43,292 nt of DNA from Nitrosopumilus sp. GTDB taxonomy: Archaea; Thermoproteota; Nitrososphaeria; Nitrososphaerales; Nitrosopumilaceae. The translations under genes were made by a program, and so were the position numbers. Under the pieces are notes generated by a model. It searched no databases, was not told where the DNA came from, and saw only the letters and a program-made list of their open reading frames with translations. The stretch spans positions 1-43,292 of the forward strand of contig NZ_JAILWA010000013.1 in assembly GCF_025699255.1 (NCBI RefSeq), in the 5' to 3' direction. Below are positions 1-43,292 of the stretch, one piece after another. Within the stretch, counting starts at the first letter, position 1. Every line of letters begins with the position of its first letter.

Positions 1-66
1 ACAACAGATGACACAACAGATGACACAACAGATGACACAACAGATGACACAACAGATGACACAACA
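1..66 (+). repeat. 12-bp tandem repeat (5.5 copies, continues off the left edge)
   Basis: The unit ACAACAGATGAC is repeated five times without mismatch, followed by half a copy. The repeat is in frame with the partial coding region and encodes TTDD units. Identical codons in every copy point to recent slippage expansion, so copy number may vary between strains. Confidence 0.95.
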
Positions 67-120
67 GGTAATGAAATCACTGTTGAATTATCTGAAGAAA
101 TTGGTCTAACAGGGAATTAA
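1..120 (+). CDS. C-terminal end of a Thr/Asp-repeat protein (partial)
   Basis: The first frame is open from the window edge to a TAA at 118-120. It encodes at least five copies of the tetrapeptide Thr-Thr-Asp-Asp, then TTGN and a short tail ending ELSEEIGLTGN. The start lies outside the window, so size and function are unknown. A Thr/Asp repeat just before a short tail suggests an acidic extended linker, as in many secreted archaeal proteins. The next gene, also secreted, starts 3 bases after the stop in another frame, so the two are probably cotranscribed. Confidence 0.75.
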   Translation, partial: TTDDTTDDTTDDTTDDTTDDTTGNEITVELSEEIGLTGN

Positions 121-122
121 GA

Positions 123-803
123 TTGATTCTAAAGAACTCTTTTTTTCTTTTAGCTTTGTTTTCCATAGTTTTCTCTTTCTCTCAATTTTCTTATGGTGAT
201 GTGGGAACTATCACTGTTGACTCATTTGATGTAGATTATAAAATTGAAAATGGGTTACTTGACACAATTTTCTTAGATCCTGATTTTATTGAATTAATTA
301 TTACGATGGACACAACATCGGATGGTTCTGTTGAAATAACTATTCCTCGTTCATTACTAGACTCAAAATTTGATACTTTAGATGATGTTTTTTTTGTTTT
401 AGTAGATGGATTTGAAACAGATTATGCAGAAATCAAATCAACATCTGATTCTAGAACACTTGTAATTCCATTCTTTTCAGGTGACTCTGTGATTGATATT
501 ATTGGAACTGACGCCCTGAATCCATTTTATACCGAACCTGAAATTCCTTCTTGGATTAAAAATAATGCAGGTTGGTGGGCTGATGGACAAATTGATGATG
601 ATGCTTTCATTCAAGGAATTCAATATATGATTTCTGAAGAAATAATGAATATTCCCCAAACAGAATCTGGTGAATCAATTGGAAATGAAATTCCTTCTTG
701 GATTAAAAATAATGCAGGTTGGTGGGCTGATGGACAAATTGATGATGATGCTTTCATTCAAGGAATTCAATATATGATAACAAATGGTATTTTACAGGTA
801 TAA
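123..803 (+). CDS. Secreted protein with two WIKNNAGWWADG repeats
   Basis: A 226-residue protein with a clear signal peptide (hydrophobic residues about 5-20, likely cut near SYG, residues 23-25). Next comes a roughly 110-residue beta-rich domain, then two copies of a 31-residue motif at about residues 140-170 and 189-219 built around WIKNNAGWWADG. This motif recurs in many secreted thaumarchaeal proteins; its function is not known to me, and a role in cell-surface or protein contacts is only a guess. The start is TTG, 3 bases after the upstream stop. The two motif copies are identical at DNA level (93 bp), which is unusual. The next gene, valS, is convergent. Confidence 0.85.
   Translation: MILKNSFFLLALFSIVFSFSQFSYGDVGTITVDSFDVDYKIENGLLDTIFLDPDFIELIITMDTTSDGSVEITIPRSLLDSKFDTLDDVFFVLVDGFETDYAEIKSTSDSRTLVIPFFSGDSVIDIIGTDALNPFYTEPEIPSWIKNNAGWWADGQIDDDAFIQGIQYMISEEIMNIPQTESGESIGNEIPSWIKNNAGWWADGQIDDDAFIQGIQYMITNGILQV
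539..631 (+). repeat. 93-bp perfect direct repeat, copy 1
   Basis: Positions 539-631 are identical to 686-778, an offset of 147 bases (49 codons), read by eye. The repeat encodes the WIKNNAGWWADG module of the secreted protein. Identity at third codon positions indicates recent duplication or gene conversion. Confidence 0.93.
686..778 (+). repeat. 93-bp perfect direct repeat, copy 2
   Basis: Second copy of the in-frame repeat at 539-631, with no mismatches. The copies are separated by 54 bases encoding a Ser/Glu-rich linker (around SEEIMNIPQTESGES). Recombination between them would delete exactly one module and keep the frame. Confidence 0.93.
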
Positions 804-809
804 TTAGAC

Positions 810-3128
810 TCAATCCAACAAATTATGCATAGACTTCAAATCTTTTTTGAATGGTTCTAGTGATGCAGGAATTTCAATCTTGATTGAATCTTTTAATGAG
901 AGATTTTGAGCTTTTTTCTCATTCCATACTTTTGAGTTGAATTCAGAAATTTCTTTTGTCACATTACTTTTCTCTTCAATATTTTCAGGTTCTACTTGTT
1001 TTTCTCTATGAATACTATCTTTTGAATACAATTCTTTCCAAAGATGTTCTGTAATAAATGGCGTAATAGGAGCTAATAATTTTAAAATTGTTGATAGAGT
1101 TTTGTGTAGTGTAAAAATTGCACCGTCTCTTTCTTCATCTGAAAAATCAATTCCATATGCTCTTGCCTTTACCATTTCAATATAATGTGCAGCAAAAATA
1201 TTCCATGTAAATTCTCTAATGGCAATTGCTGGAATAAAGAAATTATAATCTTCATATCCTCTCCTACATTCTTTTACTAGTTGATCCAATTCTGCTAAAA
1301 TCCATTCATCTGATGCAGAAAGTTTTCCTGATTTGATTACTGGAAAACTAGACAAAAATCTTGACACATTCCATAATTTACTAAGGAATTTTTTTGTTGA
1401 TTCAATTTTTTGTTCATTACATCTAAAATCATATCCATGATTTATTTCACTTGCACTCCAAAACCTAAAAGTATCTGCCCCTAATTTTTCAATGACTGGT
1501 AAAGGATCTATTGCATTACCTTTACTTTTACTCATCTTCATCCCTTTTTCATCCAAACCGTATCCCATCACCCAAGCTTCAGACCATGGCTTTTCTCCTG
1601 TTAATTGTTCACATCTTAGAAGTGTATAGTATAACCAAGTTCTTACAATATCTTTTGCTTGAGGTCTGATTGATGCTGGATAAACTTTTTTGAAAAATTC
1701 TTCATCTCTGTTAAATTTACTTATGAAGAGAGGTGATACACTAGAATCCATCCATGTATCAAATGTTCGTTCTTCACCTACAAATTCAGCAGAATCACAC
1801 TTGATGCAATTGCTGATTGGACAATCTTCTTCCCAAGGTCTGTAATACTTACCCGGCTCAGGCACATGTGGTTCTGAACATTTTTTACAATACCAAATTG
1901 GGATTTCTGTTCCATAATATCTTCTTCTAGATATTGGCCAATCAATATTGATAGATTCTAACCAATTCATCAGAATTTGTTTATGCATTGAAGGATGAAA
2001 TGTTATTTCTTGACCTAATTTTTTGATCTTTTCAACTGATTCTTTTTGTTTTAGGTAATATTCTTCCATAGGAATTATTTCGATTGGAGTCTTGCTTCTT
2101 TCTGATACTGGTGTTCTGTGAACAATATCTTCAACTTTTTCTAAAAATCCTTTAGTCTCTAAATCCTCTATGATTTTTGTTCGTGCTTGCTTTGGTTTTA
2201 ATCCTGCATATTCTCCTGCTACTTCTGTCATTCTACCATCTAATCCAATTGCAACAATTTCTTCTAATTCTAATTCTCTAAATAATGCCACATCATTTTG
2301 ATCACCGTAACTACATACCATCACAGCACCAGAACCAAATTCCTGTTGAGCTGAATGATGAGTTCTTAGTTCCACTTCTACATTTGTAATTGGAACAATT
2401 ATTTTTCTCCCAATATATTGATTATATCTTTCATCTTCTGGATTTACAATGATTGTTCTACATGCACAAAGTAATTCAGGTCTAGTACTTGCAATAATTA
2501 TTTCCTTATCTGTATCCTTGATTTTAAATTTCATATAAACTAATTTTGTAGATAGATCTTCATACAGTATTTCTGCATCAGCAATAGTTGTACCTGATAC
2601 CCAATCATAATTGTTAGGTCTGTTTGCTAAGTATACTTGTCCTTTTTTCCATAATTCAATAAACGTTGATTGTGTTAGTGCTCTGTATTCTTGCGAATCT
2701 GTTCTATAGTAATTTGAAAAATCTCCGCTGATTCCTAAACTTTTCATTATTAAGATCATTTCTGCCTCTAAATCATCTAGTGCTTCTCTACAAAGATTCA
2801 GAAACTCCCCTCGTTCTGTTTCTCTCATTCTAATTTTGTGTTTTTTCTCTGTATACAATTCAACAGGAAGACCATTCCTGTCAATTCCTATTGGAAAATA
2901 GACATTTTTTCCAGCCATTCGTGCAGTACGTGCAATCATATCAATTTGTGAATAGTGAGCTGCTGCTCCAATGTGCCAAGGTCTGCCTGATGGATATGGG
3001 GGAGGTGTATCTATCGTGTAATTATCTTCTTGAGGCACAAAATCATAAATTTTATCTTCTTCCCATTGTTGTAGAATTTTCTTTTCTAATTCTGGATTCC
3101 ATGCTTTTTCTGATATTTTTGGTTCCAT
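810..3128 (-). CDS. valS: Valyl-tRNA synthetase
   Basis: Class I aminoacyl-tRNA synthetase that charges tRNA-Val. In order: the PPPYPSGRPWHIG region with the HIGH-type signature at residues 52-55, the G-x-DRNGLP block, the CP1 editing domain with ASTRPELL, the WPISRRRYYGTEIPIWYC block, a zinc-like cluster (CKKC, then CIKC), and KMSKS at 531-535. The NGLP and ISRRRYYG blocks favour ValRS over IleRS or LeuRS. At 772 residues it is shorter than most ValRS and lacks an extended C-terminal coiled coil. The ATG start is 8 bases after the stop of the queD-like gene on the same strand, suggesting cotranscription. Confidence 0.95.
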   Translation of the reverse strand: MEPKISEKAWNPELEKKILQQWEEDKIYDFVPQEDNYTIDTPPPYPSGRPWHIGAAAHYSQIDMIARTARMAGKNVYFPIGIDRNGLPVELYTEKKHKIRMRETERGEFLNLCREALDDLEAEMILIMKSLGISGDFSNYYRTDSQEYRALTQSTFIELWKKGQVYLANRPNNYDWVSGTTIADAEILYEDLSTKLVYMKFKIKDTDKEIIIASTRPELLCACRTIIVNPEDERYNQYIGRKIIVPITNVEVELRTHHSAQQEFGSGAVMVCSYGDQNDVALFRELELEEIVAIGLDGRMTEVAGEYAGLKPKQARTKIIEDLETKGFLEKVEDIVHRTPVSERSKTPIEIIPMEEYYLKQKESVEKIKKLGQEITFHPSMHKQILMNWLESINIDWPISRRRYYGTEIPIWYCKKCSEPHVPEPGKYYRPWEEDCPISNCIKCDSAEFVGEERTFDTWMDSSVSPLFISKFNRDEEFFKKVYPASIRPQAKDIVRTWLYYTLLRCEQLTGEKPWSEAWVMGYGLDEKGMKMSKSKGNAIDPLPVIEKLGADTFRFWSASEINHGYDFRCNEQKIESTKKFLSKLWNVSRFLSSFPVIKSGKLSASDEWILAELDQLVKECRRGYEDYNFFIPAIAIREFTWNIFAAHYIEMVKARAYGIDFSDEERDGAIFTLHKTLSTILKLLAPITPFITEHLWKELYSKDSIHREKQVEPENIEEKSNVTKEISEFNSKVWNEKKAQNLSLKDSIKIEIPASLEPFKKDLKSMHNLLD

Positions 3129-3136
3129 CTTCCTAA

Positions 3137-3952
3137 CTATCTTTCTATGTTTGAAATAATGTGAGATCCTTTATTGTAACCTTCATAGATGTAAACACCT
3201 ACTGCTTCTACATTTGATGGCATTTTTGGTACTAACAGTTTAATTATTTCGCTTGAAAGATTTTCAACTGTAGCTTCTCCTTCTAAAAGATACGTGGTGT
3301 TTTTAGGAACTTGTAATTCAAACATTCCTTTGGGGCCTTCAAATTGAATATGATAATGTGAATCATCTTCTTTTTGTAAATATTTTCTATTAATGAAAAA
3401 TTTATGATCAAATACATTAACAACTTCTTTGATGATTTTTTTAGCTTCTCCAAAATCTAAAAGAAGATTATCTTTCATTTGTCCTACCAATTCTACCATT
3501 ACTGATGAAGTATGTCCATGTAATATGGAACATTTTTCAACTAATGGTAAAATATGTGCATAATCAAATGAGAATGATGCATCTTCTAAAAATATTGAAC
3601 CTGTTTGTGGAGTTTTATCATAAAATACAATATCTTGTAATTCTTTTATTTGTGCAACATATTTTGCATGTCCTATTGCCATGATTTTATTTTGAGGAAA
3701 ATCTTCTTTGATTTGCTTGTATTTTTCAATATCTTCATCAGTATCAATTACTTCAATCAATCCTTTTTCTGTTTTGAAATCTACTGTAACCTCAATTCCA
3801 TTCTTTAAAGTAACTTTGTGATTGTACTCATAATCTTGTTCAAGAAATGTGAGCATTTGAGCCACTGTTAATTCTGTTCTTGTTTTAAGTAAATTTCCAT
3901 TCTTATCGATATATCTAAAATCAGAATCCAGAATTGTAGGACTTGAAGCCAT
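3137..3952 (-). CDS. queD: 6-carboxytetrahydropterin synthase-like (QueD/PTPS) with extra N-terminal domain
   Basis: Residues about 122-271 match the QueD/6-pyruvoyltetrahydropterin synthase family: zinc-binding His133 plus the pair His145 and His147 in CSILHGH, Cys141 at the catalytic position, DFGEAK at 166-171, DHKFF at 182-186, and a late Glu in EATVENLSSE. In archaea this family makes the deazaguanine precursor for archaeosine; that role is inferred. Residues 1-115 are an added domain that normal QueD (about 120-150 residues) lacks. It has a TVDF...LIEVID pattern resembling a degenerate PD-(D/E)xK nuclease core. It lies just upstream of valS and near a pterin dehydratase on the same strand. 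Confidence 0.85.
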   Translation of the reverse strand: MASSPTILDSDFRYIDKNGNLLKTRTELTVAQMLTFLEQDYEYNHKVTLKNGIEVTVDFKTEKGLIEVIDTDEDIEKYKQIKEDFPQNKIMAIGHAKYVAQIKELQDIVFYDKTPQTGSIFLEDASFSFDYAHILPLVEKCSILHGHTSSVMVELVGQMKDNLLLDFGEAKKIIKEVVNVFDHKFFINRKYLQKEDDSHYHIQFEGPKGMFELQVPKNTTYLLEGEATVENLSSEIIKLLVPKMPSNVEAVGVYIYEGYNKGSHIISNIER

Positions 3953-4020
3953 GTGAAGTCAACTGACTATGGATATAATATAAATTCTGTAATGGATGTG
4001 ACTATATTTCTCCAAAAATC

Positions 4021-4299
4021 TTATGCCAAAGAATTTAAAATTCTAGCCAGATTTACATCATTTTTTGTAATGCCTCCAGCATCATGAGTTGTTAGGTCAA
4101 TGATTATTCTATTGTATACATTAAACCATTCTGGATGATGATTCATTTTTTCAATTTCCATGGCAGATCTGGTCATAAAACCAAAGGCCTGATTAAATGA
4201 TTCAAATTCAAATTCTTTATGTAGTTTTTCATTAACAACACTCCAACCAGGTAATTTTTGTAATTCTGCTTCAATATCTGCTTGAGACAATCGTATCAT
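4021..4299 (-). CDS. Pterin-4a-carbinolamine dehydratase
   Basis: A 92-residue protein matching the PCD/DCoH family over its whole length, with the signature [12 protein letters not shown] followed by LTTHDAGG. The family dehydrates 4a-hydroxytetrahydropterin and recycles the pterin cofactor after aromatic hydroxylation. No phenylalanine hydroxylase is in the window, so its substrate here is unclear. It lies about 70 bases upstream of the QueD-like gene on the same strand, a suggestive pairing of two pterin-handling proteins. The ATG start gives the normal family length. Confidence 0.93.
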
Positions 4300-4369
4300 A
4301 CTGTTCGGAATATAATGTTAAATTAAAAGATTCATTCATTACCCTACAACAGAATATGTATAATAGATA

Positions 4370-5125
4370 ATGGATGAAATAAACCAAAAATTACTTGAAA
4401 AAATAAAACAATCTATTTCTGAAACTGTCAAAAAAAAGAAAATAGGAATTGCATTTTCTGGTGGTGTTGACAGCACATTAATTTCAAAAATTTGTTCAGA
4501 TATGGAGTATGATATTACATTACTAACCATTGGATTTTCTGAATCACACGATATATTATTTGCAAAAGAAGTTAATGAATATCTTAATTATACTCATCAT
4601 ATTTATGAAATTGATTCAGAAACATTTCCAGACATCTCTTCAAAAATTAATCAAACAATAAAGACTGATAATTTATCATGGAATGAAAATTGTATTGCAT
4701 TTTATTATGTTTCAAAGTTGGCACACGAATTAGATCTTGATACCGTGATTACTGCAAATGGAATAGATGAATTGTTTTGTGGCTATAATGCATATAGGGA
4801 AGCATTTTCTGGAGGTGAATCTAAAATTAATGAAGTTATGATTACAAAATTAGAAAATGAATTAAAAATGATGAAAGCTGTAAATCTTATTGCATCTGAA
4901 TTCGGAGTACAAATACTACAACCATTACTTTCGTCAAAATTTATTGAATATGCAAAATCTATTCCCATCTCTGAAAAAATTCATGATTCTGAAGATCTAT
5001 ACAGAAAGCACATTATTAGAAAATTAGCCAAACAAGTTAATGTACCCGACCTTTCTTGTACAAAACGAAAAAAAGCGTTACAATACGGTTCTAAAATTCA
5101 CAAAGCCTTACTGAAAACTAGATAA
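4370..5125 (+). CDS. Asparagine-synthase-type ATP-pyrophosphatase domain protein
   Basis: A 251-residue PP-loop protein. The SGGVDS loop (about residues 30-35) binds ATP pyrophosphate, and ANGIDELFCGYNAYR is the asparagine synthetase/beta-lactam synthetase block. The N-terminal glutamine amidotransferase domain of AsnB is absent. The enzyme would therefore have to use free ammonia or a partner protein to adenylate and amidate a carboxylate. Free ammonia use is plausible in an ammonia oxidiser, but the substrate is unknown. The start is ATG and the 3' end overlaps convergent purB by 8 bases. Confidence 0.8.
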   Translation: MDEINQKLLEKIKQSISETVKKKKIGIAFSGGVDSTLISKICSDMEYDITLLTIGFSESHDILFAKEVNEYLNYTHHIYEIDSETFPDISSKINQTIKTDNLSWNENCIAFYYVSKLAHELDLDTVITANGIDELFCGYNAYREAFSGGESKINEVMITKLENELKMMKAVNLIASEFGVQILQPLLSSKFIEYAKSIPISEKIHDSEDLYRKHIIRKLAKQVNVPDLSCTKRKKALQYGSKIHKALLKTR

Positions 5126-6479
5126 ATTTCTTAACTGTCTTCTGAACTGATTTTTGTACATTGTTTATGATTGTAGGAGATGCACCCAAATGTTTTTCTG
5201 GTGAAAATATTGCATCAATTTCTTTATCAGACAAATTCGAAGAAAATGCTTTATCTTTTTTTATCGCATCTTTGTAGAACATTCCTTTATCGTTTGCCTC
5301 AAATGCAACTCTTTGAACATCTCTATATGCTACAAATCTTGGAATGCCTTTTTTGATTAATGCCTCTAATACAAATTCTGCAAATATTTGACCTTTTGTA
5401 ATGTATAGATTATCTACAATTCTTTTTTCATTTACCATCAAATTTGAAACAATCCTCGTCATGGTTTCTAGCATTTCGTCAACTAGAATGGATACTGTTG
5501 GGATTACAAATCTTTCATTAGCTGAATTTGAAAGATCTCTTTCATGCCATAATGGAATATTTTCAAAAGATATTGCAACTTGACTCCTAACTAATTTTGA
5601 TAACGATGATACTCTTTCACTCTTTATTGGATTTCTTTTTACGGGAACTGCACTACTACCCATTTGTCCTTTCTTGAATTGCTCAGCAACCTCTCCTATC
5701 TCAGTTCTTTGTAAATTTCTAATTTCTATTGCAATTTTTTCTAATGTGGTTCCAATTAATGCTAATTCAAACACATATTCTGCATATCTTTCTCTAGGAA
5801 CAACTTGGGTTGTTACTTCTGCTGGAAATAATTTTAATCTCTTGGCTGCTCTTTTTTGAACTTCTAATGATTTTGCACCCATTAAAGAACCTGTACCTAC
5901 AACTCCTAGAGTTTTACAAATCAAAATTCTTTTCTTAATCTCTTCGATTCTTTCTACATGTTTTGCCATTTCTGCAGCCCAGTTTGCAAATTTTAATCCA
6001 AATGAAATAATGCTTGCATGTTGTCCATGGGTTCTACCTACTGCTGGAATTTTTGAATAAGAAACAGCTTTTTTTGCTAGAATTGATGCCATCTCTGCAA
6101 CTTTGGGTTCAATAATTTGTAATGCGTCTCTCATCTGCATTGAATTACTTGTATCAACTAAATCATTACTTGTAAGACCATAATGAATCCAGGGTCTTGC
6201 ATTTTTAGAACATTTTTCACTTAATGATTCCACTAAGGCAGCTGTATCATGATCACTTTTTGCTTCTAACTGTTTGATTCTTTTTGCAGTAATTTTTCCA
6301 GATGTTGCAACCTTGTGTATCTCTTTACCTACACTTTTTGAGATCATACCAATTTCACTTTGAGAAATGGCTGCAGCACCTTCGATCTCTAATTGATAAT
6401 CTACTTTCTTTTGTTCACTGAAAATCTCCATCATTTCTTTGGTACCATAACGACCATTATCAATAGGTAAAATTGCCAA
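5118..6479 (-). CDS. purB: Adenylosuccinate lyase
   Basis: A fumarase-superfamily lyase of 453 residues that releases fumarate from adenylosuccinate to give AMP, and from SAICAR in purine synthesis. Diagnostic features are the N-terminal LPIDNGRYGTKEM, the catalytic His region GRTHGQHAS, and the mobile signature loop GSSAVPVKRNPIKSE. purA, which makes adenylosuccinate, is at 23929-24930. The start is ATG. The 3' end overlaps the asparagine-synthase-like gene by 8 bases tail to tail. Confidence 0.96.
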   Translation of the reverse strand: MAILPIDNGRYGTKEMMEIFSEQKKVDYQLEIEGAAAISQSEIGMISKSVGKEIHKVATSGKITAKRIKQLEAKSDHDTAALVESLSEKCSKNARPWIHYGLTSNDLVDTSNSMQMRDALQIIEPKVAEMASILAKKAVSYSKIPAVGRTHGQHASIISFGLKFANWAAEMAKHVERIEEIKKRILICKTLGVVGTGSLMGAKSLEVQKRAAKRLKLFPAEVTTQVVPRERYAEYVFELALIGTTLEKIAIEIRNLQRTEIGEVAEQFKKGQMGSSAVPVKRNPIKSERVSSLSKLVRSQVAISFENIPLWHERDLSNSANERFVIPTVSILVDEMLETMTRIVSNLMVNEKRIVDNLYITKGQIFAEFVLEALIKKGIPRFVAYRDVQRVAFEANDKGMFYKDAIKKDKAFSSNLSDKEIDAIFSPEKHLGASPTIINNVQKSVQKTVKKFI

Positions 6480-6529
6480 TGTTTCTATTTTTTAGACATG
6501 GAAAATAAATCTACTCATGATGTCTGAAT

Positions 6530-6640
6530 CTAATTAACTCTGTCTCTTAGTTGATGACAATCGCACAAACAACCTTTTTGACATTTCATTCTCTTACAGT
6601 CTGAGCATACATTTTTTCTCCAATAAGGGGCAGTATTCAT
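6530..6640 (-). CDS. 36-residue Cys-rich miniprotein
   Basis: A small frame with ATG at 6638-6640 and TAG at 6530-6532. It encodes a basic 36-residue peptide with six Cys and one His in the order C12, C15, C20, C24, C26, C28, H29 (core CSDCKRMKCQKGCLCDCH). The spacing suggests a metal-binding knuckle. The ATG directly abuts the TAG stop of the upstream membrane-protein gene, which implies translational coupling. I do not recognise a family. The dense ordered Cys pattern and exact stop-start junction argue that it is real. Confidence 0.6.
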   Translation of the reverse strand: MNTAPYWRKNVCSDCKRMKCQKGCLCDCHQLRDRVN

Positions 6641-6862
6641 CTAATACCTCTGTGTAACTTTGAAAGTTCTTCTTTTTACTTGAAGAAGAATCTTGATCAA
6701 ATACAACGTCCAAATTCCCATTAAGATATAGTATAATATACTCAGATCAGGTTCATCCTTGATTTCTCTTGGCTCTTCTTCTGCAGGTAGATCAAAAGGA
6801 GGCATGTAAACAATACCTAACAAAATAGGTATAGTAACTAATACAATAATCGGTAATGGCAT
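6641..6862 (-). CDS. Small membrane protein
   Basis: A 73-residue protein with a hydrophobic helix at about residues 3-20, an acidic Pro-rich loop (DLPAEEEPREIKDEPD), a second helix at about 44-62 and a basic tail. This predicts two membrane spans with a short outside loop. No family recognised. It sits 8 bases after the CBS-domain gene and is followed with no gap by the Cys-rich miniprotein, so the three look like one operon. Confidence 0.7.
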   Translation of the reverse strand: MPLPIIVLVTIPILLGIVYMPPFDLPAEEEPREIKDEPDLSILYYILMGIWTLYLIKILLQVKRRTFKVTQRY

Positions 6863-6870
6863 AATTTCTT

Positions 6871-7338
6871 CTAATTATATGGACTATAATTGGTAAAAAT
6901 CTTTGCAACTGAATGAAAATACATGTCTCTTACATCATCTTCAACACATACGGCTAACAAATTTACAATATCTGTTGCAGTAATTATCCCTACAATTTCA
7001 TCATCATCTACAACTGGTAACTTCCTAATTCCTCTTTCATGCATTAGATCTGCTGCCATTCTAACTGATTCATCTGAATTAATTGAGAACAATGGTGTTG
7101 ACATGATTTGTTTAACAGGGTCTGTGATTTGATATGCATGAGCTGCTACTTTTACTGAAAAGTCTCTATCTGTAATTATCCCTACAGGTAAATTATCTTC
7201 TGTCACAATAACTGCCCCTACTTTTGCATCCTCCATCATTTTAGCTGCTTCATTAATTGTCATTGTAGAATCTACAGAGATAACTGATTTAGTCATAACA
7301 TCTGCAATTGTCATTGTTTTCCCATTTGTCATTTTCAC
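6871..7338 (-). CDS. CBS-domain pair protein
   Basis: A 155-residue protein made of two CBS motifs: residues about 10-65 (VMTKSVISVD to GIITDRDF) and 75-135 (IMSTPLFSIN to GIITATDIVNLL). CBS pairs form a Bateman module that binds adenosine nucleotides and senses energy state. No catalytic domain is attached, so it probably regulates a partner. It is first in a likely operon with the small membrane protein and the Cys-rich miniprotein. It is divergent from the UspA gene, itself from an ATP/AMP-binding family. ATG at 7338 is used; a second in-frame ATG lies two codons later. Confidence 0.88.
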   Translation of the reverse strand: MKMTNGKTMTIADVMTKSVISVDSTMTINEAAKMMEDAKVGAVIVTEDNLPVGIITDRDFSVKVAAHAYQITDPVKQIMSTPLFSINSDESVRMAADLMHERGIRKLPVVDDDEIVGIITATDIVNLLAVCVEDDVRDMYFHSVAKIFTNYSPYN

Positions 7339-7416
7339 TTTAACATTGGAGAATTGATTATTTTATTATCTTCTAGAATCTCAAAGCTGAAAATCATACT
7401 AGATAATCTAAATCCA

Positions 7417-7425
7417 CTTTAAATT
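7417..7425 (+). promoter_or_regulatory. TATA-like box of the UspA gene
   Basis: CTTTAAATT lies about 25 bases upstream of the TTG/GTG start at 7446/7449, the usual distance of an archaeal TATA box from the start of a leaderless transcript. Called from pattern and spacing only. Confidence 0.45.
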
Positions 7426-7445
7426 AAAAAAAATCAGTTGATTAC

Positions 7446-7874
7446 TTGGTGGCAATTCAGATAAAGAAGATTCTAGTACCTTTGGATGGTTCTTCAAACT
7501 CATTTCGAGGTCTTGATATTGCAATTCATATGGCAAGAGAGTCACACGCAACTATTACTGGCCTTTACGTGGCAGGAATTGTAAAACCTAGAACTAATGA
7601 TCCTATCACTCCTTTAGAGAAAATTTTACTTGGAAATGCACAAAAAATTATGAAAAAAGCCAAGTTAAAGGCTGCAAAACAAGGAATATTATTTTTTGAT
7701 AGGGTGTCATATGGTGATGAAGGAAAAAGAATTGTTGAGGTTGCAGATAAACAAAATTTTGATCTGATCGTGATTGGATCTAGAGGAATGAGTGCAACAA
7801 AAGAAATTTTCTTAGGTAGTACATCTAACTATGTGCTTCACAAATCAAAGAAACCTGTTCTTATAGTGAAATAA
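7446..7874 (+). CDS. Universal stress protein (UspA family)
   Basis: A 142-residue single Usp domain. The N-terminal KKILVPLDGS strand-loop and the C-terminal GSRGMSATKEIFLGSTSNYVLHKSKKPVLIVK region (split as GSRGMSA and GSTSNYV) form the ATP-binding G-2x-G-9x-G-S/T motif. ATP-binding members are generally linked to stress and energy status. The start may be TTG at 7446 or the next codon, GTG at 7449. It is divergent from the CBS-domain gene and shares a 107-base promoter region with it. Confidence 0.92.
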   Translation: MVAIQIKKILVPLDGSSNSFRGLDIAIHMARESHATITGLYVAGIVKPRTNDPITPLEKILLGNAQKIMKKAKLKAAKQGILFFDRVSYGDEGKRIVEVADKQNFDLIVIGSRGMSATKEIFLGSTSNYVLHKSKKPVLIVK

Positions 7875-7906
7875 TATTAAAAAATAATTACACTTTACTA
7901 GGAAAT

Positions 7907-8107
7907 CTAACTTCTTGTTCTCTTTTTTACTGCTGCAACTTTCTTTGATGATCTGACTTCTTTTGCTTTAGCACTAGCTTTGCTGACTTTTCCTTCTTTT
8001 TTCATAGGTTTTCCACTTCTTCTAGCAGCTCTTGAAGCAGTTGCTCTGATTTTTTGCTCTTCTTTTTGTTTTTCTTTCTCTTCTTCTGAAATTACTCTTC
8101 TAACCAT
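7907..8107 (-). CDS. Small very basic Lys/Arg/Ala-rich protein
   Basis: A 66-residue protein rich in Lys, Arg, Ala and Ser. It has a charged helix at residues 8-25 (EEEKEKQKEEQKIRATA) and a tail with KKEGK, KASAKAKE and KKVAAVKKR. The composition resembles histone H1-like or ribosome-associated tails, so nucleic-acid binding is a reasonable guess. No family recognised. It is convergent with the UspA gene, and the next small frame (8174-8329) lies upstream on the same strand. Confidence 0.6.
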   Translation of the reverse strand: MVRRVISEEEKEKQKEEQKIRATASRAARRSGKPMKKEGKVSKASAKAKEVRSSKKVAAVKKRTRS

Positions 8108-8173
8108 ACTTGATAAAATAATTTTATCATAGATAAGTTAGCTCATTAATCCTTTGATTGATTTTTTTTAAAA

Positions 8174-8329
8174 CTATCTTTCTATTATTCCAGTGTCTTG
8201 TAAAACCCATTCTAAAGCTTTGAAATACCCTTGTTTGAAATTCTTTTCATCAATTGCCCAATCAGGATTCGATCTTAGTTCTGCAAGTAATTGATTTGCT
8301 TTTTGTGTGATTACATCTTCATCTAACAT
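8174..8329 (-). CDS. 51-residue hypothetical protein
   Basis: A short frame with ATG at 8327-8329 and TAG at 8174-8176. The peptide runs MLDEDVITQKANQLLAELR, then NPDWAIDEKNFKQGYFKALE and a short end WVLQDTGIIER. It is amphipathic and acidic with a normal amino-acid mix, reading like a small helical protein and not random sequence. No family recognised. It could be cotranscribed with the basic protein at 7907-8107 and is divergent from rtcB, 89 bases away. Confidence 0.6.
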   Translation of the reverse strand: MLDEDVITQKANQLLAELRSNPDWAIDEKNFKQGYFKALEWVLQDTGIIER

Positions 8330-8418
8330 ACTTTAGAATTAACATTGATTAATTTAAAATTATTTTACAAATCTTCTGATGATTTAAATTGGATTGAAAG
8401 GAATTTTTACCCATACTC

Positions 8419-9867
8419 ATGTCTTCTACTAATCCCAGAAAAATTGGTGAAAATCAATACCAAATTGATGCTGATACAAATCTTGGAATGAAGGTTCCAG
8501 TTAGGATTTATGCTGATGAACCTTTAATGCAAAAAATGCTTTCTGATAGAACAATCATGCAGGCACGAAATGTAGCCTCAATTCCTGGAATTGTAGGACA
8601 TAGTGTTGTATTGCCTGATGGTCATGAAGGATATGGTTTTCCTGTTGGCGGAGTTGCTGCAATGGATGCTGAAGAAGGAATGATCAGCCCTGGTGGTGTT
8701 GGATATGATATCAACTGTGGTGTTAGATTGCTTCGTTCAAATTTATCAGAACAAACAGTTCGTTCAAAACTTAAAGAACTTGTAACAGACCTTTTCAGCT
8801 CAATTCCATCTGGTGTTGGTTCTAAGGGTGCAGTTAAACTTACACATTCAGAACTTGATGAAGTTTTAGTCAATGGAGTAAATTGGGCAATTGATCATGG
8901 TTATGGTTCATCAGATGACGCTGATGTCTGTGAAGAAAATGGTCAAATTCCAAATGCTGATCCAAACAAGGTCTCTGAAAAAGCAAGAAAACGTGGGGCT
9001 CCACAGTTGGGAAGTTTAGGTTCTGGAAATCATTTTCTTGAAGTTCAAAAGGTTGCAGAAGTTCATGATCAAGAAGCAGCAAAGAGAATGGGAATTGAAG
9101 AAGGAACTATCACAATTTTAATTCACTGTGGTTCTAGAGGCTTTGGTCACCAAGTATGTAGTGATTATCTTAGAGTTTCAGAACAAGCTATGCAAAAATA
9201 TGATATCAATTTACCAGACAGAGAACTTGCATGCGTTCCAAATAATTCTGAAGAAGGAGAATCGTATAGAAAAGCAATGTTTTCAGCATTAAATTTTGCA
9301 TGGAGTAATAGGCAAATGTTAACTCATTGGACAAGAAATTCTTTTCAACGCATATTCAATCAATCAGAATCAGATCTAGATATGAAATTAGTTTATGATG
9401 TTGCTCACAATATTGCTAAAGTAGAAAAACACAAAGTTGATGGCTATGACAGAAATTTGGTTGTTCATAGAAAAGGTGCTACCAGAGCATTTCCTGCAAA
9501 TCGTGATGAAATACCATCAAAATATAGGGATTTAGGACAACCTGTTTTAGTTCCTGGTTCCATGGGAACTGCAAGCTGGATTTTACTTGGTCAACCTAAT
9601 TCTATGAATTTGAGTTTTGGTTCTACTGCACATGGTGCTGGAAGAACAATGTCAAGATCAAAGGCTAGGCGAAATTATACTGAAAATGATGTCAAAAAAT
9701 CTCTCAATGACAAGGGCATATTTATCAAAGCATTAACCAGAGATGGGGTGGTGGAAGAAACCCCTCAAGCATACAAAGATGTTGATTCTGTAGTAAATGT
9801 CTCCCATAATCTGGGAATTGCCACAAAAGTTGCCAAATTAGTGCCTATTGGTGTGATTAAGGGTTGA
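8419..9867 (+). CDS. rtcB: tRNA-splicing ligase RtcB
   Basis: A 482-residue RtcB, the GTP- and Mn-dependent ligase that joins 2',3'-cyclic phosphate and 5'-OH ends after tRNA intron removal. Visible motifs: LPDGHEGYGFPVGG, the metal-binding Cys in GGVGYDINCGVRLL, GSLGSGNHFLE, HCGSRGFGHQV, YDVAHNIAKVEKH, and the HGAGRTMSR block holding the guanylylated His. Length fits the family. It is first gene of a compact operon: the next gene starts with TTG overlapping its TGA stop. The ATG start lies 17 bases after a GAAAGGA stretch. Confidence 0.97.
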   Translation: MSSTNPRKIGENQYQIDADTNLGMKVPVRIYADEPLMQKMLSDRTIMQARNVASIPGIVGHSVVLPDGHEGYGFPVGGVAAMDAEEGMISPGGVGYDINCGVRLLRSNLSEQTVRSKLKELVTDLFSSIPSGVGSKGAVKLTHSELDEVLVNGVNWAIDHGYGSSDDADVCEENGQIPNADPNKVSEKARKRGAPQLGSLGSGNHFLEVQKVAEVHDQEAAKRMGIEEGTITILIHCGSRGFGHQVCSDYLRVSEQAMQKYDINLPDRELACVPNNSEEGESYRKAMFSALNFAWSNRQMLTHWTRNSFQRIFNQSESDLDMKLVYDVAHNIAKVEKHKVDGYDRNLVVHRKGATRAFPANRDEIPSKYRDLGQPVLVPGSMGTASWILLGQPNSMNLSFGSTAHGAGRTMSRSKARRNYTENDVKKSLNDKGIFIKALTRDGVVEETPQAYKDVDSVVNVSHNLGIATKVAKLVPIGVIKG

Positions 9868-10277
9868 GCGAAGATTCTGAACTAGAAAGACTAAAGGCAA
9901 AAAGACTTGCAGAAATGCAAAAAAATATTTCTACAAAAAAAGAACCTGAGCCAACTACAGACAACACAAAAGACACACTTTCTGAAAATCCTAGAGATTC
10001 TCTGATCAAAGTTCTTGGGTTTAGAGGATCAGAGGTTTTAGAAAATGCAGAAATTCAATTTCCTAATGAAACTAAAATGATTATTCAAAAATTATCTGAA
10101 TTAATAAAATCTGGTGAAATCAATGAAACTATTGATGGTGGTAAATTACTCACACTGTTTAGATCAGTTGGACTAAATGTAAGAATGGCCACAAAAATTA
10201 ATGTAGAACAAGATGGAAAATTTGTATCACTAAGTGACAAACTTAGTAATCAATCATCAAATGATGGTGATGATTAA
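9864..10277 (+). CDS. PDCD5/TFAR19-related DNA-binding protein
   Basis: A 137-residue protein. The N-terminal helix SELERLKAKRLAEMQK and the helical core from about residue 48 (SLIKVLGFRGSEVLENAEI, then KMIIQKLSELIKSGEI and KLLTLFRSV) match the archaeal PDCD5 pattern of a basic N-terminal helix and compact bundle. Archaeal members bind double-stranded DNA in vitro; their cellular role is unsettled. The start TTG (9864-9866) overlaps the rtcB TGA, and the stop overlaps the next ATG as TAATG. An unusual Ser/Asn/Asp tail ends the protein. Confidence 0.72.
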   Translation: MSEDSELERLKAKRLAEMQKNISTKKEPEPTTDNTKDTLSENPRDSLIKVLGFRGSEVLENAEIQFPNETKMIIQKLSELIKSGEINETIDGGKLLTLFRSVGLNVRMATKINVEQDGKFVSLSDKLSNQSSNDGDD

Positions 10278-10588
10278 TGAATATTGTTTTAGAAATTGGA
10301 ACAAAAAATTATGAAGATGACTTATTCTTAATCAAAAAATCATTATCTCATATGGAAAGTCTTGTTAGTGGTTACAACGGTTATGTTCTTAGTGAACCAT
10401 CATCAAAATTTGGATGGACTTTTTTCAAATTAGCTTTCAAACCTGATTTACAAAATGGAATTCAAGAAAAATTCTCTGACATGATTGATAAATATCAAGC
10501 AAACGATGCAACGGAAAAATTTACTAAATTTATGGCAGACTATTTTACATCTAAAGGATGTAATTTGAAAATAAAAATATCTGACTAG
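10277..10588 (+). CDS. 103-residue hypothetical protein of the rtcB operon
   Basis: A small alpha/beta-looking protein with no signal peptide or membrane segment. It begins [20 protein letters not shown] and ends with a Lys-rich strand [11 protein letters not shown]. No family recognised. The ATG overlaps the stop of the PDCD5-like gene, making it third in a tightly coupled operon with rtcB. This suggests a link to RNA processing, but that is context only. Its TAG overlaps the S11 stop tail to tail (CTAG at 10585-10588). Confidence 0.7.
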
Positions 10589-11085
10589 ACTCTTCTTCCT
10601 CTTTTTCCACCTTTCTTTCTGGTGGTGTCATGAGGAATTGGTGTAACATCATCTATTCTTCCAATTTTAAATCCGCCTCTTGCCAATGCTCTGATGGCAG
10701 CTTGTGCACCTGGACCAGGAACTCTGGAACCAACTCCACCTACAGCGCGAACTCTGATATGAAATCCTGTAAATCCTTTTGTTCTTGCTGATTCAACAAC
10801 AGCATTTGCAGCTTTCATTGCAGCAAATGGTGATGATTCATATCTATCTGCATTAACATGATTTCCTCCTGAACTAATGGAAACTGTTTCTCCTCCTGTT
10901 AGGTCAGTCATGTGAATAATTGTATTATTGTAACTGCTGTAAATATGGGCAATACCCCATTTCTCAGGGCCCTCTTTTTTGGTTTCTGGTTGAGATTTTA
11001 CTTCTTCTACAGCTTCTACTTCCTCTACTGCTGTTTCAATCTCTTCGACTTTTGCTTCTTTAACCTCAGCTTCGACTTCTGACAA
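10585..11085 (-). CDS. rps11: Small-subunit ribosomal protein uS11 with acidic N-terminal extension
   Basis: Residues about 42-166 are a complete uS11, with [29 protein letters not shown], the [14 protein letters not shown] block and the basic end [11 protein letters not shown]. Residues 1-40 are an added segment very rich in Glu and Val ([20 protein letters not shown] and on); archaeal S11 is usually about 130 residues. The start is TTG at 11083-11085. No in-frame ATG precedes the S11 core, so the extension is probably made. The gene stands apart from the usual S13-S4-S11-rpoD cluster. Confidence 0.95.
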
Positions 11086-11202
11086 TGTCTACTCAGACCT
11101 TAAAGGGTTTAAAATACATTGATTTTCATATCTTGCCTTAATTTGGACACTTGGAAGCAAATCCCTGACTATTCATATACTATATTGGGTTGATTGCATT
11201 AA

Positions 11203-11523
11203 TTGGCTTCAATTCTTTTATTGGCAATTGGAATAGCAGTTACTGTTGCATTAATTGGATCAGTCTTAATTCAATTTCTAACACCGATCACTGACTCTGC
11301 ATTATCTCCATTAGAAAAAAACTGCCAGCAAATAGCCAACGAAGGATATCGAATCCATGCAACGTATCCTGATTCACACCCAGATGAACTTCCAACTGAT
11401 GATTTTAAGCGATTGATATACTTGGATGAATTATGGATTACAGAATGTGTTAATGTATTGCCTGCAGAATCTGTTTTTAGTATCGTAAATAATGTTGAAC
11501 GAGATTTTTCACACGGTGAATAA
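11203..11523 (+). CDS. Membrane-anchored small hypothetical protein
   Basis: A 106-residue protein with one hydrophobic segment at about residues 3-25 (ILLLAIGIAVTVALIGSVLI), then a soluble acidic domain with two Cys (NCQQIAN and TECVNVL) that could form a disulfide outside the cell. No family recognised. An in-frame TAA directly precedes the TTG at 11203, so that is the earliest possible start. A TATA-like stretch, CATATACTATATT, lies 15-30 bases upstream. The stop directly abuts the thiL stop on the other strand. Confidence 0.7.
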   Translation: MASILLLAIGIAVTVALIGSVLIQFLTPITDSALSPLEKNCQQIANEGYRIHATYPDSHPDELPTDDFKRLIYLDELWITECVNVLPAESVFSIVNNVERDFSHGE

Positions 11524-12474
11524 TCAACTAAGATGTTTCCATCCTAAATCCTTCAAACGAATCAATTTTGATTCTTTATGAACAAAAACACCGTTGCCTT
11601 TTGATACATAACCTATTTCTATAATTGGAATTTTCAGTAATTTGGCATTTTTTTTAATTATGTTTCTATTAGTTGGATTTGTTGTAAATACAAATTCATA
11701 TTCTTCTCCTCCATTGAACACAATATCGTTCAAATTTAATTTGAAATCTTTTGAAAATTCTTTCAAATCCTTCAAACATGGGATATTTTCTATTACAAAC
11801 TTTTTCTTGCTCTGCTTTGACATTTCATTTAGAGTGGTAGATAATCCATCACTAGAGTCCATAGATGATGAAAAATATTTTTTATTTTTTAACCCAAACT
11901 CTAGTCTGGGTTTTGGATTTGTGACTGAATTGATAGCTTTTTTTACCAAAGACTTACTTCCACGCTTTTTGTCTAGCAACATGCTTAATCCTACAGAAGT
12001 ATAGCCAAATGGTCCTGTCACAAATATCAAATCTCCTTTCTTGGAATCCTTTCTTGTAACTATTTTGTCTGTAATTCCAAAAAGACATACGTTGAACACC
12101 AGTTCCTTCCCTCCGTTCGTATCGCCGCCAAGAAACAAAATATCAAACTCTTTACATGTCTTTTTGAAACCTGATACAATTTCGTTAATTTTTGGGCGTG
12201 ACATTGTATCTGGAAGATTTACTGAAATCATTAGATATTTTGGTTTGACCCCTTTTGAAGCAAAATCACTTACACAAGCAACTATGCTCTTTCTTGCAGC
12301 ATCTAAGAGATTCATCTTTGAGGGAATATCTGTACTTTCTACTAGCGTATCTGTTTTAGCAACTATCTTTATCTTGTCAAAATTTAAAATTTCTACATCT
12401 TCAGATTCAAATTTTTTATTGCCTAAACCTTTTTGAAAAATTTTAATTATTTCTGTTTCATCTAATTTTTTCAT
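11524..12474 (-). CDS. thiL: Thiamine-monophosphate kinase
   Basis: A 316-residue member of the AIR synthase/ThiL superfamily that phosphorylates thiamine phosphate to the active diphosphate using ATP. Visible features: AKTDTLVESTDIP (metal and substrate loop), NLLDAARKSIVACVSDFASKGV, FLGGDTNGGKE, DSSDGLSTTLNEM and GGEEYEFVFT near the C terminus, all typical of ThiL. The ATG start lies inside the end of glmM (17-base overlap), so translation is probably coupled. Large shadow frames on the opposite strand are not genes. Confidence 0.93.
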   Translation of the reverse strand: MKKLDETEIIKIFQKGLGNKKFESEDVEILNFDKIKIVAKTDTLVESTDIPSKMNLLDAARKSIVACVSDFASKGVKPKYLMISVNLPDTMSRPKINEIVSGFKKTCKEFDILFLGGDTNGGKELVFNVCLFGITDKIVTRKDSKKGDLIFVTGPFGYTSVGLSMLLDKKRGSKSLVKKAINSVTNPKPRLEFGLKNKKYFSSSMDSSDGLSTTLNEMSKQSKKKFVIENIPCLKDLKEFSKDFKLNLNDIVFNGGEEYEFVFTTNPTNRNIIKKNAKLLKIPIIEIGYVSKGNGVFVHKESKLIRLKDLGWKHLS

Positions 12475-13756
12475 AACTTTTATTCACCATTTCTATTGTG
12501 TTTTTTACAATTTCATTACACTTTTCTTCATTATTTGATTCAGCTGAAACTCTAATGATGTCTTCTGTGTTTGATTTTCTAATCAATACCCAACTGTCTT
12601 CATCAATAATTCCTTTAACCCCATCCATTGCAATAGTTTCTGAATAATCTTTAGAGAATTCTGATTTTATTTCATCAATAACTTTATCGTGAAACTCTGA
12701 ATCAATTTCTGTCTTATCTCTAATTTGATGAAAACTTTCCATATGGTTTAGTATATCATTGAATTCTGCAGTTCCTAACATCGATGCAATTAAACCACTG
12801 GATAGTATTCCTTCTCTACAATAATTAAACTCTGGTAGAATGAAACCTCCACTACTTCCCTCTCCCCCTGCTTGTGCATTGTTTTTTAACATTAGATCTA
12901 TTACATTCGCTTCTCCTACTTTGGATCTTTGAACAGTTCCGCCTCTTTCTTTGATATATTTTTCAATTGAGACACTAGTATCAATACTTAAAACAAATTT
13001 TTTGTAGCCTAACTCTAATGATTTTGCTACACCCAACCCCAATGTAACATCTGGTGTTTGCTTTTTACCTTTTCTTACAACAACTAATCGATCACCGTCT
13101 AAATCAAATGCAAATCCAATATCTTTTTTATCACTTGATGTAATCAAGTCAGATAAATTATCTGATGTTGGATCAGGACCACGTGTACATCCAGCCAGAT
13201 CTTCATTAAGAATTTGAACCTTGCACCCAATTTCTCTTAGTAATTCAGGTGCAAATCCCTTAGCAGCACCCCCTCCAATATCCACTACAATTTCTGGATT
13301 ATTTTCTATGTTGCCTATGATTTTCTTTGCATCCTCAATATATGACGATGATATATCAGACTCTACTCCGATATTTGTTTGAGTTATTTCTTGATGTTGT
13401 AAAATTTCTGGGAGTTCCTGTTCATTTATTCCCCTTCCTTCTATGATGAATTTCATTCCATTCCATTCTAATGGATTGTGTGATGATGAAATTACTATTC
13501 CTGCACCATATTTTCTTGATTCTCTAAAAACTACTGGGGTTGGAACTGTTTCTAAATTTAAAACATCTATTCCATTTTTCATCAATGTTGCACTTGTTAC
13601 TTCTTTTACCATTTGACCTGATGGCCTAGTGTCTTTTCCTACTACACACTTTCCAGATTTTATTAATATTGAAAAATTATTACTAAATTCAAGAATGTCT
13701 TTTAAGTTAAGATCTTCTCCAAAAATTCCTCTAATGCCAGAAATTGTTTTTTTCAT
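12458..13756 (-). CDS. glmM: Phosphoglucosamine mutase / phosphomannomutase family
   Basis: A 432-residue alpha-D-phosphohexomutase. It has the N-terminal SGIRG phosphate loop, the active-site phosphoserine in ISSSHNPLEWNG (Ser92), the metal-binding loop DLDGDRL, and the sugar-specificity loop GGEGSSGG. The GGEGSG-like loop is typical of GlmM-type enzymes making glucosamine-1-phosphate for UDP-GlcNAc, although archaeal members can also use mannose or glucose phosphates. It overlaps downstream thiL by 17 bases and is divergent from tRNA-Thr 53 bases away. The ATG start gives normal length. Confidence 0.9.
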   Translation of the reverse strand: MKKTISGIRGIFGEDLNLKDILEFSNNFSILIKSGKCVVGKDTRPSGQMVKEVTSATLMKNGIDVLNLETVPTPVVFRESRKYGAGIVISSSHNPLEWNGMKFIIEGRGINEQELPEILQHQEITQTNIGVESDISSSYIEDAKKIIGNIENNPEIVVDIGGGAAKGFAPELLREIGCKVQILNEDLAGCTRGPDPTSDNLSDLITSSDKKDIGFAFDLDGDRLVVVRKGKKQTPDVTLGLGVAKSLELGYKKFVLSIDTSVSIEKYIKERGGTVQRSKVGEANVIDLMLKNNAQAGGEGSSGGFILPEFNYCREGILSSGLIASMLGTAEFNDILNHMESFHQIRDKTEIDSEFHDKVIDEIKSEFSKDYSETIAMDGVKGIIDEDSWVLIRKSNTEDIIRVSAESNNEEKCNEIVKNTIEMVNKSYEKIR

Positions 13757-13776
13757 TTAGTCCATTTCGGAAAGGC

Positions 13777-13786
13777 TTTTTATTAA
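13777..13786 (+). promoter_or_regulatory. TATA-like box of tRNA-Thr
   Basis: TTTTTATTAA centred about 28 bases before the first base of tRNA-Thr, between the divergent glmM and the tRNA. Spacing fits an archaeal TATA box; called by pattern only. Confidence 0.5.
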
Positions 13787-13809
13787 CTCTGATGGATTTA
13801 TCCAAACGT

Positions 13810-13883
13810 GCCTTGGTAGCTCAGCCTGGTAGAGCGAACGCCTCGTAAGCGTTAGGTCACGGGTTCAGATCCCGTCCGAGGCT
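13810..13883 (+). tRNA. tRNA-Thr (anticodon CGT)
   Basis: A full cloverleaf can be drawn. Acceptor GCCTTGG pairs with CCGAGGC (one G-T), the D stem is GCTC/GAGC, the anticodon stem AACGC/GCGTT with loop CTCGTAA gives anticodon CGT, and the T stem ACGGG/CCCGT has loop TTCAGAT. The discriminator base at 13883 is T, common for archaeal tRNA-Thr. CCA is not encoded and no intron is present. It reads the rare codon ACG. Confidence 0.95.
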
Positions 13884-13913
13884 TGATACATTTTTAAAAA
13901 TTTGAAAATAATA

Positions 13914-14089
13914 CTAATTTGATTCTTCAAAGGTTTCAATGTCTATTTCTAATTCTTTTCCTAAACCTTCCCACCATTGTTTTGTTTGTTCTGTCAAATA
14001 CTCCCCTCATAATTTACTTGAAATTGTCCTTTATAGATCTGTCGGTTGATTAATAGTTGATCAATCGCTGATAGACTATCAAAAAATTC
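13914..14089 (-). pseudogene. Frameshifted remnant of a ~58-residue protein
   Basis: On the minus strand one frame reads EFFDSLSAIDQLLINRQ and on to QVNYEG, then hits TGA. The neighbouring frame continues with EYLTEQTKQWWEGLGKEL and on to FEESN before TAG at 13914-13916. The join falls in a run of four G (14003-14006 as C on plus). One extra G would give a single uninterrupted frame through NYEGEYLTEQ. No ATG, GTG or TTG precedes the first part except inside the upstream gene, so the start may also be lost. No family recognised. A sequencing error at the G run is the alternative. Confidence 0.45.
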
Positions 14090-14280
14090 TAGTTTTCTTT
14101 TTGCTCTTCTTGTTTTCTTTTCATCTTTCTGTAAATGATTATCATCAATGTACCTCCTGCACATCCCCAAAATAATTCAGAAGTCCCATTTTTTATCCCA
14201 TATGGTTCAAAAACTCCTACAAACCCTAATGTCATTATTGCAACAAGAACAAATCCAATAATTTCAAGTATTTTAGTCAT
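14089..14280 (-). CDS. Small two-span membrane protein (paralogue of 14337-14549)
   Basis: A 63-residue protein with hydrophobic helices at about residues 5-25 and 37-52, joined by a loop with FEPYGIKNGTS, and a basic/Gln-rich tail (RKMKRKQEEQKEN). The layout and the pattern FEP..G..N...LFW....G...III.Y..MK.KQE match the divergent neighbour at 14337, so the two look like diverged copies. Function unknown. The ATG starts are 56 bases apart, back to back. Confidence 0.7.
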   Translation of the reverse strand: MTKILEIIGFVLVAIMTLGFVGVFEPYGIKNGTSELFWGCAGGTLMIIIYRKMKRKQEEQKEN

Positions 14281-14336
14281 TTACTGCTCATTTTGAGTAA
14301 TCAAAAAGATATATGGTTTTGTAAAATAATCTCTTT

Positions 14337-14549
14337 ATGGACAAATACCTCTTAGTCATTTTGATTTTTATGGTTGTAACTATTCCAATTGCATTTTTCG
14401 AACCTTCAACTGGTGATCTTAGAAACCCTCCTTTCTTTAATTTAATGTGGGCTGCAATAGCAGGAATAATTATCATAGTTTTGTACAGTTCTTTCAAAGA
14501 AAGACAAGAACGAAGAAAGGCTAATGCTAAACGAAGATCTAGAAAATGA
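14337..14549 (+). CDS. Small two-span membrane protein (paralogue of 14089-14280)
   Basis: A 70-residue protein with helices at about residues 4-21 and 36-53, a loop FEPSTGDLRNPPFFN, and a strongly basic tail (KERQERRKANAKRRSRK) predicted to stay in the cytoplasm. It shares the FEP, LMW, G-III and Y..FK.RQE pattern with its divergent neighbour. No family or function recognised. It ends 2 bases before the stop of the convergent winged-helix gene. Confidence 0.7.
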   Translation: MDKYLLVILIFMVVTIPIAFFEPSTGDLRNPPFFNLMWAAIAGIIIIVLYSSFKERQERRKANAKRRSRK

Positions 14550-14551
14550 AT

Positions 14552-14833
14552 CTAAAGCTCTAAACCAAAAGATTCTGCAATACTTGAAAAGTTAACATAA
14601 GAATCCAAATACTGTCTGCCTTTTGAAGTGATGACAAAAGTATTTTTTCCATCAAATTCTATTTTGTTGATTAGACCAGCTCCTGTCAAATTCTCTAAAA
14701 ATTTTGATAATCTTGAATGTGATAGATTAGCTTTTGTAAGAAGTGATGTTGTTTTGATGCCTTCTTGGCCAGACTGTTGAGTGGCAGTTAGTAAATCTGC
14801 AACAATTTGCATACTGGTTCTATAGGAAGCCAT
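14552..14833 (-). CDS. Winged-helix transcription regulator (ArnR-like)
   Basis: A 93-residue winged-helix protein. It begins ASYRTSMQIVADLLTATQQ, has the recognition-helix region LLTKANLSHSRLSKFLENL and a wing with FVITSKGRQYLDSY. This fits the HTH_45/ArnR-like family abundant in Thaumarchaeota, whose targets are mostly unknown. It is a clear paralogue of 21713-22000 (same YRT.M.I..D.L.., KAN.SHSR, G..L GL ends). A TATA-like box lies 25 bases upstream. The inverted repeat at 14879-14907 in the shared divergent promoter may be its operator. Confidence 0.85.
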   Translation of the reverse strand: MASYRTSMQIVADLLTATQQSGQEGIKTTSLLTKANLSHSRLSKFLENLTGAGLINKIEFDGKNTFVITSKGRQYLDSYVNFSSIAESFGLEL

Positions 14834-14855
14834 ACGTAACTACATCCCACTCTAT

Positions 14856-14863
14856 GATATAAG
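14856..14863 (-). promoter_or_regulatory. TATA-like box of the winged-helix gene
   Basis: CTTATATC on the minus strand, about 25 bases before the ATG at 14833, fits an archaeal TATA box for a leaderless mRNA. Pattern and spacing only. Confidence 0.5.
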
Positions 14864-14878
14864 GGTATTACCATTAAT

Positions 14879-14907
14879 TCAGATCAGATAAATAAGCTCT
14901 GACCTGA
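14879..14907. promoter_or_regulatory. Inverted repeat over the promoter of the 14918 gene (candidate operator)
   Basis: TCAGATCAG and CTGACCTGA form 9-base arms with one mismatch, separated by 11 bases that include ATAAATAA, the likely TATA box of the gene at 14918. A protein bound here would block transcription initiation. The adjacent divergent winged-helix protein is the natural candidate, but no binding is shown. Confidence 0.45.
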
Positions 14908-14917
14908 TTTTCGTGCA

Positions 14918-15508
14918 ATGTCTTCTCGACCCTCAATTCCTTGGTATGATGATTTTGTGGGTGTTGCGTATAGGTATTATGATCTTAGAATGAATGTCGT
15001 TCCATTATTTACAGAGAGAAAAGAGGCAGCATCTCTTTGGCATGACACAATTCATCCTTGGGTAGATCCTTCAATCAAAATCAGATTCTTGGAGATTGAT
15101 GACAAATATTGGTTCATCATGGGATCAGATTCTCAAAAACCTGACACAAATCTTTCATTCTTTAAAGAATTATCAAAGTCAGAAAACTATGAGAGATTCA
15201 AAAAAGGCCATGGAGGAGAAGCATATCTACGATTAGGAGTTTACACAAAAAAATCTCTTGATGATGCAAAGAAAGATGCAATATGTAATTGTGGTCATGA
15301 AGCTCAAGACCATGATGAAGGTGATGGAGATGTTTGCTTATTCAATAAATGTGATTGTAAAAAATTCTCTAGCTTCCAAGTTAATTTACTAAAAAAGAAA
15401 AAAACTATTACGGACATTAAATTTTTAGATGAAAAAGATGTACAAGACGATCCTCTTGTTTGGAATTGTATTAATACAAATAAGTTATCTAAAACAAAAG
15501 AAAATTAA
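14918..15508 (+). CDS. Hypothetical protein with CxCGH...CxC zinc motif
   Basis: A 196-residue soluble protein. Residues 1-120 are a conserved-looking alpha/beta domain (around IPWYDDFVGVAYRYYDL and DDKYWFIMGSD). Then comes the metal motif CNCGHEAQDHDEGDGDVC and FNKCDCKKF at about 128-155, a pattern seen in small zinc sites of archaeal and actinobacterial proteins. A Lys-rich tail follows. No function recognised. The start ATG lies just downstream of an inverted repeat overlapping its TATA box. Its TAA overlaps the stop of the convergent gene as TTAA (15505-15508). Confidence 0.7.
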   Translation: MSSRPSIPWYDDFVGVAYRYYDLRMNVVPLFTERKEAASLWHDTIHPWVDPSIKIRFLEIDDKYWFIMGSDSQKPDTNLSFFKELSKSENYERFKKGHGGEAYLRLGVYTKKSLDDAKKDAICNCGHEAQDHDEGDGDVCLFNKCDCKKFSSFQVNLLKKKKTITDIKFLDEKDVQDDPLVWNCINTNKLSKTKEN

Positions 15509-15720
15509 TCTAAATGTTTGTTAACTCTGATATGTTCTCCAGGATAATGTTCATCTACTTTTTTTGAATAACATTTACCGCATAATGTACCTTCAATTTT
15601 CCATTCTTCCATTGCTTTAAAACGAAATCCTACAGTTTCGTTACAAATAACACATTTTTCTTTTTTCCCCAAAGCATTTCTGTTCTTTTTAATCAATATA
15701 AAAAACATTCTAGAATTCAT
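15505..15720 (-). CDS. Small zinc-ribbon-like protein
   Basis: A 71-residue protein with a treble-clef or zinc-ribbon-like pattern: CVICNETVGFRFK (about residues 23-35) and CGKCYSKKVDEHYPGEH (about 47-63). The first four residues may be dispensable, since an internal ATG at codon 5 could be the start. No family recognised with certainty. Upstream on the same strand lie a long hairpin and the AIPR gene, so some read-through from that gene is possible. Confidence 0.65.
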   Translation of the reverse strand: MNSRMFFILIKKNRNALGKKEKCVICNETVGFRFKAMEEWKIEGTLCGKCYSKKVDEHYPGEHIRVNKHLD

Positions 15721-15768
15721 CTTGTTTAGAAAAATTATGTTAAATATTACTAATTTGTACTGATTTTA

Positions 15769-15828
15769 GGTAGCAAGTCTGACCAATGTAAACCTCCTGC
15801 AAGATTTTTACTTGGTTAGACTACTGCC
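15769..15828. other. Long imperfect inverted repeat / hairpin
   Basis: Positions 15769-15786 and 15812-15828 pair over about 16 base pairs with a 2x1 internal loop (GGTAG/CTGCC outside; an 11-pair block with AGTCTGACCAA against TTGGTTAGACT inside). A further GTAAA/TTTAC stem lies inside the loop. The element lies in the 115-base gap after the AIPR stop on the minus strand. It may be a terminator, a structured RNA or a recombination site; the sequence alone does not decide. No T-run typical of an archaeal terminator follows on minus. Confidence 0.6.
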
Positions 15829-15835
15829 TTTAAAA

Positions 15836-17587
15836 TTAAAATAAACTGTTTGTGAGTTTTTTCAATGCCAAAATCTCTTCTTCTTCTTGTCTGATTTTTT
15901 TATCGATTACCCTAAGCATTGAATCATTCCAGACATGTTGAGAAAAGAAATTGTGTTTAGTATTTGCCAATTCAATCTCGTCATCTACTACTGTATCTTC
16001 AAGAAATTTAGTCACAATTACATCTGTAATCTTCAAAATTCTTGAATTTAGTTTGAAACTATGGAAAATGGGCTCTAATTTTCTTATATCTACTTTAAAA
16101 TCCCCTTTTGATTCAAGAATTTTTTTGTGCAGAATTCTAAAATATACTGCTACAAAGAATAATGTCGCATATCTTTTTGTTTTATGTCCACCTTGCTTTC
16201 CATATTTCAATGATTTCTTAGCAAATTCTTTTACAAGATATGGATACAACAAAATTCTGTAATCATCTTTTAGATTATCATTGAATATGTCATCATATTT
16301 ACTCCCTCTTGGAAGAAATTGAGCTGGTGAGCTGTATGCTTCTGTAGGTCTTTGTTCAATTCCTGCAACCAAAGATTGTATTGCATCTTTTGCAACTATG
16401 ACCTTCTTGTGATTGTCTGGAAGATAGTTGTTGTATATTGTATCTCCATCATATTCACATTGTTTTGATTTAGTTTTTGTATCAAAAGACCCTGCTTGTA
16501 TTTCATAAAAATAACCACAATTTTTTAATTGTGATTTAATTGATTTATGAAAATCCATTAACGAAACTAGATCTTTTCCTCTAACAGAATTCTGAGAATT
16601 TCTATATTTTGTAATATTGTTTTGTTCTTGTTCATCATCTGCTTTTATGATCGTTACTGTCATAGAACCTTCCATATTTTTTGTTCTTTTTGAATGATCA
16701 AGAATAGAATTAGATGTTTGAGCTCCATTGACGATTTGAGGAGCATGAAGTTCAATCATATTTTCTCCCAACTCTGAAAAATCGCTTACTACTATGGTAA
16801 TTCCATTATTGTAAAAGAAAAATTTACCTGGATTACTTTGTAATGTTTCTCTTAATCCTTTGTTTACTGTGGTCTTAAATTGCATCCATTGTCTAATGTT
16901 TGATTCAAAAACATAATCTCTATTCTTACTTACAAATTCAGTTAATTCACGTAATTTCAATATGCCTAAGATTGTATTTTCATGTCTGAGCATTCTTTCT
17001 AGTTTAATAGATGATTTTTTACCTGCTGCTGGCTTTTTTATCCTATCCCATAATTTTTGGATTATTACTTTTTGATCAATTATCTCTACTGTATCATCAT
17101 GATAGTCTACTTCTTGATCAGTAACATAACAACATTTTATCTTTAGATTTTTTTCTTTAATTTTTGTTACAAGCTGAGCGAGTTCGGGTCTCATCTTTAC
17201 AACATCTTTTGCCAGTAATCTCTTTGCATCTTCTTTGAATTTTGCTATTGCCTCAAGTGAATGTGATGTTCCATATTTTGATTGAAATAATCTGATTGTA
17301 TTATCAGAAAAATCTACTGGAAGATAAGCATCGATACCTAGATCGTTTGCACCGTCTACAATTGCATCTGCAGCATCGTCTTCTGTAGCCTCAAAAACTC
17401 TGGTTAAAATCCACTGAAGAAAGTTATTCCCTTTCTCAACCTCACTTTTTGAATTTTCTGCATATTCATGTATGCTTTCCTGAATATTTTCAGCAAATCC
17501 TTCTAGAGGAGGACTAGAATTTTTTTGAACTAATAATGTATGTGAGCCAGGAATGTATTCTAACAAACCATTTCCATTTTGAGACAA
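15836..17587 (-). CDS. AIPR-family protein (abortive phage infection, nuclease-like)
   Basis: A 583-residue protein matching the AIPR family (Pfam PF10592). The N-terminal domain has a PD-(D/E)xK-like core: DLGIDAYLPV (Asp82, Asp86) then LFQSKYG (Gln102, Lys104). The AIPR core lies at about 225-320, with NIRQWMQFKTTVNKGLRETL, FFFYNNGITIVV and IVNGAQTSNSI. Family members are linked to abortive phage infection and related nuclease defence, so DNA or RNA cleavage on infection is inferred. The TTG start is about 25 bases after a strong TATA box. No methylase or helicase partner lies beside it, so it would act alone. Confidence 0.82.
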   Translation of the reverse strand: MSQNGNGLLEYIPGSHTLLVQKNSSPPLEGFAENIQESIHEYAENSKSEVEKGNNFLQWILTRVFEATEDDAADAIVDGANDLGIDAYLPVDFSDNTIRLFQSKYGTSHSLEAIAKFKEDAKRLLAKDVVKMRPELAQLVTKIKEKNLKIKCCYVTDQEVDYHDDTVEIIDQKVIIQKLWDRIKKPAAGKKSSIKLERMLRHENTILGILKLRELTEFVSKNRDYVFESNIRQWMQFKTTVNKGLRETLQSNPGKFFFYNNGITIVVSDFSELGENMIELHAPQIVNGAQTSNSILDHSKRTKNMEGSMTVTIIKADDEQEQNNITKYRNSQNSVRGKDLVSLMDFHKSIKSQLKNCGYFYEIQAGSFDTKTKSKQCEYDGDTIYNNYLPDNHKKVIVAKDAIQSLVAGIEQRPTEAYSSPAQFLPRGSKYDDIFNDNLKDDYRILLYPYLVKEFAKKSLKYGKQGGHKTKRYATLFFVAVYFRILHKKILESKGDFKVDIRKLEPIFHSFKLNSRILKITDVIVTKFLEDTVVDDEIELANTKHNFFSQHVWNDSMLRVIDKKIRQEEEEILALKKLTNSLF

Positions 17588-17604
17588 CTAGCCTTTTTGA
17601 TATG

Positions 17605-17614
17605 TTATATATTT
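17605..17614 (-). promoter_or_regulatory. TATA-like box of the AIPR gene
   Basis: AAATATATAA on the minus strand, about 20-25 bases before the TTG start at 17587. It is the best TATA-like match in this divergent region, suggesting a leaderless and fairly strong promoter. Confidence 0.5.
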
Positions 17615-17662
17615 AGAGAATTTGGTAATTATGTAATAACTTTCAAAAGGATGTGATGTGAT

Positions 17663-18070
17663 TTGATAAAAAAAATAGCTATTGTGGCAGCATTATCGAT
17701 ATTTGGATTGATAATAATCTCACTTGCATTTTTAAACTCTTCAATAGAAAGTGTTTCGGAATCTGAACCTCTTGTAAAGGGTGATGTAATAATGCCTACA
17801 AAAGTTTCTCGTCCTGGATGTGAAGAAACTGATAGATGTTACATTCCATCAATTGTCACAATAAATTCTGGACAAAAAGTGACATGGGTAAATGAGGATT
17901 CAGCATTTCATAGTGTGACTTCTGGTTCATATGAGGAACCTGTTGATTTGTTTGATAGTGGTCATTTAGATCCCTTTGAATCATATACACTTGATTTTGA
18001 CGAAAAAGGAACTTTTGATTATTTTTGTACTCTTCATCCGTGGATGAAAGGCCAAGTTATAGTAGAGTAA
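17663..18070 (+). CDS. Membrane-anchored cupredoxin (plastocyanin-like)
   Basis: A 135-residue type I copper protein. Residues 4-24 are a hydrophobic signal or anchor. The cupredoxin domain (about 38-135) has the copper ligands His83 (AFHSV) and Cys122-His125-Met128 (FCTLHPWM). Cys53 and Cys59 could form a disulfide near the surface. Ammonia-oxidising archaea use many such copper proteins as extracytoplasmic electron carriers; the partner is unknown. The TTG start is the first possible start after a stop-rich region. The stop codon touches the 3' end of tRNA-Cys on the other strand. Confidence 0.9.
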   Translation: MIKKIAIVAALSIFGLIIISLAFLNSSIESVSESEPLVKGDVIMPTKVSRPGCEETDRCYIPSIVTINSGQKVTWVNEDSAFHSVTSGSYEEPVDLFDSGHLDPFESYTLDFDEKGTFDYFCTLHPWMKGQVIVE

Positions 18071-18141
18071 GGTACCCGAGGGAGTCGAACCCCCTTGTAT
18101 AAGCTTTGCAGGCTCACGCATAACCGTTCTGCCAGAGTACC
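18070..18141 (-). tRNA. tRNA-Cys (anticodon GCA)
   Basis: A cloverleaf on the minus strand. Acceptor GGTACTC pairs with GGGTACC (one T-G), the D stem is GCA/TGC, the anticodon stem TGAGC/GCTTA with loop CTGCAAA gives anticodon GCA, and the T stem GGGGG/CCCTC has loop TTCGACT. The discriminator (18070) is T, the Cys identity base, and it is also the last base of the convergent cupredoxin stop codon. CCA is not encoded. Confidence 0.95.
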
Positions 18142-18161
18142 GTTTTAAAAAACACAAAATG

Positions 18162-18171
18162 AATAATTAAA
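18162..18171 (-). promoter_or_regulatory. TATA-like box of tRNA-Cys
   Basis: TTTAATTATT on the minus strand about 25 bases before the 5' end of tRNA-Cys, between the tRNA and the histone stop codon. Pattern and spacing only. Confidence 0.45.
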
Positions 18172-18180
18172 CTCTTTAGA

Positions 18181-18402
18181 TTAGAATTTGCTAAATGGCT
18201 TTGATGCCAATTTTACATCTTCACCTTTTACAGTTTTTCTACTTGCATGTGATGCCATATCTACTGCACTTTTAGCAATATTATTTGCAATTTCTTCTAT
18301 AATTCTCCTTAATTCATCCGCTGATTCATCACTAACTCTTTCTGCCCCTGCTTTTTTTAAAATCCTATACATTGCAGATAATCCTAGTTCAGATGATTTC
18401 AT
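18181..18402 (-). CDS. Archaeal histone
   Basis: A 73-residue single histone fold of the HMf type with three helices: residues about 5-17 ([14 protein letters not shown]), 25-52 ([20 protein letters not shown] and on) and 60-68. It ends with the [12 protein letters not shown] loop that contacts the neighbouring dimer and DNA. Histones wrap and compact DNA into tetramers or longer filaments. There is no tail. It is on the same strand as tRNA-Cys downstream and divergent from the tatD gene. Confidence 0.95.
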
Positions 18403-18498
18403 GATTTTTAATTTAGTTTTTTCCGAAAAAAGATAACGAGTGAAAAAATATCACTAAGGAATCGATTTATACAGACTATTTTAAGAATTGATAAAGAA

Positions 18499-19254
18499 AT
18501 GTCTTGGTATGTAGATTCTCATATACATTTGTCAGATCCAGCATATGCCTCAGATATGGAATTTATCTTAAATCAAATGCAGTTTTTAAAACTGAAAGCA
18601 TGTTGTGTTTCAATGAATTATAAAAATTCATTACAAACTTTAGAACTTGCAGAAAAAAGTGATCTTGTATTACCTTTTATTGGAATTCATCCAGAATATG
18701 CTAATCAAGATATTGAAAAAACATCCAAATTAATTGAGGATAATCACATACAAATTTCTGGAATAGGTGAGATTGGATTAGATCCAACATATGTAAATGA
18801 AGAAAATGATAATAAAAAACAACATGAAGTTTTTAAAACATTATTGTCATATGCAGAAAAATTTAACAAACCTGTTTCAATTCATTCCAGAAAAAGCCTT
18901 GATGAAATTTTTCAAATAATGACTTCCTATAATACAAAACATGCTTTGTTACACTGGTTTGATGGAAGTAAAAAACAACTTGCTAAAGCTATGGATATGG
19001 GGTTTTTTGTGTCATATGGACCTGTAATGATTTATGCAAATGACAAACAAACATTGTTGTCAAAAACTGATGAATCTAGAATTCTTGTTGAGACTGATGG
19101 GCCCGTTAGATTTTCAAGATGTTTTGAAATGAAATCTGGTCAAATCAGTTTTATTCCCAGTGTTATTTTTTGTGCTTCAAAAATTCTTGGTAAATCCTTT
19201 GATGAAATGACATTACTTTTAGAAAAGAATTCAAACTCATATTTGGGAATATAG
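18499..19254 (+). CDS. TatD-family metal-dependent hydrolase
   Basis: A 251-residue TIM-barrel amidohydrolase-type protein. Metal ligands are visible as DSHIHL (residues 6-11), GEIGLD, SIHSRKS, LLHWFDG and ETDGP. Family members are DNases or related phosphoesterases active on DNA ends; the substrate here is unknown. It is somewhat shorter in some loops than bacterial TatD but complete. The ATG start follows a 96-base divergent region shared with the histone. It is probably first in an operon with S17e and the Cgi121 fusion. Confidence 0.88.
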   Translation: MSWYVDSHIHLSDPAYASDMEFILNQMQFLKLKACCVSMNYKNSLQTLELAEKSDLVLPFIGIHPEYANQDIEKTSKLIEDNHIQISGIGEIGLDPTYVNEENDNKKQHEVFKTLLSYAEKFNKPVSIHSRKSLDEIFQIMTSYNTKHALLHWFDGSKKQLAKAMDMGFFVSYGPVMIYANDKQTLLSKTDESRILVETDGPVRFSRCFEMKSGQISFIPSVIFCASKILGKSFDEMTLLLEKNSNSYLGI

Positions 19255-19285
19255 GTATAAAATACCCCTATCCTTTACACGTTCA

Positions 19286-19633
19286 GTGGATAGAATAAAA
19301 CGACTTTCATATGAAGTTCTAGATGGACACAAGTCTAAATTCGGAGAAGATTTCGCTGATAATAAAAAAGCCTTAGATCAAATTTCAATTGTACGATCAA
19401 AAGGATTGAAAAATGAGATTGCAGGATATATTACAAAATTCATCAAAAAAGAAATTCGTGAAGAAAAAGCAAAGCAGGCTAGAATTCAAGCATCTAAATC
19501 TGAACAACAAATTCAAGAACCCTCTGAAGTTGAGATAACTGAAGAAACAACCACTGAAGAAATTCCTGATGCTATTATTGATGCATCCTCTGAAACAGAA
19601 TCTTCTGAAACAAAAGAAGAAAAAACTGAATAA
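19286..19633 (+). CDS. rps17e: Ribosomal protein eS17 with acidic C-terminal tail
   Basis: Residues 1-62 match archaeal/eukaryotic eS17: RIKRLSYEVLDGHKSKFGED, then NKKALDQISIVRSKGLKNEI and AGYITKFIKKE. Archaeal eS17 normally ends there (about 60-70 residues). This one has a further 50 residues rich in Glu, Thr and Ser (around SEVEITEETTTEEIPDA). The start is GTG at 19286, 31 bases after the tatD stop. The acidic tail recalls the acidic N-terminal extension of S11 in this window. Confidence 0.9.
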   Translation: MDRIKRLSYEVLDGHKSKFGEDFADNKKALDQISIVRSKGLKNEIAGYITKFIKKEIREEKAKQARIQASKSEQQIQEPSEVEITEETTTEEIPDAIIDASSETESSETKEEKTE

Positions 19634-19672
19634 TTAATAAAATATTGTTTTGAGATTTTAAATTAGTTAGAA

Positions 19673-20446
19673 ATGTTTACTGTAAAGTTTGTAGGTGGAG
19701 CAAAAAAATCATTCCCAATGGAGCGTTTAAACATTGACAAATCTGAAATAACAATCCAAGAATTAATTATATTACTTGTAGATCTTAAGCCTAAAGATAC
19801 TCCTACTCTTGATACTGAAAATGTTTTAATTGCAATTAATGGTGCTGATTCATCTGCAATGAGTGGTAAATCCACAAAAATCAAAGATAATGATATTGTA
19901 AGTATAATTCCTATAATTCATGGTGGGGCATTAAATAGACTCACTTTTGAATTTTCAAAAAAACAAATTCAAGCCATAGAAATTAAAGACAAAACTTCAA
20001 TCAATGTACAATTTCTAGATGAACTTCGAAAAAAATTCCCCAAACTTGTAATCCAGGCAATTTCAAGCGATTTTATCTTAAATCAATATCATTTTAAAAA
20101 AATTATTTCGTTATCAATTGAATCTCAAAAAAATAATGTGTTGCTTTCAAATAAACTAGAGACTGACATTCTCATGAGATTTGCTTTAAATACACAAATT
20201 TCTAATGCGATAAAAAATGTAGGAATTAAATCCAACAAAAGTTTTGTTCTAGTTGCAATTGGAAACAAAAAAAATTTAAATTCATTATATGTTGAACTAA
20301 AACCATTTACTGTAAATTTATTCTTAAAAAATAATGAATTGTATCTTAGAAAATATTTTAAAATTACAAAAAAACATTTTTTTTCAACCTATTCAAAAAA
20401 TCCATTGGCCGATATTTTAATAGAAAAAGCATCTGTATTATTCTGA
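19673..20446 (+). CDS. MoaD/ThiS-like domain fused to KEOPS subunit Cgi121
   Basis: A 257-residue, apparently two-domain protein. Residues 1-85 look like a ubiquitin-fold MoaD/ThiS/SAMP domain (VKFVGGAKKSF at the start, VLIAINGADSS, then DNDIVSIIPIIHGG at the end), including the Gly-Gly used for adenylation or thiolation. Residues about 88-250 match Cgi121/TPRKB, with FLDELRKKFPKLVIQAISSD, the KLETDILMRFALNTQISNAI helix and NVGIKSNKSFVLVAIG. Cgi121 is the tRNA-binding KEOPS subunit for t6A synthesis. The Gly-Gly is internal, so it could act only if cleaved. Sua5 lies next door on the other strand. Confidence 0.75.
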   Translation: MFTVKFVGGAKKSFPMERLNIDKSEITIQELIILLVDLKPKDTPTLDTENVLIAINGADSSAMSGKSTKIKDNDIVSIIPIIHGGALNRLTFEFSKKQIQAIEIKDKTSINVQFLDELRKKFPKLVIQAISSDFILNQYHFKKIISLSIESQKNNVLLSNKLETDILMRFALNTQISNAIKNVGIKSNKSFVLVAIGNKKNLNSLYVELKPFTVNLFLKNNELYLRKYFKITKKHFFSTYSKNPLADILIEKASVLF

Positions 20447-20959
20447 TATACTTCTTTTAGTTTTTTCTGTACTGAGTATATCTGATTTTTTAAGAATGGA
20501 AATTCCTGTTTTATTCCCTAAAATTTCAATTAAAAGAACTTTATCTGGAAATTCTAGTGATACTTTACTTTTAATTTTATTTGCTATCTTTGTAATGATC
20601 TCTTTACTAGACAAGTCTGAGTTTCTTTTCTCAATTGAAATTCTATATGTTTCTTCTTTTGTAATTTGATTTGACATTTCTTCAACATTTTTGTCAATTT
20701 CATCTATTTTTGATTCAATCACTTTCTGAATTGGAATAATTCTTTTGCAATATCTTATACTCCATGGTTCATCAAGAAGCATTTCTTTGATTTTCCTTAC
20801 TACTTCTATCGGATCTAATATTGTTTCTGCAGTTAAGATCCCAGACATACTTGTAATTGTAACTTTGATATTCGAATCTCCTAATTCCCCTAAAATATCC
20901 TTTAATTCATCTTCTGTTTCTGGCTCTAGATGTCTTGGGCAAGTAATTATGAGATTCAT
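20438..20959 (-). CDS. THUMP-domain protein (Tan1-like)
   Basis: A 173-residue protein starting MNLIITCPRHLEPETEDELK, typical of THUMP RNA-binding domains. It has a second half around RISIEKRNSDLSSKEIITKI and VSLEFPDKVLLIEILGNKTG. It matches the Tan1/archaeal THUMP-only proteins needed for N4-acetylcytidine in tRNA, where the THUMP protein helps the acetyltransferase. No acetyltransferase is in the window. Its ATG overlaps the Sua5 TGA (ATGA, 20956-20959), so they are coupled. It overlaps the Cgi121 fusion gene by 9 bases tail to tail. Confidence 0.82.
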   Translation of the reverse strand: MNLIITCPRHLEPETEDELKDILGELGDSNIKVTITSMSGILTAETILDPIEVVRKIKEMLLDEPWSIRYCKRIIPIQKVIESKIDEIDKNVEEMSNQITKEETYRISIEKRNSDLSSKEIITKIANKIKSKVSLEFPDKVLLIEILGNKTGISILKKSDILSTEKTKRSISE

Positions 20960-21555
20960 GTTTGTAAAATTTCTTCTTTGTTTAAAGAACCTTCGCGGAT
21001 AATTTTGACTTCGCTATTATCAATTTCAACTATTGTTGATTCTCCTTTGCTATGAATAATTCCACCATCGACAAAAATATCATAATCATATAATTCCCTA
21101 ATGCACTTTTCTGGATCTGTACTTGATTGATTTCCAGATATATTTGCACTTGTACCTACAAGAAAATCACATTTTTTCAATAACTCTAATGTACATTTAT
21201 GATTAGGAACTCTAATAGCAATTTTATTTTCTAAATTTAATGATTGTTTGATTTTTTCATCAGTAACTTTTAAAATTAAAGTAAGAGGACCTGGCCAAAA
21301 CTTTTTAGCTATTTTTCTAGAAAATTTATCTAAATAAACAATTTTTTCTGCTGTTTCTAATGAATATGTTAAAACTGGAACTGATTTTGAAATGTTTCTA
21401 GATTTGATTTCATAGATTTTCTTAACTGCTTCTATGTTGTATGGGTTACAACCTATACCATAAACAGTATCTGTTGGATATACTATAATTCCTCCTCTTT
21501 TAATTATCTGTGAAGCTTTTTCAATCCCTTCATCATTACATGATACTTTTAACAC
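20956..21555 (-). CDS. tsaC: Threonylcarbamoyl-AMP synthase (Sua5/TsaC)
   Basis: A 199-residue Sua5/YrdC-domain enzyme that makes threonylcarbamoyl-AMP from Thr, bicarbonate and ATP, the first step of tRNA t6A. Visible motifs: GGIIVYPTDTVYGIGCNPYN, KSRNISKSVPVL, KFWPGPLTLIL, NKIAIRVPNH and GTSANISGNQSS. It is the short YrdC/TsaC form without the C-terminal Sua5 domain. The start is GTG at 21553-21555. The Cgi121 subunit of KEOPS, which uses the product, is encoded nearby on the opposite strand. Confidence 0.93.
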   Translation of the reverse strand: MLKVSCNDEGIEKASQIIKRGGIIVYPTDTVYGIGCNPYNIEAVKKIYEIKSRNISKSVPVLTYSLETAEKIVYLDKFSRKIAKKFWPGPLTLILKVTDEKIKQSLNLENKIAIRVPNHKCTLELLKKCDFLVGTSANISGNQSSTDPEKCIRELYDYDIFVDGGIIHSKGESTIVEIDNSEVKIIREGSLNKEEILQT

Positions 21556-21632
21556 TTTTCATCACTCTTTCTTTTTAATTATAATTTACATTAGAATAAG
21601 TTTTTAACACTTCATTCTTTAATTTGGAAAGT

Positions 21633-21716
21633 ATGTCATCAGCTGATTATGAAGATACTGATTTTGAAGATGATTTTGATGATAATTTAGATGAATTTGA
21701 TGATTCGAGTGATTAA
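21633..21716 (+). CDS. 27-residue very acidic miniprotein
   Basis: A frame from ATG (21633-21635) to TAA (21714-21716) encoding 27 residues, of which 14 are Asp or Glu (MSSADYEDTD, then FEDDFDDNLDEF). Regularly spaced Phe/Tyr/Leu between acidic pairs resemble the acidic-aromatic peptides that bind basic proteins. The TAA overlaps the stop of the convergent winged-helix gene as TTAA. It is too short to assign to a family; it is a modest-confidence gene because composition bias alone could leave such a frame. Confidence 0.45.
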   Translation: MSSADYEDTDFEDDFDDNLDEFDDSSD

Positions 21717-22000
21717 ATACTCAATCCAAAATTATCTGCAAAATTTGTGAATGTGTAATATGCTTGTAAAAATTCTCTACCTGGCTGACTTATTTTATAC
21801 TTGTTTGAACCTTGACTATCAACTTTCTCTAAAAGACCTTGTGAAACTAAAGTTTTCAAAATTGCTGAAATTCTTGAATGAGAAATATTTGCTTTTCTAA
21901 TAAGATAAGTAACTGATGCCCCATCTTCATCTTGAAGATCATCCCTAGTCGTTGCTAGAATATCTCCAATAATTTTCATATGTGTTCTATATTCAGCCAT
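21713..22000 (-). CDS. Winged-helix transcription regulator (ArnR-like)
   Basis: A 95-residue winged-helix protein, paralogue of 14552-14833. It has AEYRTHMKIIGDILATTR at the start, the recognition helix IRKANISHSRISAILKTL, and the wing KYKISQPGREFLQAY. It ends TNFADNFGLSI, like the SSIAESFGLEL of its paralogue, so both may use the same C-terminal helix for dimers. Targets unknown. It stands alone, with a 119-base gap upstream to the membrane-protein gene. Confidence 0.85.
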   Translation of the reverse strand: MAEYRTHMKIIGDILATTRDDLQDEDGASVTYLIRKANISHSRISAILKTLVSQGLLEKVDSQGSNKYKISQPGREFLQAYYTFTNFADNFGLSI

Positions 22001-22119
22001 TTCTCTATACTTGTTTGCTGTAATTTCTATGAGAGGACACTGATATTTTGCAATATACTAAAAAGATAAAAGAATTTGACAAATTTTTTATTTGTAGAAT
22101 TTTTGAGCCTGAGACAAAA

Positions 22120-22761
22120 TTATTCTAAACCCTCATCAAATTTTATCTTAGTTAGAGGTACCTTGCTGACTGGAATGAACAATGCTATCAATCCCCCAAT
22201 TTTGATAATCATAGATACTGGATATAGGATTGATTCTGGAAACACAAAAGAATACCATCCTAAAAATTCCCCCAATGCCAAAAATCCCAATCCTATAGAT
22301 ACTGATATTGCTCCTTTGTTACGATTTTCAAAATATGATAACATGGTTTCAATTGCACCATATGCTAACAAAATAAATGAAACAGATCTGAAAATATGTT
22401 CTAATTGAACTGAGGAAACTAAGAATAAAGGAAAGATTCCAACTGATCTGAAATAACTAGATTTAGGAAAAAATGATTTAATACTATGTGAAAATGCAAT
22501 AAAAAAATATCCTACAGTTTGAACTACGATTCCCAAAGTTTGAATCCATCTTTCTATATTTCCTGCTTTTGTTACAAAATCTTCTACCATGTATCCTGTC
22601 CATATGATAAAAAAACCTACACTGATTGAAAAAAATGCAATAGTTAATCGGAATAATGTTGGGCTTCCGGTATTTCTAAATCCAATATATGACATAATTC
22701 CAATTGCAAGTCCTATCAAAAACCCTACCAAATTAAGAATATTTTCTAACAAAAAATCCAA
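22120..22761 (-). CDS. Polytopic membrane protein, unknown function
   Basis: A 213-residue protein with about seven hydrophobic helices, beginning ENILNLVGFLIGLAIGIMSY and ending with a short charged cytoplasmic tail (KIKFDEGLE). There are no obvious transporter or enzyme motifs; single charged residues lie in the loops. The layout resembles small archaeal seven-span sensor-like proteins, but I cannot assign it. The start ATG is 60 bases after the stop of the zinc-ribbon gene on the same strand. Confidence 0.7.
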   Translation of the reverse strand: MDFLLENILNLVGFLIGLAIGIMSYIGFRNTGSPTLFRLTIAFFSISVGFFIIWTGYMVEDFVTKAGNIERWIQTLGIVVQTVGYFFIAFSHSIKSFFPKSSYFRSVGIFPLFLVSSVQLEHIFRSVSFILLAYGAIETMLSYFENRNKGAISVSIGLGFLALGEFLGWYSFVFPESILYPVSMIIKIGGLIALFIPVSKVPLTKIKFDEGLE

Positions 22762-22821
22762 TGATTAATAGAAATATCTTAAACTAATTATTTTAATCTG
22801 ATGAATGATTACACTCTTTTG

Positions 22822-23037
22822 TTAATCCCATTCATCTAACGAACCTGAAGAATGCCCTTCAGTACTACCCGCATAATCTCCTAAAATATCTGAATATTTC
22901 GATTCGTTATGTGCCACAAATTTTACATATTCTCCATAACTCATATCTAAATCACAAGAATCACATTTTACAACAGAATAATCCATTGCCAATTCTGCAT
23001 TTTCTTTACACTTTGGGCATTTTATCTTCATGTTCAA
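22822..23037 (-). CDS. Zinc-ribbon protein with acidic tail
   Basis: A 71-residue protein. CPKCKENAEL and VVKCDSCDLDMSYGEY form a zinc ribbon with two CxxC knuckles (about residues 7-30). The rest is acidic and Ser/Gly-rich (GDYAGSTEGHSSGSLDEWD). ATG at 23037 or at 23031 (MK) could be the start. No function recognised. It is divergent from the YggX-like gene, 71 bases between starts. Confidence 0.7.
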   Translation of the reverse strand: MNMKIKCPKCKENAELAMDYSVVKCDSCDLDMSYGEYVKFVAHNESKYSDILGDYAGSTEGHSSGSLDEWD

Positions 23038-23108
23038 ATAGGACTCTGATAATTATTATTGTTTTATGTTCAAAAAAAGATAAAAGGAGTTTATTATTCT
23101 TAATTTTT

Positions 23109-23390
23109 ATGAGTCGTACATGTACCAAATGTAAGAATTCTATTCCTGATAGTGAAGAACTTGGAGTGGTTGCAGCAAAATATCCCACATGTAACAAATG
23201 TTGGGCTGAATGGAAAGAATATCAAATCATGGTAATGAATGAAATGAAATTAGACATGTCTATGCTAGATCATAGGAAATTATTGAAGAAACATGAAAAA
23301 ATCTTTGTCGGCGTATTGTCTCCTGAAGGAGAAGTAATTGATTATACGAATGAAGACAACAGAAAGCCAGATGAGCCTCAAGGTGCTTAG
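23109..23390 (+). CDS. YggX-like (Fe(II)-trafficking family) protein with zinc-ribbon start
   Basis: A 93-residue protein. Residues 31-65 (CWAEWKEYQIMVMNEMKLDM, then LDHRKLLKKHEK) match the core of bacterial YggX, whose pattern is WAQWQ..QTMLINE..LNM...EHRKLL. YggX helps protect iron-sulfur clusters from oxidative damage. Unlike YggX, this protein has four Cys (C5, C8, C28, C31) as a likely zinc or iron knuckle. The longer frame from 22911 is not the gene: the ATG at 23109 has the right family N terminus. It overlaps the next gene's stop by TTAG. Confidence 0.75.
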   Translation: MSRTCTKCKNSIPDSEELGVVAAKYPTCNKCWAEWKEYQIMVMNEMKLDMSMLDHRKLLKKHEKIFVGVLSPEGEVIDYTNEDNRKPDEPQGA

Positions 23391-23860
23391 AATTTTAAGT
23401 GTTTTTTAGCATTTTCTGGAATAACAATCATTATTCGTTTTTTAGCATTTTCATCTAAATTACTGATAATTTTTTTAATTGTATTTGCAAGAATTTCCCT
23501 TTCGCTTTCTTCTAATGTCAAAAATATTTCTAAAATTCCATCTATGTTGAAAGTAATTAGCTTTTGTGGTGATCTTGCAACTTCATTAATGTACGCTGAA
23601 AACAACCCTTCTCTTTGTTCTTCTGATAATGTTGTTAAAATTTTAAGCCAAGTTTTAAAAAGCTTTGAAAAATTAGGAAATGGAATTGTAGGACCTGCTT
23701 CTAAAGCATTATTTATCACCTCCATTTTTTCAGGTTCTGATAATGAAAAGAATTCTACCATCCTTTTTTTCAAAATAGGATTTCTAAGAAAATCAGGTAA
23801 ATTGGCTAAATTAATGATAATGTTTCCTGCAAAGTTTTCACCAACCATCGATCTAAACAA
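23387..23860 (-). CDS. Helical hypothetical protein
   Basis: A 157-residue all-helical-looking protein without membrane spans, beginning FRSMVGENFAGNIIINLANL and with repeated helix patterns (LSEPEKMEVINNAL, LSEEQREGLFSAYI, LEESEREILANTIKKI). These look like three similar helical repeats of about 40 residues, each starting with L-S/E-E, suggesting a repeat-built scaffold. The start is TTG at 23860; ATG at codon 5 is possible. No family recognised. It is divergent from purA. Confidence 0.65.
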   Translation of the reverse strand: MFRSMVGENFAGNIIINLANLPDFLRNPILKKRMVEFFSLSEPEKMEVINNALEAGPTIPFPNFSKLFKTWLKILTTLSEEQREGLFSAYINEVARSPQKLITFNIDGILEIFLTLEESEREILANTIKKIISNLDENAKKRIMIVIPENAKKHLKF

Positions 23861-23928
23861 ATCGGAGTTGAATATAAAATCATGTTAAAACACTTTAGCT
23901 TAAATAAACGAATTAGAGCTTGTAGAAT

Positions 23929-24930
23929 ATGACATCAACTGTTGTTGTTGGCGGTTTTTTTGGAGATGAAGGTAAAGGAAAAATCATCTCTTATTTGGCA
24001 ATAAAAGATAATCCCAAAATTATTGTACGTGGAGGAGCTGGCCCTAATGCAGGTCATACAATTCGAGATGGAGATAAAGTATACAAAGTTAGAATGCTTC
24101 CAAGTGGATTTTTAAATAAAAATGCTAAAGTAATGATTGGACCTGGAGTTGTAATTAATCCTGATGTATTAAACAAAGAAATTCAAGATTTTGATGTATC
24201 TGGGCGTTCATTCATAGACAAACATTGTGGAATCATTGAAGAAACTCATCTTAACAGAGATTCTAAAGGTGAACTAAAAGAAAAAATTGGTAGTACTGGC
24301 TCAGGCACTGGTCCAGCTAATGCTGACCGTGCCATGAGAGTCTTAAAACTTGCAAAAGATTTTGATTCTTTATCTTCATTAATAGTAGATGTTCCTTTGG
24401 AAGTAAACTCTGCACTTTCTGCCAATGAAAATGTCTTGGTGGAAGGCACCCAAGGAACTTTTCTTTCATTGTGGCATGGAACATACCCATTTGTTACTTC
24501 AAAAGATGTTACTGCCTCAGGAATATGTGCAGATGTTGGATTAGGTCCTACTAAAGTAGATGAAGTAATTGTTGTCTTCAAATCGTATGTTACACGTGTG
24601 GGTACTGGTCCTCTTGACAAAGAACTTTCTCTTGAGGATGCTGAAAAAAAAGGCTGGTCTGAATTTGGTACCGTAACTGGTAGACAAAGAAGAGCAGCAG
24701 ATTTTGATTTTGATTTAGCTAGGCGTGCAATTATGCTCAATGGTGCAACACAAATCTCTATAACAAAATTAGATGTTCTCTTTACAGATTGCGCAGGAAA
24801 AACTTCTTACGATGAACTGTCTGAAGATGCAAAAACATTCATTACAAATATTGAAAAAGAATTAAACACGCCTGTAACAATTATTGGAACTGGTCCTGCT
24901 GTCAATGATGTCATTGACAGAAGAAACTAG
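23929..24930 (+). CDS. purA: Adenylosuccinate synthetase
   Basis: A 333-residue GTP-dependent enzyme joining IMP and Asp to adenylosuccinate. Motifs: GGFFGDEGKGK (residues 8-18), GGAGPNAGHT, GSTGSGTGPANADR, the EGTQGTFLSLWHGTYPFVT block, GRQRRAADFD, and TKLDVL near the end. It is about 100 residues shorter than bacterial PurA, a known compact archaeal form. Its product is the substrate of purB (5118-6479) in this window. The next gene, at 24980, may be cotranscribed. Confidence 0.96.
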   Translation: MTSTVVVGGFFGDEGKGKIISYLAIKDNPKIIVRGGAGPNAGHTIRDGDKVYKVRMLPSGFLNKNAKVMIGPGVVINPDVLNKEIQDFDVSGRSFIDKHCGIIEETHLNRDSKGELKEKIGSTGSGTGPANADRAMRVLKLAKDFDSLSSLIVDVPLEVNSALSANENVLVEGTQGTFLSLWHGTYPFVTSKDVTASGICADVGLGPTKVDEVIVVFKSYVTRVGTGPLDKELSLEDAEKKGWSEFGTVTGRQRRAADFDFDLARRAIMLNGATQISITKLDVLFTDCAGKTSYDELSEDAKTFITNIEKELNTPVTIIGTGPAVNDVIDRRN

Positions 24931-24979
24931 GCTCCAATATTTTGGATAAGTTTAATTTGATAATCAACAGCTAATTCCT

Positions 24980-25660
24980 GTGGACAAGTTACAAACTACT
25001 GATAAATTACCACGTTACATTCAAGTTCATTCAATGTTAGAATTTACTAGGCTCGTTTGTGCATTAGAACGTGCTCCACGTGTATCTTTCTTACATGATT
25101 ACGATGGAAAAAAAATTTTATCTGTACAAATGGATGTTTTAAAAGAAAAACCTATTGTCTATTATACAGATCTTGAAAATAATGGTCATTATCTTTGCTA
25201 TGGACTAAAAGGAGGAAAAGAAGAATCTGAAATTGTAGATACCACTTCAGATGCAAGTAAACTCTATTCTCCTATTGTTAGAATCAAATCTTTACCCAAA
25301 ACATTACAGCCTGGAAATGGAACTCTTGATAGATATCAACCAATTCAATTAGAAGACATGTCAAGTTTGGCAAAACTCACATGGGGAATTGAAGAAATTC
25401 CTTTTCCTTTATTCTTATTCCCTCACAATGATAAATGGCTAATTGGAGTATTCATGAATTTTAATGATGAAGGAACTTCATATTTTTGTCATGTAGTATT
25501 AGATTCTGATCCGAGAAAACCTTTCTTAAAATTTTCTACTGTAACTAGTTCTCAACCTACATTTGTAGAAAATCCTTCAGAACATGGATATTCTTATATC
25601 AAAATAATAAAATTGAAAGACACTCATCCTCTAGTAGATTATGGCCACCTTCAAAACTAG
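24980..25660 (+). CDS. Hypothetical protein between purA and pyrF
   Basis: A 226-residue soluble protein beginning around TTDKLPRYIQVHSMLEFTRL and including FLHDYDGKKILSVQMDVL and WGIEEIPFPLFLFPHND. No signal peptide, membrane span or catalytic motif is evident, and I do not recognise a family. GTG at 24980 is the likely start. It lies 49 bases after purA and overlaps pyrF by 20 bases, so it is probably part of a purA-pyrF nucleotide operon, a weak hint to its role. Confidence 0.75.
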   Translation: MDKLQTTDKLPRYIQVHSMLEFTRLVCALERAPRVSFLHDYDGKKILSVQMDVLKEKPIVYYTDLENNGHYLCYGLKGGKEESEIVDTTSDASKLYSPIVRIKSLPKTLQPGNGTLDRYQPIQLEDMSSLAKLTWGIEEIPFPLFLFPHNDKWLIGVFMNFNDEGTSYFCHVVLDSDPRKPFLKFSTVTSSQPTFVENPSEHGYSYIKIIKLKDTHPLVDYGHLQN

Positions 25661-26381
25661 AATTTCTCAAATATCCAAAACTAATGGCAAAGTCATTCTT
25701 GCTAATGACTATGATCTTTCTGTCAAAAATATAGAATTAAAAACAATTCAAAACATAAAGCAACTACATCCATATCTATGTGCAATTAAACTAAATTTCC
25801 ATTTATTACTTCCATTAAGTCAAAGAGAAATTCAAAAAATCAATAAAACTGCTCATAGGTATGGTTTGCAAACAATTGCAGATATCAAATTAAATGATAT
25901 TGGAAATACAAATAGAGTAACTACAGAACATTTGTGGAAGTTAGGATTTGACGCTGTTATTGCAAATCCAATAATGGGTTTGGATAGTCTAAAAAATCTA
26001 GTAAAATCTGCACATAAAAATGAGAAAGGTGTTATCACTTTATGTCATATGAGTGCCCCTGAGGCTAAATTATCATATGATATGGAAATTAAAATGGGTA
26101 AAAAACAACAGCTGTATCAATTATTTTTGAATTGGGCACTAACAGCAAAAGTTGATGGCATTGTTGTAGGTGCAACATTCCCAAAAATTATTCAATATTG
26201 TTCTAAAAAAGCAGGAAAAAATTTGAGTATTTATTCCCCTGGTGTTGGAACTCAAGGAGGTAGTGCCTCTGAGGTAATTTCTGCTGGAACAAATTATCTA
26301 ATTGTTGGTAGAACCATTTTAAATTCTAAAAATCCAATTGAGACTGCCAAAGAATTACAGTTACAAAGTTTTAGAAAGTAA
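25641..26381 (+). CDS. pyrF: Orotidine-5'-phosphate decarboxylase
   Basis: A 246-residue TIM-barrel enzyme for the last step of UMP synthesis. The catalytic Lys-Asp network is seen in TIADIKLNDIGNTN (Asp-Lys-x-x-Asp). The substrate phosphate loop lies near the end (SPGVGTQGG, then NYLIVGRTIL). Length and order fit archaeal PyrF. It overlaps the preceding hypothetical gene by 20 bases and the convergent Nudix gene by 21 bases. The ATG start is within the upstream coding region, implying coupling. Confidence 0.93.
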   Translation: MATFKTRISQISKTNGKVILANDYDLSVKNIELKTIQNIKQLHPYLCAIKLNFHLLLPLSQREIQKINKTAHRYGLQTIADIKLNDIGNTNRVTTEHLWKLGFDAVIANPIMGLDSLKNLVKSAHKNEKGVITLCHMSAPEAKLSYDMEIKMGKKQQLYQLFLNWALTAKVDGIVVGATFPKIIQYCSKKAGKNLSIYSPGVGTQGGSASEVISAGTNYLIVGRTILNSKNPIETAKELQLQSFRK

Positions 26382-26780
26382 CATTTGAGCTTTTGTCAAA
26401 ACTGTTTTTGCATTATCAAATGTTGTTTTCTCCATTGCTGTACTATAATCCATCCATGTGTAATCTAGATGTTCATGTGAAATTTTAACATCTTTTGTTT
26501 TTGTTTCAGCTAGGAAAAATACTACTTTTTTATGAACTAATTCTCCTTGATATTGAAAATTATATTCTATCCATTCTTCAAAATTATCTAAAAACGTAAT
26601 GTCTGTAATACCTGTTTCCTCTTGTGTTTCTCTAACTGCAGTTTGTTTAATTGATTCTCCTTTTTCCATTTTCCCTTTAACAAAATCCCAATGCCCTGAT
26701 GGATAATGTAATAACAAAAATAATTTTTTAGATTCTTCTTTTCTAAATATTACAATTCCTGCAGATGTTTCTTCAATCAT
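26361..26780 (-). CDS. Nudix hydrolase (Ap4A hydrolase-like)
   Basis: A 139-residue Nudix protein. The Nudix box runs from GKMEKGESIKQTAVRE to TQEETGI and fits the GX5EX7REUXEEXGU consensus. It begins EETSAGIVIFRKE and has HYPSGHWDFVKGK, a pattern of asymmetric bis(5'-nucleosyl)-tetraphosphatases that clear Ap4A. Its ATG overlaps the uppS TGA (26777-26780), so they are coupled. The 3' end overlaps pyrF by 21 bases. Confidence 0.9.
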   Translation of the reverse strand: MIEETSAGIVIFRKEESKKLFLLLHYPSGHWDFVKGKMEKGESIKQTAVRETQEETGITDITFLDNFEEWIEYNFQYQGELVHKKVVFFLAETKTKDVKISHEHLDYTWMDYSTAMEKTTFDNAKTVLTKAQMLLSKTL

Positions 26781-27568
26781 TTACCTAATCTTCTCTTCCT
26801 TTCTTGGTATGTTCTAATTGCCCTCATTAAATCTATTTTTCTAAATTCAGGCCAAAAAATATCCATAAAAACTAATTCACTGTAAGCACTTTGCCACATC
26901 AAAAATCCACTTAATCTTTTTTCTCCGGAAGTACGCAAAACCATGTCTGGAGATGATTGTGGTAAATGTGATGTGTATAAGTTAGATTCTATTTCTTTCT
27001 TATCAATATCTTCAACATCTAAAGAACCTTCTTTGATTTTTCCTCCAATTTTTTTTACTGCATCTACTAATTCATTTTGTCCTCCATATGCAAGTGCTAT
27101 ATTTAGAAAATGATTGTCATAGTCTTTTGTTGCATCATCCAATTGTCTCAAAATTTCTTTAATGGATTCTGGAAGTAATTCAATTCTGCCTATTCCCTTT
27201 ACTCTCATTTTGTTTCTATGGATTCTAGGATCATTGAATAATTTTTCTAATCTCATACGAATTAATTCGTATAGATATTCTAATTCTTCATCATCTCTAC
27301 TAAGATTTTCTGCTGAGAGAGCATATAGGGTGATAATCTTAATATCAAATTCTTCACACCAATCTAGCAGATTTTCAACAGCATCTGCTCCTTTCCAATG
27401 ACCTTTTTTTGGCATTGATAGGTGTCTTTTTGCCCATCTCCTGTTGCCGTCTAAAATTAAAGCAACGTGATTTGGAATATCTCCATTTTGAATTTCACTT
27501 TCTAGTCTTTTTCCATATATTTTATAGAGTCCAGATAATTGAAAAATTACATCTTTAATTTTACTAAT
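26777..27568 (-). CDS. uppS: (Poly-cis) polyprenyl diphosphate synthase, apparent AUU start
   Basis: A cis-prenyltransferase that makes the lipid carrier for glycan transfer. The catalytic block NHVALILDGNRRWAKRHL and the later SPDMVLRTSGEKRLSGFL and YSELVFMDIFWPEF are present. The first in-frame ATG (27415) would remove the catalytic Asp and the DGNRRW loop. Upstream, the frame is open to a TGA at 27575-27577 and has no ATG, GTG or TTG. ATT at 27566-27568 follows a GGTGA ribosome-binding-like site by 6 bases and gives 263 residues, the normal length. I therefore place the start there, with uncertainty. Confidence 0.85.
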   Translation of the reverse strand: MSKIKDVIFQLSGLYKIYGKRLESEIQNGDIPNHVALILDGNRRWAKRHLSMPKKGHWKGADAVENLLDWCEEFDIKIITLYALSAENLSRDDEELEYLYELIRMRLEKLFNDPRIHRNKMRVKGIGRIELLPESIKEILRQLDDATKDYDNHFLNIALAYGGQNELVDAVKKIGGKIKEGSLDVEDIDKKEIESNLYTSHLPQSSPDMVLRTSGEKRLSGFLMWQSAYSELVFMDIFWPEFRKIDLMRAIRTYQERKRRLGK

Positions 27569-27574
27569 GATTTG

Positions 27575-27579
27575 TCACC
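27575..27579 (-). promoter_or_regulatory. Ribosome-binding-like site deciding the uppS start
   Basis: GGTGA on the minus strand, 6 bases before the ATT codon at 27566-27568, matches the GGAGGTGA complement of the 16S rRNA tail. It supports initiation at ATT over the internal ATG 150 bases later. Confidence 0.5.
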
Positions 27580-27653
27580 ACTGATACGTTATGCACAATT
27601 GTAGATATCAGTGTTTTTAGAATTTTGATTCTATTATTCTATTTTCAAAGACT

Positions 27654-28799
27654 TTAGTCTGAAATCATCTCTTGATCTTTATGTTTCCTATATTTTTTGA
27701 ACAGAATTGTGGCTGAAACTAAGGTAGCCGCTAATCCTCCTAGAAGCGGAGGAATTAAGGTAAATGAAGGATCATCATTTATCATAATTTCAGTAAATTG
27801 GAAAACTGTTGGATAAAGTGCACCTAATACAATTATTCTCAAAATGTCGCTAATTTGTCTTGGAATTCCTCCAATCCAATTACTTAGTAATGTTCCAGCA
27901 AATATGGAACCCATACCAATCCATAAAATTGGAATTGCCCCTGAGACAAATTGTCCTACAATTACTTTGTCTGTAATTATTGTGGTGAATTGTGTATCTG
28001 AATTAAACAATTCTTGATCAACTGCACTAACACCAGCTGGAACTGATGACAATATTAGTAATACTCCTGCAACCATTGTGAACATTCTGATAAACCCCAT
28101 CGGTGTTGGTTTTGACCAACTTGACCATACTCTATCAATATCAAATGCTCTGATTAAAAATGCACCACCCAAAATACTTACAAGTACTGCAAATATTTCT
28201 GCAGTATAACCAAATACTGTGGCAACTCCTCCTATTAACAAAAGAATTCCGGGAACTCCTAAAAAGAATTTGGAATATTTTGAATCATATGCAAGCATTT
28301 TTAGATATTTTCCAAACACTGCATAAGAATATTCTACACTTCTACTAACTTTCATTACTACACGTTGAACTGAAACTACTGGAAGAACATTTTGAATTAC
28401 GGGAATAACACTTTCATCGTCTTCTCCATCTGAAACAATGACTGCACCATTTGCAGAAAATTTTTCTAAAATTTTTCTGGTTTCTGCTAGAATTTTTTCA
28501 TCTGCTTGAACGCCTCTATCTTTAACCCCTGCAACAGTAACTACTTCTACTTGGTACCCTTTACTTATCAAATCTTCATATGTTTTAATTGCCGCAAAAA
28601 TTGAATTTGAATCTGCATCTTCAGGATCCTCTAATGCTAATCTTTGAGCTGCCTCAATACATGCATCTCTACCTATAACGGGTGTTTTTATTCCTGCTTT
28701 GTCTCCAACATCATTATCTCTATCAATACAGATAACTAGCAATTTATTGGCTGTAGATGCATTCACATCTTTTTCAATCTTATCTGTGCGTTGAGACAT
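27654..28799 (-). CDS. DUF373 family membrane protein
   Basis: A 381-residue protein matching the archaeal DUF373 family. Its soluble N-terminal half (about 1-150) has LLVICIDRDNDVGDKAGIKT, DADSNSIFAAIKTYEDL and VIVSDGEDDESVIPVI. The C-terminal half has about six membrane helices from FFLGVPGILLLIGGV onward. DUF373 proteins are conserved in archaea but uncharacterised; the Asp-rich soluble part suggests metal or nucleotide binding. It is 85 bases upstream of uppS on the same strand, so it may be linked to lipid-carrier metabolism. Confidence 0.88.
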   Translation of the reverse strand: MSQRTDKIEKDVNASTANKLLVICIDRDNDVGDKAGIKTPVIGRDACIEAAQRLALEDPEDADSNSIFAAIKTYEDLISKGYQVEVVTVAGVKDRGVQADEKILAETRKILEKFSANGAVIVSDGEDDESVIPVIQNVLPVVSVQRVVMKVSRSVEYSYAVFGKYLKMLAYDSKYSKFFLGVPGILLLIGGVATVFGYTAEIFAVLVSILGGAFLIRAFDIDRVWSSWSKPTPMGFIRMFTMVAGVLLILSSVPAGVSAVDQELFNSDTQFTTIITDKVIVGQFVSGAIPILWIGMGSIFAGTLLSNWIGGIPRQISDILRIIVLGALYPTVFQFTEIMINDDPSFTLIPPLLGGLAATLVSATILFKKYRKHKDQEMISD

Positions 28800-28870
28800 C
28801 TAGATTTTTTACACAAAATTGCTTTTTAACGATTTCCAACAAATATGAATAGTAAAATTCGGTTTTGAGG

Positions 28871-29371
28871 CTAGCCTGGTCTGGACTGATCAGAAATTCT
28901 AACATATTTTGCAGATTCAGATTTTAAAGATTCAATTTTTTCTATAATTTTATCCATTTCTTCTTCAGTGTTTCCATTTTCAATCATGTTGGCCAAGACC
29001 TTTGTCTCAACTATATATGCATTAAATGACTTCATAGCCTCCATGTAATTGATGTAGCTTGTTTGCCATTCTTCTGATGGTTTTGAAGTAATGAATTCAC
29101 TAATTTGAGTAGTTACTTGTGATGACGTTACTTCTGTCACAGCAATGTATTCTTGTGGAGAAATTTCTCCTGTTTTTAGATTTTCATACTCCAGATCTAT
29201 TGATTCTTCTAAAACTTCATGGATACTTTTTACACCATCCAAATAATTTTCATAATCTGACACAACAAATGTTGTTTCAACATCCTGAGGAATAATCCAT
29301 AACAAGAAACTTGCACCCGTAATTGCAGCCAAAATTATGGCAGTAACTGCCACTCCTTTTTTTGATGCCAT
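28871..29371 (-). CDS. Membrane-anchored extracytoplasmic protein
   Basis: A 166-residue protein with one N-terminal membrane helix (about residues 7-26, VAVTAIILAAITGASFLLWI). The remainder is a helical acidic domain (VKSIHEVLEESIDLEYENL, NYMEAMKSFNAYIVETKVLA) predicted outside the cell. It has no Cys and no known motif. The ATG start is about 25 bases after a TATA-like TTATAAA, suggesting a leaderless mRNA. It is divergent from the DUF5679 gene. No family recognised. Confidence 0.7.
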   Translation of the reverse strand: MASKKGVAVTAIILAAITGASFLLWIIPQDVETTFVVSDYENYLDGVKSIHEVLEESIDLEYENLKTGEISPQEYIAVTEVTSSQVTTQISEFITSKPSEEWQTSYINYMEAMKSFNAYIVETKVLANMIENGNTEEEMDKIIEKIESLKSESAKYVRISDQSRPG

Positions 29372-29393
29372 TCTGTAGAGTGTGATTAAGGAG

Positions 29394-29400
29394 TTTATAA
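29394..29400 (-). promoter_or_regulatory. TATA-like box of the anchored-protein gene
   Basis: TTATAAA on the minus strand, about 25 bases before the ATG at 29371. It is followed upstream by the short inverted repeat GATAAT-ATATC-ATTATC (29403-29419). Typical archaeal spacing; called from pattern only. Confidence 0.5.
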
Positions 29401-29443
29401 TTGATAATATATCATTATCTTGAATTACTGAACAATTATTGAG

Positions 29444-29489
29444 AAAAAATTAATTTTTTATAGACTTGTTCATGATTTTTTAAAAAATA
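29444..29489. repeat. Two AT-only perfect palindromes in the longest intergenic region
   Basis: AAAAAATTAATTTTTT (29444-29459) and ATTTTTTAAAAAAT (29475-29488) are perfect palindromes. They lie inside the 247-base gap 29372-29618, the longest gene-free stretch of the window. Such tracts are curved and easily melted; they may serve as terminators, a promoter element or a protein-binding site. I see no gene there. Confidence 0.6.
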
Positions 29490-29562
29490 CTTGATTTCTT
29501 TACAATTTTTTCAAAAATCTCTTTTTTGATGCCTGAAAAAATTTACGCACATCTAGCCTATA

Positions 29563-29578
29563 GTGAAATAATTTTCAC
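29563..29578. promoter_or_regulatory. Inverted repeat upstream of the DUF5679 gene (candidate operator)
   Basis: GTGAAA-TAAT-TTTCAC, two perfect 6-base arms around a 4-base centre, lies 41 bases before the ATG at 29619. The position, just upstream of the likely TATA element (CTAAATA, about 29589-29595), suits an activator or repressor site. No regulator is assigned. Confidence 0.4.
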
Positions 29579-29618
29579 AGCCTCTGCCTAAATACCACCA
29601 AGTTTGACAAATTTCATA

Positions 29619-29765
29619 ATGGTTCAAGCATATTGCGTAAAATGCAGAGCAAAAAGGGACATTAAAGATCCCAAAGAAACTACACTAAAGAATGGACGTC
29701 CTGCCGTAAAAGGTACATGTCCAACATGTGGTACTAACGTCTTCCGTATTGGTAAGATGGAATAA
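29619..29765 (+). CDS. DUF5679-type zinc-ribbon protein
   Basis: A 48-residue protein, ATG at 29619 to TAA at 29763-29765. AYCVKCRAKRDIKD and KGTCPTCGTNVFRIGKM form a two-knuckle zinc ribbon, and the central TLKNGRPAVKG is typical of the DUF5679 family, common in archaea and some bacteria. Function unknown; a nucleic-acid or ribosome-linked role is suspected from its neighbours (aIF2-beta follows after 54 bases). Confidence 0.88.
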   Translation: MVQAYCVKCRAKRDIKDPKETTLKNGRPAVKGTCPTCGTNVFRIGKME

Positions 29766-29819
29766 CCTCAAACAAGGTCCACACGATTTCTCTTTTTCAA
29801 AACCCATATAGGGTCTACC

Positions 29820-30257
29820 ATGCACTATTTTTTAGTGACTAAAACAGAATATGAAAATTTACTAAAACGTATTCAAGATAAGCTAGGTGATACTGATAAA
29901 GAATCTCAAACTAGATTTGAACTCCCTATAGTAGATGTAATGTGGGAAGGACAAAAGACCTTTTTACGAAATTTCTCAGAATTTCCCAAAGTTTTACGTA
30001 GAGATCCTGATAAAGTTTTACAGTATCTTTCAAAAGAGTTTGCTGTACCTGCAGAGAGGCTAGGAGATAAAGCAATGTTTGTTGGACGTAGAGCTCCAGA
30101 TGATTTTACTAGATTATTTGAAATTTATGTTAAAGACTATCTTGAATGTCCAACTTGCAAAAGTCCAGACACAAAAATTCTCAAAGAAAATAGAATATCA
30201 TTTTTAATTTGTGAAGCTTGTGGTGCAAAATCTACTTTGAAAGGTAAATATGCGTAA
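29820..30257 (+). CDS. eif2b: Translation initiation factor aIF2 beta subunit
   Basis: A 145-residue aIF2-beta, part of the heterotrimer that brings initiator Met-tRNA to the small subunit. In order: an N-terminal helix that would bind the gamma subunit (YENLLKRIQDKLGD), the alpha/beta core (KTFLRNFSEFPKVLRRDPDK, VPAERLGDKAMFVGRRAPDD), and a C-terminal zinc ribbon with CPTCKSPDTKIL and CEACGAKS. Length is normal. The stop overlaps the ATG of the next gene (TAATG, 30257), so translation is coupled. Confidence 0.95.
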   Translation: MHYFLVTKTEYENLLKRIQDKLGDTDKESQTRFELPIVDVMWEGQKTFLRNFSEFPKVLRRDPDKVLQYLSKEFAVPAERLGDKAMFVGRRAPDDFTRLFEIYVKDYLECPTCKSPDTKILKENRISFLICEACGAKSTLKGKYA

Positions 30258-30553
30258 TGCAATTCGCGATACGAACTACTAACTATCAAAACCAACCAAT
30301 GCTGAATATTTGTGATGCAGAAATTTTGGGGAAAAAAATTATTGAAGGTGAATTGACTATGCATATTAGTGAGAATTATTATGGCGAAAGATTTGTTGAA
30401 AAAGAAGAAGCTGAATCTTTATTGAAAAATTCCTCAATAATTAACATGGCTGGAAAAGAAACTGTATCTTTATCTCTAAAACTTGGAATAGGTTCTGAAC
30501 TTGCTGTTAAAACAGTTTCTGATGTTCCTTTTTTGATCATTTTTAATATGTAA
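30257..30553 (+). CDS. DUF424 family protein
   Basis: A 98-residue protein matching archaeal DUF424: ICDAEILGKKIIEGELTMHI, then YYGERFVEKEEAESLLKNSS, INMAGKETVSL and a final VSDVPFLIIFN. The family is restricted to archaea, often sits beside aIF2-beta and lacks a known function. Its ATG shares a base with the aIF2-beta stop, supporting a translation-linked role. The gene ends 77 bases before RIO1. Confidence 0.88.
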   Translation: MQFAIRTTNYQNQPMLNICDAEILGKKIIEGELTMHISENYYGERFVEKEEAESLLKNSSIINMAGKETVSLSLKLGIGSELAVKTVSDVPFLIIFNM

Positions 30554-30600
30554 TTAGATTGATTTGACATCAAAAATTTTTTTGTTTTTAATAGAAATCT

Positions 30601-30609
30601 CTTTTATCT
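30601..30609 (+). promoter_or_regulatory. TATA-like box of RIO1
   Basis: CTTTTATCT lies about 25 bases before the RIO1 ATG at 30631. This suggests that the RIO1-Dim2-top6 cluster has its own leaderless promoter besides any read-through from aIF2-beta. Confidence 0.4.
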
Positions 30610-30630
30610 AGTAACGACCTTTTCTATTCA

Positions 30631-31410
30631 ATGACTGACATTCTAAGCAAAAAATTAGAATCTAAGATAGATAATAAATTAATTTCTAAACGAAATCGAA
30701 AACATTTGGAAGATGGTTTTAAAAAAGGAAAAGTTGTCAATGAAGTTTTAGATAAACCAACTGTTATGACATTATACAAAATGATTACAGATCATATTAT
30801 TGCATATGTCAATGGTTCTATTAGTGCTGGAAAAGAGTCGGTTCTTTTTTGGGGTGTGGATGAAAATGATGGTAATGTTGCTTTGAAAATTTATTTGGTA
30901 AGTACTTCAAATTTTAAAAAAAGGGAACCATACATTCTTGGAGACCCTAGATTTTCTCATGTCAAGAAAGGTACAAAGAATTTAGTTTATCTCTGGGCAA
31001 AAAAAGAATTTAAAAATTTGATTCAATGCTATGAGGCTGGAATTCCAGTTCCTAGACCTCTACATGTGACTAATAATGTTCTAGCCATGGAATTTATAGG
31101 AAATGATGGCAAACCTGCCAAATTATTACTTAATTCACAAGTGGATGAAAATGACTATTCTCAAGCTATTTCTATACTCAAGGATCTTTACAAGAAAGCA
31201 AAATTAGTACATGGTGATTTTTCAGAATATAATATTTTTAAAACTGAAAATGGTTTAGTAGTTTTTGATTTGGGTTCTGGTGTTGATCTTAGACATCCAA
31301 ATGCTCAAGAATTTCTTAAACGAGATATTAATAACATTGGACGATTCTTCAATAAAAGAGGGATTTCTATTGAAGATTCAGATGAAATATTTGAGGATAT
31401 TGTAAAATGA
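30631..31410 (+). CDS. rio1: RIO1-type serine/threonine kinase
   Basis: A 259-residue RIO kinase/ATPase. Visible motifs: GSISAGKESVLFWG (ATP loop), ALKIYLVSTSNFKKREPYI and GDPRFSHV (RIO1 signature with catalytic Lys), KLVHGDFSEYNIF (catalytic loop) and VVFDLGSGVD (metal-binding Asp). RIO1 acts in late 40S/30S maturation. The catalytic loop reads HGD, where RIO1 mostly has HAD, and the metal loop lacks the usual Gln. The next gene, a Dim2-like KH protein, overlaps by 4 bases, a pairing conserved in archaea. Confidence 0.93.
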   Translation: MTDILSKKLESKIDNKLISKRNRKHLEDGFKKGKVVNEVLDKPTVMTLYKMITDHIIAYVNGSISAGKESVLFWGVDENDGNVALKIYLVSTSNFKKREPYILGDPRFSHVKKGTKNLVYLWAKKEFKNLIQCYEAGIPVPRPLHVTNNVLAMEFIGNDGKPAKLLLNSQVDENDYSQAISILKDLYKKAKLVHGDFSEYNIFKTENGLVVFDLGSGVDLRHPNAQEFLKRDINNIGRFFNKRGISIEDSDEIFEDIVK

Positions 31411-31979
31411 GCTTTGAAAAATTAATTCGTATTCCAAATGATCGTATTGCTGTTTTAATTGGAAAATCAGGTTCTGTTAAATCAAAAATTGAAACTGCTT
31501 GTTTTGTTACATTAGATATTGACGGAGATACTGGTGAAGTTTTTATAAAATCTGATGGTGATGTTGAAAAAATACAACCCTTTAAAGCTATGGAGATTGT
31601 TACAGCTATTGGTAGAGGATTCTCACCTGATAATGCAATGACTTTACTAAAAGGTGAGAATGCATTACATGTAATAGATCTTAGAGAATTTGCAGGAAAA
31701 TCAAATGCAAATGTTGAAAGGATAAAAGGGAGGATTATTGGAGAAGGTGGTAGAGCAAGGCGAAATATGGAAAATCTTAGTGGTACTCATATCTCAGTTT
31801 ATGGAAAAACTGTTTCAATTATTGGTGATGCAAGTAAACTTCGTTTAGCAGTTGATGCTATTTCATCTATATCTAGCGGAAGTATGCATGGTGCTGTTTA
31901 TACAAAATTAGAAGCAGCAAATAGAAAAGAAAAACAAGAAAAAATGAAGCTGTGGGAAGATCAAGATGTCTTCTATTAA
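31407..31979 (+). CDS. KH-domain ribosome biogenesis protein (Dim2/Pno1-like)
   Basis: A 190-residue protein with two KH domains: residues 1-70 (LIRIPNDRIAVLIGKSGSVK) and 80-165 (RIKGRIIGEGGRARRNMENL, with the GxxG loop as GEGG). It matches archaeal Dim2/Pno1/Krr1-like proteins that bind the 3' end of 16S rRNA precursors. Its ATG overlaps the RIO1 TGA (ATGA). Its stop overlaps top6B by 14 bases. A charged C-terminal tail (NRKEKQEKMKLWEDQD) follows the KH region. Confidence 0.92.
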   Translation: MSFEKLIRIPNDRIAVLIGKSGSVKSKIETACFVTLDIDGDTGEVFIKSDGDVEKIQPFKAMEIVTAIGRGFSPDNAMTLLKGENALHVIDLREFAGKSNANVERIKGRIIGEGGRARRNMENLSGTHISVYGKTVSIIGDASKLRLAVDAISSISSGSMHGAVYTKLEAANRKEKQEKMKLWEDQDVFY

Positions 31980-33849
31980 AGAAAAATTTAATCAAATTTC
32001 TCCTAGTGAGTTTTTTTATAGTAACCGTGATTTAGCCGGATTCAGTAATCCAACAAGATCTCTTTACACAGCTGTTAGAGAATTTGTTGAAAATGCATTA
32101 GATGCATGTGACCAAAAAGGGATTCTTCCTGATGTTCATCTGACAATAAAGGCAGTTGAGCCTGAAAAACCAGATCCTAAGCCTTACATTTTGACTGTAA
32201 AGGATAATGGACCTGGAATAGATGCAGAACATATTCCACTTGCTTTTGGAACTGTCCTATATGGTTCAAAATTTGGATTAAAGCAAGCAAGGGGGATGTT
32301 TGGACTAGGAGCAACAATGGCTATTCTTTATGGACAAATTACAACTAACAAACCAGTAATTGTAAAAAGCTGTTCAGATGGTGCAATCCAAAATCAGTTT
32401 GAAATATTGTTAGATATTCAAAAAAATAAACCAGTAATTGTTAAACATACAACAAAAGAAGTTTCAAAAAAAGGATTATCTGTCAGTATTTGTTTAGAAG
32501 GCGATTATTCAAAAGCAGGTAATAAAATTCGTGATTATGTTTATGAAACTTCTTTGATTACTCCTTATGCTTCAATCACTTTTGATGATCCTAAAGGACA
32601 AAAATTCACTCACACAAGATTTGTAAAAGAAATTCCACCTCCACCAACAATTATTCGACCACATCCTCATGGCATTGATGTAGAACGAATAAGAAGAATG
32701 ATTGTTGAATCACAGTTTGAGATTCCTGTTATTGATGATGCAATGATTGAAAAAGTAAGAAAAGATTTGGGATTGTCAAAGAAAAATCTAAGTTTTACAG
32801 CAATAATGGATAAAGCAAAGAAAAAATGGAAAACTCTTTCACGGCAAGTTAGAGTAGTAATTGCATTAATGTCGTTTCTAAAAATGGATTTTGAAAAACT
32901 AAATAAAATAAAAATTGAAGATCTTGACATCCCAAACAAAAAATTGTTCTATTGGGATTTTGGAGATTCTCAATCAAAAGCAGTTGATTTGGATCCTGAA
33001 AGTCAATATTACAAGCAACTTACTAACACTGTTCAGGGAGAACCATTAACTACATTTTTGACTAAAAGATTTCAACGTATAGGACCAACAACTGCGGTAA
33101 AATTTGCAGAATTTGCAAAATTCAAACCAGAAAAACGAATGGGTACTCTAACAAACCAAGAACTAGTTCAACTAAGTGATTCTCTTCAAAAATTTGATGA
33201 CTTTATGGCACCTGATTCAAGTTGTTTGGCTCCTTTAGGTGAAGAGCCACTTGAAAAAGGAATCAAGAAATTCTTTAATCCTGATTTTACTGCTGTAGTT
33301 CAACGTCCACCTTCAGCATATTCTGGATTTCCATTCATTGTTGAGATGGGCATTGCTTATGGTGGTGATATCAAATCAGGAGGACCTCATGTTTATCGAT
33401 ATGCCAATAGAATTCCATTACTATATGATGAAGGAAGTGATGTAGTTCTCAAAGTAGTAAACGACACTGATTGGGGAAGATACAAGGTAAAAGGTGATCC
33501 TCCATTCATTATAGTATCTCATATCTGTTCCACCAGAATACCATACAAAACCGCTGGAAAAGAAAATGTTGCTGATAGACAAGAAATAGAGAGAGAATTA
33601 AGATTAGCATTACAATTTTTGTCAAGAAAATTGGCAGCATACATGTCAAAAAGAGGACAAGCAGATATGGCAAAAAAGAGGGCTAATCTTTATGCCAAAT
33701 ACATTCCATTAATTGCAGAGTTTTGTACAGAACTTGCTGGTAAGAAAAAAGCACCTAATTACCAGAAAATACTAGATGAAAATGCAGTTGATAATACGGT
33801 TAAACCTAAAAAAGATGAAAAGGAGGAAAGCGTAATTGGCAACAACTAA
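31966..33849 (+). CDS. top6B: DNA topoisomerase VI subunit B
   Basis: A 627-residue type IIB topoisomerase ATPase subunit. The GHKL ATP-binding fold shows REFVENALDACDQ (N box), VKDNGPGIDAEHI (G1 box) and GMFGLGATMAIL (G2 box). The helix-two-turn-helix and transducer region holds QRIGPTTAVKFAE, and a Lys in the transducer would contact ATP. A Lys-rich end (KPKKDEKEES) follows. Topo VI relaxes and decatenates DNA. It overlaps Dim2 by 14 bases and top6A by 14 bases. Confidence 0.97.
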   Translation: MSSIKEKFNQISPSEFFYSNRDLAGFSNPTRSLYTAVREFVENALDACDQKGILPDVHLTIKAVEPEKPDPKPYILTVKDNGPGIDAEHIPLAFGTVLYGSKFGLKQARGMFGLGATMAILYGQITTNKPVIVKSCSDGAIQNQFEILLDIQKNKPVIVKHTTKEVSKKGLSVSICLEGDYSKAGNKIRDYVYETSLITPYASITFDDPKGQKFTHTRFVKEIPPPPTIIRPHPHGIDVERIRRMIVESQFEIPVIDDAMIEKVRKDLGLSKKNLSFTAIMDKAKKKWKTLSRQVRVVIALMSFLKMDFEKLNKIKIEDLDIPNKKLFYWDFGDSQSKAVDLDPESQYYKQLTNTVQGEPLTTFLTKRFQRIGPTTAVKFAEFAKFKPEKRMGTLTNQELVQLSDSLQKFDDFMAPDSSCLAPLGEEPLEKGIKKFFNPDFTAVVQRPPSAYSGFPFIVEMGIAYGGDIKSGGPHVYRYANRIPLLYDEGSDVVLKVVNDTDWGRYKVKGDPPFIIVSHICSTRIPYKTAGKENVADRQEIERELRLALQFLSRKLAAYMSKRGQADMAKKRANLYAKYIPLIAEFCTELAGKKKAPNYQKILDENAVDNTVKPKKDEKEESVIGNN

Positions 33850-34954
33850 AGAGAAAAACAAAATAAAAGAACGTGGTAAAAAAGCTGATGAAAAACAAAA
33901 GAATATTCTTGAGATGTTAAAAAGTCATGGTGCAAAAATTTATGATGATTTAGATAATGGCCAATTTCCAAAATTTTCAATCCCCAGCAGATCTGTAAGC
34001 AATATCGTTTATGATAAGAAACTTAGGCAGTATATTTTAGGAAATAATGCAGCTGTAAGAAGTTCAAGAAATTCTGCACAGTTAAGATCTTTTACTCAAT
34101 TAATGTGGTTAGCATTTTTTGCAAATAGACTAACTCATGAAAAAAAATCCTCCACATTAAGAGATGTCTATTATTCTTCACAAGCATTCGCAATTGAATT
34201 TGAAGATCAATCTGAATCTGATAACATCATAGTTGATTTAGAAGCAGTAACTTCAAAACCTAGAGAAGATTTTCATATTTTTCCAGAAGAGAGAAGTTCA
34301 ATTTTTGGTGACTTGAATATTGAATATACTATTCCAGGTTACGAAGGCAAAAGTATGAATTTATCAAACCATCCTGATGGATATTCGATTGGACCTAGTT
34401 TGACTACTGCAGAATTAGTTGATACCAGTGCGGAAATTGTAATTGCTATTGAGAAAGGTGGTCTTTTTACTAGGTTTGTTGAAGAACAGATTGATAAAAA
34501 ATTCAAATCCATTATTATCAATACTGGTGGACAAGCACCACGTTCAACTCGTACTTTGTTAAAGAGACTGCATGATGAAATGGGATTACCTGTAATTGTT
34601 TTGACAGATGGAGATGTGTATGGAGAACATATTGCCATGGTAATTAAATCAGGTTCTGCAAATGCTGCTCATCTTAGAGAACTTACCGTTCCAGATGCAA
34701 AATGGGTAGGTGTATGGGCTACTGATATTGAAAAATACAAATTGCCAACTATTCCAATGACTGAATCTGATATCAAGAGATGTTATGATCTTCAAAAGGA
34801 TCCGAGATATCAAGATGGAATTTGGAAAAAGGAACTTGATGTATTTCTTCGATTAAAACGAAAAGCAGAACTTGAAGCTTTCTCAAAATACGGTTTGACC
34901 AATATTACTGATAAATATCTGCCACAAAAATTAGAATTAGCGAAAAGCCTCTAG
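33836..34954 (+). CDS. top6A: DNA topoisomerase VI subunit A (Spo11-like)
   Basis: A 372-residue DNA-cleaving subunit. The catalytic Tyr lies in TLRDVYYSSQAF (Tyr112/113, Tyr113 by family alignment to be confirmed), and the TOPRIM metal site is LTDGDVYGEH with an upstream Glu. TGGQAPRSTRTLLKRL marks the winged-helix/TOPRIM junction. The start is TTG at 33836 preceded by AAGGAGGA, a strong ribosome-binding site inside top6B. Length is normal for archaeal Top6A. Confidence 0.96.
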   Translation: MATTKEKNKIKERGKKADEKQKNILEMLKSHGAKIYDDLDNGQFPKFSIPSRSVSNIVYDKKLRQYILGNNAAVRSSRNSAQLRSFTQLMWLAFFANRLTHEKKSSTLRDVYYSSQAFAIEFEDQSESDNIIVDLEAVTSKPREDFHIFPEERSSIFGDLNIEYTIPGYEGKSMNLSNHPDGYSIGPSLTTAELVDTSAEIVIAIEKGGLFTRFVEEQIDKKFKSIIINTGGQAPRSTRTLLKRLHDEMGLPVIVLTDGDVYGEHIAMVIKSGSANAAHLRELTVPDAKWVGVWATDIEKYKLPTIPMTESDIKRCYDLQKDPRYQDGIWKKELDVFLRLKRKAELEAFSKYGLTNITDKYLPQKLELAKSL

Positions 34955-35467
34955 TTATTTTATTCTTAAAGTTAATACTCCGTTTCTATATTTGAAATCA
35001 AATATTTGCATTTCATTAACTCCTTCTATTGGAACTTCTTTTGAAAATCCACCGGTACCCCTAATGTATAAGATACCGTCTACTAATCTAACTGCAATTT
35101 TATCTTCTGGTCCTGGTACTTCTGCAACAAATACAAATTCACCTTCGCCTTTGATTAAATCATAAACCCAATTCTTTGTTTCTTGTTCTCTAGTTTGTGC
35201 ATATACTGGTTTTTTATCTTTGGCCATTTTTTTCAAAACTTTGACCCAATAAAACATTGTAAGAGCTGCTGCCCCAATTAGAATAAAACTGACAAAACCT
35301 GAATCTGCCCTTTGTGTCATTATGTAGATTATTCCTAAAAATAAAATAACAATTATGGGGATTACAAAATTTAATGACTGATCATTTGAATATGCTCCTT
35401 TGTAACTTGCCAAACAGTCAAAATTGAGTTCTGCCAAATATAAAGTATCTTTGGTTTTTATTACCAT
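34955..35467 (-). CDS. Membrane-anchored Hsp20/alpha-crystallin-like protein
   Basis: From ATG at 35465-35467 this gives a 170-residue protein. Two membrane helices lie at about residues 33-50 (NFVIPIIVILFLGIIYIM) and 57-75 (FVSFILIGAAALTMFYWV). The C-terminal 80 residues have an Hsp20/CS-like beta sandwich (GEFVFVAEVPGPEDKIAVRL, LYIRGTGGFSKEVPI, YRNGVLTLRIK). The IxV/I end motif is not evident. A longer frame starts at 35506, but that would overlap the divergent gene. Small heat-shock domains are rarely membrane-anchored; a role in protecting membrane proteins is only inferred. The stop abuts the top6A stop. Confidence 0.72.
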   Translation of the reverse strand: MVIKTKDTLYLAELNFDCLASYKGAYSNDQSLNFVIPIIVILFLGIIYIMTQRADSGFVSFILIGAAALTMFYWVKVLKKMAKDKKPVYAQTREQETKNWVYDLIKGEGEFVFVAEVPGPEDKIAVRLVDGILYIRGTGGFSKEVPIEGVNEMQIFDFKYRNGVLTLRIK

Positions 35468-35484
35468 TTTTGAAATTTTATCTA

Positions 35485-35703
35485 TTGTCCGATGATAATC
35501 AAACAAAACTTTCGATAGGCGAAATTGTACTCAAAGGAACCATAATTGCTGTTATAATTACAATTCCTTCTATCAGTGGATTTGTTATTACTTGGATTAT
35601 ATCTGATAATTTGATTCATGCAGTAGTTATAGGCGGAATTATTCATTTCATTACTATGGGATTTTCTTTAAAGATATCCAAAAAAATCCTTGTTAAAAAA
35701 TAA
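35485..35703 (+). CDS. Small two-span membrane protein
   Basis: From TTG at 35485 it encodes 72 residues: a charged start (SDDNQTKLSIGEIVLKG), helices at about residues 18-39 and 42-60, and a basic tail (KISKKILVKK). An alternative TTG at 35470 would add five residues but overlap the Hsp20-like start more. The gap to the divergent gene is only 17 bases, too small for two promoters, so at least one start lies within the other gene's promoter. No family recognised. Confidence 0.6.
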   Translation: MSDDNQTKLSIGEIVLKGTIIAVIITIPSISGFVITWIISDNLIHAVVIGGIIHFITMGFSLKISKKILVKK

Positions 35704-35748
35704 CATCATAGAACATATTTTATGTAATAATGATTTATTTCAAAAATA

Positions 35749-36102
35749 ATGTCTCTTACGGCAATTGAAAACGATCTTGTGTCTGAAATACATCTAAACT
35801 CAATTCAAGCTAGGGTCTATTTGGCAGTTACATGTTTTGGAAAAATGTCTCCAGAACAAATTGCTGAAAAATTGAATATTTCTATTAATGATGCCAAAAA
35901 AGCATCAAACGAACTGATGGCTTTAGGTGCTTTTATTGATATTACTGTCACTGAATTTGAAGCAATGCATCCTAGATTTACAGCCGTTAACATGTACAGA
36001 AGGATGTGTGAGAGAGAAAATATTGAATTTAAACGAAACAAAATTGTTGATAATATTGGTGTGATTTTAGAAAAACTATATGATGATGCAAGAACTAAAT
36101 AA
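35749..36102 (+). CDS. TrmB-like winged-helix regulator
   Basis: A 117-residue DNA-binding protein. The helix-turn-helix region is LNSIQARVYLAVTCFGKMSP followed by EQIAEKLNISINDAKKASNE, and the wing is LGAFIDITVTEFE. It matches the N-terminal DNA-binding part of TrmB-type regulators, but no sugar-binding domain follows, so the signal is unknown. The C-terminal helix (KIVDNIGVILEKLYDD) could mediate dimer formation. The next gene starts 22 bases later. Confidence 0.82.
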   Translation: MSLTAIENDLVSEIHLNSIQARVYLAVTCFGKMSPEQIAEKLNISINDAKKASNELMALGAFIDITVTEFEAMHPRFTAVNMYRRMCERENIEFKRNKIVDNIGVILEKLYDDARTK

Positions 36103-36124
36103 TGCTAATACTTGGTGAACAACA

Positions 36125-36523
36125 TTGGTCATAGATACTGAAACCTGTAAACATCAACCAGTCTATTTTGGAGTAGTAAATATCAATATTGATGAAAGAA
36201 CTATTGGTTCTGTTGATGTTTGGAGATGCGGTGTTTGTAAGAAAAGATTCTGTGAAGAAAAACAACTTGGAATTGAAGAACTTGCTGATTTGGTTGGGAT
36301 GCCAAAAATTGATCCGGATGCAAAATGGGGTGTTAGTGTATGTAAATTACAACAAGGCAAGTACAAATGGAAATTAGTAAAATTAAAAGAAAATGGAGAA
36401 ATTAAACATGAATGTTTAGATGAAAAAGTAATTCCTTTAAAAGTGAATGATTTTAAAATTGAAGATGATAAACATTGGAGTTTCTTAATTGATGACAATG
36501 TTAACAAGGCTGTAGAAATTTAA
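36125..36523 (+). CDS. Hypothetical protein with Cys cluster
   Basis: A 132-residue soluble protein. CKHQPVYFGVV at the start and VWRCGVCKKRFCEEKQL (about residues 32-48) give a Cys/His cluster that may bind zinc. The rest is an alpha/beta region with KWGVSVCKLQQGKYKWKLVK. No family recognised. The start is TTG at 36125. It is between the TrmB-like gene (22 bases upstream) and the next small gene (8 bases after the stop), so a three-gene operon is likely. Confidence 0.65.
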   Translation: MVIDTETCKHQPVYFGVVNINIDERTIGSVDVWRCGVCKKRFCEEKQLGIEELADLVGMPKIDPDAKWGVSVCKLQQGKYKWKLVKLKENGEIKHECLDEKVIPLKVNDFKIEDDKHWSFLIDDNVNKAVEI

Positions 36524-36531
36524 TTCCTGAG

Positions 36532-36816
36532 ATGGATCTTAACGTACACATAAACAACATTCATGGTAGTCAAATGGCTGCAAAGATCACTGGTAATTTT
36601 ACACTAGATTCAAATGAATTTCGTTTTACTGCTATTGCTTTTGGTAGGATTGGAGGTCAAAATATAGGAGCAAAACTCTCACAAACAACGGAAAAAGAAC
36701 TTCAAAAATTGGGATATGATGTTGAAGAAGTCATACTTGCTTTACAAAGAAATCTTTTACAAGGTGATTTGACTTTACCCGAAGGCCTCAAAAAAGAGTC
36801 ATTTGTTGATGATTAG
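36532..36816 (+). CDS. 94-residue hypothetical protein
   Basis: A small beta-rich protein beginning [20 protein letters not shown] and including [20 protein letters not shown] and [14 protein letters not shown]. No membrane segment, Cys or known catalytic motif is present, and no family is recognised. It is last of the likely TrmB-like operon. Its TAG overlaps the mtnP stop on the other strand as TTAG (36813-36816). Confidence 0.65.
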
Positions 36817-37604
36817 AATTCTGCTTCTTCTAATGCTTTTGCACATGCACAACTTCTTGTTTTAGGAATTTTATCAATTAACTCCGTTAGAATTTTTTTT
36901 GTTTTTTCAACATTTTTTGAAAGTGTTTCAATCACTTCTTTTGCTGTGACTGGTTTTTCTGCCCATACATCATAATCTGTAACTGTTGAAATTGAAGCAT
37001 AACACATTTGAGCTTCTCTTGCTAACTGACATTCAGGAACTAGAGTCATTCCAATGATATCTGCACCTGTTGTTCTATAAAATTTGGATTCAGCTTTTGT
37101 TGAAAATCTAGGCCCTTCTATGCAGATATATGTACAATCTTTATGCATATTCAATTCTTGATTATCTGTAACTTTGAGAATTGATGATTGTAATTCTGGA
37201 CAAAATGGCTCTGCAACTGAAATATGGATTACTCTACCATTATCTGAAAATGTTCCATCTCTTGATTTTGTAAAATCTATGAATTGACTTGGTAATGCAA
37301 AGTGACCAGGTTCAAATTCTTCTTTTAAACTTCCTACTGCTGAAGGAGCAATAATTCTAGTAATTCCTAATTCTTTGAATGCCCAAATGTTTGCTTTGAA
37401 ATTTATCTTATGTGGTGGAATGGTATGTTTTTTTCCATGTCTTGGAAGAAAAGCAATTTTTCTTCCTTTAAAAATTCCCACAGTAATTGTATCTGAAGGT
37501 TTTCCATATGGAGTATCAATATCAATCTCTTCTGCATTTTCAAGTAATCCTGAATCATAAATTCCTGTTCCTCCAAAAATCCCTATTTCTACATCTTTTT
37601 CCAT
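36813..37604 (-). CDS. mtnP: S-methyl-5'-thioadenosine phosphorylase
   Basis: A 263-residue purine nucleoside phosphorylase of the MTAP family, splitting methylthioadenosine to adenine and methylthioribose-1-phosphate. Motifs: [15 protein letters not shown] (phosphate loop), [49 protein letters not shown] and [21 protein letters not shown] Cys pair near the C terminus ([11 protein letters not shown]) is as in archaeal thermostable relatives. It overlaps the apt stop (TAATG), and apt would use the adenine it releases. Confidence 0.94.
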
Positions 37605-38116
37605 TAATATTTCACCAATGATTTACAATTGTATTTGCTAATTCCTTTCATTCCATTAAGATCCACTAGTTCAATGATGAATGCAAATCCTACAATTTCT
37701 CCTCCAATTTTTTCTATTAGTTTTGCAGAAGCTTTTGCTGTACCGCCAGTTGCAAGTAAATCGTCACAAATTAGGACTCTTTCTCCTTCTTTGATGATGT
37801 CTTTTTGTATTTCTATTGTATCTTTTCCATATTCTATAGTATATGATAATTTTGTAGTTTTTCCAGGTAGTTTTCCAGCTTTTCTAATCATTACCATTCC
37901 TTTATTGTATCTTGAAGCTAGAATGGAAGCTAGAATAAATCCTCTTGATTCAATCCCTGCAAACACATCTATATCTTTTGGATGAAAGTATTTTGAAAAT
38001 TCATCTGCAACATACGATAATGCTGAAGGATCTTTCAATATTGGACTAAAGTCTCTAAATAAAATCCCTTTTTTCGGAAAATTTGGATAATCTGCTATCT
38101 TATCTTTTAAATTCAT
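37604..38116 (-). CDS. apt: Adenine phosphoribosyltransferase
   Basis: A 170-residue type I phosphoribosyltransferase making AMP from adenine and PRPP. Motifs: [20 protein letters not shown] (N-terminal hood), [20 protein letters not shown], and the PRPP loop [17 protein letters not shown]. Length is normal. It is the first gene of the apt-mtnP operon, with the mtnP ATG overlapping its TAA. Together they salvage adenine from methylthioadenosine. The 38-base gap upstream separates it from the large secreted protein. Confidence 0.95.
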
Positions 38117-38154
38117 AATTTACACAAAATTAAGTGAAATAAAATTGTTTGAAA

Positions 38155-40308
38155 TTATTGAATTTGGAAAGTTGATTCTGCTGTATTGAATGCATCTTCT
38201 ACTCTTATAGTATATGTTCCTGGTTCCGTATCTTTTGGAATGATCCATGGTTGTTTAATTTCTCCTTGTGCAGATGCTGGAAATGAAAGTTTATCAATAA
38301 TTTCATCATCTTCTGCAATAATTTCTATTGAAACTGTTTGTTGTCCTCCATGTACAATAATGTTCTTTGATTTTCCAACTCCTGGATAATTAGGCCCATC
38401 TTCAACTAAAACAACCATGCCTTCTGTTGAAGTTGCAAGAACTTCAATTTCTACATTGTCGAAGTTTGAACCACTTTTTGCCTTTATAGTCCACATTCCT
38501 GGGATTGCGTCTGAAGGAATTCTGAATGAATCTTCGGATATTTTCCCATTCTTATTGGAAAACGTTTCTCTAACTTTGACTTCTTCTCCATTAGGATCAA
38601 TCAAAGTTAATGTTAAGAGAACATTTGATCCTGTATCTCCTAATACTAATATCGAATCTCCAGGATGATAATCTAATTTTGTGGTATTGATTTGAATTTC
38701 TCCAGACCCAATTTGTAGTCCTACTGTGAACGTCTCTGTGCTTTGTGCATTGCCCTTACTAACTACTGCATTATACACTCCAGATGAAAATCCAGACAAG
38801 TCTATAGAGTGTGAACCTCGTCCATCTGGCTGCAATTGTATTGAAACTGCCTCTCCTTTTGGTTTGTCTGATGGATCAATGATTAATAAATTGATAATTT
38901 CTGAACCTTTTCCTGAAATTGAAATCACAGCTGTTTCACTTGATTTGTAATTAAGCTTATCAAATTCTATGTTAACTGGGATTGATGGTAATTGTCCTAA
39001 ACCTGCATAAGTGAATTCTTTTTCTTTTTCTTGAGTTGCAATCAATGTGTATGTTCCCTCTGGAGTATTTTGTGTAGTTGAAAATTCAAATTCAACTTTG
39101 CCTGTGTCGTCAATTTGAATAATATCTGAAATTACTTCTTTTCCTAAAGGATCTTCTAATATGATCTCAATTGACTTGTTTGGTATTGCTGTTCCATTAA
39201 ATTTCATTTTCTCTCCCGGTTCAAATTTTAAATTAATGGGAGTAATGATGATTTTTTTATCTGATGATATTTCCCAAGTACCTGTAATACTCTGCTTCCC
39301 ATCTGAAATAGTTCCAATATATTTTCCAAATGGCCTATCTAGTGGAACTAAAAGTGGTTCTAATTTCCAGTTTCCTTTACTGTCTGTTTCTGTTGTTCTA
39401 GTTCTAATAATTTCTCCGTCTGGTGCTTCGATTTCTATCTTAATCCCACTACCAGGATCTGCAGTTCCAGAAATCTCTAAAAAGTCTCCTCTGTGAATTT
39501 CATCTGGAAGTCCTTTAATTGTTAGTGGAATATTTTCTGAATCTGCTATTCTGTTTTCTCCTTCTCCTATTCTGATACTGAGTTTCTTTTCTTGTCCTTC
39601 TTTGTCTTTTATCTTAAAATCTACTCTCTTTGCTTCTTGATCTTTAGGAATTTTCATTGTTGTCATAAAGTGACCATTATTATCAGTTGTAAAACTACCA
39701 AGTTTTTTTGTGTCAATGTAGAAATCATATTCTTGTGAGGATGCAAAATTATCTCCTGTGATTCTAATTGATGAACCTACATTTGGTTTTTCAGGAATTA
39801 TTCTAAAAACAGCATCTTCTTTCATACTTTGATTAGTGTTATCTGCACTCTGTTTTGGTTCTGAATTTTTAATAATTGCCGGTAATCCTTTAGCAATTGT
39901 TAACCCTGTGTCTATCTGTGTATTTTTGTTGTCTAGTGCTTTCCAATTTATTCCTGGGTTGGATTTATCAGTTTTTACTCCAAACTTAACTGATTCTCCG
40001 GGTTTGATTGATTCTGATGATGTAAATATAATCACTCCTTGAGAATTTTTCTCACCAGTCCAACCTTTTTCTGTTTTAAATGATTTAAAATTAAAATCTC
40101 CACCTAACCAAATTCTTAATGTATTAACTTCTTCATCTGAATTGTTTTTTAATTCAATTATTGATGTTTCTTCTAATGCAATACTTGAAACTGAAATTTC
40201 CTCAGCATAAACATTTGATGTAAATGAAATTAATGCAATGGAAAACAAGAATGCAACTGAAAGGAAAATTCCTCTAGTCGAGGATTTATTCATATGATTC
40301 AAACTCAA
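38155..40308 (-). CDS. Large secreted Ig-like/macroglobulin-like repeat protein
   Basis: A 717-residue secreted protein with a signal peptide (residues 12-35, cut near VYAEE). The rest is beta-rich, with at least four repeats of about 90 residues, each with P-G/K-E..., a G-x-A-N/D-P-G or similar turn and a closing T-Y-T-I/L or T-I strand (GTYTLIATQE, GMWTIKAKSG, GTYTIRVEDA). They resemble MG2/Ig-fold domains of bacterial and archaeal surface proteins. No Cys and no anchor at the C terminus are seen, so it may associate with the S-layer. Function unknown. Confidence 0.82.
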   Translation of the reverse strand: MSLNHMNKSSTRGIFLSVAFLFSIALISFTSNVYAEEISVSSIALEETSIIELKNNSDEEVNTLRIWLGGDFNFKSFKTEKGWTGEKNSQGVIIFTSSESIKPGESVKFGVKTDKSNPGINWKALDNKNTQIDTGLTIAKGLPAIIKNSEPKQSADNTNQSMKEDAVFRIIPEKPNVGSSIRITGDNFASSQEYDFYIDTKKLGSFTTDNNGHFMTTMKIPKDQEAKRVDFKIKDKEGQEKKLSIRIGEGENRIADSENIPLTIKGLPDEIHRGDFLEISGTADPGSGIKIEIEAPDGEIIRTRTTETDSKGNWKLEPLLVPLDRPFGKYIGTISDGKQSITGTWEISSDKKIIITPINLKFEPGEKMKFNGTAIPNKSIEIILEDPLGKEVISDIIQIDDTGKVEFEFSTTQNTPEGTYTLIATQEKEKEFTYAGLGQLPSIPVNIEFDKLNYKSSETAVISISGKGSEIINLLIIDPSDKPKGEAVSIQLQPDGRGSHSIDLSGFSSGVYNAVVSKGNAQSTETFTVGLQIGSGEIQINTTKLDYHPGDSILVLGDTGSNVLLTLTLIDPNGEEVKVRETFSNKNGKISEDSFRIPSDAIPGMWTIKAKSGSNFDNVEIEVLATSTEGMVVLVEDGPNYPGVGKSKNIIVHGGQQTVSIEIIAEDDEIIDKLSFPASAQGEIKQPWIIPKDTEPGTYTIRVEDAFNTAESTFQIQ

Positions 40309-40391
40309 TATCTCTCACTTAAACCTTAAAGAATTTTCTCCATTTTTCTATTTCTTAGTTTAGTGTTTTTCATGAGCAAACTTCTTAAATC

Positions 40392-42485
40392 TTAAGGCTT
40401 AGCCTTTTGGTATTTCTTTAAATCTGGCTTTGTTCCTAAATTTTGATATTGTCTGATTCTTTCAGCTATTAGTCTGTATAATGATCTAAACTGATCTTTT
40501 GTTTTGTCTGATAGAAAACTTGTTTCTTCTAAAGTTATTTTCTCACAGATATATCTGGTAATTTCTTCATTGTCAAACTCATTCCAATCGTCATCTCTAT
40601 GTTCCTGCCAAATTTTTCGTAATTTTTGGAGTATCCCATTACCTTCTTTTGGTATTACATCTTCAGGTGTCAGATTTGTAAAACCTTCTTGTCTTAATTT
40701 GATTTCATAAGTTTGGTTGACTGGGTGCAAATAATCTTCTAATGCGATATAATCCTCAATTGATTCCAGTTTTTTACCTTCTCTTTCAAAGAAAATTGTC
40801 TGAATTGGTGAGAATTCATTTGACACAAGTTGAGCAGAGATTTGTTTGGATTCTTCAGAATTATCTAACAAAACAAATGTTCTGTATCCATGATTTCTAT
40901 AAAATATAGCTAAAGGTAATACTGAATTTTTACTATATGCTGCAATTACATTTAGAGGATTCATGGAAATGTTTGGATCTTGTAAGAATTTATCAAATGC
41001 ATTAAGATACATGGCATCAGACATTGTTTCAACAATGATAATTGGTCTAGAATTTGTGCCTATTTCTCTATCAACAATTGATTCTACTTGACCCCTACAA
41101 AGTCCGTACAAAATCGGTGTCAATGTTTTATCATCCGCATTCCAGTAATCATAAAATATTCTACTCAGATGTTTTCTTTTATCTAATTCAACTACAAGTA
41201 AGTTGCCTGGTGTATAATCAAATATCATAAATGGTGAATGTGTTGCATACAAAACTTGATTTGATCCTGCTAAATTTTTCAATAAATCTGAAATGCCCAT
41301 CTGTTGAGTTGGATGAAGATTTCTTGCAGGTTCATCTAAAAGTAAAATAGCTTCTTTCAATTCTGCTCTTTGAGTTTCAGCTGCAAAATTAACAATAAAT
41401 GAAAATGTCCATTTGAAACCTTCTGCTCTTCTATTCAACAGTCCTGTATTGGTAATGGTTCCATCCTTGTGAACATCTGATATTACTACGCTCATGATAT
41501 TTCCAGGATTGTATCTCAAGTCAACATGAATGGGATCTCCTTTCCATGCTGGGTTTAATTTCTTTGTTAATCTATTACTTGCAGCATTGAGTAGTTTGAT
41601 ACATTTTGAAGGGCTTTCTTTTACTTCATCTAATTCTCTCATGTCTAATTCTGCTAAATAGAATAGATTTCTGACTGTTTCTGCTTTGTCAAATTCCTCA
41701 ATAAACTCAATTGAGTCTGCCCGTTCACCCTTCTCTTCTCTTAGGTATTCATTGAGATTGATATTGCCATAGATTTTTTTATAATCTGAAAAATATACAA
41801 ATCTAGGATGCAAATCTGATGCAATAAAATTCATCAATGCCGTTTTTTCACTTTCACCACTTAGTAAATTTGAAAATTGATTTTCAGGACTCTCATAGAT
41901 TTTTTCCCACTCTTCAATTACTTTGGGTTCTTGTATTGCTATGACGTGAAATTGATTACTAAATTCTGCCATTCCTCTATCAAATGCTTCTTGATTTTTT
42001 GGAACATCCTCCTCAAAAAATTTTGTATCTATTTGAATTCGTAAATGGTTTGGAATAGTATCTAAAAATCCAAAAATTTGTCTAGAAAAGTTTTCCCATG
42101 AATTAATTCCTTTATTTTCATCTTCACTGAGTTCAATATCATCAAATTCGTATTGTACATTTGGATTTTCATTCGTTCTAAACAACCTGATTTTTTTAAT
42201 TTCTGGCAATCCTGGAAATTTTTCTTTTATTAAACTCATTTCATGTTGACTGAGATCAAATTCGCCTTCAGCTAACCTCATCTCTTCTTTTAATTCCTCA
42301 TTCATTTCATCACAAAGATCTAATTCTGAAACTTGTTCCTCTCTATTCAATAGAGTTAATGCTTGGAGAATTGTAGTTTTACCACTCTCGTTTCTACCTA
42401 CAAAAGCTGCCAAATCTCCAACAGTAATTTCTCCAGAATCATGTATGCAACGATATGCTCTAACTCTGAATTTTCTAAGTCGCAT
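40392..42485 (-). CDS. OLD-family ATPase/nuclease
   Basis: A 697-residue protein of the OLD class. The ATPase half shows FRVRAYRCIHDSGEITVGDL, Walker A GRNESGKTT (about residues 30-38), a LLNRRAEGFKWTFSF signature-like region and Walker B AILLLDEPARNLHPTQQ. The C-terminal part resembles a TOPRIM nuclease (IIIVETMSDAMYLNAF, FVLLDNSEES), with acidic residues partly degenerate against canonical OLD. OLD nucleases are linked to phage defence. No UvrD-type helicase partner (as in Gabija) lies beside it. The ATG start is divergent from an anchored-protein gene. Confidence 0.85.
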   Translation of the reverse strand: MRLRKFRVRAYRCIHDSGEITVGDLAAFVGRNESGKTTILQALTLLNREEQVSELDLCDEMNEELKEEMRLAEGEFDLSQHEMSLIKEKFPGLPEIKKIRLFRTNENPNVQYEFDDIELSEDENKGINSWENFSRQIFGFLDTIPNHLRIQIDTKFFEEDVPKNQEAFDRGMAEFSNQFHVIAIQEPKVIEEWEKIYESPENQFSNLLSGESEKTALMNFIASDLHPRFVYFSDYKKIYGNINLNEYLREEKGERADSIEFIEEFDKAETVRNLFYLAELDMRELDEVKESPSKCIKLLNAASNRLTKKLNPAWKGDPIHVDLRYNPGNIMSVVISDVHKDGTITNTGLLNRRAEGFKWTFSFIVNFAAETQRAELKEAILLLDEPARNLHPTQQMGISDLLKNLAGSNQVLYATHSPFMIFDYTPGNLLVVELDKRKHLSRIFYDYWNADDKTLTPILYGLCRGQVESIVDREIGTNSRPIIIVETMSDAMYLNAFDKFLQDPNISMNPLNVIAAYSKNSVLPLAIFYRNHGYRTFVLLDNSEESKQISAQLVSNEFSPIQTIFFEREGKKLESIEDYIALEDYLHPVNQTYEIKLRQEGFTNLTPEDVIPKEGNGILQKLRKIWQEHRDDDWNEFDNEEITRYICEKITLEETSFLSDKTKDQFRSLYRLIAERIRQYQNLGTKPDLKKYQKAKP

Positions 42486-42553
42486 CTAGCGATATTTAGT
42501 TGGCTACGATTTAACTCATTCGTCAAATTCATCTTGACTCTAGAACTTTTGCT

Positions 42554-42566
42554 AAATAGATATAAG
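42554..42566 (+). promoter_or_regulatory. TATA-like box of the 42590 gene
   Basis: AAATAGATATAAG lies about 25-35 bases before the ATG at 42590. It fits an archaeal promoter for a near-leaderless mRNA; pattern only. Confidence 0.4.
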
Positions 42567-42589
42567 GGAATTGAAGATTTTAAAACGAA

Positions 42590-43051
42590 ATGGCTAGTAA
42601 GAGAGTCTTTGTAGTTTTTGTATTACCTATAATTTTCTCATTAATTATTGGGTCTGTAGTTTTAGGAGGTATTCTTCAAAAACCTGATAGAGAATTAAAC
42701 ATGTGGCCTATGTCCACTGAACATGGCATATCTCATAATTTAGCAATTGAAATAATTGGATTATCAAAACAATATTCTACAACTGAACCTGTTGAAATTC
42801 AGGTACAAGTAAATGATTCATCATTCAGCTGTGGGGATCTATACATCACAATTTATGCCTCTGGTAAAAATGAAGTAATTACTCAGGGGGGCTTTTTTGA
42901 ACAATGTATGGCTTCTGGAAACAAGATAATTCCTGTTGATGAACAATTTTCTGAGACAATTAAGACTCCTGGTTCATATGAAATAGTCGTAGAAATGGTC
43001 TCAAAACAATTAAAGAATATCTCTACAAAAGGAACATTTACTGTTAAATAG
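42590..43051 (+). CDS. Membrane-anchored extracytoplasmic protein
   Basis: A 153-residue protein with a membrane helix at about residues 6-28 (VFVVFVLPIIFSLIIGSVVL). An Ig-like beta domain follows outside (VEIQVQVNDSSFSCGDLYIT and a closing GSYEIVVEMVSKQL). Cys residues in SFSCGDL and FEQCMAS may form a disulfide. No family recognised; the layout resembles small surface copper- or substrate-binding proteins, without their ligand motifs. The 104-base divergent region is shared with the OLD gene. Confidence 0.7.
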   Translation: MASKRVFVVFVLPIIFSLIIGSVVLGGILQKPDRELNMWPMSTEHGISHNLAIEIIGLSKQYSTTEPVEIQVQVNDSSFSCGDLYITIYASGKNEVITQGGFFEQCMASGNKIIPVDEQFSETIKTPGSYEIVVEMVSKQLKNISTKGTFTVK

Positions 43052-43106
43052 GAATGAGATATTTGTTGATAGATAAGAAATTGAATTTAAAAAAGATGGT
43101 GATTTA

Positions 43107-43292
43107 ATGGCAAAGAAAAAAGACTCTCTAATTGAAGAAGCAGAAAAAATTAAAGCTGATATTGATGCGTTAAAAAAGAAAAAGGACATTTTAGACTCTT
43201 CTCCTAAAAAGACAACAAAGAAAAAAACTGTAGATAAAAAGAAAACAGCAAAGAAAGCCGAAACTAAACCTGCAAAGAAAACAGCAAAGAAA
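43107..43292 (+). CDS. Lys/Ala-rich protein, 5' part (partial)
   Basis: The frame opens at ATG 43107-43109 and runs off the right edge without a stop (62 codons seen). After an amphipathic segment (SLIEEAEKIKADIDALKKKK) comes a low-complexity Lys/Ala/Thr tail (KKTTKKKTVDKKKTAKK, and AKKTAKK). This composition is typical of histone H1-like or DNA-condensing tails, so nucleic-acid binding is likely but not shown. It lies 55 bases after the anchored-protein gene. Confidence 0.65.
   Translation, partial: MAKKKDSLIEEAEKIKADIDALKKKKDILDSSPKKTTKKKTVDKKKTAKKAETKPAKKTAKK

Follow-up and report, generated by a model that had tools for sequence, protein, structure and literature searches.

The open reading frame at 19673–20446 of the window (the whole 43,292-nucleotide stretch of Nitrosopumilus sp. 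DNA analysed here) encodes a ubiquitin-like (Ubl) domain joined, by way of an internal His-Gly-Gly (HGG), to the KEOPS subunit Cgi121; arguing by analogy with related systems, we think it probable that this protein is a precursor, from which a JAMM protease, cutting behind Gly85, would release an Urm1-like carrier / modifier and an equal amount of Cgi121. Makarova & Koonin had already described this fusion in 2010 from all Thaumarchaea then available (PMC2948915), and its recognition in an earlier note on this DNA is therefore a rediscovery; what we add is the likely, though by no means certain, role as a precursor, together with an ancestral gene cluster. The features concerned are:

19286–19633, forward strand: ribosomal protein S17e, upstream of the fusion gene (Pfam Ribosomal_S17e, 1.8e-18)
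19673–20446, forward strand: Ubl–Cgi121 fusion gene (ORF; Pfam and NCBIfam matches; fusion conserved family-wide)
19673–19927, forward strand: N-terminal beta-grasp Ubl domain of MoaD/ThiS/Urm1 type, residues 1–85 (ThiS PF02597; AlphaFold2 topology; PDB matches to MoaD and Urm1)
19919–19927, forward strand: His83-Gly84-Gly85 (HGG in 35/35 fusions; HGG-stop in free homologues; weak AlphaFold2 block 81–90)
19928–19936, forward strand: variable three-residue junction, A86–N88, between HGG and strand 1 of Cgi121 (no invariant position in 86–100; start of PDB alignments)
19937–20443, forward strand: Cgi121 (KEOPS subunit) domain, residues 89–257 (CGI-121 and NF011465 matches; PDB Cgi121 chains)
20438–20959, reverse strand: THUMP-domain protein, convergent (Pfam THUMP, 5.1e-9; convergent position conserved)
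20956–21555, reverse strand: Sua5/TsaC (threonylcarbamoyl-AMP synthase), first step of t6A synthesis (Sua5_yciO_yrdC, 3e-54; TIGR00057 above cut-off)

Starting from an ATG, the frame runs for 257 amino acids plus a stop codon. Residues 5–85 match Pfam ThiS (PF02597; E 6.3e-9, 36.7 bits against a cut-off of 22.5) and residues 116–239 match CGI-121 (PF08617; E 2e-6, 28.4 bits against 25), with the NCBIfam equivalog ‘KEOPS complex subunit Cgi121’ (NF011465) scoring far more strongly (E 3.3e-42, 144.2 bits against 40); the Cgi121 match is also seen by sequence comparison. Structure prediction of both halves, proposed beforehand as a check, gave a beta-grasp Ubl followed by a Cgi121 fold: the AlphaFold2 model, built from a 90-row alignment, has a mean pLDDT of 95.4 and a pTM of 0.78, and its first half shows the beta-grasp order (strands 2–6 and 18–21, helix 28–38, strands 51–55 and 75–80). 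Compared with the PDB, residues 1–85 resemble MoaD and Urm1 chains at Z 10–12 (MoaD 6jbz_B, Z 12.2; fungal Urm1 7q5n_G, Z 11.6, 28% identity), and the chain from residue ~88 onwards resembles Cgi121/TPRKB at Z 12–17.7 (8k20_C, 17.7; 6wqx_A, 17.6; archaeal 7kjt_H, 15.1). Alignments to the latter chains begin at model residue 85–91, and Cgi121 proper therefore starts just ~3 residues past Gly85; the known solved Cgi121 chains share fold and profile match over residues 89–257, but are without an N-terminal Ubl. The weakest ten-residue block of the model, 81–90 (mean pLDDT 72), covers the HGG tail and the junction, the remainder being very confident. Profiles, prediction and PDB comparison thus concur on what the earlier note had read from the letters: a ubiquitin-like fold and Cgi121 in one frame, with a Gly-Gly closing residues 1–85 (HGG being residues 83–85).

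Were the N-terminal domain a true sulfur carrier for molybdopterin (MoaD) or thiamine (ThiS), fused to Cgi121 by chance, it would also give a Pfam ThiS match and place MoaD among the closest folds; we nevertheless regard this as very improbable. The equivalog models for MoaD and ThiS both score far under cut-off on the fusion (for MoaD TIGR01682, 12.9 bits against 66.15), and MoaE has no match in the genome itself or in six other Nitrosopumilaceae, control genomes being positive; with MoaE absent, the Ubl is not the molybdopterin MoaD, and a role in molybdenum cofactor synthesis was rejected. The Gly-Gly sits inside the translated chain (residues 84–85 of 257) and not at its C-terminus, the position expected of a ThiS/MoaD/Urm1-type Ubl, which it would come to occupy only after cleavage.

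The internal HGG is present in 35/35 aligned fusions, from the order and beyond, followed by a residue that varies (A in 14, S in 14, T in 3, and L, N, K and R in one each). Among 29 Nitrosopumilaceae sequences, a set that includes one split by a TGA (L030), H83, G84 and G85 are invariant and mean entropy is 0.24 bits over residues 80–85, against 1.83 over residues 86–100, where no position is invariant and the 15 residues past HGG drift; the Ubl otherwise averages 1.13 bits and Cgi121 1.33. The conservation signal therefore stops at the would-be C-terminus. This same point is where most separate homologues end: among the free Ubls linked to Cgi121 that have HGG, 27 in all, 18 terminate exactly there and 9 carry 1–7 extra residues.

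Could the Gly-Gly simply be a structural relic, the Ubl having been captured by loss of a stop codon and the motif having no current role? The earlier note had allowed for this, and the finding that the split genes are ancestral and adjacent is compatible with it; the constancy of HGG, 23 invariant Ubl positions in the 29 sequences and an Ubl dN/dS of ~0.06–0.18 (~0.07–0.18 in five genus-level pairs), indicative of purifying selection, make it scarcely credible. The pattern as a whole, including a weakly modelled stretch in an otherwise confident structure that coincides with a free C-terminus elsewhere, would instead fit a tail that an E1 or a protease recognises.

The fusion is a family trait. 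A search for it, as recommended in advance, covered 200 genomes sampled across the phylum, including 30 that we assign to the Nitrosopumilaceae; a full-length match was found in all 30 of the latter, and is free of internal stops in 29/30; it is therefore not an accident of gene modelling, and an artefact or frameshift is ruled out by the recurrence of the same fusion in many independent genomes. Across 300 genomes of the order, the lengths of the frames that match Cgi121 agree with a family-wide fusion. The one exception, G061 (loci L030 and L110), has a TGA one codon past HGG (HGGA-TGA-TTG) that splits the Ubl and Cgi121 frames, and at L093 (G383) the Ubl ends HGGGKNKRKL-stop, overlapping the Cgi121 frame; judged from sequence, both L110 and L093 are apparent natural fissions, though either may be a sequencing error.

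Outside the family the picture is mixed. Nitrososphaeraceae-like genomes (f47), as sampled, are fused at L094, L095, L097 and L098 and split at L096 and L099, and the other families of the order (f2, f42, f46, f50 and f52) are split. Elsewhere in the phylum a separate Ubl ORF lies directly upstream of Cgi121 (L034–L038, L048, L051, L117, L118 and L126) or stands further upstream, beyond a single intervening phosphoribosyltransferase gene (L040, L044, L047, L050, L113 and L122), while L046/L131 is apparently an independent fusion. In a concatenated Ubl + Cgi121 tree the fused forms nest among the split, all 11 outgroup loci are split, and five state changes are required, among them at least one fission (L110) nested within fused relatives. 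The sequences accordingly mark split, adjacent Ubl and Cgi121 genes as the ancestral state; since these persist elsewhere in the phylum, with a free Ubl usually ending at HGG, the fusion is best described as a derived loss of a stop codon in an old cluster. Related genomes with two separate proteins had been named in advance as a finding that would count against the fusion; they do exist outside the family, but reveal where it came from and do not refute it.

The Ubl also has a second fusion partner: in f50 it is joined, HGG kept, to the phosphoribosyltransferase that precedes Cgi121 (L106:494–1333, forward strand), and seems to fuse with whatever gene comes next. A phosphoribosyltransferase directly upstream of Cgi121 is found in many Thermoproteota (L050, L113, L122, L114–L129), and a ParB-like gene sometimes precedes the Ubl. 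Adjacency of Ubl and Cgi121 was considered as a universal rule and rejected: of 15 further Cgi121 loci sampled beyond the order, picked from hits without an in-frame Ubl, 10 have no Ubl close by and several have a phosphoribosyltransferase instead.

S17e, on the same strand, is predicted to be co-transcribed with the fusion gene; on the other side, the THUMP gene overlaps the last 9 bases of the fusion gene and separates it from Sua5. The earlier note had placed Sua5 next door on the opposite strand, which holds for its strand and proximity but not for immediate adjacency, and the t6A context stands, Cgi121 and Sua5 both being t6A components. At every one of the 30 loci L003–L032 the gene is preceded by S17e and converges with THUMP, and each Sua5 that was detected lies on the far side of THUMP. 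Several other families of the phylum show a similar order: S17e adjoins the Ubl, and Cgi121 is faced by Sua5, THUMP or both. From gene order we recognise here an old cluster, S17e–Ubl–(phosphoribosyltransferase)–Cgi121 facing THUMP–Sua5.

How, then, might the fused protein function? In the scheme that we consider probable, an Urm1/MoaD-type Ubl ending in His-Gly-Gly would be made as the N-terminal part of Cgi121, and one of two JAMM metalloproteases would cleave past Gly85 to yield an Ubl with a free C-terminal glycine. The E1, itself an Ubl–E1 fusion, would adenylate the freed Ubl, which might then carry sulfur to the Ncs6/TtuA-type tRNA thiolase, modify proteins, or do both, whilst the freed Cgi121, with ~3 extra N-terminal residues, would join Kae1, Bud32 and Pcc1 in the t6A enzyme. 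The fusion would thereby fix equal synthesis of an Ubl and a tRNA-modification subunit that were formerly operon partners. The scheme builds on the domains, the fold, the invariant HGG, the ancestral split operon, a gene complement that includes E1, thiolase, JAMM and KEOPS, and the lack of MoaE and of a detectable free Ubl gene; we infer the cleavage, the choice of JAMM, a part in thiolation or conjugation, and any influence on t6A. Of the known components, Cgi121 of M. jannaschii binds Bud32 and recruits tRNA to KEOPS through its CCA tail (PMC7718258), and thiolated tRNA-Lys(UUU) in Haloferax requires the archaeal Ncs6 with SAMP2 (PMC4048286).

The genome holds a matching set of genes. With a sensitive profile (E<=0.1) only two Ubl matches were detected, Ubl–Cgi121 and Ubl–E1, and no free Ubl gene. 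The latter fusion (C4, L002:1351–2685) provides the one E1 found and carries an internal GG of its own (AVAGGSEELS, ILPAVAGGSEELS); as an alternative source of Ubl, it means that the Cgi121-fused Ubl need not be the thiolase's carrier. ThiS matches in 61 family genomes fall nearly all in frames of 245–320 aa (the Cgi121 fusion; one of 419) or ~440–500 aa (the E1 fusion; one of 814), some in slightly shortened frames near those lengths, with clear exceptions in G061 (89 aa) and G420 (92 aa). At L136 (G420:C13) the Ubl of E1 type stands alone, its ORF closing precisely with PAVAGG-stop and lacking E1 sequence downstream, which may be a rearrangement or an assembly effect. There is one Ncs6/TtuA-type thiolase, and KEOPS is represented by Kae1, two Pcc1-family genes and, next to Kae1, an ORF for a Bud32-like kinase that was identified by eye and not by profile. 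Two Prok-JAB (JAMM) proteases have an intact HSHP-x6-S-x2-D (HxHx7SxxD) motif and the upstream Glu. JAMMs occur in 40/41 family genomes and are common, too, in relatives with split genes; as most of these have them, JAMM presence is not fusion-specific and was rejected as a marker of it.

Cleavage after HGG by a JAMM protease is suggested by the behaviour of similar fusions: MoaX is cut between Gly82 and Ser83 (PMC4326299), SAMP1–MoaE is cleaved by HvJAMM1 (PMC4443979), MoaD–MoaE by DrJAMM (PMC8832034) and SAMP precursors by CsJAMM (PMC6043591). In MoaX and MoaD–MoaE (M. tuberculosis, Deinococcus and some Thermoproteota) an N-terminal Ubl with an internal Gly-Gly is likewise joined to a partner; there, cleavage past GG has been demonstrated and is required for activity, whereas for Ubl–Cgi121 it is proposed by analogy. 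The partner also differs, being the Ubl's own enzyme MoaE in the one case and a KEOPS subunit, with MoaE absent, in the other. Urm1 (eukaryotes, Sulfolobales) and the SAMPs (Haloferax) have the beta-grasp fold, the E1 partner and the GG in common with our Ubl but are separate proteins ending in GG; an S17e neighbour is likewise reported for Sulfolobales Urm1 (PMC2948915).

The main rival is a protein that stays fused, the Ubl serving KEOPS as an integral module for regulation or docking—akin to permanent SAMPylation—that recruits E1, thiolase, proteasome or ribosome, with the GG kept for binding of partners to the tail; the conserved HGG could indeed be retained for a binding role in the uncut protein. 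Stability of the fusion across the whole family and purifying selection on the Ubl agree with this, as does the suggestion of Makarova & Koonin 2010 (PMC2948915) that KEOPS may be regulated by SAMPylation. We judge it unlikely all the same: relatives make the same Ubl as a protein of its own that stops at GG, the fissions fall at or just past GG, the residues beyond are variable, and E1 chemistry requires a free C-terminus. Cleavage might alternatively be partial and regulated, the uncut fusion being an inactive store of KEOPS and Ubl function that a JAMM cut activates. Residual uncut MoaX, possibly reflecting condition-dependent processing (PMC4326299), and inhibition of MoaE by attached SAMP1 (PMC4443979) offer precedents; the sequence, though, gives no sign of regulation, and since t6A is essential long inactivation would seem costly, leaving this distinctly unlikely.

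Returning to the cleaved precursor, a wider version holds that all ThiS-family Ubls in Nitrosopumilaceae are made only as precursor N-termini (Ubl–Cgi121 or Ubl–E1), such that the entire Ubl pathway would require JAMM proteolysis, and the Cgi121 fusion would couple supply of Ubl for wobble-uridine thiolation / protein tagging with t6A-complex assembly; this we put forward tentatively, and would sooner expect it to fail than to hold.

Eukaryotic ubiquitin–ribosomal protein fusions also join an Ubl precursor to a translation-related protein and are processed by DUBs. They involve another Ubl subfamily, another partner and DUBs in place of the JAMM proposed here by analogy; were our reading true, ammonia-oxidising archaea would nonetheless have an analogue of them, tying translation machinery, t6A and Ubl supply together at the gene level. 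Makarova & Koonin 2010 described the same architecture, adjoining S17e in Nitrosopumilus maritimus, and deemed regulation of KEOPS by SAMPylation, or a joint function, possible; the available portion of that paper makes no mention of a Sua5 or phosphoribosyltransferase neighbour, the split tandem form, HGG invariance or JAMM processing (PMC2948915). The Ubl–E1 (MoaD–MoeB) fusion is known from the same source and from a survey of archaeal fusions and fissions, which reports it in Thaumarchaeota and does not mention Cgi121 (PMC11237513). Of the earlier interpretation, then, the domain identities, folds, internal Gly-Gly and t6A context survive; the relic is disfavoured, and the fusion and its proposed link to KEOPS had already been published (PMC2948915). 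Release from a precursor would explain, in a way that can be tested, what an Ubl does on a KEOPS subunit, a question that dates from 2010, and the S17e–Ubl–Cgi121 cluster facing THUMP–Sua5 across the phylum is independent evidence of an old archaeal link between Ubls and tRNA modification.

A few kb from the t6A cluster, at 15836–17587 on the reverse strand, the window also encodes an AIPR-family protein (PF10592, 4e-60; PADLOC AbiU, 3.5e-48), possibly a phage-defence gene.
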